Shown here: positions 1 to 64,000 of the stretch, piece by piece
Layout: the number at the start of each line of letters is the position of its first letter
How positions within the stretch are numbered: the first letter of the stretch is position 1
Assembly: GCF_014132355.1 (NCBI RefSeq)
Contig: NZ_BLZO01000060.1
Coordinates: forward strand, 1-64,000
Length of the DNA: 64,000 nt
Direction: 5' to 3'
Origin: Okeania sp. KiyG1
GTDB lineage: Bacteria; Cyanobacteriota; Cyanobacteriia; Cyanobacteriales; Microcoleaceae
Translations under genes and position numbers: made by a program
Notes under the pieces: generated by a model
The model's input: the letters and a program-made list of their open reading frames with translations, nothing else
What the model was told of the DNA's origin: nothing
Databases searched by the model: none

Positions 1-1928
1 ATTGTTTGCTCTAAACGATCCATAAGTAGAGTACGATTAGGAAGATGAGTCAGTGGATCGTGTAGTGCATCATGTTTTAATTGTTCTTCAATTAGCTTGC
101 GTTGAGTAATATCATGACTATTAACAATAATACCTGCCACCGCTGGGTCATGTAAAAGGTTAGTGACAACACTTTCAAAAAAGCACCAAGAACCATTACT
201 ATGCTTAACTCTATACTCAATAGGTAGCTGACTAATACCAGGATTTGCAATTGCTTTGTGAAAAGTCTGGGTGATGAGGGGTAAATCATCTATATGAATT
301 AGATCGAAGATGACCTGACCGATAGCTTTTTCTGGTATATATCCCAAAACTCTGATTAGTGATGGACTAATATAACGAGAGATTCCCTCAGCATCAATAA
401 TCAAAATCAAATCGTTAGCATTTTCAATTAGAGCGTGAAACCTGACTTCATTATTTCGTAAGGCTTGTTGTGCTTGTTTACACTCTGTGATGTTACGGAT
501 AAGCATCATCATAGCTACAAGCTGCTGTTGACTTGCAATAACAGTTTCTTCTGCGTGTTTATATTGTGTAATGTCTGTATTTGTTCCCATCATTTTGTCC
601 GTTATTCCTTTTTCATTAGAAATAGCAACTGCGCAACAAAAAAACCATCGATAACTGCCATCTTTATGTTGCATCCTATGTTCGATTTCGTATTTTGGTG
701 TCAGTCCTGCTAAGTGAGCATTTTTTGCTACTATTACCTGTTCTCGGTCTTCTGGGTGAACCAATTGATGCCAATCATTGATCGTGTTTCTAATTTCCCA
801 ATCTTCATAACCAAGCATTGCTTTCAATATAGGATCTAGGTAAATTACATTCGTTTGTAAGTCCCATTCCCAAATTCCCACATGACCTGCTTCAATGGCA
901 AGAGCATAACGTTCCTGACTTTGGCGTAGATTTTCTTCTACTCGCTTGCGTTCGGCGATTTCTATTTGTGCTTGTTGATATAGTTCAGCTTGATGAATGG
1001 CAATGGCACAATGGTCAGCAATTGATGTCAATAGAGATAGTTCATCTTCAGTCCATTTTCTTTCTCGATCGCACTGGTCTAGAATAATCCCACCGAGGTA
1101 AGTATCTTGATACAACAGGGGTGTAATTAAGACTGAAATTACTTGAAACTCGTCAATCAGATTTTTAACTTCTGAGTCTATGGTTGTATCGAATTTACTA
1201 ATTTTTACTTGTTCTCCTCTAGCGAGTATATCTGAATAATGTTGATGAACATCGTAAGAAAAACTAACTTGGCGATCGCATTCAACTGTCATATTATTTA
1301 AGTGACAAAGATTAGTGTTTTTCTGATAGTCCAGCCTGACAATTATACAATGACTAACTTGTAAAACCTCATTTAATTGTTCGACAGTATTTTGCAGGAC
1401 TTCATCCAGTAATAAGGTATTACGCATTCCTTGAACAATGCGATTAATAATTGCTTCTTGTTTAGCTTGTTGTTGTAATTTGATAATGGCACGTTGCTGT
1501 TCTTTTTTCGATCTAAATTCAGCAGTCGCTCGCTCTAAAATAATTGATAAACTCAATAATCTATCTTTGAAAATATAATTATTAACCCCGGCTTTTAAAC
1601 ATTCAAAAGCTTTCTCTTCTGGTAAATCATCTGCGATCAAAATCACAGGAACTTCTTGTCCTGATTTTTGTAGTAATTTCAGCACCTCGAAGATATCAAA
1701 ATCTGCTAAATAATAATCTGACAATATGGCATCATATACATTATCTTGAAGTAATTTTTGGTATTTTAGATTGCTGTCTGCAACATTATAGGTAAATTCT
1801 ACACCATTGGACTTTAAGGTGTGTACTATGAGCGCTAAATCTTCCATCACATCTCCTACAATTAGCAAATTTAGTTCTTTGCTAGATTTTAGTATTTTTT
1901 GATACTCGCTCTTTTTTCGCTCTACCAT
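1..1928 (-). CDS. Receiver-GAF-PAS-PAS-GGDEF sensory protein (C-terminus off the left edge)
   Basis: The minus-strand frame stays open from ATG at 1928 to the window edge (642 codons); I confirmed the frame at several places. Order: a response-regulator receiver-like domain (about residues 15-135, with the acceptor Asp in AILSDYYL and a conserved Lys in YIFKD), a GAF domain (about 157-309), a PAS domain (about 338-456), a second PAS (about 496-614), and the start of a GGDEF domain (HDPLTHLPNRTLLMDRL) at the edge. Such proteins sense a signal and make, and sometimes break down, cyclic di-GMP; the GGDEF signature itself is outside the window, so activity cannot be judged. Between the PAS domains a PAS start (QQQLVAMM) runs straight into a PAC end (LIRNITECKQAQQAL), which looks like an internal PAS domain was deleted. 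No partner histidine kinase is visible nearby. Confidence 0.85.
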   Translation of the reverse strand, partial: MVERKKSEYQKILKSSKELNLLIVGDVMEDLALIVHTLKSNGVEFTYNVADSNLKYQKLLQDNVYDAILSDYYLADFDIFEVLKLLQKSGQEVPVILIADDLPEEKAFECLKAGVNNYIFKDRLLSLSIILERATAEFRSKKEQQRAIIKLQQQAKQEAIINRIVQGMRNTLLLDEVLQNTVEQLNEVLQVSHCIIVRLDYQKNTNLCHLNNMTVECDRQVSFSYDVHQHYSDILARGEQVKISKFDTTIDSEVKNLIDEFQVISVLITPLLYQDTYLGGIILDQCDRERKWTEDELSLLTSIADHCAIAIHQAELYQQAQIEIAERKRVEENLRQSQERYALAIEAGHVGIWEWDLQTNVIYLDPILKAMLGYEDWEIRNTINDWHQLVHPEDREQVIVAKNAHLAGLTPKYEIEHRMQHKDGSYRWFFCCAVAISNEKGITDKMMGTNTDITQYKHAEETVIASQQQLVAMMMLIRNITECKQAQQALRNNEVRFHALIENANDLILIIDAEGISRYISPSLIRVLGYIPEKAIGQVIFDLIHIDDLPLITQTFHKAIANPGISQLPIEYRVKHSNGSWCFFESVVTNLLHDPAVAGIIVNSHDITQRKLIEEQLKHDALHDPLTHLPNRTLLMDRLEQT

Positions 1929-2047
1929 ATCAAAGTCACTTCAACAAAATGATTTTAATTTATTATAATCTATGTTTTCTATAGGCTACAACATCAAGTT
2001 TGAAAAACATCATTAAATCAGTAGCAGTAGTCTGAGGGATAGAGGTA

Positions 2048-2255
2048 TTTCAATAATTGATAATTGATAATGGATAATTGATAATTACCTATCCTTAAAA
2101 GGAAGAGGATTGAATAAAAGGAAAATTTTTTCTCTCTTGGTCGATTGGATATGGCAAGGATACCTCGCCATCCCACCCTACGGGAAGCTGCGCTACGACC
2201 GCTTGTTTCTCCTTTAAAGGAGAGGCTTTAAACTTTAATTATTCGGGAAAGTTTT
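2048..2255 (+). repeat. Dispersed repeat family A, copy 1
   Basis: About 200 bp made of a run of TAATTGATAATGGATAATTG-type words, a 'GGAAGAGGATTGAAT' block, a central hairpin (GGTCGATTGGATATGG pairing with a CCATCC..CGACC arm), and an end with 'GGAGAGGCTTTAAAC' and 'TCGGGAAA'. Related copies lie at about 5215-5312, 5503-5640, 42165-42410, 53600-53825, 56130-56290, 59795-60005 and 60690-60890, in both orientations. The central hairpin of this copy carries an extra small insertion (CCCACCCTACGGGAAGCTGCG). No protein is encoded. Confidence 0.65.
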
Positions 2256-2707
2256 TTTATTATTAACACAAAACATAGCATTCTTCTAACAAGTAGTAAA
2301 TACTTAAAAAGTATTTAATGGCTTTTATCAGTCCAATAGTTTAGCGATATTTTACTTGAGCCTAACAAAATGAAGATTTATTATACGGTTGTTTAATCTA
2401 TAGCATTTTTGCCCTAGTTTTGTTTGAGGAGTATCATACCACTGCATCAAATTCATACCACACAAAAGTTGCTTTTGAACTATTAGTAATTAACTTGAGC
2501 AGCTATATTTTATTCTTTGTATAAAGAATAAAATACGGCATTGGTGAAAAGAGGTATGATATCATGTCCGGATAAGAGCGCGCCCCGCGACCAAAAACTT
2601 TCTCCTTCTACTCCTTTTTCTTCTTCTTTCTTCTTCTTTCTTCTCTGCTGACTCCTAAGTAATGCGCGATTTCATACACGCGCTTCACCAACACCAAAAT
2701 ACTTTAA

Positions 2708-2951
2708 CAGGACTTACGCAAAATATCAAGTTATACACCATTTGTAGGAGCGTTACGAAGTGTGCGAAGCAGGCCGTTTGCCCCTACTAGATATGGTGGT
2801 TCTGTCGGCTGAATGCTTGTCATGATATAATGTAATCAGGACTTACGCAAATTCTTAGAAAATACGCTATCCGTAGGGGGCGTTAGCGGAGCTTTGCGTT
2901 AGCAAATGCCATTCGCCCCTACTAAATATTGCGCTTGGTGCGTAAGTCCTG
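2708..2951. repeat. Inverted-repeat element family B, half copy plus full copy
   Basis: A half copy starts at 2708 with CAGGACTTACGCA. A full copy runs 2837-2951 and ends in the reverse complement TGCGTAAGTCCTG. The interior holds a hairpin of the type GGGGCGAATGCCATTCGCCCCTAC, here enlarged by a GTTAGCGGAGCTTTGCGTTA module. At least ten copies occur in the window (for example 20127-20257, 20339-20452, 34343-34473, 52177-52263, 61901-62039, 62862-62952). With no ORF and with terminal inverted repeats it looks like a miniature inverted-repeat transposable element. Confidence 0.7.
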
Positions 2952-3154
2952 GTAATAATATTTATACTAAGCATAAAATATCTGCTTAGGTTGAGAAGTT
3001 AACTAAAGTATTCGATCAGGACTTACACATAAAGTACGAAAAATTAGGATTAGAGATTGCTTCCCTGTGGTTCGCAATGACGGAAATGCGTTGCATATGC
3101 GTAATTCATGTCGATTAAATATCTGAACTCAAAAAAACTATTACTTATAAAAAA

Positions 3155-4888
3155 ATGAATTTTCAGAGAATTATCACCATAATTATTATTAGTATTTTAC
3201 CCCTAAAAACTATTAATGTCAGAAACTTAATTATTAGTATCACTGCCCTAATGCCACTAATAGCATCAGAAGTTGCTCTGAGTTTAACAGAATCAGAAAT
3301 CAACAAAATAGCAGGAGAAATTACAGTTAGAATTGATGGACAAAACAGAGGTGGTTCAGGTGTAATTGTCGAAAAACAAGGAGATACATATTATGTACTC
3401 ACTAACTGGCACGTTGTTAATAAAGTAGGAGATTATCAAGTACGCACACCTGATGGAGAAATGCATCCAGTTTACTATAGTCTGATTAAACAAGTACCAA
3501 ATGTAGATTTAGCAGTCGTGCCATTTACCAGTTCTCAAAATTACCCCGTTGCTGAAACAGGCGACCCAACTCAGTTAATTCAAGGAAAACCAGTTTTTGT
3601 CGGGGGATGGCCGCGCTCTGGCAGCAACCTTCAACAACGAATTTTTCTGAGTACACCAGGGGTAGTCAAAGGGCGTCAGCAACCTATCGGTGGTTATAGT
3701 TTACTTTATGATAATTTAGTCAGAGCGGGGATGAGTGGCGGACCAGTACTAGATACAGAAGGTCGTCTAGTTGCTATTAACGGTATTGTCAAGTTACAAG
3801 AAAACTCTGATGCGATCGTTTCTGGAGGAATAGAAATTAATACTTTTTGGCAGTGGCGACAACAGGTTTCGTTGCCGACCATTTCTCAACAACCCGAGAC
3901 TGCTCAAACTACAACTACTCCAACAGCAGCAGCAAACCCTGTTTCTACAACTATCTCTAAACAGGAAAATGGAACAGAAACTGCTGTAAATTTTACTCTG
4001 GCAAAGGCAATTTCCAATGAAGTAGGTGGAATAGTTAATTCTGTAGTTGCTTTAAATTCCCATATCATCAGTGGTAGTAGTAACGGGATGATTTCAGTCA
4101 GGGATATTAAGAATGGCGAAGTCATAGCTATTTGGAAAGCTCACAAAGAATCAATAAATTCAGTTGCAGTATCTCCCGATGAAGAGTTAGTTGTCAGTGG
4201 TAGTGATGACAAAACTATCAAAATTTGGAAACTACCCAAAAATAAAAATGTCACTGATATTACTCTGGTGCAGACTCTCACTGGACATAACGATGTGGTA
4301 GATGCAGTAGCGATCGCTCCTGACGGTGAAATGTTGGTAAGTGGGAGTTGGGATAGAACTATTAAAATTTGGAATTTAAGTACTGGAGAGTTGCTCCGCA
4401 CCTTAGAAGGACATTCTGAGATAATTAATGCGATCGCCATTAGTCCTGACGGTCAATTTCTAGCTAGTGGTAGTAAAGATAATAAGATTAAATTATGGAA
4501 CCTACAAACAGGTCAACTAATTCGTAATATAAATACTAATTCTCTATCAATTTTGTCTGTAGTTTTTAGTCCTGATAGTCAGATATTAGCTAGTAGTAGT
4601 AGTGATGGCACGATTAATATTTGGAACTTGCAGACAGATGAATTAATTCATAGTTTAAAAGAACATATAGATGGAGTATGGTCAATTGTTATTACTCCTA
4701 ATGGTAAAACTTTAATTAGTAGCAGTTGGGATAAAACCATCAAGTTTTGGGAACTGAGTACGGGTAACTTAAAAGGTAGTTTAAACGGACACACAAGTTA
4801 TATTAGTACAGTAGCAATTAGTCCTGATGGTCAAACAATAGTTAGCGGTGGTTGGGACCGGAAAATTAATATTTGGAAAGTTCCTTAG
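3155..4888 (+). CDS. Secreted trypsin-like serine protease with C-terminal WD40 propeller
   Basis: 577 residues. A hydrophobic N-terminus (about 1-42) looks like a signal peptide or anchor, so the protein probably acts in the periplasm or outside. The S1-type protease domain (about 50-250) shows the full triad: His86 in LTNWHVV, Asp118 in NVDLAV and Ser194 in AGMSGGPV. A Thr/Ala-rich linker (about 250-290) leads to seven WD40 repeats (about 290-577, ending in IKIWKL, IKIWNL, IKLWNL, INIWNL, IKFWEL and INIWKV variants), enough for one closed propeller, probably the substrate or partner binding platform. The fusion is known in cyanobacteria, but the target is unknown. The start gives a sensible signal peptide; no Shine-Dalgarno sequence is evident. 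The gene stands alone between repeat-rich spacers. Confidence 0.9.
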   Translation: MNFQRIITIIIISILPLKTINVRNLIISITALMPLIASEVALSLTESEINKIAGEITVRIDGQNRGGSGVIVEKQGDTYYVLTNWHVVNKVGDYQVRTPDGEMHPVYYSLIKQVPNVDLAVVPFTSSQNYPVAETGDPTQLIQGKPVFVGGWPRSGSNLQQRIFLSTPGVVKGRQQPIGGYSLLYDNLVRAGMSGGPVLDTEGRLVAINGIVKLQENSDAIVSGGIEINTFWQWRQQVSLPTISQQPETAQTTTTPTAAANPVSTTISKQENGTETAVNFTLAKAISNEVGGIVNSVVALNSHIISGSSNGMISVRDIKNGEVIAIWKAHKESINSVAVSPDEELVVSGSDDKTIKIWKLPKNKNVTDITLVQTLTGHNDVVDAVAIAPDGEMLVSGSWDRTIKIWNLSTGELLRTLEGHSEIINAIAISPDGQFLASGSKDNKIKLWNLQTGQLIRNINTNSLSILSVVFSPDSQILASSSSDGTINIWNLQTDELIHSLKEHIDGVWSIVITPNGKTLISSSWDKTIKFWELSTGNLKGSLNGHTSYISTVAISPDGQTIVSGGWDRKINIWKVP

Positions 4889-4919
4889 AGGTTGTCTGAG
4901 AAGTCCCATTTGCTACATC

Positions 4920-5012
4920 TAAGCCCCCGCGCATCCCCCAATTTTGGGGGACTAGAGCAAGCAAATTGACTCTTGTTCCCCCCAAAGTTGGGGGGTCAGG
5001 GGGGCAAAATTA
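4920..5012. repeat. Family D-like repeat fragment
   Basis: G- and C-run hairpin blocks ('CCCCCAATTTTGGGGGAC', 'TTCCCCCCAAAGTTGGGGGG') followed by GGGGGGCAAAAT. The same blocks form the core of the complete element at 18365-18615. The terminal GGCGTTGCTGA sequences are missing here, so this is a partial copy. Confidence 0.55.
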
Positions 5013-5332
5013 AGTATCAAAAAAATTTTCAGATATCCTCTTCATTTCAGTCAAAATCTAACAGAGGTATTCAACAATCAATAATTAATAATTAATAATT
5101 AATAATTAGAGTTTGCTGATTAATTATCAAACCATTGAAATGTAGGGACGTTGCATGCAACATCCCTACCAGGTTGGTTCAATAATTTAGAATTTAGAAT
5201 TTAGAATTTAGAATTACCTCTCCTTGAAAAGAAGAGGATTGACGAACAGGAAAATTTTTATTTATTATCCCCTTAAAAGGGGAGGCTTTAAACCACAATA
5301 TTTCGGTAAAGATTGTTTATTACAGTTATTTA

Positions 5333-5455
5333 ATGAGAGATGATATTAGAAGGAGAATTCAAAATTATGTTTGTGCAGTATTACGCAGTAAATGCTTACT
5401 AGAGGTACTTAGAGAAGATAAGATAATTCCTGATTTTTATAGAGAAATTTTGTAG
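5333..5455 (+). CDS. Small ORF or gene remnant, 40 residues
   Basis: ATG at 5333 opens a 40-codon frame that reads MRDDIRRRIQNYVCAVLRSK and continues to DFYREIL before TAG. The even charged/hydrophobic pattern is more protein-like than the surrounding repeats, and it lies between two family A copies, not inside one. It may be the tail of a larger lost gene. I do not recognise the family and no Shine-Dalgarno sequence is visible, so it could also be chance. Confidence 0.25.
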   Translation: MRDDIRRRIQNYVCAVLRSKCLLEVLREDKIIPDFYREIL

Positions 5456-5804
5456 TGGTAAAATTAAAATATTTAAGTTATACTTTTTTATAGATAGAAT
5501 TTTCAATAATTGATAATTGATAATGGATAATTGATAATTACCTCTACCTAAAAGGAAGAAGATTGAATAAAAGGAAAATTTTTCTTGTTTCTCCTTTAAA
5601 GGAGAAGCTTTAAGCTTTAATTATTCGGTAAAAACTGTATATTAATGTCATGTTCAGTATAAATAAACGTAATATTAGAGGGCAGATTTTTAGGACTTGA
5701 GCGCGCTTAAGTCAAAGCTTTTGGTTAAACCCGCCCCTACAATTTTTTAACGTTTAATTCATTTAATTATACTTACCTACTTAAATAAAGCAGTTCCCTA
5801 ATCT

Positions 5805-5907
5805 ATGAGGTACAGTTTTAGATCCCCCTAACCCCCCTTAATAAGGGGGGAACTTTCAAAGTCCCCCTTAAAAAGGGGGATTTAGGGGGATCGTAAATTT
5901 ACCTCAT
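5805..5907. repeat. Inverted-repeat element family C, copy 1
   Basis: Ends ATGAGGTAC and (with small changes) ACCTCAT are inverted repeats. The interior has GATCCCCCTAA, CCCTTAATAAGGGGGG and AAAAAGGGGGATTTAGGGGGATC hairpin arms. Two further copies are at 45450-45553 and 50661-50763; both of those affect genes. Confidence 0.65.
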
Positions 5908-6098
5908 CTTTATAAGAAATGCTATAGGGCGGGTTTTTAGGACTTGAGCGCGCTTAAATCAAAATTTTCGGTTAAATCTGCCCCTACTAATAGGGCTACT
6001 TAAAAACTAACTTTTGTCAGAATCGTATTTGCATAAACTTAGAGCAAAATAGAAAATTATGTAATGAAAATTTGAGAATATTTCAGGAGGAATAATTA

Positions 6099-7580
6099 AT
6101 GAAAAAAGCCTCTAGGTACTGGATTATATCTCTGTTATTAGGCTTAATTATCTGGTTAGGATTAGCAAGTCCTAGTTACGCTGATAGTCAATCTATTAAT
6201 GCCCAAACTATCCATGTTTTGAATCGTCTAAGTTTTGGTCCTAGACCAGGAGATATAGAACGAGTTAAATCAATAGGAATTAATAATTATATTCAATCTC
6301 AACTCAGACCAGAAACTATTAGAGAATCTCCTCAAGTAACACAAAAAATAGCTAAGTTAACTAACTTCTACTTAGCTCCAACAGAATTATATAAAAAAAC
6401 TGTCCCTCCACTAAAAAAAGGAGCTAAAAACTTTACTCGAAAACAACAAATACAAATGAGCAAAAGTACCAGTAAAATTTTACGAGAATCAGAAAATGCA
6501 CGTTTAGTTCAAGCCATATTTAGCAACCAACAACTACAAGAAGTAATGGTAGATTTTTGGTTTAACCACTTCAATATTTCTGTAGATAAAGGTAACTTAG
6601 CTCGCCTCTGGGTTGGCACTTACGAAAGAGACGCTATTCGACCTTATGCACTTGGTAATTTTCGTAATTTATTAGGGGCAACAGCATATCATCCAGCCAT
6701 GTTATTTTATTTAGATAATTGGCTAAATACTGCTCCTAATAGTAAAGGCGTTCGTGGCAGATTTAAAGGCTTAAATGAAAACTATGCCCGTGAACTTATG
6801 GAGCTTCATACTATCGGAGTCAATGGAGGTTATACACAACAAGATATAATAACTTTAGCAAGAATTTTTACAGGTTGGGGAATAAGACGTCATGGTGGAG
6901 ATGGGAGTGGGTTTAAATTTTTTTCAGACCGCCATGATTATAGTGATAAAATATTCTTAGGAATACCCATTAAAGGTGGTGGAATAGAAGAAGGAGAAAA
7001 AGCCTTAGATATTCTCGCAAGTCATCCATCTACCGCCCGTTTTATTAGTTATAAATTAGCTCAATATTTTGTTGCCGATACACCTCCCGGTAGCTTAGTT
7101 AATAAACTAGCTAAAAAATTTCAAGAAACTAATGGCAACATTCGTGATGTGTTACAAACTTTATTTAATAGTCCTGAATTCTGGGAGGAAAAATACTACG
7201 GCAGCAAATTTAAAACCCCTTATCAATATATTATTTCTGCTGCTAGAGCAACCGATATTGACAAACCTAGATGGGGTAGAATTAAACAATTTTTAGAGCA
7301 ATTAGGAATGAAGCTTTATGCTTGTAAAACTCCTGACGGCTATAAAAACACTAAAGAAGCATGGTTAAATCCCGATGCCATCATGCGTCGAATTAGCTTT
7401 GCGACAATGATATCTCGTGGTCATTTAAACCAAGGAAAACCCAAACCGATAGATCGTCAGCAACTTTCTGCAACTTTAGGAAATAATTTTTCTGCTCAAA
7501 CTCAAGCTGTAATTAGCAGTAGTCCAGAACGTTTACAAGCACCTTTAATGTTAGGTAGTCCGGAAATGATGGAAAAATAA
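6099..7580 (+). CDS. DUF1800 family protein, exported
   Basis: 493 residues, a normal length for DUF1800. The start follows an excellent Shine-Dalgarno sequence (CAGGAGGAATAATTA then ATG). Residues 1-28 form a signal peptide (hydrophobic stretch ending ASPSYADS). The family pattern begins with LNRLSFGPRPGD (about 43-54) and includes WFNHFNIS, a NENYARELMELHTIG block and an FTGWGI block. The biochemical role of DUF1800 is not established. It is regularly encoded next to DUF1501 proteins, as here (next gene, same strand), suggesting a joint role outside the cytoplasm. The 288-nt spacer between the two has been enlarged by a duplicated repeat, which may have separated a former tight operon. Confidence 0.88.
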   Translation: MKKASRYWIISLLLGLIIWLGLASPSYADSQSINAQTIHVLNRLSFGPRPGDIERVKSIGINNYIQSQLRPETIRESPQVTQKIAKLTNFYLAPTELYKKTVPPLKKGAKNFTRKQQIQMSKSTSKILRESENARLVQAIFSNQQLQEVMVDFWFNHFNISVDKGNLARLWVGTYERDAIRPYALGNFRNLLGATAYHPAMLFYLDNWLNTAPNSKGVRGRFKGLNENYARELMELHTIGVNGGYTQQDIITLARIFTGWGIRRHGGDGSGFKFFSDRHDYSDKIFLGIPIKGGGIEEGEKALDILASHPSTARFISYKLAQYFVADTPPGSLVNKLAKKFQETNGNIRDVLQTLFNSPEFWEEKYYGSKFKTPYQYIISAARATDIDKPRWGRIKQFLEQLGMKLYACKTPDGYKNTKEAWLNPDAIMRRISFATMISRGHLNQGKPKPIDRQQLSATLGNNFSAQTQAVISSSPERLQAPLMLGSPEMMEK

Positions 7581-7868
7581 TTTAGAATTTAGAATTTAGA
7601 ATTTAGAATTTAGAATTACTTCTTCTTATAAAGGGGAATAGATAAGGAATCTACTGTATGTTGATAATTCTATAATTACTGCAATCTCCCTACTCCCCAC
7701 TCCCCTACTCCCCCACTCCCCCACTTTCCTTCTTATAAAGGGGAATAGATAAGGAATCTACTGTATGTTGATAATTCTATAATTACTTCAATCTCCCCTA
7801 CTCCCCTACTCCCCCACTCCCAACTAGATAATTAAGTATTCAACCAGATTTAATATTTTGGAGACACT
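7581..7868. repeat. Direct duplication between the DUF1800 and DUF1501 genes
   Basis: After four TTTAGAA units, a segment beginning CTTCTTATAAAGGGGAATAG and running through a 'CTCCCCTACTCCC' tract occurs twice (from about 7619 and about 7730) with few differences, a direct repeat of roughly 110 bp. The right end reaches the DUF1501 start. Confidence 0.7.
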
Positions 7869-9095
7869 ATGAAAAGACGTAATTTTTTACAATTTGCTAG
7901 CTTACTATCAGCTTCAGGAATAATCTCTGTTGGCAGTCATGCTTGGGTAGCAAAAGGATTAGCTCAAACCAACAATCGTAAACGATTAATAGTTATTTTT
8001 CTCCGAGGTGGAGTCGATGGATTAAATGTAGTTATTCCTCATCAGGAATACAATTATTATGATGTACGACCAAAAATAGCAATTCCAGCTCCAGGAGAAG
8101 CAGAAGGAGCGATCGACTTAGACGGTCAATTTGGCTTACATCCTGCTCTAGCAAGTATCATACCCCTCTGGCAAAATCGCAGTTTAGCATTTATTCACGC
8201 CTGCGGTTTAAACAACAACACTCGCTCCCATTTTGATGCTCAATATTATATGGAAACAGGTATTCCAGATAATAAAAAAATACCTGATGGATGGATGAAT
8301 CGTTTGTTAGCAAATCTGCCAAAAGATAAACCTACTCAAGCTGTAAACTTAGGAGATACACCACCTCGCATTCTCATGGGTGCAATGCCAGTTGCTAGTC
8401 TTCCCACCGGAAGAAAATCGACCAGTAGTTTACCCATAGACCGCCCCAAAATTTATGAAGCATTCGATCGCCTTTACAGCAGCAATGACGAACTTAGTAG
8501 AGTTTACCAAGAAGGTCGCCAAGCAAGAGATTTACTACTAGCTGACTTAGAGCAGGAAATGGAAGCTGCTTCAGCAGGAGCGCCACCTCCCGAGGGTTTT
8601 GCTGGTGATGCCAAAAATTTAGCTCAAATTATGGTTGGTGATTCCAAAACACAGTTAGGGTTTCTCGCTCTCGGTAATTGGGATACCCACGTTAACCAAG
8701 GAAGCAGTCAAGGTACTTTAGCAAGACGATTGAAACCTCTTGGGGAAGGTTTAGTTACTCTAGTTCAGGAGTTGGGTCCGCTTTACTCAGATACCGTGAT
8801 TTTAGTAATGTCAGAATTTGGTCGCACGGTGAAAGAAAATGGTAATGGTGGCACCGATCATGGTCATGGTAATGTAATGTGGGTTTTAGGTGGTGGGGTG
8901 CGTGGTGGTCAGGTTTACGGACAATGGCCTGGTTTAGATGAATCAGAATTGTTTCAGCAACGGGATCTAGCGGTGACAACGGACTTCCGGAATGTGATTT
9001 CTAGTGTTTTAGAGCAGCATCTTGAGATTGAGCGATCGCAAATAGCGCGGATTTTTTCTGGTTATTCTTCTGAGCGGCGTTTGGCTTTATTGTGA
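7869..9095 (+). CDS. DUF1501 family protein with Tat-type signal
   Basis: 408 residues. The start MKRRNFLQFASLLSASG carries a twin-arginine motif followed by a hydrophobic segment and a likely cleavage site near residue 33, so the protein is probably exported folded by the Tat system. DUF1501 belongs to the alkaline-phosphatase/sulfatase-like superfamily. Visible family blocks are FLRGGVDGLN (about 46-55), GLNNNTRSHFDAQYYMETG, LALGNWDTHVNQG, VILVMSEFGRTVKENGNGG and GGTDHGHGNVMWVLGGGV. These hold the Asp and His residues that would bind metal. The neighbour DUF1800 gene is the usual partner. Substrate unknown. Confidence 0.9.
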   Translation: MKRRNFLQFASLLSASGIISVGSHAWVAKGLAQTNNRKRLIVIFLRGGVDGLNVVIPHQEYNYYDVRPKIAIPAPGEAEGAIDLDGQFGLHPALASIIPLWQNRSLAFIHACGLNNNTRSHFDAQYYMETGIPDNKKIPDGWMNRLLANLPKDKPTQAVNLGDTPPRILMGAMPVASLPTGRKSTSSLPIDRPKIYEAFDRLYSSNDELSRVYQEGRQARDLLLADLEQEMEAASAGAPPPEGFAGDAKNLAQIMVGDSKTQLGFLALGNWDTHVNQGSSQGTLARRLKPLGEGLVTLVQELGPLYSDTVILVMSEFGRTVKENGNGGTDHGHGNVMWVLGGGVRGGQVYGQWPGLDESELFQQRDLAVTTDFRNVISSVLEQHLEIERSQIARIFSGYSSERRLALL

Positions 9096-9464
9096 AGTAA
9101 GTAATGGTTGATGATTTGGCGGTGAGAGTATTAATTCTTCTTCTGAGGGCGAATGCCATTTGCTAACGCAAAGCTCCGAATGGCGCCCCTACATATGGCA
9201 TTTTTAAGGTAAATTTGCGTCAGTTATGATTATATGGTAGTCCTGCTTGTGTAATGGTTTACAGAAAAAAGGAATATCTGGCACGGGAGCAAGATGCTCC
9301 CACTGCCGTGCTTCATAAAAATCAGTTAATATATTTACAGCGCTTTTCAGATTGATGACCTCACGTCATAACCAAAAACCTGTAGGGGCGAATGCCATTC
9401 GCCCTCTTGATTTAGTGTCCGTGCGTAAGTCATGAGATAGTTACATTCCAGACAACCACCAGGG
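9096..9464. other. Spacer between convergent genes with repeat fragments
   Basis: It holds two incomplete family B copies (about 9148-9222 and 9370-9434) and a hairpin GGGAGCAAGATGCTCCCA (about 9285-9302). That hairpin recurs near 20884 and resembles the 21-bp tandem unit at 23896-24165. The two flanking genes converge here; one of these hairpins could stop transcription, but no clear U-tract is seen. Confidence 0.5.
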
Positions 9465-10379
9465 CTAAAATTTTCTCGCTTGAGCAAAAGTAGCAGCAGC
9501 TTCTGGAGAGCCTATATATCTCCAGTGCCAAGGTTCGTAGCTGACTCCTTGTGAATTGTTTGGAGGAAAAGATAACTCAAAACCAAACTTCTGAGCGTGA
9601 CGGGTTAACCACTGGAAAGCTTTGGTATTTTCAAAATCGATAGTTATATCCTTTTTGGGAAAGTTCCCATCAGTTAAGTCAATGGCAAAACCTGTATGGT
9701 GTTCGCTGTATCCTGGTGGGGCGGAAACTTTTGCAGCGGCCTCAACTGAACCACGACGTTGAATCTGAGCTTTAAATAGTTCTTCCTGGAGCTCAAAAGT
9801 ACGAAATCCTGAAACAGGTACAAGCCAAACACCTTCGTCTCTTGCAGTATAAATCATATTCATTAGTGCTTTTGCTGCTTCTGGGTGCAGATATTCAAAC
9901 CTTTGGTATTGCCTAGCGCCATAACTGCTAATAATCACCATCCTGTTAATGTGACCTGGTGGGTATAGAAAGTGACCATAGGCAGTTTCGCCACCAACAA
10001 GTTTCTGTTCCTCTCTATCCACTTCAGAGTTTTGAGATGTTGGGTTTAGTAGCCCAATTCGTCTCGCAGCTTCAGGGAGTCGCTGAAGCAGAGGAGAGGG
10101 TTCTGCTTGAGTAGACGAATTTGGAGCAGGAGACTCTTGAACCTTTTGAGATGGTTCGGGAGAAGTTTCTGTTACAGGAGTAATAGGTACATCAACTACC
10201 TGAACTTCTGGAGATGAGTTAGGAGAAGGTTCTGTTGCAGTTTGCATATATAGACTTTCAGGTGAAAAATGTAGGATTATTGTTCCAAATAAAACAATTG
10301 TTCCAGCAACAGAAACAGCTATTAGGATAAATTTTAACCAGTTTTTTAAACTAAATTTCTCTATTTTAAACAATTTCAT
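9465..10379 (-). CDS. VanY-type D-alanyl-D-alanine carboxypeptidase, membrane-anchored
   Basis: 304 residues. A basic start and one membrane segment (about 15-38) are followed by a Pro/Ser/Glu-rich linker (about 48-98) and a LAS-type metallopeptidase domain (about 150-300). The zinc signature is complete: SEHHTGFAID gives His227 and Asp234, and EPWHWRY gives His285; SGFRT (190-194) is also typical. The family trims the terminal D-Ala from cell-wall peptides or cuts other short peptides outside the membrane. The gene is last in the eight-ORF operon running from 18286, only 5 nt after the preceding stop. Whether it belongs functionally to the TIR/SPFH-like system or is a passenger is open. Confidence 0.88.
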   Translation of the reverse strand: MKLFKIEKFSLKNWLKFILIAVSVAGTIVLFGTIILHFSPESLYMQTATEPSPNSSPEVQVVDVPITPVTETSPEPSQKVQESPAPNSSTQAEPSPLLQRLPEAARRIGLLNPTSQNSEVDREEQKLVGGETAYGHFLYPPGHINRMVIISSYGARQYQRFEYLHPEAAKALMNMIYTARDEGVWLVPVSGFRTFELQEELFKAQIQRRGSVEAAAKVSAPPGYSEHHTGFAIDLTDGNFPKKDITIDFENTKAFQWLTRHAQKFGFELSFPPNNSQGVSYEPWHWRYIGSPEAAATFAQARKF

Positions 10380-10384
10380 TTTTA

Positions 10385-11287
10385 TTAAATTACTTTAGAG
10401 GCATAAATTTTCAGGTTTCCATTAATCAATCTCATGTTGTAGATCACTGTTAAAGTTTTAAAGTTACTACTACTACGGTCAACTGAACCATCTGAATTAT
10501 AAAGGGTGTAATCTTCTGTGATCCTTACTTTAATTGCTGCTTCGTTACCCTCTGAAACAAACTCCTGAACACTGTCAACCCTTTGTACATTATAACGATA
10601 GTATGCACCATTGCTTTGTAACCAATCTATTGCACCAACTGCCTTTTCATAGAACTCGCTAGTGGCTATTTCAGCAAGAACTTGACGATTATAGGGTGGA
10701 GCAAACATTACTTTTTTTGCTTCTAAGTATTTCTGAATCAAATTAACAGCTTTCTGCCGTGAAATAGATGGCTCTGGTGGTCGCTGAGGTGGTGCAGGTG
10801 ATTTAACAGGACTAGGCTTTGGCGATGCTGGTGGTATAGGAGAAGGTTTAGGTGTCGGTTCTATTACAACAACTCGATTTTGAGACAAAACCAAGCTAAC
10901 TAAGCCAAATACTCCAATTACACCCCCAATGATAACTGCTGTTCGCCAATCTAAAGGAGACGGAGGCGGTGAAGGTGTTGGCGGTGAAGGTGTAGGAGCA
11001 GGAGTAGGAGCAGGAGTAGGAGCAGGAGTAGGTTCTGGTGGTGGTGTTTTTTTATCAGTCGGTGGAGACAATATGAGTTTGTCATTGTCCTGGATACCAG
11101 CTTGTTTAAATGTTAAATTGTCTTTTAATTCTTCTTCTGTTCTTTCTAGAACAAGTTTGTACGGGGGAGTTTCTGGTAAACCCAATAACATTTGCACTGC
11201 TTCGCGAGATTCACCTAACTTTGAATCAGGTGAAACATCTATAATTCTCTCAGCAGTATCATCAGTTCTTGTAAATATTACTTCCAT
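10385..11287 (-). CDS. Ubiquitin-like N-terminus, Pro-rich linker, membrane segment, IMS/ARC6-like C-terminus
   Basis: About 300 residues from ATG at 11287. A longer frame reaches 11419, but this start is chosen because the neighbour paralogue begins with the same MEVIFT. Residues 1-75 (MEVIFTRTDDTAERIIDVSP, then VLERTEEELKDNLTFKQAGI and DNDKLIL) have the strand-helix-strand pattern of a ubiquitin-like beta-grasp domain of EsaB/YukD type. Next comes a linker of repeated PTPAPTPAP, a membrane segment (AVIIGGVIGVFGLVSLVL), a second Pro-rich linker, and a C-terminal domain starting SRQKAVNLIQKYLEAKK that resembles the IMS/DUF4101 domain of ARC6-type and other cyanobacterial membrane proteins. 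The domain names are inferred from pattern only. A role as membrane adaptor in the operon is plausible. Confidence 0.75.
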   Translation of the reverse strand: MEVIFTRTDDTAERIIDVSPDSKLGESREAVQMLLGLPETPPYKLVLERTEEELKDNLTFKQAGIQDNDKLILSPPTDKKTPPPEPTPAPTPAPTPAPTPSPPTPSPPPSPLDWRTAVIIGGVIGVFGLVSLVLSQNRVVVIEPTPKPSPIPPASPKPSPVKSPAPPQRPPEPSISRQKAVNLIQKYLEAKKVMFAPPYNRQVLAEIATSEFYEKAVGAIDWLQSNGAYYRYNVQRVDSVQEFVSEGNEAAIKVRITEDYTLYNSDGSVDRSSSNFKTLTVIYNMRLINGNLKIYASKVI

Positions 11288-11363
11288 TTTTATTATTTGT
11301 TTATATAATATTTTTCTACTCGTATTTAAAAAAACTTGGTCTAAATACCTTAAGTGTTTACAA

Positions 11364-12287
11364 CTACAAGCGTTCAACTTTATTAACCAGCCAACGGTCA
11401 GAATCTGTGTCCCAAACAAAATAAAAGCGAAGAGTTTGATTGATTTCTCTGCCAGATTTCATAAAATACCGCAGTCTACTGTCTACTATAGAATTAAACC
11501 CATCTTCTGATACCAATTTGGTACTTAGTACATCTATCCTTGCAACTTGAGTCCACCAATCTATGTAGGACTTGTATCCTTCTGGATGGGCTTTAGTACT
11601 TCGTTGCGATCTAGAGGATAAAGAATTCCAAGCACTTTGATACTCATAATTGTTTAGAGTTTGGTAGTAATTTCTTAAAGCTTGTTCTGGTAACGCTCGA
11701 AGAAGGTTGGGTTCGGTTCGGGAAATCTGCTTTTGAGTTCTTTCCTGTTCTAACTTTCTCTCGGCTCCTTGTCTTTGACTCCTTTCCTGTTCTAACTTTC
11801 TTTCAGCTTCTTGCCTTTGAATCCTCTCCTGTTCTAACTGCTCGTTAATAATCGCTTGTTGTTGTAGAGTTTGGAGATAAAGCAAGCTTCCAACTACTGC
11901 AATTAATACCATGGTACCAACCATGAATGCTGTTGGAAAAACTTTAAAATTGAAAGACGATGGGGATTCTTTTTCTTCAGTTACGCTAGAAATATCGTTT
12001 GTTTTCTGATTATCTTGGTAGGTATCACTCTCACCCTCTTGGTAGGTCTCAAAAGTATTTAAAGGAAAAAGTATAAGCTTGTCATTGTCCTGAATACCCG
12101 CCTCTTTGAATGTCAAATTATCCCTTAATTTTTTGCTAGTTCTTTCTAGAACAACTTTGTAAGGGGGACTTTCTGGTAAACCCAATAACATTTGCACTAC
12201 TTCGCGAGACTCACCTACCTTTGAATCAGGCGAGACATCTATAATCTTCTCAGCAGTATCATCATTTTTTGTAAATATTACTTCCAT
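11364..12287 (-). CDS. Ubiquitin-like N-terminus, membrane segment, coiled coil, NTF2-like C-terminus
   Basis: 307 residues. Residues 1-75 are closely related to the next gene's N-terminus (MEVIFTKNDDTAEKIIDVSP; about three quarters identical), so the two genes share a duplicated ubiquitin-like module. A membrane segment follows (about 115-140, FPTAFMVGTMVLIAVVGSLLY). Then comes a coiled coil with repeated EQERIQRQEAERKLEQERS (about 145-190). The C-terminal region (about 200-307, ALPEQALRNYYQTLNNYEYQ ... TQVARIDVLS) looks like the NTF2-like modules at the ends of cyanobacterial kinases. The gene is 65 nt after the SPFH-like gene and 76 nt before its paralogue. Function unknown; probably a membrane-bound scaffold. 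Confidence 0.75.
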   Translation of the reverse strand: MEVIFTKNDDTAEKIIDVSPDSKVGESREVVQMLLGLPESPPYKVVLERTSKKLRDNLTFKEAGIQDNDKLILFPLNTFETYQEGESDTYQDNQKTNDISSVTEEKESPSSFNFKVFPTAFMVGTMVLIAVVGSLLYLQTLQQQAIINEQLEQERIQRQEAERKLEQERSQRQGAERKLEQERTQKQISRTEPNLLRALPEQALRNYYQTLNNYEYQSAWNSLSSRSQRSTKAHPEGYKSYIDWWTQVARIDVLSTKLVSEDGFNSIVDSRLRYFMKSGREINQTLRFYFVWDTDSDRWLVNKVERL

Positions 12288-12352
12288 TTTTGTTAGTTCT
12301 TTATGTAGTAATTTTATACTGTACCTAAATAAAAATTGGTCTAATTACTTTT

Positions 12353-14848
12353 TTAAGTCAAGTCTTTCTGATTAGGAACGCTAGTATCACTGCTAGGATC
12401 AGAATCTAAATTGTTTTTGCCTGGTAGTAGACCCATCTGCTCTTCAAATGCGAGGGTGTTCTTACTTCCATCTCTTTTAGGCTCTAATATATCAAGAGCG
12501 CTTCCAGCATCCTCCAACGAAGGAGTAAGAATTTCTTTCTCTAAGCGATCTATTTGTTCATCCAAATACTCCCGTTCATCCGGATCTGCATCGGGATCTG
12601 CAACCAACTTTGCTCTTTGCTCATAAAGTTTATCAAGTTCATTAGATTGTGCTTTATTCTTTCTTGAGGACATCTCCAATTGATTCTGACGCTGTTGAGT
12701 TCTTGCCTCAACTTGAGCTAAAGCTTCATCAACTTTTGATCTCTCTAATTTAGTTCTAGCTGCAGACAAATATTCTTCTCCTTCAGTGCGGATGCGATAC
12801 AGGTTTATAATCTCAATTTCTAGACCATATTGCTTAACAACACTCTCCCTTGCCCATTGATTGACGTAGCGCTCCATAGTAGATAAATGTTTATTATCTG
12901 TGTATCTAAGAAGTTCGCTGTCAATGGTAGTCAACTTAGCATTAACACTCTTTTCTATTGAGTTTTTAATATTATCCATGCCAAAAATCTCCTTTTCTAT
13001 ATCACGAATTCTCTGGCTAATTTCGCCAAGTTCCTCTCTGTTCTCTTCTACATCACCTAAGTTAACAACTTTAGCATATTGCTTTTTGAGGGCTTTGCGT
13101 TCTTTCAACGACTCTTGCTGCAATTCTCGCATAGATTGGAATGCAGACTGGAATACATACCAACTACCCTGCTCAATACCTAAAATTTTGAACTCTCCTT
13201 GAAACTTAACAGCTTGTCCACCAGTCAAAGAAAGCACTTCACAGTTGAAAGAACCCACCATTCCCATTAACCTTTGCAGATAATCAATAATATCTGTTTG
13301 TTCGGGAATAGGAACAACTCTAATTACTATTACCCCAAAACGCTCTTCTAAGGTTGTCGTAATTGCATCTTTCAGTTCTTGTTCAACCGACTTTTCGCCA
13401 GCTATAGGTTCATAAAAACGCATATAAAATCTTTCGGGGTCGATAGTGCGTATATTTTCTCTAGTGGTACTTTTAACTGTATCTTTGATTAAGTCTTTAA
13501 TTTCATCAACTGTTTGATTGAGATAATCTTCAATTTTTTCAAGACTCTTAAACTTGAGATTGACTGCTGTACTTAACTTAACTTTGACGCCAGTAGCACT
13601 GGTTGAAAATTCTTCTGGTTTGTCGTCATTATTTATTTCTAGATTTTCTAGTAGTTCGCTATGCTTTTGTTTTGGGAGAGAAACTATATGCTTCACTAGA
13701 TAACCGATAGATTCGGCTTCAGTTTGCATTGCACGCCGAATTTCATCAGATTCTTTGCTAAAATCGCACAATATACCTGCATAGTTCTTATCAAGCAGCA
13801 AAGGCTTAACAATTTTTTCCAGTTTACTCTGCACCCAAGCTTCTAAGTTAGGAGATTGTGCAGAAATATATCGTCTAACATCTTGAGGAAGCATCTGGAG
13901 AGTATTTTCAACATATACTAAACCCGTATACTTCTGTACCTTGCAATCGACAGTACAACTTATTTCTACAAGCTCCTTGGGAACTGGAGATGAAGAAATT
14001 TTCTTACTATTGAGATATAAGTGTCCAACTCGGCGACCTTGATCGCGTAGAATCCTATCTAAATGCTCAACTAATCCATTCCTAACCGTATCTTTCAATT
14101 CATAGTAGAACTGAGTAATGGAAACTTTTTCAAGTAAGTAGCTTTTAATTTCTTTCTTAGTAACTTTGACTAAGGAGATCAGCCAACCAGACTCCTGGTT
14201 AGACACAGCCTTAACTGGGTCCTCAATAATTAGTTCAGTCTCAAGTTCAAGGTCTAGCTTATCATCAGAATCGGAAACGTATACGGTAATCTCTGTCGGG
14301 CCAATTTTTACTGCTTCGAGCTGTTTTTCATCCCCTAGAGATAGCCGAAAATGAATGTTAAGACCAATCTCATCTTGTGTTTTTTTCTTTAAGGAGGTCT
14401 GTAAACCTTCTACTTGACCGAAAAAATCATCTATATATATAGCCTCCTTTTCATAGGTTAGTTCAGCTATCCATCTCTCAACTCTCTTATCCAATTCATC
14501 ACCAGGAGAATCATCACTACAGAGAGCTAGAGCAACTTGTTGTTCTTTTCCAGGAGGGCAACTAGCACGATAAGCTACAGAAATACGAAGTTTACGATTA
14601 TTCCCAAAATCCGTTACCTCTACAGGTAGATCTGTACGTTCGGCAATATTTGAAGCATCATTGTTGTTAGAAATTAAATAATATACTATATTCTTGCGAT
14701 CGATAAAGGGTATTTTGTCCAAATAGTCCTTTTTTTGTTTGTTAATAACTATGATTTTTTCAGTAGAAGATTTAGTTTTGCTTTTAGCAGATGCTTCAGC
14801 TTTTTCTACTTTACGAATAATTTTATCTAAAGCGTGATGTTTTACCAT
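12353..14848 (-). CDS. Large SPFH/band-7-like scaffold protein (831 residues)
   Basis: The start follows AGAGGTAAAA, a good Shine-Dalgarno sequence. Two regions (about residues 185-290 and 425-545) each have the strand-rich then amphipathic-helix layout of SPFH/band-7 proteins: VYVSDSDDKLDLELETELII followed by DTVRNGLVEHLDRILRDQG, and KVKLSTAVNLKFKSLEKI followed by ELKDAITTTLEERFGV. Residues 590-800 are strongly coiled-coil (KERKALKKQYAKVVNLGDVE ... QRIRDIEKEIFGM). I see no membrane segment, so it would be cytoplasmic or peripheral. SPFH proteins form large membrane-associated rings. It sits in the middle of the TIR operon. The SPFH call is pattern-based and should be tested by structure comparison. 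Confidence 0.6.
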   Translation of the reverse strand: MVKHHALDKIIRKVEKAEASAKSKTKSSTEKIIVINKQKKDYLDKIPFIDRKNIVYYLISNNNDASNIAERTDLPVEVTDFGNNRKLRISVAYRASCPPGKEQQVALALCSDDSPGDELDKRVERWIAELTYEKEAIYIDDFFGQVEGLQTSLKKKTQDEIGLNIHFRLSLGDEKQLEAVKIGPTEITVYVSDSDDKLDLELETELIIEDPVKAVSNQESGWLISLVKVTKKEIKSYLLEKVSITQFYYELKDTVRNGLVEHLDRILRDQGRRVGHLYLNSKKISSSPVPKELVEISCTVDCKVQKYTGLVYVENTLQMLPQDVRRYISAQSPNLEAWVQSKLEKIVKPLLLDKNYAGILCDFSKESDEIRRAMQTEAESIGYLVKHIVSLPKQKHSELLENLEINNDDKPEEFSTSATGVKVKLSTAVNLKFKSLEKIEDYLNQTVDEIKDLIKDTVKSTTRENIRTIDPERFYMRFYEPIAGEKSVEQELKDAITTTLEERFGVIVIRVVPIPEQTDIIDYLQRLMGMVGSFNCEVLSLTGGQAVKFQGEFKILGIEQGSWYVFQSAFQSMRELQQESLKERKALKKQYAKVVNLGDVEENREELGEISQRIRDIEKEIFGMDNIKNSIEKSVNAKLTTIDSELLRYTDNKHLSTMERYVNQWARESVVKQYGLEIEIINLYRIRTEGEEYLSAARTKLERSKVDEALAQVEARTQQRQNQLEMSSRKNKAQSNELDKLYEQRAKLVADPDADPDEREYLDEQIDRLEKEILTPSLEDAGSALDILEPKRDGSKNTLAFEEQMGLLPGKNNLDSDPSSDTSVPNQKDLT

Positions 14849-14866
14849 TTTTACCTCTAATTTAAG

Positions 14867-15151
14867 TTACTTTGTTACTTTGATTTCTTTTTGTAAAGCC
14901 CTAAATTTCTTCTTGAAATCTCTTAAAATTTTTCTTCTGGTAGTGAACTGCTTCTGTAGTTTTCTATCTCCTAATTGATTTGACTTTGTACCTTGTTCTA
15001 GATATTTTTCTGTAAGAGATGTCCAAAAATTACTCAGCTCACTTTTTAGAGAACGAGGAGTATTTGAAATAATGCTGCGAGCCATATCTTCGATTAAATT
15101 TTCAACTTCTTGCTCCAGCTCTACATGATCAAAACCACGCAAAATTACCAA
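14867..15151 (-). CDS. Displaced C-terminus of the large helical protein
   Basis: As it stands this is a 94-codon frame starting MVILRGFDHVELEQEVENLI, rich in Lys/Glu and helical. Reading upstream in the same frame gives a natural protein sequence (KCLRILFKDFTPDSF, then NPLENISYLIAEW) that overlaps the end of the preceding frame, whose own tail (FFLKILLQIVLILLKTLAI) looks like out-of-frame AT-rich translation. One missing A in the AAA run at about 15231-15233 (minus strand GGTAAATG) accounts for it. This is therefore almost certainly the last about 100 residues of the gene starting at 17031, not a gene of its own. Confidence 0.6.
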   Translation of the reverse strand: MVILRGFDHVELEQEVENLIEDMARSIISNTPRSLKSELSNFWTSLTEKYLEQGTKSNQLGDRKLQKQFTTRRKILRDFKKKFRALQKEIKVTK

Positions 15152-15162
15152 CCATTCTGCAA

Positions 15163-17031
15163 TTAAATAGCTAATGTTTTCAAGAGGATTAAAACTATCT
15201 GGAGTAAAATCTTTAAAAAGAATTCTAAGACATTTACCAGAGCAAGTTCTCCATTAGCAGTACAATAAAATAGCCAACTAAATAAAGTATTTAACTCACT
15301 ACCAAATTTACTATCATCTTGGCTTTTCAATGGTGCAAACAAAGGATACGCAGAAGGCCACTCTCCATACCACTTTAAGTTATTCGTCCAGATGTATGTT
15401 GTTTGATTGCAGTAAACAAATAACAAAAGAAAAGCGACTCGATTTGACAGAGAGTATTTTTCTGAAGGAACATCTGGTGAAGGCAACCATTCCTTTAAAA
15501 TCTCTAGAAAATCATAGATGTAGGAATATAAACCACTTTGCCACAATAGTTTGTCTAATAAGCTGTAAACATCAGCCTGGAGGTTTTCATCCTTATTTTC
15601 TAAACTCTCTCGATCTAGCAACTTTTTCAGCCAAATTAGGAGTTGTTTTGCAGCTTGAATACCTAATGCTCCTGAACGTAAGTGCTTGTCCATTAAATCT
15701 CGAACAATTTCAAAGGCAAGGGTTCGATGTTCTGGAGACATTAAACTTTCAAGAAAGCTTTGAGCGATATCCTCAGCTCTAGAATAATCTGATTCAATTT
15801 GTAATCTATAAATTAAGTACGACAAACGCAGAAGTAAAGGGTTAATTCTCCGCTTGTCTTCCTGAGCAATTTTTACTAGAAGTTCTATCAGCCAACCCTC
15901 CCCATAGGAACTTGGATAGTCAACGCTAGCCCTTAAAGCGACATCTATTGCCTTTCTCGCAAGATCATCAGAAGTGTCAAGTAATAAGTCTAGCTTTTGG
16001 GTTTTTTGGAGTTGCTCCTCTAAATATAAAGGTTGCTGTTCTTCAAAATAAGTCAAAAAATCCCTTCTTAAGCTAGGAAAAGTAAAGTCAATACCCTGCA
16101 TTTTATTCTGACGACTGACTCTTAAATAAGAATTCTCTAAATATCCATCCGACTGTTCAAAGCTCTCTTGCCAAATTTCAGTTAATAACTTTTCCTTTTG
16201 AGTTTCTTTTACCTGTGTTTTTCCTTCTTCTGTGGTTATTGACTCTTTAACAGGTATAATTTTTGTTTGGCCTTCTAGTAAGAGTGAAACGACCCACTTA
16301 AAGTCTTGGGGGTTTAATTCTGGAAAGAAAGTTGCCACATACAAAACAGTTTTCTGGATAGTGTCACTGTTTGAAAATAGCGAGTGAGCTGTAACGCTTT
16401 CGGACTCTTCTGAGGCATAACCCTGACCTGTTCCTCTTGTGTTTTTATTCCCTCTTCTGTTCTGCTCTCTTTCTTCTAGCTCTTTATTAAGGTCGCTTAA
16501 ATCTTTCTCAAGTTGTTCAAGTTTCAGCCGTTTTTCTTCACGTTCTCCCCTAATTCTATCTAGCTTTCTTTGAGTTTTGCGTTCCTCAATAGGAGAATAA
16601 GCTTCTCTCTTGTCCTCAGATAAATCTTCTATCTCTTCAGTTAATTCATCATATTGATCTTTTAAACTAGCAATTTCCGTTTTATATCTTTCCTTCCAGG
16701 TTTGTAATAGTTGTGTTGGTAAGTCAGAGTATTTGGTCTTTTCCTTTGTAGAAGAATCACTAGAATATTTACTATCATCATCTTTACTTTTTCCCTGACC
16801 TCTAAGTGGATTGAAAAAATTTCCTTCAATTGAATATCTGCTAAGAGGTGTTGGTATCTTGTCACCTTCCTTTAGTTCCGGAGGTGTTGGTATCTTGTCA
16901 CCTTCCTTTAGTTCCGGAGGTGTTGGTATCTTGTCACCTTCCTTTAGTTCCGGAGGTGTTGGTATCTTGTCACCTTCCTTTAGTTCCGGAGGTGTTGGTA
17001 TCTTCTCACCTTGGATATCTTCTTCCGTCAT
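15163..17031 (-). CDS. Large coiled-coil/helical protein of the TIR operon, frameshifted near its end
   Basis: 622 codons as read, about 720 if joined to 14867-15151. Residues 5-62 are four to five copies of a 12-residue unit (ELKEGDKIPTPP). Residues 63-105 are Ser/Asp/Lys-rich and probably disordered. Residues 108-200 form a long coiled coil (RYKTEIASLKDQYDELTEEI, KLKLEQLEKDL type). From about 215 on the protein is mostly helical, perhaps a helical-repeat array (YVATFFPELNPQDFKWVVSL, ... ARKAIDVALRASVDY, ... HRTLAFEIVRDLMDKHL). No enzyme motif is recognised. It lies 38 nt after the TIR gene and 18 nt before the SPFH-like gene, so an adaptor or sensor role is possible. The last about 25 residues of this frame are probably artefactual. 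Confidence 0.65.
   Translation of the reverse strand: MTEEDIQGEKIPTPPELKEGDKIPTPPELKEGDKIPTPPELKEGDKIPTPPELKEGDKIPTPLSRYSIEGNFFNPLRGQGKSKDDDSKYSSDSSTKEKTKYSDLPTQLLQTWKERYKTEIASLKDQYDELTEEIEDLSEDKREAYSPIEERKTQRKLDRIRGEREEKRLKLEQLEKDLSDLNKELEEREQNRRGNKNTRGTGQGYASEESESVTAHSLFSNSDTIQKTVLYVATFFPELNPQDFKWVVSLLLEGQTKIIPVKESITTEEGKTQVKETQKEKLLTEIWQESFEQSDGYLENSYLRVSRQNKMQGIDFTFPSLRRDFLTYFEEQQPLYLEEQLQKTQKLDLLLDTSDDLARKAIDVALRASVDYPSSYGEGWLIELLVKIAQEDKRRINPLLLRLSYLIYRLQIESDYSRAEDIAQSFLESLMSPEHRTLAFEIVRDLMDKHLRSGALGIQAAKQLLIWLKKLLDRESLENKDENLQADVYSLLDKLLWQSGLYSYIYDFLEILKEWLPSPDVPSEKYSLSNRVAFLLLFVYCNQTTYIWTNNLKWYGEWPSAYPLFAPLKSQDDSKFGSELNTLFSWLFYCTANGELALVNVLEFFLKILLQIVLILLKTLAI
16847..17010 (-). repeat. 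36-bp in-frame tandem repeat, four and a half copies
   Basis: Copies start at 16847, 16883, 16919 and 16955 with a partial copy from 16991, virtually identical. On the minus strand each encodes ELKEGDKIPTPP. Near-identity points to recent slippage or recombination, so copy number may vary between strains. Confidence 0.9.
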
Positions 17032-17069
17032 ATCTTAAATTAATCTCTCTAGTTTGTATGTTTACGATT

Positions 17070-17774
17070 CTACCCATGAGCAAGTCGGCTAATCTCTGCT
17101 TGAAGCCTTTCAACTTCTTGGTCGTGTTGGTTTCGCTTTTCTTCAAACTTTTTTTTATTCTTGTCCAGGTTGTGCTGTCGTATTGCATCACCTATATTCG
17201 CATTCATCTCATCTACTATGTCATTTATCACTTTTGTTAATTCGTTAGATTGTTTTTGAGCCAAAGACAAATCCCTTTGCAAACGCCCTATTTTTTCCTG
17301 AGTGAAGTCTAGAGTGTTAACATAATAAGAAGTTTGTTTTTGTGAGTTATTTGTAAATACTTGTAATAATTTGCTAATGTCATCATAGCTATCCAAATTG
17401 TCAAGAGTCACAAACTGAATCTCTTTTAAGTAATTAAGTTTACTAGGAAGATTATCAATACTAGCTCCAGGTAAAAGTATCGGAACAATTCTAGGACTTT
17501 GCCTTCTACTACTTATATAACGGTTATGTAAATAGTCTATTTCCGCATCTTGCCAAGGCCCTACACCATTTATTCCCAGAAAGAAGAAAACCGTATCAGT
17601 GTTATCAAGAATTTCGTAGAGTTTGCCTGGCCAATGGTCTCCACCTTTAAACTGCCGTTCATCTAGCCAAGTTCTAATACCTGCTTTTTCAAGCTTTTCC
17701 CCTATAATTCTCACACTATCTTTATCAAGACTATTATGAGAAAGAAAAACATCAAATTCTTTTTGTTCAGTCAT
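17070..17774 (-). CDS. TIR-domain protein with C-terminal coiled coil
   Basis: 234 residues. Residues 1-150 are a TIR domain: box 1 is FDVFLSHNSLDKDSVR (7-22), then IRTWLDERQFKGGDHWP, a TDTVFFFLG strand, and WQDAEIDYL (74-82). Glu78 matches the catalytic glutamate of NAD-hydrolysing TIR domains. Residues 155-234 form a coiled coil (QEKIGRLQRDLSLAQKQSNE ... HDQEVERLQAEISRL), probably for oligomerisation or binding to the coiled coils of the next two proteins. Bacterial TIR proteins commonly act as effectors in anti-phage or stress systems by depleting NAD or making cyclic ADP-ribose signals. It is second in the operon, 17 nt after the first gene. Enzymatic activity is inferred, not shown. Confidence 0.88.
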   Translation of the reverse strand: MTEQKEFDVFLSHNSLDKDSVRIIGEKLEKAGIRTWLDERQFKGGDHWPGKLYEILDNTDTVFFFLGINGVGPWQDAEIDYLHNRYISSRRQSPRIVPILLPGASIDNLPSKLNYLKEIQFVTLDNLDSYDDISKLLQVFTNNSQKQTSYYVNTLDFTQEKIGRLQRDLSLAQKQSNELTKVINDIVDEMNANIGDAIRQHNLDKNKKKFEEKRNQHDQEVERLQAEISRLAHG

Positions 17775-17791
17775 TTATAAACTCCTTTTTT

Positions 17792-18286
17792 TCAATTTTC
17801 TACACCAGCAACTTGAGCCAGAGCTTGAGCATACTTATTTAGCTCCTTTCCCAAAACCTCTAGTTCCTTTCGCAGTTCAGGCTCTTCTGACCACTGCTTT
17901 TCATGTTCTTTAGAACTAACGCCATCGGGTCTCTGAGTTTCCCACACCTCCAAACTAGGATGCCACTTAGTTACAAAAGGCCGTAGTCCTTGGTTAAGAA
18001 CAGCGATCGCGATACCACCAACTGAGTTATGTGAAGCACCCACACCAGGACCTGCTTCTTTCAAAATTTCACGAGTGGTTTCAAATAAACTATAGAGAGA
18101 GTCTAAAGCTTCTCTAAAAATGCCCTCCTCTTGGCCTAATGGTTGTATCGAAATGCGTGTCACCAGTTCAACATAGAGCGACCAAGCCGCATGACGTTCT
18201 GTTTGGTCTGCCTCCCACTCAGCAGACCCCAGGCCAAAAGGAAGGCTAACTGAAACTTTTTTTAAAACCGCCGGGTCTCGTTCCAT
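17792..18286 (-). CDS. Unrecognised 164-residue protein heading the TIR operon
   Basis: I cannot assign a family. The sequence starts MERDPAVLKKVSVSLPFGLG and is followed by SAEWEADQTERHAAWSLYVE, LVTRISIQPLG, a LYSLFETTREILKEAGPGVG helix, a Gly/Ser-rich NSVGGIAIAVLNQGLRPF segment and WHPSLEVWE. It ends in a Glu/Lys-rich helix and KYAQALAQVAG. There is no membrane segment, signal or Cys-rich site. Higher GC and balanced codon use suggest a well-conserved globular helical protein. Because it is the first gene and 17 nt from the TIR gene it could be a sensor, inhibitor or adaptor for the TIR protein. The operon promoter should lie just above 18286, next to the family D element. Confidence 0.75.
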   Translation of the reverse strand: MERDPAVLKKVSVSLPFGLGSAEWEADQTERHAAWSLYVELVTRISIQPLGQEEGIFREALDSLYSLFETTREILKEAGPGVGASHNSVGGIAIAVLNQGLRPFVTKWHPSLEVWETQRPDGVSSKEHEKQWSEEPELRKELEVLGKELNKYAQALAQVAGVEN

Positions 18287-18364
18287 TGAATTTTCTCCAT
18301 TACCATATCTACTAAGCCTTGGTTAGCCATCCTGCAATAAGTAAGCCTAGTTAGTCGAAATTTT

Positions 18365-18615
18365 GGCGTTGCTGAATTGAAGTATGAATGTGCGATTGTT
18401 TGGTTCTCGCCTTCGCCCCCGCTGGTCCCCCGCGCATTGGGGGACTTTTAGAGTTTTATTCCCCCCAAAATTGGGGGGCTAGGGGGGCAAAATCATATGT
18501 TTGGTTCTCGCCTTCGCCCCGCGCATCCCCCGCGCATTGGGGGACTTTTAGAGTTTTATTCCCCCCAAAATTGGGGGGCTAGGGGGGCAAAATCATACCC
18601 ATAATCAGCAACGCC
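18365..18615. repeat. Inverted-repeat element family D, with doubled core
   Basis: Termini GGCGTTGCTGA (18365) and TCAGCAACGCC (ending 18615) are inverted repeats. The core (TTTGGTTCTCGCCTTCGCCC, then CCCCCGCGCATTGGGGGAC, TTCCCCCCAAAATTGGGGGG and GGGGGGCAAAATCATA) is present twice in tandem. A second complete element is at 41111-41310, a fragment at 4920-5012, and a related piece lies inside the secretion-domain gene at 22340-22536. The rest of the interval 18287-18735 shows nothing else clear. Confidence 0.7.
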
Positions 18616-18735
18616 AACATTTTTAATACTATTGTAGTACCCTAATAATACGACTGTCAAGATGAAAGCCATAAACATCCATAATATTTAGAGGAGAATA
18701 TTTTTATTATACTAATCAACCGGATTTGATATAAT

Positions 18736-20082
18736 TCATCTATCAGGTTGGCGAGGTTTACGGGCAAAAAAGGTGAGAATTAAAATCAAAATTACCAATA
18801 TCAAACAACTATAAAGACCAGGTTTATAAGAACCCAATTTATCTTTAAATATAGCTAAAAAAGAAGGTCCTATGGCACTAGCTATGACCAGAATCATCAT
18901 CTGAAAACCAGAAATAGCACCCAAATAAGCTCTACCAAAAAAACGCGGTAAAGCCACTGCTGATAAAGTACCAAAAGATCCCATACTAATACCAAATCCA
19001 ACAATAGTTAATACCCGAAATAAAGGCACGCCAAAATTAGCAATAGCAGCCACACCTATTGCTTCACCAACCATCATAACCATGAATAAATATTTGATAT
19101 TAACTCTGTCTGCAGCTACCCCCATCAAATAACCAACAATTGTAGATACAACCGCCTGGGGTAAAAATATACTCACTGTCTGCACTTGGGATAATCCAAA
19201 TTCTGCACCAATATCAACGATATGAAAAGTGATACCTGTAAATATCAAAGACTGGGATGATAATACTAATGTCACCACCCAAAACATAATTGTGGCGATC
19301 GCTTCAGCGCGGGTAAAATCTTGTAAGTTGTTTTCAGATGAGTTTTCTACTTCAACCGTAGGTGTTTGTAACTCTCCATCCATTAATAAACCGCATTCTT
19401 CAGGAAGATCGCGATAAAATACCCACCCTATTAAACCCATACCAATACCAACAACTGCTGCCATAGTTAGCCAAGCATTTCGCCAACCTAAAATATTAAT
19501 CAATGAACTTGAAACTATGGGTGCAATAGAGAACCCAAAAACCATGAATAAACCATTAAGACCAGAAACAAAACCCCGACGACGGTTAAACCATTTACCG
19601 AGAGTGGTACGACTGGTCATGGTTAACATACCTTGGCCGGAAAAACGCAGGCAGACAAAACCTAATATCAGCATTAATAGCGCTATAGTTAAATCGGGAA
19701 TTCTAGGAAATGCGTTACTGATGAGAGTAGTTAGGCGATCGCTAAAACTGAGATAACACAAAGTTAAAGCTAAACCTACTGATGCACAAACAACAGTGAC
19801 TCGCGCCCCAAAACGGTCTAGCAATACTCCGCCATAAGGCAATAGTAAACCACTGGTCAAAGTACCAAAAAAATAAGCATTACTCAGTTGTAACCGTGAC
19901 AGACCAGTAGCAGCTAGTAAATAGTCAGTGAAAGCACTCATCCCAATAGTTTGAGCGGGTATACTCATTATTACCCCAATGGTGCAAACAATTAAAATTA
20001 TCCAGCCATAAAAAAACGGGAAATTTTTAGGAGCGAAAGGATAGTCGGGATGTAACAGATTTTTGGGAGTAATTTTCAACAT
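18736..20082 (-). CDS. Major facilitator superfamily transporter (monocarboxylate/oxalate-formate antiporter type)
   Basis: About 448 residues from ATG at 20082 (MLKITPKNLLHPDYPF); a longer frame to 20142 adds a poor leader, so I prefer the internal start. There are about twelve hydrophobic segments. A LLDRFGARVTVV loop after the second segment fits the MFS loop signature, followed by GKWFNRRRGFVSGLNG, typical of the MCT/OFA branch with its Arg-rich loop before transmembrane segment 5. A hydrophilic central loop (DLPEECGLLMDGELQTPTVE) separates the two halves. It would import or export a small organic anion; the substrate cannot be told from sequence. It is a single gene with repeat-filled flanks. 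Confidence 0.85.
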   Translation of the reverse strand: MLKITPKNLLHPDYPFAPKNFPFFYGWIILIVCTIGVIMSIPAQTIGMSAFTDYLLAATGLSRLQLSNAYFFGTLTSGLLLPYGGVLLDRFGARVTVVCASVGLALTLCYLSFSDRLTTLISNAFPRIPDLTIALLMLILGFVCLRFSGQGMLTMTSRTTLGKWFNRRRGFVSGLNGLFMVFGFSIAPIVSSSLINILGWRNAWLTMAAVVGIGMGLIGWVFYRDLPEECGLLMDGELQTPTVEVENSSENNLQDFTRAEAIATIMFWVVTLVLSSQSLIFTGITFHIVDIGAEFGLSQVQTVSIFLPQAVVSTIVGYLMGVAADRVNIKYLFMVMMVGEAIGVAAIANFGVPLFRVLTIVGFGISMGSFGTLSAVALPRFFGRAYLGAISGFQMMILVIASAIGPSFLAIFKDKLGSYKPGLYSCLILVILILILTFFARKPRQPDR

Positions 20083-20126
20083 AATTATGATTTTTGCCAA
20101 GCAAAGAACGTATAAACTAATATCAT

Positions 20127-20257
20127 CAGGACTTACGCACAAATACTAAATCCAGTGAGGGCGAATGCCATTTGCTAAGGGAATGCTCCGCTTTATATGT
20201 TGCGGAGCAAAACGCCCCTACATATTGGGTTGTCAAGGTTAATTTGCGTAAGTCCTG
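20127..20257. repeat. Inverted-repeat element family B
   Basis: Complete copy from CAGGACTTACGCA (20127) to TTGCGTAAGTCCTG (20257) with the GGGCGAATGCCATTTGC hairpin enlarged by a GGAATGCTCCGC module inside. It starts about 45 nt upstream of the transporter start and may influence its promoter. Confidence 0.75.
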
Positions 20258-20338
20258 CTATAAACTAATATCATGTCCGAAGGAGAGGCTTTAAACTGAA
20301 TGGGGATTAATTATCAATTATCCATTATCCATTATCCA

Positions 20339-20452
20339 CAGGACTTACGCACTGATACTAAATCCAGTAAGGGCGCAATTCGGAGCTTTGCGGAGCGCAA
20401 ATGCCATTCGCCCCTACATATGGCGTTTTCAAGGTTTATTTGCGTAAGTCCT
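20339..20452. repeat. Inverted-repeat element family B
   Basis: Complete copy with ends CAGGACTTACGCAC and TTGCGTAAGTCCT. The interior carries GGGCGCAATTCGGAGCTTTG, a variant of the hairpin inserts seen in other copies. It lies between the hydroxylase fragment and the other B element, next to a short AATTATCCATTATCC run. Confidence 0.7.
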
Positions 20453-20465
20453 AATCCATTAATAA

Positions 20466-20771
20466 TTACTTTTCTAAAGCTTTATCCCACTCTAACTGAT
20501 GAGCCAAACCATACTTAATAAAATCTTCTGTTTTTGCTCTATCGCTTTTACCAAAAACTCCTAAACTATAAGGGTTATCTTGCATACGTTGTCTAACTTG
20601 CTCTCGTTCAAATTTTGCTACTTCCTCTCTAGGGCGATCGGGTTTAAAAAAGTCTACAACTAAAACTACTCTGTCATAATTAGTGTAATTATGGGGACAG
20701 TGTGGATAACTGTGGTCTAAAATCATAAACTTGCCTTCTTGCCAGTAAAGTTTATCGTGGCATATTTTCAT
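20466..20771 (-). pseudogene. Aspartyl/asparaginyl beta-hydroxylase, C-terminal fragment
   Basis: 101 codons. The stretch EGKFMILDHSYPHCPHNYTN followed by YDRVVLVVDFFKPDRPREEV matches the end of the aspartyl/asparaginyl beta-hydroxylase (AspH) domain: a DxSxxH-type iron-binding His, then an Asn and the RVVLxVDFxxP strand. The family's N-terminal half, with the first iron ligand and the 2-oxoglutarate site, is missing: full domains are about 170 residues or more. Upstream (20772-20870) no matching coding sequence is apparent. The fragment is probably inactive, or the rest was lost when repeats moved in. It could also be a short family variant. Confidence 0.55.
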
Positions 20772-21429
20772 ATCTGATAGTTAAGAGAATGAAAAACTCT
20801 AGTGTTATATCAAAATAGGGTAGTCCTGCATAGTAATGCTGAATAGAAATAAGCAATGCCTAGTGTAGGCATCCTACCCGCGACGGGAGCAAGATGCTCC
20901 CACTACCCTGTCTGGTAACAACAATAATTACAATGCACCACCATTACAGTGCACCACCATTACAATGCACCACCACCCAAAATAGCAGTATCAAGACTTA
21001 TACAAATATACTAAGTGTTTGCAATTCAACTGACTCGAATGTTAACTATTATCTTACAGCGGTTTTCATTTCAGTAAACCACAGTAGGGGCGTTAACGAT
21101 AGTTATGCGAAGCAAATGGCATTTGCGCTCCGCAAAGCTCCGAATTGCGCCCTTATAGGTTTTTGGTTATGACGATGTGGTTTATCAATCTGAAAAGGGC
21201 TGTAGTTGGGCCTGGGTTAACAACTATTATATTAAAGATCAAAGGTTCTAATATTATTATATGGGAATAGGAAAATTAGGGTGTTCAGTTTAGTGGTATT
21301 AACAGGAGGATAGTTGCTACAATTTCTAGAAGAAAAATACGATGATATTGTGAAACTAAAAATAGTGTCGTTGCCTAATTTCTCTGTTTACTTATAAATT
21401 AATGTTATAACTGCCTGCAGAAGTCTTTT
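20772..21429. other. Gene-free interval upstream of the secretion-domain gene
   Basis: It contains the hairpin GGGAGCAAGATGCTCCCA (about 20885), three tandem 16-bp units of the type TACAATGCACCACCAT (about 20930-20976), and a family B remnant with module inserts (about 21083-21165). The last 200 bases before ATG at 21430 are not repetitive and probably contain the promoter of the giant gene; no strong Shine-Dalgarno sequence is seen. Confidence 0.5.
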
Positions 21430-22437
21430 ATGAAAGCTAATAAATTAGAATCTTACAGTATAACAGCTCTGACTGTAATTTTAGGGATATTGGCTACAAC
21501 TCCCGCCAAATCTCAACCCATAACCCCCTCAAACGATGGCACAGGTACAACTGTCAATCAAAACGGCAATCAATTTAATATTCAAGGTGGCACTCACAAC
21601 GGGACTAACCTCTTCCACAGTTTCGATCGATTCAACGTTAACTCCGGTCAAACAGCCAACTTTGTCACTACTCCAGATACTCGCAACATTCTGGGTAGAA
21701 TTACAGGTGGAGACCCTTCTATAATTAACGGTCTCATCCAAGTCATCGGTGGTAACTCTAACCTCTTCTTGATGAACCCCGCAGGCATAATGTTTGGCCC
21801 CAATGCTAGCCTTAATGTCCCCGCCTCATTCAGCGTTACTACTGCTACAGGTATAGGCTTTAACAGTAATAATTTCTGGTTTCAAGCTATGGGAACAAAT
21901 GATTATGCCAACCTAGTAGGAAACCCCAGTGGCTATAAATTTAATGTATCAAACCCAGGCGCAATAGTTAATGAAGGAAACCTGAGTTTAAACCCTGGAG
22001 AAAATCTTACTTTGTTGGGTGGCACGGTTATCAACACGGGGCAACTCGCCACAGCAGGCGGTAACGTTACTATTGCAGCAGTAGAAGGAGGTAGTACCCT
22101 GAGAATATCCCAACCAGGAAATTTATTAAGTTTGGAAGTAGGTTCAACAGCAGCGAATGGGGAAGCTCTCTCTGGTATAAACCCCTTATCGTTGCCCGAA
22201 CTTTTAACAGGTGGAGAAGTAACTCAGGCCACATCTATGACTGTGAATGGAAATGGTGATGTGGTGTTGATAGATTCAAATACAATAGTGGGTGATATAT
22301 CAGGAGATGCGATCGCTTCGGGAAACATAGATGTATCGCTCTCCCCTAACCCCCGTTCAACAAAAAGCGCAGCAACATCTGGCCTTCCTCTTGATCAGGG
22401 GGACGGGAGGGGGATCGCTCAAGGGGGATATGAATAG
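21430..22437 (+). CDS. N-terminal two-partner-secretion (TPS) domain of the giant CHAT protein
   Basis: 335 codons. A signal peptide (about 1-28, ILGILATTPAKSQP) is followed by a filamentous-hemagglutinin N-terminal domain: TNLFHSFDRFNVNSGQTANF, FMNPAGI-type motif in SNLFLMNPAGIMFGPNASL, and FSVTTATGI (about 55-150). The domain continues as a beta-helix into LLGGTVINTGQLATAGGNV. This domain directs export through an outer-membrane TpsB/Omp85-like pore; no TpsB gene is in the window. The frame leaves the natural protein around residue 303 (after GNIDVSL), where dispersed-repeat DNA begins, and ends at TAG 22437. The natural continuation is in the +1 frame (next entry), so this is the first part of a broken about 3,270-residue gene. 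Confidence 0.85.
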   Translation: MKANKLESYSITALTVILGILATTPAKSQPITPSNDGTGTTVNQNGNQFNIQGGTHNGTNLFHSFDRFNVNSGQTANFVTTPDTRNILGRITGGDPSIINGLIQVIGGNSNLFLMNPAGIMFGPNASLNVPASFSVTTATGIGFNSNNFWFQAMGTNDYANLVGNPSGYKFNVSNPGAIVNEGNLSLNPGENLTLLGGTVINTGQLATAGGNVTIAAVEGGSTLRISQPGNLLSLEVGSTAANGEALSGINPLSLPELLTGGEVTQATSMTVNGNGDVVLIDSNTIVGDISGDAIASGNIDVSLSPNPRSTKSAATSGLPLDQGDGRGIAQGGYE

Positions 22438-25400
22438 TCTTCTTCTTTCCCAGGGAGACAGAAGGGGGAACTCTCAAGGAATAGAAACGAATACCAACTC
22501 CAGTTCCCCCCTTAAAAAGGGGGGTCAGGGGGGATCTAATATTGGTGGACAAGTAAATATTTTAGGCGATCGCGTAGCAATTATTGATGCCAATATTAAC
22601 GCCGATGGTCTAAATGGAGGGGGAAGAGTATTAATTGGAGGGGACTTTCAAGGTGATGGAATAGTACTCAACTCTCAGCAAACTTTTGTCAATCAAAACT
22701 CATTTATTTCCGCTGATGCTACCACAAATGGTGACGGCGGTCAAGTCATAATTTGGTCAGATGGAATTACTAATTTTTCCGGGAATATTAGTGCGAGAGG
22801 AGGAGAATTTTCTGGTGATGGAGGGTTTGTTGAAGTATCTGGAAAACAGCAATTAATATTTGATGGAAATGTCAATGTTAGTGCTGAATTTGGCACCCCA
22901 GGAACAATATTATTAGACCCAGAAAATATCACAGTGGGAGAGTCAGAAAATACTGAAAGTTCAGAAACAGAAACAGTAGATGATAATTCGGAAGTGGCAT
23001 CTGGTGAAAATTCGGAAAATTCAGAAACTACAGAAAATACTGAAAGTTCAGAAACAGAAACAGTAGATAATAATTCGGAAGTGGCATCTGGTGAAAATAC
23101 AGAAGAAAATGTTGATAATTCAGAAATAACAGAAAATACAAATTCAGAGACAGAAGTTACTTCTACAGAAAATACTGATAATTCAGAAAAAACAGAAACA
23201 GAAACAGAAACACCAATAGACCCCTTTGCTCAAGATGAAAATGCTGATGTGACAATTTCAGCAGAAAATTTTGGGGAGTTATCAGGAGATATAATTTTAT
23301 TTGCCGACAACGATATAACAATTAATGAAAAGATAGAAACTACCGAATCTGTAGAATTAAAAGCAGGTAGAAGTATTAATATAAATGCCGATATTGATAC
23401 ATCAATTGGCAATGGAAATATTGACTTACTTGGTAATAATGATGAAATGAATATTGCTAACCGGAGTGCCGGAGTAGCATCAATAAATCAACTAGATGGA
23501 ACAACATTAAATGCTGGTAGTGGAACGATTAATATTCAGTTAGGAAATTTGGGAGAAGTAGGGGATATAAATCTGGCAAATTTAACAACTACAGGGAAAA
23601 TTTTAGTTAATGCCAATGGTGGAAATATTGCTAGAGTTTCTGATAGTTCAATTATTAATGCAGGTAGTGTTTTATTTGAAACAAATGGCAGTGGAGGAAT
23701 AGGTTTAGCGGGTGCGTCTTTGCAGTTGAATGTAGAAAATTTAGAAGCGGTTTCTGGTAGTGGTGGAGCGTTTTTTGATGTGTTGGGAGATGTGAATATT
23801 GGTGATGTGAGTGAGGATGTAAATGGTATTGTTACTGCTGGGGGAGATATAGAAATTCAGAGTGCAGGAAATGTGACTTTAACAGAAAGTCTTTCTACTT
23901 CGGAGCAAGATACTCCTACTTCGGAGCAAGATACTCCTACTTCGGAGCAAGATACTCCTACTTCGGAGCAAGATACTCCTACTTCGGAGCAAGATACTCC
24001 CACTTCCGAGCAAGATGCTCCCACTATAGAAAATAATTCAGAGCAAGATAATCCTACTTCCCAACAAGATACTCCTACTTCGGAGCAAGATGCTCCTACT
24101 TCGGAACAAGATGCTCCCACTTTGGAACAAGATACTCCGACTTCGGAGCAAGATGCTCCGACTAGAGAAAATAATTCTGAGGTGGAATCTACAGAAAATA
24201 CAGAAATTGATAGTGGTAGAGGTGGTGCAATTAATATTGAAGCTACGGGAGATATTGTTGCTACAGGTAGTGGAATTAGTGGGGAAAGTGTTTTTCTATC
24301 TGGGACGAATATTACAATAAATGATGAATTCGATGAAACTTCTGGGGATGGGAATGTTCAGTTGTTCGCGATAAACGATATAACTGTTGAGGATATCGCA
24401 GATGATGTCTTGGAATTTCTACCTGGAACAGGAGAGATAGAATTTCGTGCAGATGTGGATGAGGATGGAATTGGTACTGTGACGATGTTAGATAATCTGC
24501 CAGATGTTAGCAGCAACGAGGATACCTTTAAGAATGGTGCGGATACTATTAAGACCAATGGGCGAAATTTGACTATTGCTGGTGCCAGTATTAGTTTGGG
24601 TAATGTTGATACTTCTTGGTTCCCAACCGGGGACTTGCTGGCAACTATAGATGTGGATGAGGGAGGAGCTATACCATCAGAAGAAGAGGATAAGAGTGGA
24701 CTAATATCAACAGAATCTATCTCTGGAGATATTCTTACAGATTCGTTAGAGAGTTTATCTATCAATCGGGATGGGGGTAATGTTAATATTGAGGCGGTAG
24801 GGGATATTACTACGGCAGAAATTATTACTAATTCTGGTGAATTTTTTGTTGTATCTGAAGGAGAACAGGGAAGCGGTGGTAGTGGCAATGCTGGTCAGAT
24901 TAACATAGAAAGTACCACAGGTTCAATTGATACCACGGCCGGATCGCTTTTTGCTCGTTCATTTTTCGGGGATGGGGGTGCTATTTCTCTGGAAGCAGAG
25001 GGCGACATTGCTACAAAATCTATCTCAAATGATGGCGAATCTGGAAATGGCGGTGCTATATCACTACAAGCAGGGGGTAATATAACTACAGAAAACTTAA
25101 ATTCCTATTCTTTATCAAATGATGGCGAATCTGGAAATGGCGGTGCTATATCACTACAAGCAGGGGGCGATATCGCAATAGAAGACCTCAATTCCTATTC
25201 TTTAAATGATGGCGAATCTGGGGATGGAGGGGCTATTTTTCTGGACGCAGGAGGTAATATAACTACAGAAGACCTTAATTCCTATTCTTTATCAAATGAT
25301 GGTGCATCAGGAGATGGCGGTACTATTTCTCTGGAAGCAGGGGGCGATATAACTACAGAAGATATCAATTCCTATTCTTTATCAAATGATGGTGCATCAG

Positions 25401-28400
25401 GAGATGGCGGTGCTATATCACTACAAGCAGGGGGCGATATAACTACAGAAGACCTTAATTCCTATTCTTTATCAAATGATGGTGCATCAGGAGATGGCGG
25501 TACTATTTCTCTGGAAGCAAGAGGTAATATAACTACAGAAGATATCAATTCCTATTCTTTATCAAATGATGGTGCATCAGGAGATGGCAGTACTATTTTT
25601 CTGGAAGCAGGAGGTAATATAACTACAGAAGATATCAATTCCTATTCTTTATCAAATGATGGTGCATCAGGAGATGGGGGTAATATTTCTCTGGAAGCAG
25701 GGAGTAATATAACTACAGAAAACCTCAATTCCTATTCTTTCTCAAATGATGGCAATTCAGGGAATGGAGGTACTATTTTCCTCAACGCAGAAACTATCAA
25801 ATTTAATCAACCAAAAGATGCAGATACAGAACAACTGCAAATAAATACATTCTCAGTCGGAACAAACAACTCCGAAAAAGGTGGAGACGTTAACATTACC
25901 ACCAACAACCTCAGCAATGTAGAAATATTGACACTATCTAGCAACTCCGAGTCAGGACAAGTAACAATAGAAAATAAATCAAGAGGAAACCTTCTACTGA
26001 ATGACTTATCCATCATCACCAGTAAACAAATAGCGACCGACACCCCTTTGTCAGGAGAAATAATAATAGACGTAGGCAGCACAGAAGGGCGATCGGGAAA
26101 CGTCAACATTTTCAGTTCAGGCAACCTCAACCTCAACAACGTCACCATCGCAAGTGACACCAAAGGAGACCAAAATGCTGGAGAAGTCTACATCGATAGC
26201 CAAAAAAACATCACACTCGACAACACTAATATCTTCAGTATCACCAACGCCGAAGGAGACGCAGGCAACATCACCCTTGTAACTCCCCGAAACATTCAAC
26301 TCACCAACAACAGCAAACTCCGAGCAAGTACAGAAGGTACAGGTAACGCAGGCATTATCGACATCCAAGCAAACAAGCTCAACCTACAGCAAGGGACTAG
26401 CATAATTACAGAAACTTTTGCAGCAGGTGCGCCAGGAGAGATTGCCATCAACGCCAACACTGTAGACATTGGGGAAGATGCTCAAATCAGTAGCACATTA
26501 GTATTAGGCTCAACCAGCACTGAAGACGGAGGCAATATTACCATCAACACCAACGAACTTAATATCACGGGAAAACTCGGAATATTCGCAGAAACCGAAG
26601 GAACGGCCAACGCGGGCACCCTTACCCTCAGTCCTTACAAAGACAACCCAGACCTCAACATCAATTTCAGCAACAACGGTTTTATTTCTGCTTCTACCTC
26701 CTCCACAGGTAATGGGGGTAATATTAACCTCAGTGCCCCAGAAACTATAGATATTGCTGGAAAAGGATTCATCGCTGTAGAAACCTCAGACAAAGGAAAC
26801 GCTGGTATTATCAACATTGAAACCCAAAACCTCACCCTCTCAGATGGAGTAGCTATATTCGCTTCTACCACAGACAAAGGAAACGGTGGAGCGATCGAGA
26901 TCGACACCGAAGACTTCACCCTAGAAACAGGAACAAGTTTAACTACACAAACCAATAATCAAGGAAAAGCTGGAGATATAGAAATCAACACCAGAAAACT
27001 AACCATAGGAGAAGATGCCCAAATTAGTGCCACAGCAAGAGAAGGAGCAACCAATACCGAAGCAGGAGGCAACATTACCATTAATGCTACAGATTTACTA
27101 ATATCAGGTCAACTAGGAATATTCGTAGAAACAGCAGGAGAAACTCCGGCAGGTACTCTTACTCTCAACCCTTATAAGAGAGGGGAGCAGGGGAGTAGAG
27201 AAAATCGTTCCCCTCGCTTTGACCCCGACCTCAATATTACTTTCACCGAAAATGGCTTTATCTCAGCACTCACCACAGCAAGTGGAGATGGAGGTAACAT
27301 CAATATATTCGCTCCAGAAAATATAAATATTTCAGGGGAAGGACGAATAACAGTTGAAACAGAAGACAGAGGAAACGCAGGCATCATCAATATCGAAACC
27401 AAAAACCTCACAATAGCTGAAAACACAACTATATCAGCAGCTACTTCCGATAGTGGAGACGGAGGCAGCATCAACATCAACCCCAGTGAAACTTTTCAAC
27501 TGGAAGGTCAAATTATTACGGAGACTACCGGAGCTGGAGACGGAGGAAAAATTACTATTAACACAGGGGAACTATCAGCCGAAAATAGTACCATCTCAGC
27601 CAGAAGCACAAGTACTGGCAACGCAGGCGCAATAGAAATCACAGCTCAAGAAAATATCGTAACAGGGGTTATCCAATCTTCTGCCTCAGAATCATCTGAA
27701 TCACAAGAAGCTGCTAACGGAAGTGACATTACTATTACCAGTGAAGAAGGAGAAATAAATGCCACCCAACCCATCCAATCATTTTCTGAAAATGGTAACG
27801 CTGGAGATGTGACTCTGACTGCCAAAACAGACGTGACTACTAATACCATCAGTTCCCACGGAGAACAACAAGGCGGTGAAATTACCATAATTACAGAAAC
27901 AGGAAACATAGACACCAGTAATGGATTTTTGGCAAACTATTCTGGGGAGGGAACTGGCGGCAACCTCACCCTAGAAGCATCCGCAGGAAACATCACTACC
28001 AGTGACATTTACTCCTTTGCCGATGCAGACGGTGGCCAAATTCTCTTAAAAGCAGGAGGTGACATCAATATCACCGAAAATAGTAATGTTATCTCTGCCT
28101 CCGAACCATCAGAAAAAGAGGGGGAGAGGGGGAGCGGGGGAGTAGGGAGAGGGGGAGATATTATTCTCGAAGCAGGTAACAACATCAACACCACAGCAGC
28201 AAGAATATATTCCGGTGCAGATGAGGGCGATACAGGTACAATAGATATTGTTGCGGATGACGCAATAGAAGTAGGTCAAATAGACCTGGAATCAGGGTTT
28301 GTCAGAGAAGAAAGACCAGTATTTAACAATTTTACCCTCATACCTAGACCCCAAGGAGAAGCCACCCAAGGAGTAGCAGGAAATATCAATATTACTAGCA

Positions 28401-31252
28401 ACAACGGCACAATAGACACCACTGCTGGAGTAATAAACTCTCGTTCCCCTGACGGCACTGGAGACATTACCCTCAATGCCAGAGAAGATATTACTCTAGG
28501 CAAACTAGAAGCTAGCGCTATCAACGAAACCACACCAACCACAGGCGGAAACGTTGAAATTATTAGTGAAAAAGGTGAAGTCAATTCGACCCAAGCAATA
28601 GAAACATTTTCAGAACAAGGTACAGCCGGAAATGTGAATATTCAAGCCGAAGGTTCGATTAATCTAGAAAATATTCTATCCCAGGGAAGGGAGCGTGGGG
28701 GTGATATTACTATTGACACTCGCAGTGAAAACAGCATGGATATTCAAGGAGAGTTAAACACTTTTTCGACGGACGGTATTGGTGGGGATGTCACTCTCAC
28801 ATCTCGAGGTAATATCAGTATTAGCGGCATTCGTTCCGAAGGGATGCAACAGGGTGGTGACATCACATTGGAGAGTGAAATAGGGGAGATTAGTTCAACG
28901 GGAGACATTACATCTTTTTCAGAGGAAGGTAGAGGAGGAAATATTGATATTGATGCCCCAGAAAGTGTGAATCTGGAAAATATATCATCCTTTGGTGCCA
29001 CTAACAGTGGGGATTTGATGATTAAAAGTCAGACAGCAACAGTGAATACAGGAAATGTGACGACTCAAGCACCAGACGGTCCCAGTGGTGAAGTTATTAT
29101 TAATGGCAGTCAAATAACTACAGGAAACTTAAGTTCTTTGGGTACAGTCAGTTCAGGTATTATTCAACTAGAAGCAACTGATGGCTCCATTACTACTTTG
29201 GACTTAGAATCAATTGCTTCAGAGGGGGAAGCAGGTGGTATCGATCTAGATGCAACAGAAGATATAAGCAGCGAAGACCAAAATATAATTTCTGGAGATG
29301 GAGATGCCAATATTGATATTGATGGTGGAGGAGATGTTTCCGTAGGTAATCAAGAGGCGATCGCCAATCAAGGAGATGCTAATATCGATATTCAACCAGG
29401 TGGGAATATTAGCGCCGAGAATCAAACTGCACAGACCAATCAAGGAAATGCTAATATCAATATTCAACCAGGTAGTAATATTAGCACCGAAAATCAAACT
29501 GTACAGGTCAATCAAGGAGACGCTAATATCGATATTCAAGCAGGTGGTAATATTCCTGTAGAAGAGCAAACAACTACTTCCGTAGGTGGGAATGCAACTA
29601 TTAATGATACTCCAGACAATATCAATACCGGAGAACAAATAGCGATCGCCCCACAGGAAATAGAAACAATTACTAATATTGATAGTAGCGACATTATTAT
29701 ACCAGAAGATACCACTGATAACCAGATTCTCCCAGTAGAAACTAACCCCATCCAAATAGAAAATCTCAATGATTCAACCGAGATACCAGTAACCACCGCA
29801 ACTGACACCACTGACACCCAAATAGAGAATAATCAATCCCAGTCAATATTACAGCAAATATCAAACAATAGCAATTTTTTCACCCTGACCGCTCCCACTA
29901 ACAATAACCAAACAACCAATGCAGGCACTGCTCAAGAACAAACAGAAGCATCTATCAAGCATACAACTGACACCCAACAAATCTTAAAAACAATTAATCC
30001 AGTTAATACCAGAACTCTAATAACAGCCACAGCTTCAGACCAAGTAGTAACAATGTTAGAACGAAACAGTCTCCAGGAATATTCAGATTTCCTGGGAGCA
30101 AATCTTGAGGAAAAATTAATTTCTACACAAAGCGTCCGAGACATATTAAGTGACATGGCAAATCAAACCGGAAAAGAATCTGCCATTGTTTATATTAATG
30201 TCTATCCAGAACAACTACAAATAATCTTATATACCAAAGAAGGTCAACCAATAATCAAAACCATTCCCGAAGTCAACCGCGAACAAATCATGAAAGTTGC
30301 CCTAGAATTACGAATAAGAGTTACAACTCCGTCCCAGCAAGATAATGATAGTTATCTATCACCAGCACAAACATTATACAATTGGCTCATTGCACCCATA
30401 GCATCAGAACTAGAAGCAGCCAATATCGATACCTTACTATTCAGTATGGATGAAGGTTTGCGAACTTTAGCCGTAGCAGCATTACACGATGGCGAACAAT
30501 TCCTGATCGAAAAATATAGCCTGAGTTTAATTCCCAGTGTCAGTTTAATGGATACCAACTACCGACCGCTGCAAAATACTAGGGTATTAGCAATGGGAGC
30601 AAGTGAGTTTATTGCTCACAATTCCTTACCAGGAGTACCTGTTGAACTAGAAATTGTTTCCCAAAAACTATGGCAGGGTAGTATGTTCCTCAATGAAGAT
30701 TTTACTCTTAAGAATTTAATTACTCAAAAAGAAAGTTATCCCTATCCTATTATTCATTTAGCCACTCATGCTGATTTTAGACCGGGAAAAATTAGTAATT
30801 CTTACATTCAGTTATGGGGAACTGAACAAATAAAATTAGACCAAATTAGGGAGTTGGGTTGGAATGAGAGTTCTGTAGAATTGTTAGTATTATCAGCTTG
30901 TCGCACCGCCTTTGGGGACAAAGATGCCGAATTAGGATTTGCGGGATTAGCAATAGCATCAGGAGTAAGGTCAGCTTTAGCTAGCATTTGGTATGTCAAC
31001 GATCGAGCTACCTTAGCATTAATGACTGAGTTTTATAGTCATTTGAATCAGACTAAGATTAAGGCAGAAGCTGTAAGACAGGCGCAGTTAGCCATGTTGC
31101 GTGGGGATGTGGTGATTAGGGGAAATCAGATCGAGAGGGTTGGAGGTCTTGAGTCCGTAGAGTTACCATCGGTGCTAGGGGAGATCGAGAATCGAAAATT
31201 ATCTCATCCTTATCATTGGGCAGGGTTTACTATGGTGGGTAGTCCTTGGTAG
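22331..31252 (+). CDS. Giant secreted beta-helix protein with C-terminal CHAT protease domain
   Basis: 2,973 codons as an open frame; native sequence starts near NIGGQVNILGDRVAIIDANI (about residue 73). Order: beta-helix with ADATTNGDGGQVIIWSDG; an acidic Glu/Thr/Ser/Asn-rich stretch (about 200-300); more helix; a TSEQDTP tandem array (about 523-612); helix; about nine 30-residue repeats (about 897-1147); a long beta-helix (GNAGIINIETQNLTLS type) to about 2,450; an Asn/Thr-rich linker; and a CHAT domain (about 2,640-2,970). The CHAT dyad is intact: His2813 in IHLATHADF and Cys2857 in LLVLSACRTAFGD. CHAT is a caspase-like protease domain. TPS-CHAT proteins are known in filamentous cyanobacteria but their targets are not. 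It follows the TPS domain ORF in the +1 frame. Confidence 0.88.
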   Translation: MYRSPLTPVQQKAQQHLAFLLIRGTGGGSLKGDMNSLLLSQGDRRGNSQGIETNTNSSSPLKKGGQGGSNIGGQVNILGDRVAIIDANINADGLNGGGRVLIGGDFQGDGIVLNSQQTFVNQNSFISADATTNGDGGQVIIWSDGITNFSGNISARGGEFSGDGGFVEVSGKQQLIFDGNVNVSAEFGTPGTILLDPENITVGESENTESSETETVDDNSEVASGENSENSETTENTESSETETVDNNSEVASGENTEENVDNSEITENTNSETEVTSTENTDNSEKTETETETPIDPFAQDENADVTISAENFGELSGDIILFADNDITINEKIETTESVELKAGRSININADIDTSIGNGNIDLLGNNDEMNIANRSAGVASINQLDGTTLNAGSGTINIQLGNLGEVGDINLANLTTTGKILVNANGGNIARVSDSSIINAGSVLFETNGSGGIGLAGASLQLNVENLEAVSGSGGAFFDVLGDVNIGDVSEDVNGIVTAGGDIEIQSAGNVTLTESLSTSEQDTPTSEQDTPTSEQDTPTSEQDTPTSEQDTPTSEQDAPTIENNSEQDNPTSQQDTPTSEQDAPTSEQDAPTLEQDTPTSEQDAPTRENNSEVESTENTEIDSGRGGAINIEATGDIVATGSGISGESVFLSGTNITINDEFDETSGDGNVQLFAINDITVEDIADDVLEFLPGTGEIEFRADVDEDGIGTVTMLDNLPDVSSNEDTFKNGADTIKTNGRNLTIAGASISLGNVDTSWFPTGDLLATIDVDEGGAIPSEEEDKSGLISTESISGDILTDSLESLSINRDGGNVNIEAVGDITTAEIITNSGEFFVVSEGEQGSGGSGNAGQINIESTTGSIDTTAGSLFARSFFGDGGAISLEAEGDIATKSISNDGESGNGGAISLQAGGNITTENLNSYSLSNDGESGNGGAISLQAGGDIAIEDLNSYSLNDGESGDGGAIFLDAGGNITTEDLNSYSLSNDGASGDGGTISLEAGGDITTEDINSYSLSNDGASGDGGAISLQAGGDITTEDLNSYSLSNDGASGDGGTISLEARGNITTEDINSYSLSNDGASGDGSTIFLEAGGNITTEDINSYSLSNDGASGDGGNISLEAGSNITTENLNSYSFSNDGNSGNGGTIFLNAETIKFNQPKDADTEQLQINTFSVGTNNSEKGGDVNITTNNLSNVEILTLSSNSESGQVTIENKSRGNLLLNDLSIITSKQIATDTPLSGEIIIDVGSTEGRSGNVNIFSSGNLNLNNVTIASDTKGDQNAGEVYIDSQKNITLDNTNIFSITNAEGDAGNITLVTPRNIQLTNNSKLRASTEGTGNAGIIDIQANKLNLQQGTSIITETFAAGAPGEIAINANTVDIGEDAQISSTLVLGSTSTEDGGNITINTNELNITGKLGIFAETEGTANAGTLTLSPYKDNPDLNINFSNNGFISASTSSTGNGGNINLSAPETIDIAGKGFIAVETSDKGNAGIINIETQNLTLSDGVAIFASTTDKGNGGAIEIDTEDFTLETGTSLTTQTNNQGKAGDIEINTRKLTIGEDAQISATAREGATNTEAGGNITINATDLLISGQLGIFVETAGETPAGTLTLNPYKRGEQGSRENRSPRFDPDLNITFTENGFISALTTASGDGGNINIFAPENINISGEGRITVETEDRGNAGIINIETKNLTIAENTTISAATSDSGDGGSININPSETFQLEGQIITETTGAGDGGKITINTGELSAENSTISARSTSTGNAGAIEITAQENIVTGVIQSSASESSESQEAANGSDITITSEEGEINATQPIQSFSENGNAGDVTLTAKTDVTTNTISSHGEQQGGEITIITETGNIDTSNGFLANYSGEGTGGNLTLEASAGNITTSDIYSFADADGGQILLKAGGDINITENSNVISASEPSEKEGERGSGGVGRGGDIILEAGNNINTTAARIYSGADEGDTGTIDIVADDAIEVGQIDLESGFVREERPVFNNFTLIPRPQGEATQGVAGNINITSNNGTIDTTAGVINSRSPDGTGDITLNAREDITLGKLEASAINETTPTTGGNVEIISEKGEVNSTQAIETFSEQGTAGNVNIQAEGSINLENILSQGRERGGDITIDTRSENSMDIQGELNTFSTDGIGGDVTLTSRGNISISGIRSEGMQQGGDITLESEIGEISSTGDITSFSEEGRGGNIDIDAPESVNLENISSFGATNSGDLMIKSQTATVNTGNVTTQAPDGPSGEVIINGSQITTGNLSSLGTVSSGIIQLEATDGSITTLDLESIASEGEAGGIDLDATEDISSEDQNIISGDGDANIDIDGGGDVSVGNQEAIANQGDANIDIQPGGNISAENQTAQTNQGNANINIQPGSNISTENQTVQVNQGDANIDIQAGGNIPVEEQTTTSVGGNATINDTPDNINTGEQIAIAPQEIETITNIDSSDIIIPEDTTDNQILPVETNPIQIENLNDSTEIPVTTATDTTDTQIENNQSQSILQQISNNSNFFTLTAPTNNNQTTNAGTAQEQTEASIKHTTDTQQILKTINPVNTRTLITATASDQVVTMLERNSLQEYSDFLGANLEEKLISTQSVRDILSDMANQTGKESAIVYINVYPEQLQIILYTKEGQPIIKTIPEVNREQIMKVALELRIRVTTPSQQDNDSYLSPAQTLYNWLIAPIASELEAANIDTLLFSMDEGLRTLAVAALHDGEQFLIEKYSLSLIPSVSLMDTNYRPLQNTRVLAMGASEFIAHNSLPGVPVELEIVSQKLWQGSMFLNEDFTLKNLITQKESYPYPIIHLATHADFRPGKISNSYIQLWGTEQIKLDQIRELGWNESSVELLVLSACRTAFGDKDAELGFAGLAIASGVRSALASIWYVNDRATLALMTEFYSHLNQTKIKAEAVRQAQLAMLRGDVVIRGNQIERVGGLESVELPSVLGEIENRKLSHPYHWAGFTMVGSPW
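22340..22536. repeat. Dispersed repeat inserted in the TPS-CHAT gene
   Basis: The stretch around CCCCGTTCAACAAAAAGCGC, AGCAACATCTGG and GGGGGACGGGAGGGGGATCG is the reverse complement of a segment of the family D element at 41111-41310 (about 41186-41265). It is followed by CCCCCCTTAAAAAGGGGGGTC, a family C-like hairpin. Coding sequence typical of the TPS protein stops just before it and resumes just after it in another frame. Confidence 0.75.
23896..24165 (+). repeat. 21-bp tandem array encoding TSEQDTP
   Basis: Units of ACTTCGGAGCAAGATACTCCT, about eleven to twelve in two blocks split by a degenerate segment (ENNSEQDNPTSQ). They preserve the reading frame. The sequence GAGCAAGATGCTCCCACT inside some units is the same as the intergenic hairpin at about 9285 and 20885. 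Confidence 0.85.
25020..25770 (+). repeat. 90-bp tandem array encoding 30-residue repeats
   Basis: About nine units of the form SYSLSNDGASGDGGTISLEA followed by GGDITTEDLN. Neighbouring units differ by a few residues and one is shorter by two residues (SYSLNDGES). They would add regular turns to the beta-helix. Inner units are the most alike, pointing to recent expansion. Confidence 0.9.
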
Positions 31253-31421
31253 GTGATGGGGTGATGGGGTGATGGGGTGATGGGGTGATGGGGTGATGGG
31301 GTGATGGGGTGATGGGGTGATGGGGTGATGGGGTGATGGGGTGATGGGGTGATGGGGTGATGGGGTGATGGGGTGATGGGGTGATGGGGTGATGGGGTGA
31401 TGGGGTGATGGGGTGATGGGG
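31252..31421 (+). repeat. 8-bp tandem array GTGATGGG, about 21 copies
   Basis: The perfect octamer repeat starts directly after the TAG stop of the CHAT protein and runs to a GAGGCAAATT junction. Purity over about 170 bp implies fast slippage. On the minus strand it reads as (PSPHHPIT)n in open frames, which I do not consider genes. Confidence 0.95.
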
Positions 31422-31884
31422 AGGCAAATTTCCACCTTTTTCTCTATTCTATTTCTCTAGCTGCTGATATCAAATCCGTTTTATTGAACATCAAAAAATT
31501 CTCCAATCGTCATAACTACGCTCATCTTTGTAATTCTTTCTCCTCCTGATATAGAATCCGGTTATACAGTATATGTTTATAATTCTATCCACACTTTCTC
31601 GCCTTCAATATCCCGAAACTCTCCACCCTCCCCACACTCCCCACACTCCCCTCCTGGGAGGGGTTAGGGGTGGGTTCCCACCCTTCCCACACCCAAATAT
31701 ATGATAAGTATTCAACCGGATTTGATATGACTCCTGACTCCTGACTCCTAGATTAACTATCTAATTACACCAATGCTACCGGATTTTATCTAATGGGTAG
31801 GGTGGGCAAACATCAAGTCTATATAACTGCTAATATCAATCACCACATTAGCCCATCCCTACAAAAAATTATCTTAATTAACCA
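31422..31884. other. Gene-free spacer
   Basis: Pyrimidine-rich runs (CCCCACACTCCCC near 31630), two related words of the type 'CAACCGGATTTGATAT' (about 31470 and 31710), and the start of the GGGTAGGGTGGGCAAACATC repeat (31795) that also separates the four downstream genes. No gene or clear terminator seen. Confidence 0.45.
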
Positions 31885-32271
31885 CTATTTCGCAACTACT
31901 CTGATTTGTACTGGTGTATCTGTAACACGACTCGCATTTGAGAATTTAGCTGAGCTTGCTGGTTGGACTGGATAAGTTATTACTTCACTACTTTGATATG
32001 GGGGTATTGCTATTGGGTTGCCAAGATTAGTGTTAAATACAGCTTCATATTCAGTTGAGTAATTGGTGTAAGTAACATCTATAGCGCTAACATATGAAGG
32101 TATATCTACATATAACAAGTCTCCAGATAATGGCAATCGTCTTACACAATCTGGCTCTTGTTGTAAATAACAAAATTCTGTAGCTGCCATTGCAGGGCTG
32201 GGGGAAACTACTGCAAAAGATAGTAAACAGACAAAAAATGCAACGATGACTTTGCCTAATGCTTTTTTCAT
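31885..32271 (-). CDS. Small secreted protein, tandem paralogue 4
   Basis: 128 residues from ATG at 32271, chosen because GGAGTAATAAAA precedes it (good Shine-Dalgarno) and the signal peptide begins there (MKKALGKVIVAFFVCLLSFA, cleavage after AMA). The mature part, about 100 residues, starts TEFCYLQQEPDC with two Cys. It has the family pattern LPLSGDLLYVDIP, an IDVTYTNYS strand and ends PVQPASSAKFSNASRV, TDTPVQIRVVAK. It looks like a small beta-sandwich with one likely disulphide. The function is not recognised. It is last in a row of four same-strand copies and is most like the first copy (33578-33967) in its VVAK ending and EVITYPVQP segment. Confidence 0.8.
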   Translation of the reverse strand: MKKALGKVIVAFFVCLLSFAVVSPSPAMAATEFCYLQQEPDCVRRLPLSGDLLYVDIPSYVSAIDVTYTNYSTEYEAVFNTNLGNPIAIPPYQSSEVITYPVQPASSAKFSNASRVTDTPVQIRVVAK

Positions 32272-32444
32272 TTTTATTACTCCGTAAGTCACTTTGTGTG
32301 TGAACGTTTTTTCCAAATCTTCAGAGGAGTTTGTTCCTCTATTATTACAATTGTTTTGTGATGGGTAGGGTGGGCAAACATCAAGTCTATTAACTGCTAA
32401 TATCAATCACCACATTAGCCCACCCCTACAAAAAATTATCTTAA

Positions 32445-32834
32445 TTAACGACTATACCCAAATACTCTGAGTTGTACTGGTGTCTCTGGAACACGACTCG
32501 CATTTGAGAATGTAACTGAACTTGCTGGTTGGACTGGATAAGTTCTTCGTTCACGACCAAATGGGGGCATGAATATTGGGCTGTCAATACTACTGTTAAC
32601 TACAGCTCCGTTATCTGAGAAATTGCTGAAATCCACATATATGAAGTCAACTCCAGATGGAGGTATATCTACAAATAACAAGTCTCCAGAGAACGGTAAT
32701 TGTCTTAAACAATCTGGCTCTAGTTCTAAAATACAATAATATTCAGCTGCCATTGCAGGGCTGGGGGAAACTACTGCAAAAGATAGTAAACAGACAAGAA
32801 ATGCAACGATGACTTTGCCTAATGCTTTTTTCAT
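32445..32834 (-). CDS. Small secreted protein, tandem paralogue 3
   Basis: 129 residues from ATG at 32834 with the same Shine-Dalgarno sequence and signal peptide as its neighbours (ending AMAAEYYC). The mature part has LELEPDCLRQLPFSGDLLFV, a DFSNFSDNGAVVNSSIDSPI segment, PPFGRERRTYPVQPASSV and the end TPVQLRVFGYSR. It is nearly identical to the next copy upstream (33008-33397), differing at about ten positions, so these two are the most recent duplicates. The pair of Cys (in YYC and PDC) is conserved. An exported, possibly cell-surface or extracellular role is inferred from the signal peptide only. Confidence 0.8.
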   Translation of the reverse strand: MKKALGKVIVAFLVCLLSFAVVSPSPAMAAEYYCILELEPDCLRQLPFSGDLLFVDIPPSGVDFIYVDFSNFSDNGAVVNSSIDSPIFMPPFGRERRTYPVQPASSVTFSNASRVPETPVQLRVFGYSR

Positions 32835-33007
32835 TTTTATTACTCCGTAAGTCAATTTTTGTGTGAACGTTTTTTCCAAATCTTCAGAGGAGTTTGTTCC
32901 TCTATTATTACAATTGTTTCATGATGGGTAGGGTGGGTAAACATCAAGTCTATTAACTGCTAATATCAATCACTACATTAGCCCACCCCTACAAAAAATT
33001 ATCTTAA

Positions 33008-33397
33008 TTAACGACTATACCCAAATACTCTGAGTTGTACTGGTGTCTCTAGAACACGACTCGCATTTGAGAATGTAACTGAACTTGCTGGTTGGACTGG
33101 ATAAGTTCTTCGTTCACGACCAAATGGGGGCATGAATATTGGGCTGTCAATACTACTGTTAACTACAGCATCGTTCTCTGAGAAATTGCTGAAATCCACA
33201 TATATTAAGTTAACTCCAAATTCAGGTATATCTACATGTAACAAGTCTCCAGATAACGGTAATTGTCTTAAACAATCTGGCTCTAGTTCTAAAATACAAT
33301 AATATTCAGCTGCCATTGCAGGGCTGGGAGATACTACTGCAAAAGATAGTAAACAGACAAAAAATGCAACGATGACTTTGCCTAATGCTTTTTTCAT
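33008..33397 (-). CDS. Small secreted protein, tandem paralogue 2
   Basis: 129 residues from ATG at 33397 after GGAGTAATAAAA. It has the same 28-residue signal peptide, then AAEYYCILELEPDCLRQLPL, HVDIPEFGVNLIYVDFSNFS and a C-terminus identical in type to the neighbour (VPVQLRVFGYSR-like end). The unit spacing between starts is 563 nt on one side and 570 nt on the other, so gene plus spacer were copied together. No known domain is recognised. Confidence 0.8.
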   Translation of the reverse strand: MKKALGKVIVAFFVCLLSFAVVSPSPAMAAEYYCILELEPDCLRQLPLSGDLLHVDIPEFGVNLIYVDFSNFSENDAVVNSSIDSPIFMPPFGRERRTYPVQPASSVTFSNASRVLETPVQLRVFGYSR

Positions 33398-33577
33398 TTT
33401 TATTACTCCGTAAGTAACTTTGTGTGTGAAGGTTTTTTCCAAATCTTCAGAGGAGTTTGTTCCTCTATTATTACAATTGTTTTGTGATGGGTAGGGTGGG
33501 CAAACATCAAGTCTATTAACTGCGAATATCAATCACTACATTAGCCCACCCCTAAAAAAAATTATCTTAATTAACCA

Positions 33578-33967
33578 CTATTTCGCAACTACTGTGATCT
33601 GTATTGGTGTATCTGTAACACGACTCGCATTTGAGAATGTAGCTGAACTTGATGGTTGGACTGGATAAGTTATTACTTCACTAGTCATATATGGGGGTAG
33701 TTCTATTGGGTTGCCAAGATTGGTGTTAAATACAGCATAATACTCTTGTGAGTAATTGCTGACAGTAACATCTATGGCGTAAACTCCAGATGGAGGTATA
33801 TTTACATATAACAAGTCTCCAGATTCCGGCAAGAATTCTACACATTGTGGCTGTTGTCCTAAATCACAATAATATGTAGCTGCCATTGCATGGCTGGGAG
33901 AAATTACTGCAAAAGATAGTAAACAGACAAAAAATGCAACGATGACTTTGCCTAATGCTTTTTTCAT
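33578..33967 (-). CDS. Small secreted protein, tandem paralogue 1 (promoter-proximal)
   Basis: 129 residues from ATG at 33967. The leader differs slightly from the others upstream (CACGGAGTGATAAAA). After the signal peptide (ending HAMA) the mature part begins ATYYCDLGQQPQCVEFLPES and ends TDTPIQITVVAK. It is the most diverged of the four together with the last copy. If the four are co-transcribed, this copy is first. The region upstream (33968-34100) lacks the GGGTAGGGTGGGC repeat found before the other copies, so it may carry the original promoter. Confidence 0.8.
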   Translation of the reverse strand: MKKALGKVIVAFFVCLLSFAVISPSHAMAATYYCDLGQQPQCVEFLPESGDLLYVNIPPSGVYAIDVTVSNYSQEYYAVFNTNLGNPIELPPYMTSEVITYPVQPSSSATFSNASRVTDTPIQITVVAK

Positions 33968-34703
33968 TTTTATCACTCCGTGAGGTCACTTTGTGTGTGA
34001 ACGTTTTTTCCTAATAACAGAATATAGCAAACTGTATTAGATTGACTATTATTTATTTTTTCTTTATATTTCACAGTAGAATATAGTTTAAGGCCTGCAT
34101 TATTAATTTCTAATATCCACAACTACATTTACCCACCATACTATTTTTGATTTTTGACTTTTGACTTTTGATTTTAATTTTAATTATTCTAATCGCTGCA
34201 ATATAAATAGGGTGGCAATCTACGATGCTCAATTTCTCCACTATATCATGTCTCATTAAATAACTGTAATCAACAATCTTTACCCAACCTGGTAGGGACG
34301 TTGCATGCAACGTACATTGCGGTTAATTAATGTTACTCGATCGGGACTTACACAAATTCACCTTGAAAACAGCATCTTTAGGGGCGAGTGGCATTTGCGT
34401 TCCGCAAAGCTCCACTTTATATGTTGCGGAGCAAAACCCCCTCAGTCTATTTAGTGTCCGTGCGTAAGTCCTGTTGATATTACTCCCCTACTCAATTAGC
34501 TTAACGAAGTTAGAAGTCAGAAGTTAACCCACCCTCGCCCCTCCCCTCCCAACCCACCCCTAACCCCGACCGTGGAGGGAGGGGAAGTAGGGGATTTGAG
34601 CAACTCTCCAAAATATTATTGCGCCTTAAAAGGCGGGGTTTTAGACCCATGTTATTTTGATAAAATATAGACAAAGTTATTGCTAAATTTTTGGAAATAG
34701 ATA
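33968..34703. other. Repeat-rich interval
   Basis: It holds TTTGACTTTTGA runs (34150), a GGTAGGGACGTTGCATGCAACG palindrome near 34290, a family B copy (34343-34473) and a block with GAAGTTAGAAGTCAGAAGTTAA, a C-rich hairpin and CGCCTTAAAAGGCGGGGTTTTAGACCC (about 34505-34655). The same block recurs at 55438-55590. No gene is seen; the start of the broken amidohydrolase follows. Confidence 0.5.
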
Positions 34704-36555
34704 ATGTCAGAAGTATTAGATTTCGATTTAGTTATTAAAAATGTCCGGGTAGTGCGTCCAAATCAGAATTCGAGCGATCGCTTCGACCTCGGAATTAAAA
34801 ATGGCAAGTTTGCTCACATTAACCCAGAATTAGCTAATGAGGTATTTGATGCCCAAAATTTATTAGGTTTTCCAGGGCTAACTACTGAAGCCGAATAATT
34901 GGACAAAGTTAGAAAAATATCAATAAATCTTGAAAACAATTACGATTATCTGCTATGGTATATTCAATTCTCCTAATTTATCAAATGCTTTTTTTCATGG
35001 TTTACCAGTTCCAATGAAATCAATCAAGACCAAGCTAAAACTTAACAACCAGCAAAAAACAATACTTGCCAAACACGCAGGTGTTGCACGTCATGCTTAT
35101 AACTGGGGGTTAGCAACTTGTATAAAAGAGTACAAATAAACTAAAAAACGCCCAAGCGCAATTACCTTGCATAAACGTTTAGTAGCTGAAGTAAAATCAG
35201 TTAATCCTTGGTACTATGAGGTATCTAAATGTGCCCCCCAGCAAGCATTAAGAGATTTAGAGAGAGCATTTAAAAACTTTCTAACTATTCCTGAACGTGG
35301 ATTTCCAGTCTTTAAAAAAAAAGGGAGAAAAGACAGCTTTTACTTAGAAGGAAGTATTAAGATTTTCCAAGGAAACTACATACAATTACCCAGAATAGGA
35401 ATAGTAAAAACATACGAAATCTTACCCTCTGTACCAGTAAAAAACGTCACCATCTCAAAAAAAGCAGATAGTTGGTACATCAGTTTCAAGTACAAATTTG
35501 AACCATACCCAACAGAAAAAGTAAGAGAAACTATAGGTGTAGACATAGGCATAAATACATTAGCAACCTGTTCTGATGGTAGTAAATTTGCCAATGTCAA
35601 AGCCTACAGACAAGCCAAAAAACAATTAGTTCGTCATCAACGTGCAGTCAGTAAAAAAGTTATTGGCTCCAAAAACAGACGCAAAGCAGTAAAAACTAGC
35701 CAAAGTCCACAAAAAGCGGATGCGACCCCGCGACGACGTCAGCTCGCTTGCGGAACGCGCACCAAGCAGTAGCCGATATCAGAGCAGATGCACTACATAA
35801 ACTCACAACATGGGCGAGCTTTAAACCACAGCACCATAGTAATTGAGGATTTGAATGTAAGTGGAATGCTTAAAAATCACAAACTAGACCCACTCTAGCT
35901 CGCTCCCGGGATGTGGTGGGTTGTGGGTTTTATGAATTTCAACGTCAACTTACATACAAATGTGAATGGTACGACAGTAAATTAATCATAGCGGATAGAT
36001 TTTATCCAAGTTCTCAAATATGTTCAAACTGTGGGCATCAACAGAAAATGCCATTGCACTTGAGAACGTATGTTAGCGGAGCTTTGCGTTAGCAAATGTA
36101 GTGAATGCGGTTTTGAAACTGACAGAGATTTTAATGCTGCTGTCAACTTGAAAAACTATGTGTATCAGTAGCTTGAGTCAAGAGCGAATTTAAGCCTGTG
36201 GAGAAGATAAGTTTGCAGACTGCGGTCAGTGGTCTTCAGTGTTTGCGCAGCATTGCGTCAGCAAAGCAGGAAGCTAGCTCCAAAGCTCATGCAATCATTC
36301 ATGGGTAAGTTTGGGTAAGTTTAGTAGAACGGTTAGTAGACTCCCATCAACACATTGGTATTTATCAACCCCTACCTCAAGACGCCATAACGGAAACAAA
36401 AGCCGCTGCTATGGGTGGGGTGACAACAGGTTTAACTTATATTCGTACCGGGCAATATTATCTCAACCGAGGTGGTCCTTACAAAGATTTTTTTCCTGAA
36501 GCATTGAAGCTTTCAGAAGGTAATTTTTTTGTAGACTATGGTTACCATCTCGCCC
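34704..36555 (+). pseudogene. Dihydroorotase/hydantoinase-like amidohydrolase, split by TnpB elements
   Basis: The 5' part (34704-34880) encodes MSEVLDFDLVIKNVRVVRPN, DLGIKNGKFAHI and FDAQNLLGFPGL, the standard N-terminus of cyclic amidohydrolases. The next family segment reappears only at about 36336-36555: VDSHQHIGIYQPLPQDAITE, then AAAMGGVTTGLTYIRTGQYY, LNRGGPYKDFFPEALKLSEG and VDYGYHLAPI, including the HxH metal site. Between them lies an inserted TnpB element (about 34881-36335). The right part ends at 36555 where repeat and a second TnpB remnant begin, so the C-terminal two thirds are missing. The gene cannot be functional. The exact substrate class of the ancestor is not certain. Confidence 0.8.
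35014..36171 (+). pseudogene. IS605/IS1341-type TnpB, decayed, inserted in the amidohydrolase gene
   Basis: Starts MKSIKTKLKLNNQQKTILAK. An in-frame TAA at 35137-35139 cuts it after KEYK, but the same frame continues to about 35700 with PWYYEVSKCAPQQALRDLER and IGVDIGINTLATCSDGS (RuvC Asp). It is then broken by a short repeat insert (about 35713-35768). The rest is seen in other frames: VADIRADALHKLTT, TIVIEDLNVSGMLKNHKL (Glu), a further insert near 35890-35930, GFYEFQRQLTYKCEWYDSKL, ICSNCGHQ, and, after another short insert at about 36071-36098, CSECGFETDRDFNAAVNL with TAG at 36171. It is closest in type to the intact TnpB at 46937-48055. It cannot make an active nuclease. Confidence 0.8.
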
Positions 36556-36588
36556 CCATCCCCTCCCGGGAGGGGAGCTAGAGAGGTG

Positions 36589-36960
36589 GGTGAAGACTTA
36601 AATGTATCAGGTATGATGTCAAATCACAAGCTAGCTAAGGCTGCCCTAGTCTATGGGTTTTTATGAGTTTCGTAGACAGGCGCGAGTACAAGTATGAGTT
36701 ATTAGGTTGCTGAGTTAATCATCGTTGATAGATGGTTTCCAAGTTCTAAAACTTGCAGTAGGTGTGGAACTGAATCGTGAGTCTCTGTTTTTATCAGAGC
36801 GCGTGTTTAATTGCGAACACTGCAATTTTAGCTGTGATTGCTCCGCAACGCTAGCGCGAACGAGACTTGATAAGAGCGTTAAATTTAGCTATGGCGGTCA
36901 GTTTGCTCCGCAACGCTAGCGCAAACGACCGTGACAGCTTGCGGACTGGACAGGCGCCGA
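36589..36960 (+). pseudogene. Second TnpB remnant (C-terminal part)
   Basis: Broken frames encode EDLNVSGMMSNHKLAKAAL, FYEFRRQ, LIIVDRWFPSSKTCSRCGTE and VFNCEHCNFSCD, that is the RuvC-II Glu region and zinc-finger part of another TnpB. Two CTCCGCAACGCTAGCGC modules (about 36840 and 36905) are inserted. No N-terminus is present. It abuts the right-hand amidohydrolase fragment. Confidence 0.65.
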
Positions 36961-37312
36961 CGTTGCCAGGTTGAAGCAGGAATAGAACAGATTATCAGCA
37001 AGAAAATCATAGATTTATGTAGATAATCGTAGGTTTCTAAGAACGGAAATTTGATTTATGACAAAGGAGAAGTTTTAGGGTCGCCCCAAGGAAAATATTT
37101 GTCGCGACCCTATGGGAAAACAGTTAACAGTTAACAGTTAACAGTTCTCATAAAGTAGGGTGCTGTTAGCGATAGCATAACGCACCATTTTTGATATTGC
37201 TGGTGCGTTACGCTCCACTTCGTTCCACTAACGCACCCTACTGGACTGACATTGACTTGATTAAATTCAGTCAGGAATTAGTTCTAAATTCTAAATTGCG
37301 CTTAGTACAATA
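36961..37312. other. Gene-free spacer with a hairpin repeat
   Basis: Contains four AGTTAAC units (about 37122-37146) and a hairpin repeat between about 37155 and 37245 (TAGGGTGCTGTTAGCGATAG ... CACTAACGCACCCTA). The latter could form a long stem at the 3' end of the Rieske gene (minus strand) and possibly act as its terminator. Confidence 0.4.
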
Positions 37313-38656
37313 TTAGCTCAAATATTTATCCAATATCTGATGAAAGTGACGGATGCGAGATTCTTGATAGTTACCCAGAGTAATGCCTGGTTTTGCAGAT
37401 GCCTTCAAACCTTTTTGCAGTCGCAGAAAATTGGAGGTATCTTGATCTAAAAAAGGTCCTATTCCTCGTAATTCTGGTGCATCAGCAAAGTTCTGTTCTA
37501 ATGTCAGCCAGTTAATTTTAGCTGTTGGTGGGGTCATTCCAGGTGGGAATGGTTGGAGGAGAAGCACATCCATAATACAAAGATCGGGATTAGCACCATA
37601 AGGTCTAAACCTAAACTGGAGGGGTTGACCGACACCAGGCCAGCTCATAAAGTTTGGAAAAATAAAGTAAGAAATTGCATCTAGCATTTCTGTATCAGAA
37701 ACAGCAGAGCAGTCAATCTTAAGATGTTGCTTTAAGGTTTGGCGAGTCACCTCTGCTGCATAAGCACGAGGGTTCATTTCGTCAGACATCTGTAATGTTG
37801 CTGGGTCTCCTCCTTTAAATTCTATTAGAGCTTTTGCGGGAACCATTGGGTCTTGTGGCTTACCGAGATGAGGACTACAAACAGCAAACGGACTAATCAT
37901 GCGATTGTGACGACCATAAATGTCATATTGGGAATTAACATCTCCGATAAGTTTGAGAATTTGTGGATGTGTTGTAATTACATGATAAGATTCTAAAGTA
38001 GCCGTTAGTGTAACTTTCCAGTTAGCAGGCATCACTTTGGCAACGTGAACTGCTGTAAACCTTTCTTGTAAAGCAAACTGTTGGAAATGTTCGGGTATAT
38101 TTTCTAAGTAACTCTCCAGAGACTCACAGTCTGGGTCAAAATTAATAAAGACAAAACCCTGCCATGTTGCCACCTTAATTTCCGGCAACCGGAAAGCTTC
38201 ATCCTCTACTTGTTCAAAATCCCACCGACAAGGAATATGAGCTAGAGTACCATCCAGTTTCCATGTCCAACCATGAAAGGGACATTGTAGAGCTAAAGTA
38301 TTTCCCTCGTTAACACATAACTGGGTTCCACGGTGCAAACAAGAGTTGTAGAATGCCTGAATTTGATCGGTTTTACTCCTAACAACAATTACCGAAAGAT
38401 CGGCGACATCATATACCACATAATCGCCGACATTGGGGATATTTTCTTCTCGACAAGCCCACTGCCAGACTTTTTTCCACAATTTTTCTACTTCTAAGTT
38501 ATGATATTCAGGAGAAAAGAATATTTCTCTGGGAATATCGGCAGTTCCCAGATTTTTGACCGACTCTTGTTTTAATACAGACGGCACAGGTCGGCTATCA
38601 GTCTGCAATATTTCCTGCACTGTTTCCATCTCGTCTCTACTGAAATTTTTCCTCAT
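37313..38656 (-). CDS. Rieske non-heme iron oxygenase, alpha subunit type
   Basis: 447 residues, normal for the family. The Rieske [2Fe-2S] site is complete: Cys106 and His108 in CLHRG, and Cys125 and His128 in CPFHGW. The catalytic domain shows LESYHVITTHP with His225 and His230 as mononuclear iron ligands; the acidic third ligand would lie in the C-terminal half. Such enzymes hydroxylate aromatic or other hydrophobic compounds with electrons from a ferredoxin reductase; no reductase gene is near. A DUF1838 gene lies divergently at 40162, a pairing that suggests a shared metabolite, but a TnpB element now sits between their promoters. The substrate is unknown. Confidence 0.9.
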   Translation of the reverse strand: MRKNFSRDEMETVQEILQTDSRPVPSVLKQESVKNLGTADIPREIFFSPEYHNLEVEKLWKKVWQWACREENIPNVGDYVVYDVADLSVIVVRSKTDQIQAFYNSCLHRGTQLCVNEGNTLALQCPFHGWTWKLDGTLAHIPCRWDFEQVEDEAFRLPEIKVATWQGFVFINFDPDCESLESYLENIPEHFQQFALQERFTAVHVAKVMPANWKVTLTATLESYHVITTHPQILKLIGDVNSQYDIYGRHNRMISPFAVCSPHLGKPQDPMVPAKALIEFKGGDPATLQMSDEMNPRAYAAEVTRQTLKQHLKIDCSAVSDTEMLDAISYFIFPNFMSWPGVGQPLQFRFRPYGANPDLCIMDVLLLQPFPPGMTPPTAKINWLTLEQNFADAPELRGIGPFLDQDTSNFLRLQKGLKASAKPGITLGNYQESRIRHFHQILDKYLS

Positions 38657-38835
38657 CTTTTGTACTTTTTTATTGATTAGGATAAGTTGCAGGTATATCT
38701 TATATCATCTCAACGTTGGTTGGAGACCCGCGCTCTCCCGATAGGGGAGCGTCGTCCGCGAAAACCAATCAATTTTGCGGTTTCACACACAATATGTTAC
38801 CATCTAAGGACTAAAGAATTTTTAATTATTACTTG

Positions 38836-40011
38836 ATGGTTGAAAAAGCGTACAAATTTAGGTTTTACCCTACTCCAGAACAGGAAAATCTCCTGCGGAG
38901 GACTTTGGGCTGTGTACGTTTAGTCTACAACAAAGCTTTAGCTGCTAGAACTCAAGCCTGGCATGAAAACAAACAGCGAGTAAGTTACAAGCAAACCTCA
39001 GCTATGCTGACCTCCTGGAAAAAGCAGGAGGATTTAGATTTCCTGGCACAAGTAAGCTGTGTACCCTTACAGCAGGGTTTGAGACATCTACAGCAGGCTT
39101 TCACTAACTTTTTTAGTGGCCGTGCTAACTACCCGAAATTCAAGAAAAAACGTAATGGCGGTAGTGCTGAATTTACCAAATCAGCATTTAGATGGAAAGA
39201 TGGTAAAGTCTATCTAGCTAAATGTTCTAGTCCATTACCTATAAGATGGAGTAGGCAACTACCACCGGGTTGTGTACCAAGCACAATCACAGTGAGACTC
39301 AACCCTTCTGGTAGGTGGTCAGTATCTCTGAGAGTTAATGAAACCAGAGATTTGAGACTCAAGCCGATTAAAAAGCAAATAGGTATTGATTTAGGAATTA
39401 CCAATCTATTAACTACCAGCGATGGAAAAACATTTGCTAACCCTAAGAATCTAAACAAGCTACACAAAAAGCTGAGGTTGGCTCAGAAATCTCTAGATAG
39501 AAAAACCAAAGGAACTAACAACTATCAAAAAGCCCGACTCAAAGTAGCTAGGATACACGCAAAGATCAAAGATTCAAGACTTGACTATACCCACAAACTA
39601 ACAACCCAACTAATTAGAGAAAACCAAACGATAGTGGTTGAGGATTTGGCAGTAAAAAATATGGTCAAGAACCACAAATTAGCAAGAGCAATATCAGATG
39701 CTAATTGGGGAGAATTAGTCAGGCAACTAGAGTACAAAGCTGAATGGTATGGTCGTCAATTAATCAAAATTGACCGATATTTTCCCAGCTCAAAACGTTG
39801 CTCTAGTTGCGGTCATGTAGTAGAAAAACTACCTCTAAATATTAGAGAGTGGGATTGTCCAGAGTGTGGCAGTCACCATGACCGCGACGTAAATGCAAGT
39901 ATAAACATTTTGCGGATGGGAACCCGCGTCGGCGATAGACGCAAGGGAACGCCCACGCTCGAAGGCTGCGGGAGGAGCAGTGTCAGTCTGCGGAGCGACT
40001 GTAAGACCTGA
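38836..40011 (+). CDS. tnpB: TnpB RNA-guided nuclease of an IS200/IS605-type element, intact
   Basis: 391 residues from ATG at 38836. The RuvC-like triad is complete: Asp185 in IGIDLGI, Glu269 in VVEDLAV and Asp351 in HDRDVNAS. The zinc finger has Cys322, Cys325, Cys341 and Cys344. TnpB proteins cut DNA guided by an RNA made from the element's 3' end and promote element retention. The last about 30 codons (MGTRVGDRRKGTPTLEGCGR onward) overlap the likely guide-RNA region and contain a short repeat. No tnpA transposase is adjacent, so movement would depend on a transposase elsewhere. The element separates the divergent Rieske and DUF1838 genes. Confidence 0.9.
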   Translation: MVEKAYKFRFYPTPEQENLLRRTLGCVRLVYNKALAARTQAWHENKQRVSYKQTSAMLTSWKKQEDLDFLAQVSCVPLQQGLRHLQQAFTNFFSGRANYPKFKKKRNGGSAEFTKSAFRWKDGKVYLAKCSSPLPIRWSRQLPPGCVPSTITVRLNPSGRWSVSLRVNETRDLRLKPIKKQIGIDLGITNLLTTSDGKTFANPKNLNKLHKKLRLAQKSLDRKTKGTNNYQKARLKVARIHAKIKDSRLDYTHKLTTQLIRENQTIVVEDLAVKNMVKNHKLARAISDANWGELVRQLEYKAEWYGRQLIKIDRYFPSSKRCSSCGHVVEKLPLNIREWDCPECGSHHDRDVNASINILRMGTRVGDRRKGTPTLEGCGRSSVSLRSDCKT

Positions 40012-40115
40012 AGAGATGACTCGGAGGGCGGGTGCTATGAGGCAGAAAGCCCCTAACAGCAATGCTAGGGAATCCCGCGCTGTCACGCAAGTGCAGCGTC
40101 GGGAGGATGTCAAGT
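39960..40115 (+). ncRNA. Putative TnpB guide (omega) RNA and element right end
   Basis: From the 3' end of tnpB to GGGAGGATGTCAA at about 40103-40115 the DNA is GC-rich and fold-prone (for example GCCCCTAACAGCAATGCTAGG, GGGAATCCCGCG). A very similar GGGGAGGATGTCAA end with GGAATTCCCGTGCC is found, inverted, at 43007-43060. In this family the guide scaffold ends exactly at such a right end and the next bases act as guide. The 5' boundary is a guess; no promoter was assigned. Confidence 0.45.
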
Positions 40116-40161
40116 GCTAATTGCTATATTATGATAGACAAAAAATTATATCAGCAAACGA

Positions 40162-40968
40162 ATGGTCAATCTCACCAAAAAACTCCTGGAAGCAAAAGAC
40201 TGGGTTAAAGTGCGTGCTAGTACCGACGCTCAACAATCTTTTCTGACTTGGCAGGGTTCGGTTTATGCCTTTATTCCTGGGGAGCCAAAACAGCATTTAT
40301 TCCAAATAGTAGGGATGAGTGTGGCCAGATGTATTCCGAGGCCGGAGGGAGGTTGGGATTTTACTTCTAGGGAACTAACCTTTTATCTTGACCCCGAAAC
40401 AGGGGAAAAGTTGGATACTTGGAAAAATCCCTGGACGGATGAAGTTTTGCCTGTAGTTCATGTGGCCAATAATCCGGTACAGGGGTTGTTTAAAAGACCA
40501 ATGCCTGCATTAGTTGATGAGGAGTTGACTACTTATAAGTTTGACCTGTTTTCTAACTACCCCAACCCCCTCGCCGACGATCCAAAGTTTGCTGAATATA
40601 GTCCTCAACTTCTTTATCAAGCTAGCGAATTATTTAAGTTGACAGTACCGACAGCAGATTTACAAAATCCCGACACAACTTCTGTATCTAAGGTAATGTT
40701 GGCATGGGATAGAATAGGTCCTTGGGTGCCGTGGATGAAAATGGGCGATCGCTCTGGTAATCTAATTTATAGTGCTTGGGGTGGGAAGGTGGCTGGTGTT
40801 GCTGAATTACCTCAGTTAATTCAGGATGAAATGAATACTCGCGTTCCGTTGTTTAAAAATGCAGCTAAATCTCTTTTAGATCAGGATGATGTGACTTCTT
40901 GGATTTATTTTAAGCAAAATTTTGATGCTTATTTGAAAGGAGAAAAGTTTCCTATTCCGGAGGCGTGA
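40162..40968 (+). CDS. DUF1838 family protein
   Basis: 268 residues. Blocks typical of DUF1838 are visible: VYAFIPGEPKQHLFQIVGMS, YLDPETGEKLDTWKNPWT, VVHVANNPVQ and WDRIGPWVPWMKMGDRSGNL. The protein has no signal peptide or membrane segment, so it is cytoplasmic or imported by an unseen route. Its biochemical role is not known. Its divergent neighbour is a Rieske oxygenase and the two may act on the same compound. The start at 40162 lies only about 46 nt after the TnpB element's right end, so the element may have displaced or replaced its promoter. Confidence 0.85.
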   Translation: MVNLTKKLLEAKDWVKVRASTDAQQSFLTWQGSVYAFIPGEPKQHLFQIVGMSVARCIPRPEGGWDFTSRELTFYLDPETGEKLDTWKNPWTDEVLPVVHVANNPVQGLFKRPMPALVDEELTTYKFDLFSNYPNPLADDPKFAEYSPQLLYQASELFKLTVPTADLQNPDTTSVSKVMLAWDRIGPWVPWMKMGDRSGNLIYSAWGGKVAGVAELPQLIQDEMNTRVPLFKNAAKSLLDQDDVTSWIYFKQNFDAYLKGEKFPIPEA

Positions 40969-41467
40969 TGCCATTTCTTTTCAACCCGTATTTTGAGTAG
41001 GGGAGTGGGGAAGCGGGGAGTAGGGGAGTAGGGGAGCGGGGAGTAGGGGAGCGGGGGAGTAGTAAACATCAAAATAATTAACATTAACTTTGCTCGAATT
41101 AGCAAAAAAGGGCGTTGCTGATTCTGGGTATGATGCAAGCCCCCTAGCCCCCAATTTGGGGGAATAAAACTCTAAAAGTCCCCCGCGATCCCCTCCCGTC
41201 CCCCGCAGGATCGGGGAAGCCAGATGTTGCTGCGCTTTTTGTTGAACGGGGATTTAGGGGCTTGATCAGAACCAAACAATCGCGCATTCATACTTCAATT
41301 CAGCAACGCCCAAAAAAGTTCTATGCGTCCTTTTTAATTACTTAATAACTGAAGTATTACCTAAAATCGGGAAATGTTTTTCTCACTGTTGCCTGTTGCC
41401 TATTCCCTGTTCCCTATTGCCTATTCCCTGCTATAGAATAAATAGAAGTGTTTAGATTAAAAAGCAA
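40969..41467. other. Spacer with G-rich tract and family D element
   Basis: A GGGGAGTAGGGGAGCGGGG-type tract occupies about 40996-41065 just after the DUF1838 stop. The complete family D element follows (41111-41310), then 'CCTATTCCCTGTTCCCTATT' runs (41395-41435). The promoter of the response regulator is probably within the last 60 bases (TATAGAAT near 41432). Confidence 0.45.
41111..41310. repeat. Inverted-repeat element family D, complete copy
   Basis: Termini GGCGTTGCTGA (41111) and TTCAGCAACGCC (ending 41310). The interior has the CCCCCAATTTGGGGG hairpin, CCCCTCCCGTCCCCCGCAGG and an AGATGTTGCTGCGCTTTTTG segment that also appears, reverse-complemented, inside the TPS-CHAT gene near 22360. 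Confidence 0.75.
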
Positions 41468-42142
41468 ATGTCATCTCACATTCTGGTAGTTGAAGATGAG
41501 GCAAAGCTAGCTCAATTTATCGAGCTAGAACTTAAATATGAAGGTTATCAAGTAACGGTGGCTAATGATGGATTCGCTGGCATAACAATGGCACGAGAAA
41601 TTAAGCCAGATTTGATAATTCTTGACTGGATGTTACCTGGTTTATCAGGACTAGAATTATGTCGTCGTTTGCGAACTACTGGCGATAAAGTACCAATTAT
41701 TCTATTAACAGCTAAAGATGATGTGAGCGATCGCGTAGCTGGTTTAGATGCAGGGGCAGATGACTATGTTTTAAAGCCTTTTAGTGTGGAAGAATTATTA
41801 GCTAGAGTTAGGGCACATCTCAGACGTACTCAAGAACCTAATCCTGATTTATTAATGTTTGAAGACTTGAGTTTAAATAGAAGTACGAGGGAAGTTTATC
41901 GGGATAATAGAGCAATTGAATTAACAGCAAAAGAATTTGATTTATTGGAATATTTAATGGCTCATCCTCGACAAGTTTTGACAAGAGATAGAATTTTAGA
42001 AACTGTTTGGGGTTATGATTTTATGGGCGATTCAAATATTATTGAAGTTTATATTCGTTACTTACGTTTGAAGTTAGAATCTAATGATGAAAAAAGGTTA
42101 ATTCAAACTGTGCGAGGAGTGGGTTATGTTTTGCGGGAATAA
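41468..42142 (+). CDS. OmpR-family response regulator
   Basis: 224 residues. The receiver domain (about 4-118) has the acidic pair in VVEDE, the phosphoacceptor Asp53 in LILDWMLPG, Thr in LLTAKDD and Lys in YVLKPFS. The winged-helix DNA-binding domain (about 128-224) ends in the family signature RYLRLKLESNDEKRLIQTVR then GVGYVLRE. It would bind promoter DNA as a dimer when phosphorylated by a histidine kinase. No kinase gene is next to it, so its partner is elsewhere. The sequence resembles cyanobacterial single OmpR-type regulators, but I cannot choose a specific gene name. Confidence 0.92.
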   Translation: MSSHILVVEDEAKLAQFIELELKYEGYQVTVANDGFAGITMAREIKPDLIILDWMLPGLSGLELCRRLRTTGDKVPIILLTAKDDVSDRVAGLDAGADDYVLKPFSVEELLARVRAHLRRTQEPNPDLLMFEDLSLNRSTREVYRDNRAIELTAKEFDLLEYLMAHPRQVLTRDRILETVWGYDFMGDSNIIEVYIRYLRLKLESNDEKRLIQTVRGVGYVLRE

Positions 42143-42164
42143 TTTAGGAATAAGGAAAAATATT

Positions 42165-42410
42165 ATCTGGAGAAATGTTTTCCCACTGTTAATTATTAAT
42201 TGTTAAACTATTCCTTACCGAAGAATTAATAATTAAATAATTCGCGCCTTAAAGCCCCCCCTTTTAAGGGGAAAAAAGCGGTCGAGAGATGGCGAGGTCT
42301 CCTCGCCATATCTAATCGACCAAGAGAAGAAATAATATTTCCTTATATTCAATTCCGTAGCGGTTAAAACCCGAGGTAATTATCAATTATCCATTATCAA
42401 TTATCAATTA
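42165..42410 (-). repeat. Dispersed repeat family A, full copy
   Basis: It runs from TTAATTATTAATTG-type words through CGCGCCTTAAAGCC, the hairpin AGCGGTCGAGAGATGGCGAG / CTCGCCATATCTAATCGACC, the AAGAAATAATATTTCCTTAT block and GTTAAAACCCGAGGTAATTA to a run of AATTATCCATTATCAATTA ending at the next gene's stop codon. Orientation is opposite to the copy at 2048. Confidence 0.7.
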
Positions 42411-42611
42411 ATGAATATATTCCTGCATTTCTTTTCTCGCCTTTTCTGTTATCGCTTCCTCTAACCATTTACTTCTATTTGGGAGCGATCGCACATACTC
42501 ATCAATATCCTGTGGAACTCTTACAGATAAAGGCTTTTCAGCTTTTGGCTTTTCACCTTCACCTAATACGGTCATTATTTGGCCTTTTTTATTTCTGACT
42601 AACTTGGACAT
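42408..42611 (-). CDS. Small ribbon-helix-helix-like protein (possible antitoxin or autoregulator)
   Basis: 67 residues: MSKLVRNKKGQIMTVLGEGE, then PKAEKPLSVRVPQDIDEYVR and SLPNRSKWLEEAITEKARKE. The strand PLSVRVP followed by two helices (DIDEYVRSLP and RSKWLEEAITEKA) is the ribbon-helix-helix layout, which binds DNA as a dimer. No toxin gene is next to it. Three copies of TATACATC with a shared flank lie upstream (42655-42743), fitting autoregulation. The stop codon lies at the end of the family A repeat. The family is common in cyanobacteria but its role is not known to me. Confidence 0.7.
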   Translation of the reverse strand: MSKLVRNKKGQIMTVLGEGEKPKAEKPLSVRVPQDIDEYVRSLPNRSKWLEEAITEKARKEMQEYIH

Positions 42612-42654
42612 AATTTTCTGCTGATGATTTTTGTATCTATCTATTATATCATTG

Positions 42655-42743
42655 TATACATCGGTCGCCAGATTTTATTATTCTATTCCGACCTATACAT
42701 CAGTAATATTTATCAACAAAAAACATATACCGACGTATACATC
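42655..42743 (-). promoter_or_regulatory. Operator-like triple repeat upstream of the ribbon-helix-helix gene
   Basis: TATACATC occurs at 42655-42662, 42694-42701 and 42736-42743. Two of the copies share the longer form CCGAC(C/G)TATACATC(A/T)G, spaced 42 bp apart, about four helical turns. They lie 44-132 nt upstream of the start, where a repressor would act. Confidence 0.45.
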
Positions 42744-42817
42744 TGCTATTTTTTTAAAAAATGAAAAATAAAAAGTAAGCATCCCTGGAAGTTAACTAGG
42801 GACTTAGCACAAAAAAA

Positions 42818-42849
42818 CTTGGGCTTTGAAGTAATAGCTTCAGCCCAAG
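42818..42849 (+). terminator. Hairpin, possible terminator or attenuator
   Basis: CTTGGGCTTTGAAG and CTTCAGCCCAAG pair across a six-base loop. It is preceded by an A-run (42811-42817), so on the minus strand a U-run would follow it, as in a Rho-independent terminator. It lies 34 nt before the start at 42883. Confidence 0.4.
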
Positions 42850-42882
42850 GAACAAACAAAATATACACTCTAATCTTAGCAA

Positions 42883-43006
42883 ATGTCAGAGCCGAATAAT
42901 AGTGATCAAAATAAGACATCTAGCCATTGGGCAGTTTCAGAAGAAGATTGTGAAAATATGGCAGAAAGAAATCAATGGAAATTATTAGAAACTAGGAAAG
43001 ACGATA
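42883..43006 (+). pseudogene. Truncated small gene, cut by a TnpB right-end remnant
   Basis: MSEPNNSDQNKTSSHWAVSE, then EDCENMAERNQWKLLETRKD, is protein-like. At about 43006 the frame enters GACATCCTCCCCGGCCTAAA, which is element DNA, and stops at 43071. The original 3' part is not recognised downstream. Family unknown. Confidence 0.5.
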
Positions 43007-43190
43007 TTGACATCCTCCCCGGCCTAAAGGCACGGGAATTCCTACTGAGCCATAGCTCCTCGGCGGGTTGACGCTTTGCTTCGCATAGCTGTCGCTAACA
43101 CAGGGTGCTGCTTCCTTGGCGGTAGTCTAACGCTTCCCTCCACGTCCGTTTAGAGTTTCCGAGTGCCCCCCGGCAACTAATAATACTATA
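43005..43190 (-). ncRNA. Orphan TnpB guide-RNA scaffold/right-end remnant
   Basis: On the minus strand this reads toward GGCCGGGGAGGATGTCAAT with GGAATTCCCGTGCC before it, the same ending as the element at 38836-40115. No tnpB ORF accompanies it. A GCTTTGCTTCGCATAGCTGT module is inserted at about 43070-43097. It may be inert, or could give a guide RNA used by a TnpB encoded elsewhere, such as those in this window. Confidence 0.5.
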
Positions 43191-43328
43191 GCATATATTC
43201 AATTGACTTAACATAAAAATAAAAAGTCGCCCTACAAGGGCGAGGCTTTAAACCCAATTTTTCGGTAAATCTATTCGAATGTATTTTTGAAGGAGAAACA
43301 TCATTTGCAGACCACAAAGAAAAAGACA

Positions 43329-43787
43329 ATGACTGAAAATATTGAACAATTATTAGACGATCGAGCAACTCTAATTATTTATATGGTAAAACAAGGCGAG
43401 CAATGGGTTCGACATTCAGGAGGGTTAATTGAAAAAGATGAAACAACTCGTCTTATTCGTGCTAGTTATGATTGGCAAGCAGTAGAAAAAAGACAGTATG
43501 AACAAGAAATTGGTCGGCGACTCTATTCTACTGGTTCTGGTGCTACCCTTCGTTCTTCCAGGGCAATTCCTACGGACTGGATAGTTTCTCATGTAGAACG
43601 TTATGAACCAGACTTGCAAAATATGCCATTATTCCGTGAAGTTATTATTGCATATTGTGAGAAAAAACCAATGACTCTTGAGGAATATAAGTCTTTAGTT
43701 TATGAGCGAGAAGCTCAAGTTTCGGCTGAATCTTTTGGCGGTAATGAACAGCGTTATCAAGAGTGGTTGAAATCAAATGAAACTTGA
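43329..43787 (+). CDS. Hypothetical protein, 152 residues
   Basis: The preferred start is ATG at 43329 (MTENIEQLLDDRATLIIYMV); a longer frame from 43287 adds a Lys/His/Thr-rich leader that looks non-native. The protein is soluble, mixed alpha/beta with Arg-rich middle (EKRQYEQEIGRRLYSTGSGA, TLRSSRAIPTDWIVSHVERY) and a C-terminal helix (EKKPMTLEEYKSLVYEREAQ). I do not recognise it. A tail of family A-like repeat (AGGCTTTAAACCCAATTTTTCGG) lies just upstream, so the promoter may be young. Confidence 0.6.
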   Translation: MTENIEQLLDDRATLIIYMVKQGEQWVRHSGGLIEKDETTRLIRASYDWQAVEKRQYEQEIGRRLYSTGSGATLRSSRAIPTDWIVSHVERYEPDLQNMPLFREVIIAYCEKKPMTLEEYKSLVYEREAQVSAESFGGNEQRYQEWLKSNET

Positions 43788-43930
43788 GAATATTTATAGA
43801 CTCAATAATACAGCAGATTCCAGCTTAGTGAGGTATACTCATAACGGGTAAGATGCATGCACTGGGAAGATTTAATTGTTAATATCTGTACTTCATATAC
43901 TTGAAATCTGCTGTATTACCTAACTAGATG

Positions 43931-43998
43931 TTATGGAATCAGTTAAAAGAATACTTTGGGGATGTTCTTGGAAATTTTTCACAATCGAATTTGGTAAT
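43931..43998 (-). pseudogene. Duplicated fragment of the neighbouring Uma2 gene
   Basis: This stretch is almost the same as about 44884-44960 inside the Uma2 gene (ATGGAATCAGTTAAAAG, ATACTTTGGGGATGTTC, TGGAAATTTTTCACAA) and in the same orientation. It encodes part of the EHPQSILLTDSI region only. It is a leftover of a partly deleted tandem copy. Confidence 0.65.
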
Positions 43999-44012
43999 TA
44001 TTATACATTTTC

Positions 44013-44064
44013 AGGGCTTACGCAAAAACCGGGTTATGCTCCAAATTTGGATGCGTAAGCCCTA
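44013..44064. repeat. Short inverted-repeat element, family B variant
   Basis: AGGGCTTACGCA and TGCGTAAGCCCT enclose about 28 bp without the usual hairpin. It is the smallest B-like element here. Confidence 0.6.
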
Positions 44065-44124
44065 TGGATAATTGATAATTAATCAATCCGATGGTTTTAA
44101 CCAGAGGCAATTATCCATTATTCA

Positions 44125-45015
44125 TTATTCATTATTCATTATCAATACTTCCTCAACAGTTAAACTAAGAATTTGTGCTACTTGTTCCACACTCATTCCC
44201 GTTGCTAATAATTGAGGAATAGCATTTCTTCGTGCTTGACGTTCTTGTTCAGCCCGTTGGCGTTCTTGTTCAGCCCGTTGGCGTTCTTGTTCTGCTTGGT
44301 TGGCAAAGCGATCGCCACGCGCTTTTTCTATTTCTGCTCTTTCTGCTCCTGTTAACAACAAGTTACCTTCCGAGTCCCACCAACGTAACCATGATAAACT
44401 TTGATTTTGATAGGAACCTTCCCATTTTCCCAATTCTATTCCCAGGGGTCTAATAAAGTAGTGACCCCGCTCATTAGGAGACATCTGGCGATAAGAGTCA
44501 TCCTCTAAATGATACATTTCTAGGTTGCCAGTTTTGATGATATATACTCCGTAGTAAGATATTCTAACTATGCGTTCGTAGACCCAAAATTTTCCTGGTT
44601 TTGTTGTTTCACCATCTTCGGAAACTGACAAAGGTGTTTTGTCTAATTCTTCTGTTCCATCTCCACTGGCAAATTCTAGAGCAATTAAAGGTGCCATATA
44701 TTCTCGCCACAGACAATAGGAACGACGAATTTCACCGTTTAATAGTGGTGGTACATTGGGAACGTAAAACCAATCTGGTGCTTCTGCACCTTTTTCGCGG
44801 GGTTCTGTTTCTCGCCAATAGATACCACTATCTTGCCCGATGGCATAATTTCCATCTGGGTGTCGTTGTTGTAAAATTGGTGCGATGGAATCAGTTAAAA
44901 GGATACTTTGGGGATGTTCCTGGAAATTTTTCACAAATTTGCCGTCTTCATCTGGTAATTGAGTATGATCGGGAAAGGGTGGTGGTAGGTCTATTTTTAT
45001 TTTTGTTTCTGTCAT
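44125..45015 (-). CDS. Uma2 (DUF820) family protein, PD-(D/E)XK nuclease fold
   Basis: 296 residues. The Uma2 core (about 30-215) shows DSIAPILQQRHPDGNYAIGQ, EAPDWFYVPNVPP (family Asp), PLIALEFASGDG (Glu; usually ExxS) and RISYYGVYIIKTGNLEMYHL. These fit the PD-(D/E)XK nuclease fold, although activity of the family is not well established. After it comes a charged coiled coil with three AEQERQR units (about 240-262) and a short helix-turn-helix-like end (LLATGMSVEQVAQILSLTVE). The family is hugely expanded in filamentous cyanobacteria. A duplicated fragment lies 130 nt downstream of its stop. It appears intact. Confidence 0.88.
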   Translation of the reverse strand: MTETKIKIDLPPPFPDHTQLPDEDGKFVKNFQEHPQSILLTDSIAPILQQRHPDGNYAIGQDSGIYWRETEPREKGAEAPDWFYVPNVPPLLNGEIRRSYCLWREYMAPLIALEFASGDGTEELDKTPLSVSEDGETTKPGKFWVYERIVRISYYGVYIIKTGNLEMYHLEDDSYRQMSPNERGHYFIRPLGIELGKWEGSYQNQSLSWLRWWDSEGNLLLTGAERAEIEKARGDRFANQAEQERQRAEQERQRAEQERQARRNAIPQLLATGMSVEQVAQILSLTVEEVLIMNNE

Positions 45016-45146
45016 TAAAAATTCTACCTTTAGTGATTATGATTACCTGAATTTTATCACAACTACATTAGTCCAAGTAGAAAACAATGATAAGATAAAT
45101 TTAGATAAATTTAGTCAATCAAATGAGGAATGCTAGGAAATTAAAT

Positions 45147-45401
45147 ATGGAATTTATTCAAACTAAAGCTAAAGTTAAAAATGGGCAATTAATTCTTACT
45201 CAACCTCATCAATATTTGCCTACTGATAAGGAGGTTTAAGTTGTGATTATTGTTTCTGATAAAAATCAATCAATTGAGTTAGAAGAAGCTCGTAGGAAAA
45301 TGCAAGCTGATTTTAAAGAAGCTGGCATCGAAACTCAAGAACAAATTTTAGAGCTGATTCGTGAAGTGAAGCAAGAACTTTTTCAGGAGTGTTATGGATG
45401 A
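45147..45401 (+). pseudogene. Antitoxin-like gene with one in-frame stop
   Basis: MEFIQTKAKVKNGQLILTQP, HQYLPTDKEV is followed by TAA (45237-45239). The same frame then continues VVIIVSDKNQSIELEEARRK to TGA at 45401. Reading through gives an 85-residue protein of the type encoded before PIN toxins. Either it is a nonsense mutant, or translation restarts at GTG 45243. The end overlaps the ATG of the toxin stub by 8 nt, typical of toxin-antitoxin pairs. Confidence 0.55.
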
Positions 45402-45435
45402 GGATATTTTTTTATATACAAATATTTATTTATAG
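45394..45435 (+). pseudogene. PIN-domain toxin stub (first 13 codons)
   Basis: ATG at 45394 opens MDEDIFLYTNIYL then TAG. The pattern IFLxTNI is the first strand of PIN (VapC-type) toxins, normally with an Asp where Tyr stands here. The stop belongs to the leading edge of the family C element. The rest of the toxin is gone. Confidence 0.5.
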
Positions 45436-45555
45436 CAATTATCGAATCGATGAGGTACACCTACGATCCCCCTAAATCCCCCTTGAAAAGGGGGACTTTG
45501 AAGTTCCCCCCTTCTTAAGGGGGGTTAGGGGGGATCTAATATCTGTACCTCACAG
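45436..45555. repeat. Inverted-repeat element family C, copy 2
   Basis: Core ATGAGGTAC (45450) to GTACCTCAC (45553) with the same GATCCCCCTAAATCCCCCTT and GGGGGGTTAGGGGGGATC arms as copies 1 and 3. It lies at the junction between the PIN stub and a brnT gene that has lost its N-terminus. Confidence 0.75.
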
Positions 45556-45792
45556 ATTAAAAAGTACGATATTTCATTTGAAGAGGCAAAATCAGTGTTT
45601 TATGATGATAATGCTATTCAATTTTGGGATGAACAACACTCTGATTTTGAGGATAGATTTTTGTTGCTTGGTATCAGCTCAAAAATGCGAATATTATTGA
45701 TAGTTCATTGTTATCGAGAACAAGAGTCTGTAATCAGAATTATTTCTGCCCGCAAAGCAACTAAAAATGAAAGTCAACTTTATGGAAAATAA
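45556..45792 (+). pseudogene. brnT: BrnT-type toxin lacking its N-terminus
   Basis: The frame reads IKKYDISFEEAKSVFYDDNA, IQFWDEQHSDFEDRFLLLGI, SSKMRILLIVHCYREQESVI then RIISARKATKNESQLYGK, a clear BrnT ribonuclease-toxin sequence. The usual first about 15 residues (an FEWDxxK-type start) are absent because the family C element precedes it directly. The first possible start is GTG at 45595 (VFYDDNA), which would give a 65-residue product lacking the first strand and helix. It overlaps the antitoxin gene downstream by 26 nt, as usual for brnTA. Activity is unlikely but not excluded. Confidence 0.75.
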
Positions 45793-46003
45793 AACTATGA
45801 AACCAGAATATGACCTAACTAAAATGAAAAGTCGTCCTAATCCTTATGCTAAAAAACTCAAGCAACAAATAAGTTTATCTTTAGGGATTGAAGTAATAGA
45901 ATATTTTGAAAAAAAAGCACAAGAAAAAGGAATTTCTTATCAACAATTAATTGATTTATACCTTCAAAATTGTGTAAATAGCAAACGTGAACTATCTTTT
46001 TGA
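45767..46003 (+). CDS. brnA: BrnA-type antitoxin
   Basis: 78 residues from ATG at 45767; ATG at 45782 or 45797 are alternatives. KMKSRPNPYAKKLKQQISLS then LGIEVIEYFEKKAQEKGISY and QQLIDLYLQNCVNSKRELSF has the Pro-containing toxin-wrapping N-terminus and a ribbon-helix-helix DNA-binding end of BrnA. It would neutralise BrnT and repress the operon. With the toxin truncated it may now be a free regulator or decoy. Confidence 0.75.
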   Translation: MKVNFMENKTMKPEYDLTKMKSRPNPYAKKLKQQISLSLGIEVIEYFEKKAQEKGISYQQLIDLYLQNCVNSKRELSF

Positions 46004-46004
46004 A

Positions 46005-46930
46005 ACAATAGCGCGATCGCTATGTTGTAGAATGCTTGAGTAAAATTTTGGGCTAGATATTTCTTCTTTAGGAACGCTAACTTTCAGCAGATTGATTATT
46101 TTTTAACTATTGTCCAATAGTAATGTTGAGTAGAGATATACTCAGGGAAAGCGATCGCTATCTTGTAAGATGCTTGACTAAAGTTTTTGGCTAGATATTT
46201 CTTCTTTAGGAACGCTAACTTTGAGCAGATTGATTTTTTTTTAACTATTGTCCAATAGTAATGTTGAGTAGAGATACACTCAGGGAAAGCGATCGCTATG
46301 TTGTAGAATGCTTGAGTAAAATTTTGGGCTAGATATTTCTTCTTTAGGAACGCTAACTTTGAGCAGATTGATTTTTTTTTAACTATTGTCCAATAGTAAT
46401 GTTGAATTTAGATACACTCAGGGAAAGCGATCGCTATGTTGTTAGGTGCTTGAGTAAAATTTTGGGCTAGATATTTCTTCTTTAGGAACGCTAACTTTCA
46501 GCATATGGATTTTTGTTTAACTATTGTCCAATAGTAATGTTGAATTTAGATACAGTCAGGGAAAGCGATCGCTATCTTTTAGGATGCTTGACTAAAGTTT
46601 TTAGCTAGATATTTCTGCCTTACAAAGGCTAACTTTGAGCAGATTGATTTTTTTTAACTATTGTCCAATAGTAATGTTGAGTAGAGATACACTCCGGGGA
46701 AGCGATCGCTATCTTTGAGAGTGCTTGACTAAAGTTTTTAGGTAGATATTTCTTCCTTACGAACGCTAACTTTCAGCATATTGATTTTTTTTAACTATTG
46801 TCCAATAGTCATGTTAAGTTTAGATACACTCAGAGGAAGCGTTCGCTATCTTGTAGAGTGCTTGACTAAGGTTTTTGGCTAGATATTCCTGCTCTATAAA
46901 ACCGATATAAAACGTCATAATGTGACATTT
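46005..46930. repeat. 138-bp tandem repeat, seven units
   Basis: The HIP1 octamer of successive units lies at 46013, 46151, 46289, 46427, 46565, 46702 and 46839 (mutated to GTTCGC in the last), a period of 138, later 137 bp. Each unit has GCTTGA(G/C)TAAA, GGCTAGATATTTCTTC, GGAACGCTAACTTT and an ACTATTGTCCAATAGT hairpin. Units differ by a few substitutions and no long ORF runs through. The array fills the whole gap between brnA and a TnpB gene. Confidence 0.92.
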
Positions 46931-46936
46931 TACTGT

Positions 46937-48055
46937 TTACTTCCTGCTTCTACCGGAACTGTCGGCAGCACTCCGTCCACAGGCATTAACGACCGAGCCG
47001 ACCGCATTTCTTAAATTAATACTGGCGTTTAAATCTCTGTCCATTGACAAGCCACACTCAGGGCAGTCATAAGTCCTTAGATTTAATGGCATTTCTTGAA
47101 CGTGACCACAACTAGAACAAGTCTTTGATGATGGAAAAAACCTATCAACTACTATTAACTCAGAACCGTACCATTGGCACTTATATTCTAACTGTCGCCT
47201 GAATTCATAAAATCCTTGGTCAGCTATAGATTTAGCTAGCTTATGATTGGCTAACATACCGCGAACATTCAAATCTTCTATGACAATTTTGCCGTGGTTT
47301 TTGGCTAAATATGTTGTCAATTTATGAAGTGCGTCTTTACGGATGCTTGCTACTTTTCTATGCAGCCTGGCTATTTTCAGTTGTGCTGCTTTCCAGTTAG
47401 CAGAGCCTATCTCTTTATTACGATTTAGGTATTGCATTCTAGACAGCTTAGTTTCAAATCTGCGATAAGATTTCACACTTGTCACAACTTTACCATCACT
47501 CAAAGTCGCTAAGGTTTTCACTCCTAAATCTACACCAACTACATCAGTTTTTTTTGGTGTAGTTGTGGCATTAAATTCATAGCTACAGCTCAGATACCAG
47601 TCACCTGCTTGTCTGCTAATGGTGATTTTTTTGGTTGTTGCCTCAATGGCTTCATAAGTTTTGACAATACCAATAAAAGGTAATTTGTGACTCCATCCGT
47701 TTAGTTCTATTGGTTTTCCACAATTATCTATTGTGAAAGAATCAGACCTACCTTTTTTCTTAAATTTTGGATATTTACCCAATCCTTTAAAAAACCTCTT
47801 AAATGCTGCATCTAAGTGGATGAAAGCGTATTGATAAACTCTAGACGACAACTTTTTCATCCAGGGTATTAGTGGTTTTGTATGATTAGTAAAAACCTCT
47901 CTGAGTTTACGGACATTCGGTTTATAACCGTCTTTATAGGCTGCATTCCACAAGCTCAAACCCCAATTATAACACCATCTGCTATAACCTGCGTGTTGAG
48001 CCATCAGGGTTTTCTGTTTGTTATTCAGTTTGAGCTTGGTATGAATTGATTTCAT
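46937..48055 (-). CDS. tnpB: TnpB RNA-guided nuclease of an IS200/IS605-type element, intact
   Basis: 372 residues. The RuvC triad is complete (Asp176 in VGVDLGV, Glu260 in IVIEDLNV, Asp341 in MDRDLNAS) and the zinc finger CSSCGH ... CPECG is intact. It starts MKSIHTKLKLNNKQKTLMAQ, like the decayed copy at 35014, and is a different subtype from the 38836 gene. No tnpA is adjacent. The 3' end (GSVVNACGRSAADSSGRSRK) probably overlaps the guide-RNA scaffold, with the right end within the first bases left of 46937. The gene abuts the 138-bp tandem array. Confidence 0.9.
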   Translation of the reverse strand: MKSIHTKLKLNNKQKTLMAQHAGYSRWCYNWGLSLWNAAYKDGYKPNVRKLREVFTNHTKPLIPWMKKLSSRVYQYAFIHLDAAFKRFFKGLGKYPKFKKKGRSDSFTIDNCGKPIELNGWSHKLPFIGIVKTYEAIEATTKKITISRQAGDWYLSCSYEFNATTTPKKTDVVGVDLGVKTLATLSDGKVVTSVKSYRRFETKLSRMQYLNRNKEIGSANWKAAQLKIARLHRKVASIRKDALHKLTTYLAKNHGKIVIEDLNVRGMLANHKLAKSIADQGFYEFRRQLEYKCQWYGSELIVVDRFFPSSKTCSSCGHVQEMPLNLRTYDCPECGLSMDRDLNASINLRNAVGSVVNACGRSAADSSGRSRK

Positions 48056-48333
48056 GTATGACTGAGTGGCAGTTTACCGGAGTAGTAAGCAATTACTGAG
48101 TGTATTCTATCGTTATTCTTTGATTAAGTCAATGCTAGTCAATGACTCTTTTTTTTAGTTGACAATTGTGATTTTCTTTAGCCAGAGAAACTATCATATT
48201 ATACTGCTTTATAACGCAAATTGTCAACTAAGTCAAAACTCCTTTTTTTGACAGAGATCGCTCTTAATATTTCAGGAAGGGATAATATGACTATCTCCCT
48301 CATACACGGTAGCAGGATAATCATATTCCTCAC
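48056..48333. other. Spacer with a 13-bp inverted repeat
   Basis: TTAGTTGACAATT (48155-48167) and AATTGTCAACTAA (48219-48231) are perfect inverted repeats 51 nt apart, each near a T-run. They could mark a lost mobile element or a bidirectional terminator for the caspase gene. Nothing else stands out. Confidence 0.4.
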
Positions 48334-51300
48334 CTAAAGATTAACGGAAGGATGAACGGGAAGATTTTCGCAAGTTTTCTGATATGTCTCCAAGTCACTG
48401 TTGATATACTGCTGCCACTCTTCTGCTGTTAAATTCCGACTGAGATGGCGACAAGCTTGTTGAACTAAGGCTTCTGGTGTTACTGAATGGAGGCGGGCAG
48501 TTCTGTCAAAATTTGCAGTAGCAATGGTTTGGCTATCGGGGCTAAAGGCTACTGCTCTTACCAAGTTCTGGTGGTAAAAAGTAGCCAACTCTTTGTGGGT
48601 ATCTACATCCCAGATGCGGGCAGTTTTATCGTCACTAGCAGTAGCAATGGTTTGACTATCGGGGCTAAAAGTTACTGCATTTACTGTGCGCTTGTGTTTA
48701 AGGGTAGCTAATTTTTTGCCAGTAGTAGGCTCCCAAAGGTAGGTTTTATTGTCACTAGCAGTAGCAATGGTTTTGCCGTCGGCACTAAAGGCTATTGCTA
48801 TTACTTTGCCCTGGTGGTCGAGAGTAGCTAATTTTTTTCCAGTAGTAAGCTCCCAAAGGTTGGCAGTTTTGTCATTACTTGCAGTAGCAATGGTTTTGCC
48901 GTCGGGGCTAAAGGCTACTGAATTTACCCTACTCCCATGTTTGAGATGTTTGAGGCGAACTAATTCTTGGCCGGTTTTAGCATCCCAGAGGCGGGCAGTT
49001 TTGTCATTACTTGCAGTAGCAATGGTCTTGCCGTCGGGGTTAAAGGCTACTGCATTTACCTCATACTGGCGGTGGTTGAGGGTAGCTAATTTTTCGCCAG
49101 TGTCAGCATTCCAAAGACGAGCGGTTTTGTCACGACTTGCAGTAGCAATGATTTTGCCGTCAGGGCTAAAGGTTACTGCATTTACCCTCTCTCCGTGGTT
49201 GAGGGTAGCTGATTCTTTTTGGGTATCTGCATCCCAGAGGCGAGCGGTTTTGTCATTACTTGCAGTAGCAATGGTTTTGCCGTCGGGGCTAAAAGCCACT
49301 GCATTTACCATGCCCCGATGTTTGAGGGTATCGAGATTGTTGGATAGTTTAGTTAGCCCATTCCGTAGATTTTTATCCAGTTTAACAAGTAGATCTTGGT
49401 TGGCTTTCCCATAACGTTTTTTAGTATCAAGGTATTGCTTCATTGACTCCACGCTCAGTAATACACCCTTCTCAAGACTCCTCTCAAGAACTAAAAATGG
49501 CTGTTCGATCATTGATTCAGAGAGCATTGCTAATACTCTGGCTGCTTGTTCTTCTACTTGCTTTTGGCGTTCTTTCTCTTCTTTTTCTTGACAACTTCTC
49601 AAATATTTACTCGCCTCAATAAACTCATAAGCCACCCCATCCAATAAAGCCATTTCACCATACTTTTCCAGATATTCTTCTGCTTTAGTTAACTGGCCTG
49701 CTCGTAATAACAAACCCTCTTTTTTACCATCCTTTTCCCACTGAGCAGCATCTGCTTCAATTTTTCTTTCCAACGGCAAAGCTTCTTGATATTCTTCTAC
49801 CCACTTTCTCAATGTTTTCCAACTTCTAATTAACTCTTCGTGAATAACATCTAAAACTGTTCCTCCCTCAGAATTATCTTTAGTAATTAACCGATTATTT
49901 TGGTCAGCCAACTTATCACTAACTTCCGACAAAAGCTCTAAACTATGTCGTTCATTGGGTAACTTTTCTAAAATTACTCTTCTGCGAGTATCTGTTATTT
50001 TTCCCGAACTTATTTGTTGTTCCCCAGGCTGAACTAATTTTAAAAATATCCTCTTAGCAACCGACTTTTCCTCTTTGTTCAGACTCTCAAAAACTTCATT
50101 AGCTCGCTTAGTCAAAGTACCCTTAATTCCACCAAAGTTTGTATAAGTTGCCAGAGTTAAGTACTGACATTTATCTTCCCCTTGAGTAGCAGATTTCCAC
50201 AGTTCATCCAGAGTATATTGCAGGAGAGGTAAACTACCAGGATTACGCAAAAAGTCTTCAGTCATTTGCGCAACTAATGTCGGCTCAACTCCGATTCCCA
50301 CTAATTCTGCTGGTTTTTTTATTGCTTCTTCTATTTCATCTTTTTCCAAGGGTATTACTAATAGTTGATGCTGCTTAATTTGATTAGCTAACCCTGCATA
50401 TTCAGAACATCGGTCGAGAAAATCTGCCCGCATTCCCAATACCACACAAAATTTATCGGATTGCCTTTCCAGCGCTTCTAAAAAAACATCAAAAAATTTC
50501 TGTCGTTCTTGTTCTTTTTGTTCTTTGCCTTGACAGAGAGTAAAAGCCTCTTCAAACTGGTCAATTATCATTACTACTCTTTCGGCTTCAGCTACATCAA
50601 TAAACTCAATTAATTTCTCGGTTAAATTCTCTGGTTGTTCCCCTTCTATATTATGGCGGTGAGGTCTAGTTTTAGATCCCCCTAAATCCCCCTTAAAAAG
50701 GGGGACTTTGAAGGCTCCCTCCTTTTCAAGGGGGGCGGGGAGGGGTTCGTCAATGTACCTCATAACTGTAGGAATTTCTATTGCCTGTTTCAGACTTTCC
50801 AGAGGAGATGAACCAGGAGTAAAGGGATTAATATAAAGCCATCTATCGCTCCCTGAAATTTTCTGCCCCCGCTTCAATTGATATAACAAACCTGCCCGTA
50901 ACAAAGAAGATTTACCACTTCCCGAAGCTCCCAAAACCGCCACAAAATTATTAGTCCTTATTCGGTCAATTAATTCATCAGTTAACCGAGTTCTACCATG
51001 AAAAAATACCGCATCATTTTCCTGCTGTTGAAAATAAGATAAACCCCGATAAGGAACAACATTTTTCCAGCGTTCATCAACAGGTTGCTTGAGTGTATTA
51101 GTAGTAAGAATAATCGCATCCCCAGAATTATGAAACATTGGTGCTTGAGGTGTCTGAGACATATTTTTTTTGATAAAATCTGCCAAAATATAATTAGTTA
51201 CCCAACCATCAATATTATTTTCTGGGTTTAAACCTTCCAACAAATTAGAGGTGAAAATACCATGTTTACCACTCAATTGTTCGACACTTTTTTCAAAGGA

Positions 51301-51849
51301 ACGACAAGCAGTAATCAAACAACGACTTATTTGTTTTCCCTCAGTTCCAGGGTCAAATTCCTCCTCAAAATTCAAGAATTCACCACTAAAACAACAATCT
51401 AACCAAACAATTTGTTTTTTAACCGGACTTTGGCGTAATAATTCTTTTAACCAAGTTAAAGAAATACCATAAATATTTCTATTCAGTTGAGCATCACTTG
51501 TGACTAAATATCCTTCTCGAATTCCCCCTTCAGTTGTTAGATAACCATGGCCGGCAAAAAAGAGTAAAGCTACATCAGGAACTTCATTTTTTAGAGGTGG
51601 ATTAAATAAATTGATAATTGCTTGTTGGAGGTCATTAATTTTAACTAAACCATCAGAAATAAATCTTTCTCTACCTTCCTCATCATAGCCTTTTGGCAAA
51701 CGTTGGACTCGAAAGTTACCAGATTTTTCTAAAAGATTGGCAATAGATTCAGCATCTTTAACAGGAGCTTTAAGGTTTAAATCTCCAGGTTCTGCTTTGA
51801 TAAGAAACGGATAAAAATTAATTCCAACCACTAAAGCTTCTCTAGACAT
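48334..51849 (-). CDS. Caspase-like peptidase, STAND NTPase and WD40 propeller fusion
   Basis: 1,171 residues. The C14 caspase-like domain (about 1-250) has His101 in LLFFAGHGY and Cys153 in WLDCCFSG. A STAND-type NTPase follows: VPYRGLSYFQQQENDAVFFH (265-284), Walker A GASGSGKSS (307-315) and Walker B VVMIIDQFEE (about 425-434). Next come a helical region with a coiled coil, then seven WD40 repeats (about 850-1,125) of the type AFSPDGKTIATASNDKTARL, nearly identical to one another, and a C-terminal tail ending in ENLPVHPSVNL. Such proteins work like metazoan apoptosomes or bacterial NLR-like defence: ligand binding by the propeller would assemble the NTPase and activate the protease. Residues 363-399 are a translated repeat element. 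Single gene, promoter just above 51849. Confidence 0.92.
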   Translation of the reverse strand: MSREALVVGINFYPFLIKAEPGDLNLKAPVKDAESIANLLEKSGNFRVQRLPKGYDEEGRERFISDGLVKINDLQQAIINLFNPPLKNEVPDVALLFFAGHGYLTTEGGIREGYLVTSDAQLNRNIYGISLTWLKELLRQSPVKKQIVWLDCCFSGEFLNFEEEFDPGTEGKQISRCLITACRSFEKSVEQLSGKHGIFTSNLLEGLNPENNIDGWVTNYILADFIKKNMSQTPQAPMFHNSGDAIILTTNTLKQPVDERWKNVVPYRGLSYFQQQENDAVFFHGRTRLTDELIDRIRTNNFVAVLGASGSGKSSLLRAGLLYQLKRGQKISGSDRWLYINPFTPGSSPLESLKQAIEIPTVMRYIDEPLPAPLEKEGAFKVPLFKGDLGGSKTRPHRHNIEGEQPENLTEKLIEFIDVAEAERVVMIIDQFEEAFTLCQGKEQKEQERQKFFDVFLEALERQSDKFCVVLGMRADFLDRCSEYAGLANQIKQHQLLVIPLEKDEIEEAIKKPAELVGIGVEPTLVAQMTEDFLRNPGSLPLLQYTLDELWKSATQGEDKCQYLTLATYTNFGGIKGTLTKRANEVFESLNKEEKSVAKRIFLKLVQPGEQQISSGKITDTRRRVILEKLPNERHSLELLSEVSDKLADQNNRLITKDNSEGGTVLDVIHEELIRSWKTLRKWVEEYQEALPLERKIEADAAQWEKDGKKEGLLLRAGQLTKAEEYLEKYGEMALLDGVAYEFIEASKYLRSCQEKEEKERQKQVEEQAARVLAMLSESMIEQPFLVLERSLEKGVLLSVESMKQYLDTKKRYGKANQDLLVKLDKNLRNGLTKLSNNLDTLKHRGMVNAVAFSPDGKTIATASNDKTARLWDADTQKESATLNHGERVNAVTFSPDGKIIATASRDKTARLWNADTGEKLATLNHRQYEVNAVAFNPDGKTIATASNDKTARLWDAKTGQELVRLKHLKHGSRVNSVAFSPDGKTIATASNDKTANLWELTTGKKLATLDHQGKVIAIAFSADGKTIATASDNKTYLWEPTTGKKLATLKHKRTVNAVTFSPDSQTIATASDDKTARIWDVDTHKELATFYHQNLVRAVAFSPDSQTIATANFDRTARLHSVTPEALVQQACRHLSRNLTAEEWQQYINSDLETYQKTCENLPVHPSVNL
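50661..50763. repeat. Inverted-repeat element family C, copy 3, translated in frame
   Basis: GAGGTCTAG (50661) to GTACCTCAT (ending 50763) matches the copies at 5805 and 45450. The host gene stays open through it and gains about 37 residues (MRYIDEPLPAPLEKEGAFKV and on) between Walker A and Walker B. Confidence 0.85.
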
Positions 51850-51882
51850 AATGATTAATTATTAATTAAAATTTTAAATAAA

Positions 51883-52446
51883 TTAAGATAGATAATTATT
51901 AGGATTTTCTATCAATAATCCCTCATTCAAAACAGCTAAATTTAGTTCATTGTCGGCTGAGACAAAAGTAATAGCAGGTAAATTATAAGCTAAACAGAGC
52001 GAATTAATATTACAACCTGCTGCTAACTGAATCGCATCATAAACCCTTAAACCATAAGTTTCAGCGAATGTCATTCCCAAGTTAATAATACTTTCAGTAA
52101 TTTCAATAATTTGCTACTCTTGAAGAGTGTCTTGTCTAAATTGATGATTAATTTTTGCTGCATCTGTCATACTCATGACTTACGCAAAGGCACTATTTAT
52201 AGAGTCAAAGTACTATTGGACAATAGTTTTGATCGCTATATATAGCGTATCTGCGTAAGTCCTAATACTAATATTTCCACCACGCGATCGCCTGGAAATA
52301 GCAGCAATAATTTCTACCTGGGTAATAGCAGCAATAAATATTTGATTATCCAAAGCAGGATTGAACAAACCTAAAACCCAAGTAGAACCAATTTCACTGA
52401 TATAACCCTTGACTAATGCACTACTATTTAAAAAGTAGATTGCCAT
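51883..52446 (-). pseudogene. PIN-domain (VapC-type) toxin split by a family B element
   Basis: The 5' half (52446 to about 52264) encodes MAIYFLNSSALVKGYISEIG, LGLFNPALDNQIFIAAITQV and EIIAAISRRSRGGNIS, the PIN start with D replaced by N in FLNSSALVK. The family B element (52177-52263) interrupts it. The 3' half (to 51883) resumes with SMTDAAKINHQFRQDTLQE, has an in-frame TAG, then LGMTFAETYGLRVYDAIQLA, VSADNELNLA and VLNEGLLIENPN, which contain the later acidic PIN residues. The gene is thus doubly broken and should not make a working ribonuclease. It starts directly after the antitoxin's stop codon. Confidence 0.85.
52177..52263. repeat. Family B-type inverted-repeat element inside the PIN toxin gene
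   Basis: Ends GACTTACGCA and TGCGTAAGTC; the interior differs from the usual B hairpin and carries ACTATTGGACAATAG, the same palindrome as in the 138-bp array (opposite strand), plus GCTATATATAGC. It breaks an otherwise readable gene, which is direct evidence that the family inserts. Confidence 0.85.
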
Positions 52447-52710
52447 TTAACGACGTTCCTCAATAATTGTTTCAGAAATAGGTTTTCCCTCTATTTGAAC
52501 CAGTTGTCGTTCAGTTATTGGTTTATAAGATGGAGTTTTAATTTTCTTGATAATCCCAGAATTTATTAAAGATTTATGAAAAGCATCTTGTGGATCTAAT
52601 CCATTTCTTTTAGTTAGGTATTGTTTAATTTTTTGATTAAGTTGTTGCAGTTCTTCTGGCTCAAGCATCTCAAGTTGATTTATAATTTGTGTAAGGATTG
52701 CTTGTGTCAT
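52447..52710 (-). CDS. Antitoxin-like partner of the broken PIN toxin
   Basis: 87 residues: MTQAILTQIINQLEMLEPEE, LQQLNQKIKQYLTKRNGLDP then a basic linker and TERQLVQIEGKPISETIIEE. The helical N-terminus followed by an extended tail fits antitoxins of cyanobacterial PIN pairs. Its TAA is followed immediately by the toxin ATG, so the two were translationally coupled. With the toxin destroyed it is an orphan. A weak Shine-Dalgarno-like GGTTATGACA region precedes it. Confidence 0.65.
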   Translation of the reverse strand: MTQAILTQIINQLEMLEPEELQQLNQKIKQYLTKRNGLDPQDAFHKSLINSGIIKKIKTPSYKPITERQLVQIEGKPISETIIEERR

Positions 52711-52897
52711 AACCTACCCGTTTTTTTAGCTAATTTTTCTTCTATTATACTAAGTATGATAAATGTTTGTTACAAATGCTAGGAACGTTGAATACAACGT
52801 CTCTAGGTCAGAGGAAAGAAAGTATTGGGAAAAAACTGGCCTTGACCTAGAGAGTATATATTTATTAGAAATAAACTATAAATAAAGGATATTTACC

Positions 52898-53380
52898 ATG
52901 AATGATTCAAAGAACAAATTTTTATTATCTATGTTACTAGCAATCAGAGAATTAGACGAATTAGATACTCCCTTAAATTCCCAGGAAAAAAACAATCTTT
53001 ATATTTTTGCTGGGCAATTAAAGGCTGATATCACTGCTTGGGAAATATCTATTAAGCCTAATTTAATAGAACTAATTCACAATAACCCATGTTTAAATGC
53101 AGTTTTTCAAGACATTAAATCCAAATTAGAAAAAATTGATAATATTCCCGAAAACTTAATTCCCAGTCAAGATGAATTAGCAACAGTTATCCAGACTAAA
53201 ATTGAACCACCTCAACGTCCTATTATCAAACTTGATGCTTCAGATTTAAAAAGTAACGAAATTACAAATATGTCTATTCAGATTATCTCATCACCAGAGC
53301 CATCAAAAACAGCTAAAAAAATTAGTAAGCTTGAGCAGTTATTAAATTTTATTTTTCCAAATCGGTCAGAGAATAAATAA
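52898..53380 (+). CDS. Hypothetical protein, 160 residues
   Basis: The start follows AAAGGATATTTACC, a good Shine-Dalgarno sequence. The N-terminal half is helical (KNKFLLSMLLAIRELDELDT, PLNSQEKNNLYIFAGQLKAD, AWEISIKPNLIELIHN). The second half has a Pro-rich linker and a basic C-terminal helix (SKTAKKISKLEQLLNFIFPN). No membrane segment or enzyme motif. The helical part could be a small adaptor domain of the kind found with STAND or caspase proteins, but this is a guess from the neighbourhood only. Confidence 0.65.
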   Translation: MNDSKNKFLLSMLLAIRELDELDTPLNSQEKNNLYIFAGQLKADITAWEISIKPNLIELIHNNPCLNAVFQDIKSKLEKIDNIPENLIPSQDELATVIQTKIEPPQRPIIKLDASDLKSNEITNMSIQIISSPEPSKTAKKISKLEQLLNFIFPNRSENK

Positions 53381-54048
53381 ACCATAATTATAAAATTTTT
53401 CAGCTTTTGTGTAGATTGGGTCAAGGGGGAATAATTATATTAATTAACACGATATTATAGCTATCTACTGAACCCACCAATCATTCTTTTCAACTAAGTA
53501 GGTAGGCACGAATAAACGTCACTATGTAACTAAATATTTATGTAGTCGAAACTCTTGAGATTGCTTCTTTCCACTCCGTTACAATCGCAATGACGTAGTT
53601 TTCATTAATTGATAATTGATAATGGATAATTGATAATTACCTCTGGTTAAAACCGTTACGGAATTGAATATAAGGAAATATTATTTCTTCTCTTGGTCGA
53701 TTGGATATGGCGAGGGGACCTCGCCATCCCTCGACCGCTTTTTCCCCGATCAAGGGGAGGCTTTAAACCAGAATTATTTAATAATTAATAATTAATAATT
53801 AATAATTCGGTAAATTTTCCTTCCTACATACTTATATTAATAACGTAAGCATTCAGCTATTAGCTGTCAGCTCTCAGCTCTCCATAAGGGGATGTTAATG
53901 AATATAGATTTTAAAGCCAGCTTTGATAGTCAGATTTAAATCTGACTCAATTAGTAAAACTTTTATCTAAAACTAAAAGCAATAGCTGATGGCTGATAGC
54001 TGACGGCTGAATGCTTACTTAATAACTAACTATTAACTGATAACTGAA
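53381..54048. other. Spacer with family A repeat and a long inverted repeat
   Basis: Family A copy at about 53600-53825 (hairpin GGTCGATTGGATATGGCGAGG with CCTCGCCATCCCTCGACC). Then TAAGCATTCAGCTATTAGCT (53846-) and a matching inverted arm ending GACGGCTGAATGCTTA (53984-54017) enclose about 105 bp. The right arm lies 31 nt before the next start. No gene seen. Confidence 0.55.
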
Positions 54049-55437
54049 ATGACCGATATTATTAATCCTACGATTGACTTATTTCTCTATGACCTGAAAA
54101 ACAGTCTCGGTGATGATGAAAAAGACATAGACCAAAAACGTCAATATTTTTATCAAAAATTGCATGAAACTGTTCGGGAAAAATTAAAACAAGACGGACA
54201 ATATAACGACCAAAAACAAAACCTAGAAGTAGAATATCTTCACCTTCTTAAATCTATTTATGCTCCCTTATATCCTGATACTTCCCTAGAAAATGGTTAT
54301 TACTATCCAGTGCAACTCGGAGACAGTTACGGATTATTATTAGAAGTAGCTAAACCCGACAAACAACTGCCCGAACATTTTGCCGAATTAAGAACAAAAA
54401 TCAAACAAAAATTAGGAGAAAATATAGCCACATTAGGTCAGACCTGGATGCTATCTACCTACCTACCCAACTCCTCAGAAAAAACCCCAGAAGAAATAGA
54501 AAAAATTGCCCAAGAATGTTACAAAGTAATTTTTCCTGATATAGAAGAAATAGAGTTTGACAGTGAAGGTGAATTTATTGGAGCAGCAATTTTTGAATAT
54601 TCTGACAAGAGTTTAAAACAAGAGATAGTCAAACTAGAAGATAAAGAAATTTTTACTGTTGTTCAAACTCAACATATTATTATTGCCATCTATCCAGACC
54701 AAGAAACATTCCAGAAATTAGCCGAATTCTATGCAGACTGGATGCGCTTATTTTATTACCACCACAAAATTATTTGGGCTTACGGTCAAAGCCGCATTTT
54801 AACAAATCAAACTAAAGAAAAATTTCGTAAAATTCAGACAATAACTGAATCTATAGAAGAAAATATTACTCAAGAGAATGCCAAAATTAATAAGTTGCAA
54901 AAAATTAGCGATATCCTGAGTAAAGTTCAAGTTATTATCAAGCAATACACCAGCAATCTCAATAATCTCAAATTTCAACAAGGTGCCATAGAAATTAACT
55001 TAAATAATTACGATAAAAGATTAGAAACCCTTACTAAGAGAGCCACAAAAAAAGTAGTATATAATCAAACTAACATCAATTTTTTAGAAAATTTTAGTCA
55101 ATTAGTACACGAAAAATATATCTTGCAAATCACAAAAGATTTAGAAAGTTTTGAGCTAGGACTGAGATTATTAGAAGATAATATTAATGCTATCAACACT
55201 CAAATAGAAACAGAAAAAGCTAAGAGCGATCGCGACTTTCAAGAATTCATTGCGGTATTAGGTTCAGGAGTAGCTTTTGCTAGTTTAGCGGGTTTTAATG
55301 TAATAGCAGAATGTAAATCTATGTTTGCTAACAACTTTTTTCTTTGTCAAAGTACACTATTGTACAAATTTATATTAGTGATTATTGGCAGTTTCTTAGC
55401 TTGGTTTGTCAGAAGATATATATTAAAGCGGCCTTAA
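54049..55437 (+). CDS. Conserved-looking coiled-coil protein with two C-terminal membrane segments
   Basis: 462 residues starting MTDIINPTIDLFLYDLKNSL. The N-terminal 230 residues look globular (ENGYYYPVQLGDSYGLLLEV, FTVVQTQHIIIAIYPDQETF). Residues 255-400 form long coiled coils (NQTKEKFRKIQTITESIEEN, NLNNLKFQQGAIEINLNNYD). Two hydrophobic segments follow near the end (FIAVLGSGVAFASLAGFNVI and FILVIIGSFLAWFVRRYIL), with a short loop holding two Cys. A cytoplasmic head on a stalk anchored by a hairpin is the likely layout. I do not recognise the family; nearby caspase and toxin-antitoxin genes may or may not be related. The start has no strong Shine-Dalgarno sequence. Confidence 0.75.
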   Translation: MTDIINPTIDLFLYDLKNSLGDDEKDIDQKRQYFYQKLHETVREKLKQDGQYNDQKQNLEVEYLHLLKSIYAPLYPDTSLENGYYYPVQLGDSYGLLLEVAKPDKQLPEHFAELRTKIKQKLGENIATLGQTWMLSTYLPNSSEKTPEEIEKIAQECYKVIFPDIEEIEFDSEGEFIGAAIFEYSDKSLKQEIVKLEDKEIFTVVQTQHIIIAIYPDQETFQKLAEFYADWMRLFYYHHKIIWAYGQSRILTNQTKEKFRKIQTITESIEENITQENAKINKLQKISDILSKVQVIIKQYTSNLNNLKFQQGAIEINLNNYDKRLETLTKRATKKVVYNQTNINFLENFSQLVHEKYILQITKDLESFELGLRLLEDNINAINTQIETEKAKSDRDFQEFIAVLGSGVAFASLAGFNVIAECKSMFANNFFLCQSTLLYKFILVIIGSFLAWFVRRYILKRP

Positions 55438-56290
55438 CGAAGTCAGAAGTCAGAAGTCAGAAGTTAGAAGTTAGAAGTTAACCCACCCCTAACCCCGACC
55501 GTGGAGGGGAGGGGAAGTAGGGGATACGTGAGTAACTCTCCAAAAATATTTCGCCTTAAAAGGCGGGGTTTTAGACCCAATTATGTTGATAAATAAATTA
55601 GTTTGCTTTTAATCAATTATTCTTCGTACAAAAGACATCTCCTATAATAAAAAATTAAATCAATTATCACACTCTTATTCATCAATTCTTTCCCCCTATT
55701 TCCTACTCCCTAATCCCTATTCCCTCTTTTATGTAGATGTCTAGAAGTCAGAGTAGTATGGAAAATTTATTCCTTCAGGGATATTTGGTTTAACTATTGC
55801 AGGATGGCAGAAATAACTGACCAGTTACAAAATACTAAAACAATTACAAATCAAAAATGATTGACTTTGAAATGCATGACTTTTAAGTTCCACGTAGCCG
55901 CACTATGTCTACCTATTTATTCTCTTATTCTTTACTTTTTCTCAGCAAAAACTCATTTAAAAGTGTTTTAAATAAAAATATATAACTAAATAAATTTTCA
56001 CAAGATATAAATTATACTTTGTGAAAATTTCCTTAATATGTGTCGTCTTCAGCTTAATTATTTGGTAGATATAATGAATTGGGAAAAATTTGAACAAGAT
56101 TTATCTATGACCAAAAAATAAAGTCTGAATCATCCCCTTTCAAGGGGATGAAAAAAGCGGTCGAGGGATGGATGGGTTTCCTAACCATATCCAATCGACC
56201 AAGAGAAAATAAAGTTCAATATTTCAAACCTCTAACTTTAACTAGAGGTACTGATAACTGATAACTGATAACTGATAACTGATAACTGAA
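55438..56290. other. Repeat-rich spacer before the arsenic genes
   Basis: It starts with the GAAGTCAGAAGTTAGAAGTTA / CGCCTTAAAAGGCGGGGTTTT block (about 55438-55590) shared with 34505-34655. A 28-codon ORF (56038-56124, MCRLQLNYLVDIMNWEKFEQ) is present but unconvincing. A family A copy (about 56130-56230) and four to five ACTGATAACTG units run up to the arsM start. No clear promoter seen. Confidence 0.5.
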
Positions 56291-57475
56291 ATGACCGATA
56301 CAACTACAAATGAAAAATTGACTGCTAACTATAATATTGAAAATGCAGTTTTAGAACGTTATCAAGCAGGCGCTCAACAAGTACAACCAACTCTATGTTG
56401 TCCGACTGAATATGAGGAAAATTATCTAGATATTTTGCCTCAAGAAATTATTCAAAAAGATTATGGTTGTGGCGACCCTACTCGTTATATTTATCCAGGA
56501 GAAACAGTTGTAGATTTAGGTTCGGGTGTTGGAAAAAATTGCTATATTATTGCTCAAAAGGTTGGTGCTGAAGGGCAAGTAATAGGAGTAGATTTTAATG
56601 ATGATATGTTAGGATTAGCTCGAAAATATCAAGATGAAATAGCTGCTAAAATTGGATACAAAAATACTAAATTTGTCAAAGGAAAAATTCAGGATTTAGC
56701 CCTTGACTTAGACATAGTTGAACAGTGGCTAATGGCAAATCCAATTACTTCTATTGATGCTCTAGCAGCTTTTGAATCAGAATGTAATGCTCTCCGCAAG
56801 GAACAACCTTTAATTCCAGATAATAGTGTTGATGTAGTAATTTCTAATTGTGTATTGAATTTAGTTCGCCCTCAAGATAAAGAAAAACTATTTAGTGAAA
56901 TTTATAGAGTTTTAAAGCGAGGTGGTAGAGCAGTTATTTCTGACATTGTCTGCGATGAAGACCCCACTCCAGGCATTATTAATGACCCGGAATTATGGAG
57001 TGGTTGTATTGCTGGAGCATTTCGAGAAGATGTTTTTCTGAGAATGTTTGAAGAGGCTGGTTTTTACGGAGTTGAAATTCTCAAACGTCAAGAAAAACCA
57101 TGGCAAGTAATAGATGGAATTGAATTTAATTCTGTGACAGTTCGTGCTTTTAAAGGAAAAGAAGGAGAATGTTTAGAAAAGAATCAGGCTGTAATTTACA
57201 AAGGTCCTTGGAAAAAGGTAGTTGATGATGATGGTCATACTTTGCATAGAGGTCAAAGAATGGCTGTTTGTGATAAAACTTTCAAAATTTATACAGACCA
57301 AAATGGTCCTTATCATCAGGATTTTTTGTCTGTTGAACCTTATACAGATATTCCATTAAGTTCAGCAAAAAAATTTAATTGCCGACGTTCTAAAAATAGG
57401 CATCCGAAGGAAACTAAAGGTTTAGATTATCGAATTACAAGTATTAATGATAATACTGACTGTTGTAGTCCTTAA
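56291..57475 (+). CDS. arsM: ArsM-like arsenite S-adenosylmethionine methyltransferase
   Basis: 394 residues. The SAM-binding motif VVDLGSGVGKN (73-83) and GVDFNDDML (99-107) are clear. Cysteines expected for As(III) binding are present: Cys36/Cys37 or Cys60 near the N-terminus, Cys187 in VVISNCVLNL and Cys239 in WSGCIAGAF. The tail (about 285-394) holds a domain with YKGPWKKVVDDDGHTLHRGQ and ends DNTDCCSP, a Cys pair often seen in ArsM. It would methylate arsenite for detoxification and, with ArsS, feed arsenosugar synthesis. The partner arsS lies 3.4 kb downstream on the same strand. No ArsR site was recognised. Confidence 0.88.
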   Translation: MTDTTTNEKLTANYNIENAVLERYQAGAQQVQPTLCCPTEYEENYLDILPQEIIQKDYGCGDPTRYIYPGETVVDLGSGVGKNCYIIAQKVGAEGQVIGVDFNDDMLGLARKYQDEIAAKIGYKNTKFVKGKIQDLALDLDIVEQWLMANPITSIDALAAFESECNALRKEQPLIPDNSVDVVISNCVLNLVRPQDKEKLFSEIYRVLKRGGRAVISDIVCDEDPTPGIINDPELWSGCIAGAFREDVFLRMFEEAGFYGVEILKRQEKPWQVIDGIEFNSVTVRAFKGKEGECLEKNQAVIYKGPWKKVVDDDGHTLHRGQRMAVCDKTFKIYTDQNGPYHQDFLSVEPYTDIPLSSAKKFNCRRSKNRHPKETKGLDYRITSINDNTDCCSP

Positions 57476-58293
57476 GATGTAAGCATTTCCTAGGTCATGC
57501 TGCGCAAACAGCCATCAGCTATCAGCTATTTATGGGAGTAGATAGATTTGTTTTTGAAGTGAGAAGATGATTTTTTCATCACTAATTAAAGGGATATGCT
57601 ATTAATGCTCTGACTTTAAATACAGTAGAAACGAGAGACTAATTTCTACTGTATTTTTTTGTATAGCAGAAGGAGGAAAGAAGAAGGAAGAAGGAAGAAG
57701 GAAAAATCTGGCATTGTCTGATACCAAATTCAAAAAAGGTCGCTACAGTATTAATCTCAAAACTCCTACCAACAGAATAAAGCACTGTAACAGTATTTTT
57801 TGAAAATGGTATGAGTTTTCAGCTTTTGATATACCTTCACCTTTTTTTCGACTGCTATAAATAATCATTTAGGATTACTATTAAACCTACATTCGACTCA
57901 CTTTTTTGATAATTGTTTAGCTATTTAGTATTAATTATTCTTATGTTTATTTATCTGTAGGGACGTTCCATGGAACGTCCCTACCCACTTCCCCTCCCAG
58001 GAGCAGTAGGGGTGGGTCTCCCACTCAATAAAATGTAGAAAAATTTTTGAGAAATGGTATTACTTCTTCTCTCTTCTCTCTTCCTTCTTCCTTCTTCTCT
58101 CTTCCTTCTTCTCTCTTCCTTCTTCCTTCTTCCCTCTTCCTTCTTCTCTCTTCCTTCTTCTCTCTTCCCTCTTCCTTCTTCTAATCAGTTATGATAAGAT
58201 GTCATAGCTATATCCAGTTCTACAAACCTACAATTCCATAAATTTTGAGGCTGTGAGCTATTACCAATTACCAATTACCCATCAATTAATAAA
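57476..58293. other. Spacer with purine/pyrimidine-rich simple repeats
   Basis: A GAAGGAAGAAGGAAGAAGG tract (about 57668-57703), a GGGACGTTCCATGGAACGTCCC perfect palindrome (about 57960-57981), and a long CTTCTTCTCTCTTCC tract (about 58069-58180). A TACAGTAGAAACGAGAGACT ... AATTTCTACTGTA hairpin followed by T's near 57623-57660 could terminate arsM transcription. Confidence 0.5.
57621..57662 (+). terminator. Possible Rho-independent terminator after arsM
   Basis: TACAGTAGAAA and TTTCTACTGTA form an 11-bp stem, followed by TTTTTTTG, about 150 nt after the arsM stop codon. Stem, short loop region and T-run fit an intrinsic terminator. Confidence 0.55.
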
Positions 58294-58551
58294 ATGCCTA
58301 AATCAAATTTTCAACCTTTAGATAATTATTCAGTTGAGTCAGAAGAAAATAAAAACGACCAAAATGATGAAATGGAAGTCATAGAATCTTATAATCCTGA
58401 AACTAAGGTAATGCTGGAGCGGTTTATTTTAGTATTAGTAGCAATTGGATTAATCGCAGGAGCAATTTTATCGGTTGGAGTTGTTTATATTCTTGATAAA
58501 ACTGGATTTACAACTCCCCCCAGTCAACAACAAATAGATTTAGGAAACTAA
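58294..58551 (+). CDS. Small single-pass membrane protein, 85 residues
   Basis: MPKSNFQPLDNYSVESEENK is an acidic, probably disordered N-terminus. A single membrane segment (ERFILVLVAIGLIAGAILSV, about 47-70) leads to a short tail, LDKTGFTTPPSQQQIDLGN. No known domain. It sits between arsM and a DUF2267 gene on the same strand, with repeat-filled gaps. A link with arsenic metabolism is not supported by the sequence. Confidence 0.6.
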   Translation: MPKSNFQPLDNYSVESEENKNDQNDEMEVIESYNPETKVMLERFILVLVAIGLIAGAILSVGVVYILDKTGFTTPPSQQQIDLGN

Positions 58552-58921
<370 letters not shown>

Positions 58922-59383
58922 ATGACAGATTCTCAACAATTCCCTGTAGATGAAAAATTTGTGCCTTTTCTTCAGAAAGTTCAAACTCAAGCAGGATTAC
59001 CAGATATTTATGATGCTAGAGATATTAGTGTTATTGTCTTTCGTACAATGCGCGATTTAATGACAACAGAAGCATCTAATCAGGTAGCTTCAGATTTAAG
59101 TTCCGGTAGTGAAAAACCAGACCCAGATGAAATAGCAGAACTTTGGAAAGATAATAATCCACTTGTTGCTTTTCTGAGTAAAATTCGACCACCACTTACA
59201 TTTGATGGTGATACTTTTATTTTCCGAATTAATCAAGAATCAGGTGTTCCTAAAGGAGTAGCACCGGAAACTGTAATTAAAGCTGTTTTTTCTGCAACAA
59301 AGGAAGAACTATCTCCAGAAAGAATTCAAGAAATAGCTAGTTTTATGCCAGATAAAGTTAAGGTTATGTGGAACGAAGCTTAG
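58922..59383 (+). CDS. DUF2267-like protein
   Basis: About 153 residues from ATG at 58922, preceded by TTTAAGGATTTAATT (Shine-Dalgarno AAGGA); a frame from 58868 adds a hydrophobic AT-derived leader and is less likely. The pattern FVPFLQKVQTQAGLPDIYDA, RDISVIVFRTMRDLMTTEAS, NQVASDLSSG and ELWKD with the later ERIQEIASFMPDKVKVMWNE repeat is that of DUF2267, small helical proteins of unknown function often linked to stress. It is cytoplasmic and probably co-oriented with the arsenic genes by chance. Confidence 0.7.
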   Translation: MTDSQQFPVDEKFVPFLQKVQTQAGLPDIYDARDISVIVFRTMRDLMTTEASNQVASDLSSGSEKPDPDEIAELWKDNNPLVAFLSKIRPPLTFDGDTFIFRINQESGVPKGVAPETVIKAVFSATKEELSPERIQEIASFMPDKVKVMWNEA

Positions 59384-60917
59384 GAAATTAATATTTTTTC
59401 TGCTCTTTAACATAACTAGGTTTTTTAGTGCCTAATTTTTTAGGCAAGGAGGAATAAAGAAGGAATAGAAAATCTTTTTTGGGATTTTCAGCACTACTAT
59501 AGTTATCCTAGATAGAATATGAACATTAGCTACATATCAAGAGAAGTAATCCTCAGTATTTAGATAACTAAAATTTGTTCAAAATCTATTTAGGACAGCT
59601 ATATATAATAATCTTCATGTTGCATAAGGAAGAAGGAAGAAGGAAGAAGGAAGAAGGAAGAAGGAAGAAGGAAGAAGTAATATTTTTACTTTCTCTGAGC
59701 TTTAAGCTTTCTATCTGTCCCCGCCTTTTTCTTAGACTGCTATCAATACTAGAATTAAATTGAATTTTATACTCAACCAAAACGAAATCCTGTTAATTAC
59801 CGAATTATTAATTATTAATAACTAATAATTAAATAATTCGCGCCTTGAAGCCTCCCCTTGATCGGGAAAAAGCGGTCGAGGGATGGATGGGTTTCCTAAC
59901 CATATCCAATCGACCAAGAGAAGAAATAATATTTCCTTATATTCAATTCCGTAGCGGTTTTAACCAGAGGTAATTATCAATTATCCATTATCAATTATCA
60001 ATTAATGAAAAATACTATCCTTTCTATAAAATAATTTTTGATATTTTGACTCAGTTATCAGTTGTATAATATTCGTCTCATAATTTGCTTTTTTGTCAAC
60101 TCCTGACTTCCTAACTTAAAATACAGGTACTTATAGCTCCTCCCCTATTTCTTAATTATTTCTCAGGTTAGATTCAGTTTACTTAGATTTAATTATAAAT
60201 GTCTAAATGTATTGATTTTTGTCAAACATCCTAAGCATCCAGCAGTCAGCCATAAGCTATGTGGTATAAACTCATTATCATACTAGAAGGGAATTATCCA
60301 CCAAGGAGAATTAAAGTTCATTAATTAAATTGCCCATAACCTAACCTCAGTTATTGTTTGAATATTTTCATGCATCTGATTGCTGTTTGCGGAGCATGAC
60401 AAACGGAAATGCGAGCTAGCTGAATGCTTACCAAACATCACTATTTTCATAAATTTGCCATTACTGCTATATCTAAGTGTAGAAATAACTACTGGTTGTT
60501 TCCTCAACTCTAATTCAACTATTAAATAAAATACTAATACAAGTGGAGCGATCGCCCAAAATTCTTACCCTAGTAAAAATTTCTGTACTGGTCATTTCAG
60601 TTAGCCTCCTGTGGTCGGAGCTACGCTAACAGTTAGCCTCCTCCGGAGGAACTGCGGACTTCAGTACCTCTTGCAATAAGGAGGCTTGACATAAAGACTA
60701 TTCTCTTTCTTTTAGTCGATTGGATATGGTTAGGAAACCCATCCATCCCACCCAACGGGTGCGCTCCGCTTTTTCCGTTTGTCATGCTCCGCAAACATGT
60801 CGCGTAGCGTTAACATAGTTATGCGCCAGCAAAACGACCGCTTTTATCCCCTTAAAAGGGAGGCGCATACCCACAATTTTTCAGTAAAAGTAAAATTATT
60901 ATTATCAAGTTATAAAA
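59384..60917. other. Long gene-free interval
   Basis: It contains a GGAAGAAGGAAGAAGG array (about 59627-59676), a full family A copy (about 59795-60005, opposite orientation to 2048), a region without recognisable content (60010-60600), and a second A copy (about 60690-60890) that carries extra inserts (CCCACCCAACGGGTGCGC, CATGTCGCGTAGCGTTAAC). CGGAGCATGACAAACGGAAA and CCGTTTGTCATGCTCCGCAA (about 60391 and 60774) are inverted copies of the same module. I find no gene. Confidence 0.5.
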
Positions 60918-61900
60918 ATGGTTAATACAGCTTTTGAACCTTTCAAAGTCAAACTTAATAAAACCCTAACCAAGAAAAAAATTACTGTTTTACAAATTAA
61001 TCTTGGCAAACGTTGTAATCTTGCCTGTACCCATTGCCATGTCGAAGCAAGTCCGAAACGAACAGAAGAACTTTCCCCAGAAATATGCGAACAATTAATT
61101 GAACTAATTAATAAATTTCCTCAAATTCAAACAGTTGACTTGACCGGCGGTGCCCGGAAATGAACTATGGATTTAAACAATTAGTTGAAGCTGCTAGAGC
61201 AAAGAAAAAAGAAGTGATTGTTCGTTCTAATTTAACGATTTATTTTGTTAAAGGATTTACAGATATTCCAGAATATTGCGCTGAAAATCAACTGAGAATT
61301 GTTGCATCATTGCCTTGTTATTTAGAAGATAATGTCGATAAAATTCGAGGTTATGGCGTGTATAGTGAATCAATTAAAGCATTGCAATGGTTAAACAAAT
61401 TAGGATATGGAAAAGATCAAAACCTGGTCTTAGATTTAGTTTATAATCCTCCCGTTCCAAATCAAAATCAATTTACCCTTCCTCCTAATCAAAAAATCTA
61501 GAAGAAGATTATAAAAAATATTTAAAGAACATTTTAATATCAACTTCAACCAACTGTTTACAATTACCAACTTACCCATAGGTAGAACTAAACTATATCT
61601 TCAAAATAGAAAAATATATCAGCCTTATCTAGATTTTTAGAGTCAAATTTTAACTCTGAGACTGTAGAAAATTTAATGTGTCGAAATGAGTTATCAATTG
61701 ATTATTTAGGTAATGTCTATGACTGTGACTTTAATCAGATGGAAAATATCCCAGCTCAAACTAACAAAATTGAAAAAATCACAGTAGCTAAGTTATTAGA
61801 AGCTAATAGTTTAGACATAATTGAACAAGTGCAAACAGCAAATTATTGTTACGGTTGTACCGCAGGTTGTGGCTCTAGTTGCAGTGGGTCATTAATATAA
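60918..61900 (+). pseudogene. arsS: Radical-SAM arsenosugar synthesis protein ArsS, four single-base deletions
   Basis: The radical-SAM motif is intact: LGKRCNLACTHCHVEASPKR. The frame then breaks at about 61153 (GGTGCCCGGAAATG should read GCCCCGGAAATG, giving GGAPEMNYGF). Further breaks are at about 61494 (AATCAAAAAATCTAG lacks one A), about 61530 (TATTTAAAGAAC lacks one A) and about 61634 (GATTTTTAGAG lacks one T). Restoring them gives a continuous protein ending in DYLGNVYDCDFNQM, CYGCTAGCGSSCSGSLI, the Cys-rich C-terminus of the family. ArsS with ArsM makes arsenosugars in cyanobacteria. All four losses lie in homopolymers, so base-calling error is as likely as true decay. Four deletions within about 480 bases stand out from the clean neighbours. 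Confidence 0.85.
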
Positions 61901-62039
61901 CAGGACTTACGCAAAACCACCACATATAGTAGGGGCGTTAACGATAGTTATGCGCAAGCTTTCGGCCGTTTGCTGACGCATAGCTGACGAATGGCGTTCC
62001 TACAGATGGTGTATAATTTCCTTTTTTGCGTAAGTCCTG
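61901..62039. repeat. Inverted-repeat element family B directly after arsS
   Basis: CAGGACTTACGCA starts on the base after the arsS stop codon; the end is TTGCGTAAGTCCTG. The interior hairpin is enlarged by GTTAACGATAGTTATGCGCA and GCTGACGCATAGCTGACG modules. A stem could serve as the end of the arsS transcript. Confidence 0.75.
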
Positions 62040-62724
62040 ATAACTTAGAGCTATTGATATTCTCCTGGCTCAAGCACAGGGGATTCTTAAGCAATCCAAA
62101 ACAGGATTCTCAAAGGCACGATCAAACTGCCTCTACTGACTTCTTTAAGGGAAAACCCTAAAGTTGCCACTACTTTTTTGAGGATATTAGCTGCGCCATT
62201 ACAATCGGCATTAACTAACAAACCCTTTTGAGTTTGATAGAGTCCTCGTTGTCTTGATGCAGTCGCTCATGGGGAAACCCCCTTTTGCGGCGCTGCATCG
62301 CTTAATTCGCTTGCCTGATGGCTTCCTGCTTCCGGGTTTTTCACGCCTTGTTTGGCAAGAAGTCATCATCTAAAAAGCTAGCTTGTGAGGTATACGATTC
62401 TTCAGTTTCAATAAACTCTATGCCGTATAATTCGCATAACTGAATAATTCGTTCTTTGAGTTTAGTCGTGGGGATTTGTACAAACTTTTGGTTGTTTTTT
62501 GCACCGATATTAATACTATCTTTTTGTCGTTTATTCCAACCAAAAACTATTCGACCAATTCCATATTTAAGGCAATGATTAATCACCAATCTTGCTGCTT
62601 TGTTAATAGCATCACGCACTTGTCTATTACGTTTTTCAGTTATGTGCGCTAATTTATTTGACCAAAATCCTTGGGGTTTATTATCTTTAATTGTAGCTAT
62701 TTGTTTGTTGTACCAACCCTCCCC

Positions 62725-62812
62725 TATCCCTCCTGGGAGGGGAACTAAAGGGGTGGGTGGGAGGGGAACTAAAGGGGTGGGTGGGAGGGGAACTAAAGGG
62801 GTGGGTGTTTAC
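62725..62812. repeat. Tandem GGGAGGGGAACTAAAGGGGTGGGT units in the decayed TnpB
   Basis: Three 26-27-bp units following CCTCCCCTATCCCTCCTGGGAGG, inserted between two readable TnpB segments. The hairpin CCCTCCTGGGAGGG starts the insert, as in the block at about 36555. Confidence 0.7.
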
Positions 62813-62861
62813 CATCAATGATCAAACTTGTACCTACATTAGAGACACAACTTAACCAATT

Positions 62862-62952
62862 CAGGACTTACGCAGAGACTCTATATATAGAGAGGGCGAA
62901 TGCCATTCGCCCCTACAGATGGTGGTTTGACAGTCAATTTGCGTAAGTCCTG
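62862..62952. repeat. Inverted-repeat element family B inside the decayed TnpB
   Basis: Simplest complete copy: TCAGGACTTACGCAGA, the plain hairpin GGGCGAATGCCATTCGCCC, and TTTGCGTAAGTCCTG. It separates the RuvC Asp region from the next readable segment of the pseudogene. Confidence 0.8.
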
Positions 62953-63714
62953 CAATTATCAACTCCGTGGTCTATCCCTATAACTTTGGCTCGATCTAGC
63001 TGAGGTCGATCGGCTTTTAACTTATAAACCCATTCAACATAAAAACAGAAGTTACGAGGTAAAATTCTAATTTCTCTAATTTCTTTAAACTCAAAATTAC
63101 TTAGGAAATCTAAGAGAAAACTATCAACTTTAAATGCTGCTTTAACCTTTCTTCCCAGAGGTACTTTAACTTGACCATTTTCCAGCTTTAAAGCTTGCGC
63201 ACGGATAAGTTATTACCCCCATTCCTCCCTTTTTGCGATATTTTCGTAGTTGAGGTTTATCAGTTATATCATGTCCGGTAGCATCGGTATTGTATAGCAA
63301 GAGTAGGGAACACCGGAGCTGGGAACAGGGAACAGTCAGGAATACCTAAGAGCAAGAAAAAAACTTAAATTTCTTGTAGATATTCACCTTTGGGTTTACA
63401 CAAACGCGCCCCAGCGGACATGATATTAATTCTCCTTTGAAATACTTCTGAGAAAGTGCTTGATAAGACTTAAATTATTCTGCTACACCTCTAAGAGTTT
63501 GTTGTGCTGCTTGAGAATACAAAAACTGATAATTACTATTGGACTTTCACTTCTTTTCTAAGTTATATTTTCCCGGAATATTACCCAACTTAAAATACCA
63601 TTGCCTAGCCAAATAAATCCCACAATTAATGAGTTTATTTGCTGTATTACATAAGTATTCTAAAAACGGTATAATTCCCGAAATTTTAATTAACTATTGC
63701 TGACATCCATACAT

Positions 63715-63952
63715 CTTTATCACCTCCTTTAATAGGATAAAATTAAAGAATAGAAAATGACAAATTTTTAAGGCGATTAAAATCCCCCATTCGTTTTTCA
63801 TCCACGCTTTAAAAAGACGTGGTTTTCAAACTATCGTCCATCTTTCGTAAAAAATATATATCTCCGGAAAAGAGCGAGTAGTGACTAGGGACTAGGGGAA
63901 AAAATTGATAATTTCTGTGCGATAATTTATTTTATTTCTTATGACCGCCAGA
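63715..63952. other. Spacer
   Basis: It contains AATCCCCCATTCGTTTTTCATCC and ACGTGGTTTTCAAAC, words similar to TnpB element left ends, and a GTAGTGACTAGGGACTAGGGG run. No gene seen. Confidence 0.35.
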
Positions 63953-64000
63953 TGTCTAATATAGTTGAAATTCATCCCCAAGCTACTACTAAAGGATTAA
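63953..64000 (+). CDS. Possible start of a gene cut by the right edge
   Basis: ATG at 63953 opens MSNIVEIHPQATTKGL to the edge (16 codons) with no stop. The codon pattern looks protein-like but no Shine-Dalgarno sequence is visible and the fragment is too short to name. Confidence 0.35.

Follow-up and report, generated by a model that had tools for sequence, protein, structure and literature searches.

The eight open reading frames (ORFs) on the minus strand at positions 9465..18286 of the window, the whole 64,000-nt stretch of Okeania sp. KiyG1 DNA analysed here, most plausibly encode a system for cell death or defence that is anchored in the envelope, belongs to the effector-associated-domain (EAD) kind and has an undescribed core. 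The core consists of three genes in constant order, encoding a helical, an SPFH-like and a ubiquitin-like (Ubl) protein, and the enzyme gene before it is exchanged between genomes. Gene content, gene order, this exchange and the similarity of effector tails to core proteins are read directly from the DNA, and what is said beyond them is inferred. That the locus is an effector-exchanging conflict system, probably one of regulated cell death or defence, is a proposition we hold with evenly balanced confidence. If true, it would provide a conflict-system core without a recognised NTPase, in which death enzymes are coupled to the cell envelope. It would also provide natural alleles within one genus, with tail and core replaced jointly on a constant enzyme domain, and the coupling of effectors to cores by a shared adaptor would therefore be directly testable.

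The predicted operon is real and comprises seven minus-strand genes, one of them split by a frameshift (Table 1). The sequence-only reading had described eight minus-strand ORFs separated by 5-76 nt; the coordinates hold, and the gaps measure, in order, 17, 38, 11, 18, 65, 76 and 5 nt. Mononucleotide shuffling of 9465-18286, repeated 20 times, gave no ORF longer than 136 aa, a length exceeded by seven of the eight (164-831 aa), the 94-aa piece lying below it. The same reading had counted seven genes after repair of the frameshift, and one helical profile indeed matches both pieces, the first at profile positions 1-611 (1.6e-230) and the second at 595-706 (4.5e-33, at 14873-15214), while Trichodesmium (739 aa) and Microcystis (753 aa) carry a single unbroken gene. 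The promoter-like site upstream of orf1 is only suggestive, being the best of 18 sites in 9000-18900 where shuffles average 22.7 sites.

Table 1. Features of the operon, in window positions.
Feature	Position	Strand	Remarks
Promoter-like site before orf1	18631..18660	-	11/12 consensus bases
orf1, 164 aa	17792..18286	-	No family; goes with TIR genes
TIR catalytic domain, about residues 1-140	17355..17774	-	TIR_2; candidate catalytic Glu78
TIR tail	17070..17354	-	Coiled-coil adaptor; adaptor core 17082-17297
Helical core protein, first ORF, 622 aa	15163..17031	-	Adaptor-like coiled coil 16492-16707
Helical core protein, second piece past frameshift, 94 aa	14867..15154	-	
SPFH-like core protein, 831 aa	12353..14848	-	
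First Ubl protein	11364..12287	-	Ubl - TM - coiled coil - C-terminal domain without known family
Second Ubl protein	10385..11287	-	Ubl - Pro-rich - TM - ARC6-like IMS
VanY-type peptidase	9465..10379	-	N-terminal TM helix
Block replaced in congener locus L024	11241..17354	.	TIR tail, helical, SPFH-like, first Ubl, start of second Ubl

The frameshift may be a natural mutation or an assembly error, the latter possible because the genome is a draft of 198 contigs; a programmed frameshift is a further conceivable reading. A decayed copy, in which the window version would now be non-functional, would account for the broken helical gene and agrees with the second orf1 copy of the same genome, which is also broken. 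Yet the remaining genes are open and similar in length to their relatives, helical genes are unbroken in other genomes, and the draft state leaves room for an assembly error; we therefore judge decay to be quite unlikely.

The core order helical, SPFH-like, Ubl was found in at least seven of 389 Cyanobacteriales genomes, and three further genomes of the 389 hold fused or divergent cores. The seven loci with a separate full-length SPFH-like gene are the window (G000), L002 (G644, a Trichodesmium MAG contig), L003 (G357, a Microcystis MAG contig), L021 (G569), L022 (G425), L023 (G436) and L024 (G610), and in all seven the helical gene directly precedes and the Ubl gene directly follows the SPFH-like gene. 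Left out of this count were L028 and L030 (on the same contigs as L002 and L003, respectively), L029 (a copy interrupted by stops) and a remnant in G320 (L068). A lack of conservation elsewhere had been named as grounds for giving up the sequence-only reading; instead, the core recurs in other genera with its order kept. Two of the three further genomes encode the helical and SPFH-like parts as a single protein (1264 aa in G614 and 1256 aa in G590; L026 and L027), and this fusion suggests a physical partnership of the two. The third (G631, L025) has a divergent form of 952 aa.

Used as sole query, the SPFH-like protein found relatives in two of 386 genomes of the phylum; a three-row profile found ten of 389 genomes of the order, and a seven-row profile found one of 339 genomes of the phylum, its own. 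The genome samples overlap and at most two candidates were scored per genome, so that these counts are lower bounds and misses are likely. Searches of plasmids and phages with the protein and its profiles gave no relatives, nor were there any among 30 pattern matches to the SPFH-like query on viral contigs. Matches to the helical profile, scored under the same limit per genome, are listed for at least 41 of the 389 genomes, 30 of which were left uncounted, the match being confined to the coiled-coil part (model positions 95-218) and lying in 27 of the 30 within open frames of 619-828 aa; matches limited to positions 95-218 are taken as coiled-coil matches.

The enzyme gene before the helical gene encodes a TIR protein at four of the seven loci (window, L002, L003 and L024), a caspase at two (PF00656 in L022 and L023, 1.3e-18 and 4.4e-19) and a trypsin at one (PF13365 in L021, 1.9e-15, with a Trypco1 gene, 2.9e-19, ahead of it). 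In the two caspases, the trypsin and four VanY-type peptidases the catalytic motifs are intact. The effector tail resembles the start of the adjoining core protein strongly at three of the seven loci and weakly in the window. Two marks of EAD-type systems are thus present: the same adaptor stands on a core protein and on the effector next to it, and effectors are exchanged while the core stays constant. The window adaptor itself gave no match to an EAD family at E<=1 in the Pfam scan; EAD9 matches below the cut-off in L003 (0.0094) and L023 (0.016), and EAD10 exceeds it in a slot version, L147, that has another core.

Further evidence comes from a single chromosomal slot, between an MFS-like and a DUF1501-like gene, shared by four of the six genomes of the genus (the comparison covers these four, G555 and G590 being left out). 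Relative to the window, identity of the MFS-like flank is 95% in each of the three comparisons, and that of the DUF1501-like flank is 94-96%. The MFS and DUF1501 labels are presumptive, assigned by eye or from general domain knowledge rather than by a family scan, as are DUF1800, SNF2, AbrB/PIN, vWA, amyloid-like motif, SPOR-like and the L159 kinase. In collinear blastn comparisons (E<=1e-10, at least 100 bases), identity of the window to L024 is 91.4% over 17355-18364, which holds orf1 together with the TIR catalytic domain, and again 91.4% over 7868-11240, which holds the second Ubl, VanY and DUF1501-like genes. Over 11241..17354 only the first Ubl matches, at 70%, to the single Ubl of L024. 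At the protein level, orf1 (96%), the TIR domain (81%) and VanY (90%) are well conserved between the two, in contrast to the TIR tail (31%), the first piece of the helical protein (35%) and the SPFH-like protein (38%).

The DNA match ends at 17355, the border of TIR domain and tail, in both congeners that keep orf1 and TIR (L024 and L147). L147 matches the window at 85% over 17355-18364, with the identical break, and at 91.4% over 7833-9910. Its TIR tail consists of EAD10 (30.7 bits, cut-off 24.1) and, at its end, a motif that is found again where the following protein, a different one of 872 aa, begins (0 of 2000 shuffles); a TM-Big_9-IMS protein and VanY come next. The fourth version, L149, has in common with the window only the VanY stretch (73%) and the flanks; VanY, a kinase-like protein and two further proteins, which have a matched motif, occupy its slot. 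Tail and core have thus been exchanged jointly, with the enzyme domain and orf1 retained.

Such a pattern could also arise at a polymorphic locus of allorecognition or kin discrimination, at which mismatched adaptor-core versions would lead to death. Fungal het loci offer a comparison, and four versions in four congeners, with conserved flanks, kept ends and a replaced centre, speak for such a locus. But defence systems vary likewise, the sample holds one genome per species, and G555 and G590 fall outside the slot comparison; a self/non-self function appears decidedly improbable to us.

The first reading had assigned a candidate catalytic Glu78 to the TIR protein, and this was borne out by the Pfam match to TIR_2 (1.2e-18, residues 9-136) and by alignment of Glu78 with a Glu of AbTIR, which we take to be the catalytic residue; Glu78 is kept in five of six aligned TIR proteins. 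The window TIR thus shares the TIR_2 domain and the aligned Glu with bacterial TIR NADases such as AbTIR; it differs in its coiled-coil adaptor tail and operon context, and its NADase activity is only predicted. The L002 TIR is 73% identical to it, as judged by sequence identity in place of a Pfam scan, and the Microcystis TIR (L003) is distant (26% and 20% in two comparisons) with a tail of like type. Thoeris combines ThsB with a ThsA partner beside it; none of nine proteins matched ThsA in PADLOC and the TIR matched ThsB only weakly and partially (best 1.1e-4), so that Thoeris was rejected. For orf1, there were no Pfam matches above cut-off and no NCBIfam or PADLOC matches at E<=1. Among 60 family genomes searched, six carry it, at eight loci in total, each time adjoining a TIR gene, and at one of them (L148) both orf1 and the neighbouring TIR protein carry GUN4, in copies as alike as expected of homologous domains (0 of 500 shuffles as good). 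By its gene neighbourhood, orf1 is counted with the TIR module and not with the core.

The central core protein is likely, though not proven, to be SPFH-like, as judged by profiles only, with one homologue just above the Pfam cut-off. Its six homologues are 79%, 58%, 42%, 40%, 37% and 36% identical to it. The SPFH-like label of the sequence-only reading holds for the L024 homologue, which passes PF01145 Band_7 (24.9 against 23.6 bits, residues 394-494), but not for the window protein, which gave no Band_7 match at E<=1 in the Pfam scan, nor for the homologues of L021, L022 and L023, which stay below the cut-off. Relative to SPFH/Band_7 proteins, to which the L024 match is the likeness, the window protein differs in its length and in showing no TM helix by hydropathy. 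With hhalign, no significant match was obtained to five Band_7 domains of its own genome (best P 0.0084, in one segment); this best alignment falls in the region of the L024 match. An internal-repeat signal relates residues 333-620 to 482-771 (hhalign probability 76%), and sequence searches of the PDB gave no match. A plain flotillin-type operon was rejected, as the effector exchange argues against it.

Following the core, the Ubl proteins form a putative membrane arm. The two were first described as sharing a ubiquitin-like N-terminus, and their N-termini are 77% identical. Pfam ubiquitin matches both below the curated cut-off (0.0017 and 0.037). In the PDB, a profile built from eight Ubl domains of the operons hits ubiquitin chains, the best being polyubiquitin, with a score summed over weak repeats, and single-domain Ubl proteins reaching about 6e-5. 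For the second gene, a start at the ATG at 11287 is more plausible than one at the TTG at 11419, because the latter would overlap the preceding gene. One TM helix is predicted in each of three proteins (residues 120-138 in the first Ubl protein, 115-133 in the second, 18-36 in VanY), which fits membrane anchoring. Of the membrane-bound complex with sensor-released TIR activity that had been proposed, these helices favour the membrane part, and sensor release is kept as a conditional step below.

Except in L021, one TM helix comes after the Ubl at the operon loci. The outer part is IMS in the window (second Ubl protein, ARC6-like, Pfam 8.7e-22), L022, L023 and L024 and a pair of SH3_3 in L003; nothing was recognised in that of L002, L021 and the window's first Ubl protein. 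A TM helix followed by IMS also occurs in a caspase protein of the window's own genome and, in congeners, in kinase proteins that adjoin VanY. The VanY-type peptidase, named as such from the start, matches Pfam VanY at 1.7e-44, with D-Ala-D-Ala and LD-carboxypeptidases as nearest solved relatives. VanY follows the core at four of the seven loci (window, L003, L022 and L024); L023 has a beta-lactamase-fold protein instead, and the L002 locus ends at its contig end.

Ubl profile matches occur in 29 of the 389 genomes of the order, and outside the system 28 of 32 lie in open frames of 82-134 aa; among 18 such small proteins, two end in -GG and six in -AG. These free cyanobacterial proteins are matched by the operon Ubl profile, whereas the window's Ubl is joined to a TM arm and has no end of the -GG or -AG type. 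A Ubl conjugation system needs E1, E2 and JAB genes and a free Ubl end; the window operon gives no Pfam match to E1, E2 or JAB and its Ubl runs into a TM helix, and such a system was rejected.

Envelope maintenance or stress signalling without death, with TIR as a scaffold or signal enzyme and wall remodelling by VanY, would explain why VanY and IMS also stand beside Ser/Thr kinases away from this core (L153 and L154). It is hard to reconcile with the exchange for caspase and trypsin, the joint replacement of TIR tail and core, and the rarity of the core in the order (10 of 389), and we regard it as unlikely. The conflict or stress system first suggested is supported in part: effector exchange, similarity of tail and core and the replaced centre of the locus agree with a system of conflict or cell death.

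For the cell-death or defence reading, a mechanism may be sketched. The SPFH-like and helical proteins would build a scaffold under the membrane, which the Ubl domain would dock to the TM arm, whose outer part (IMS, SH3b, VanY) we would place toward the wall from domain knowledge. An envelope or phage-related signal could cluster the adaptor tails, and the TIR would then be activated and destroy NAD, with growth stop or death as the outcome. Extended to all loci, this would be an inflammasome-like platform without NTPase, in which a Ubl-tethered SPFH-like scaffold with a wall-facing arm licenses interchangeable TIR, caspase or trypsin death enzymes, and a specificity cassette of adaptor tail and core is swapped as a unit at one polymorphic locus; we offer this version tentatively and consider it rather doubtful. 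Among the operon proteins scanned, no NTPase exceeded its family cut-off except two AAA_35 genes after the L021 core, and the core NTPase or GTPase of NTP-dependent ternary systems (MoxR-vWA, GTPase) was not found.

The main texts of Kaur et al. 2020 (PMC7159879) and of a 2021 paper (PMC8195603) treat EAD-coupled systems whose effectors include TIR, caspase and trypsin, and they list Band7-like domains among the parts of scaffolds; the former main text makes no mention of VanY, carboxypeptidase or ARC6, nor the latter of VanY or prohibitin. The general framework of effector, shared adaptor and core is already described, and the helical/SPFH-like/Ubl core is undescribed in the open-licence literature searched. 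The EACC1 two-gene membrane system, as described in PMC7159879, likewise couples a membrane component with a caspase effector system whose domains are exchanged, but its constant component is another one, and SPFH-like, helical and Ubl genes are absent from that description. Closest are the EAD-coupled VMAP, iSTAND, FtsH and GAP1 systems of the same text (PMC7159879), in which an adaptor is common to effector and neighbouring core protein, as here; the EAD-coupled systems treated there also have interchangeable TIR, caspase and trypsin, and some of them, like the present operon, include membrane and peptidoglycan-type domains. The operon differs from them in a core in which no MoxR, vWA, STAND or GTPase was found, and in having in its place the SPFH-like and helical pair, the Ubl-TM arm and VanY.

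Beside orf1 genes outside the window, proteins combining TIR and GUN4 are encoded at four loci (L148, L150, L151 and L152). At L148, GUN4 is additionally fused to orf1 itself, which makes GUN4 a possible shared adaptor. The adaptor coiled coil of the TIR tail recurs outside the operon in an SNF2-like protein; nearby lies a caspase-like gene, apparently broken, with a matching tail. The 1077-aa Band_7 protein found elsewhere in the genome also bears a vWA domain, as judged by eye.

Short glycine/asparagine-rich motifs, which we take to be possibly amyloid-like signalling motifs, are common to adjacent proteins at three loci. The likeness between neighbours was reached in 0/2000 shuffles at L026, where the helical and SPFH-like parts are fused, and in 0/2000 at the congener locus L149. 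Sequence similar to the palindromic repeats of the window is located at the opposite side of the slot in the congener version L024.

Coordinates of the features
Feature	Position	Location
SNF2-like protein with adaptor coiled coil (tentative label)	L165 8292-12624	own genome, contig C86
1077-aa protein, Band_7 match (1.7e-8)	L069 5616-8849	own genome, contig C187
orf1 with TIR-GUN4	L148 8691-10829; L150 7812-9753; L151 7087-9094; L152 6500-8621	
Two nearly identical G/C-rich palindromic repeat units	window 18400-18600	between MFS-like gene and orf1
Pair of small genes resembling AbrB and PIN on visual inspection	L024 4311-5071	congener, between MFS-like gene and orf1
Glycine/asparagine-rich motifs	L026 6408-10807; L067 5935-7958; L149 5097-7475	
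Caspase-TM-IMS protein	L158 8988-10517	own genome, contig C72
Two kinase-TM-IMS type genes adjoining VanY gene	L153 4618-9314; L154 9204-13746	

IMS arms are also joined to other enzymes. One segment of the caspase-TM-IMS protein resembles the SPFH-like core (2.3e-22 against the L024 protein). The congener loci L153 and L154 have outer parts identical in type to those of the window operon, but differ from it inside, where they carry kinases.
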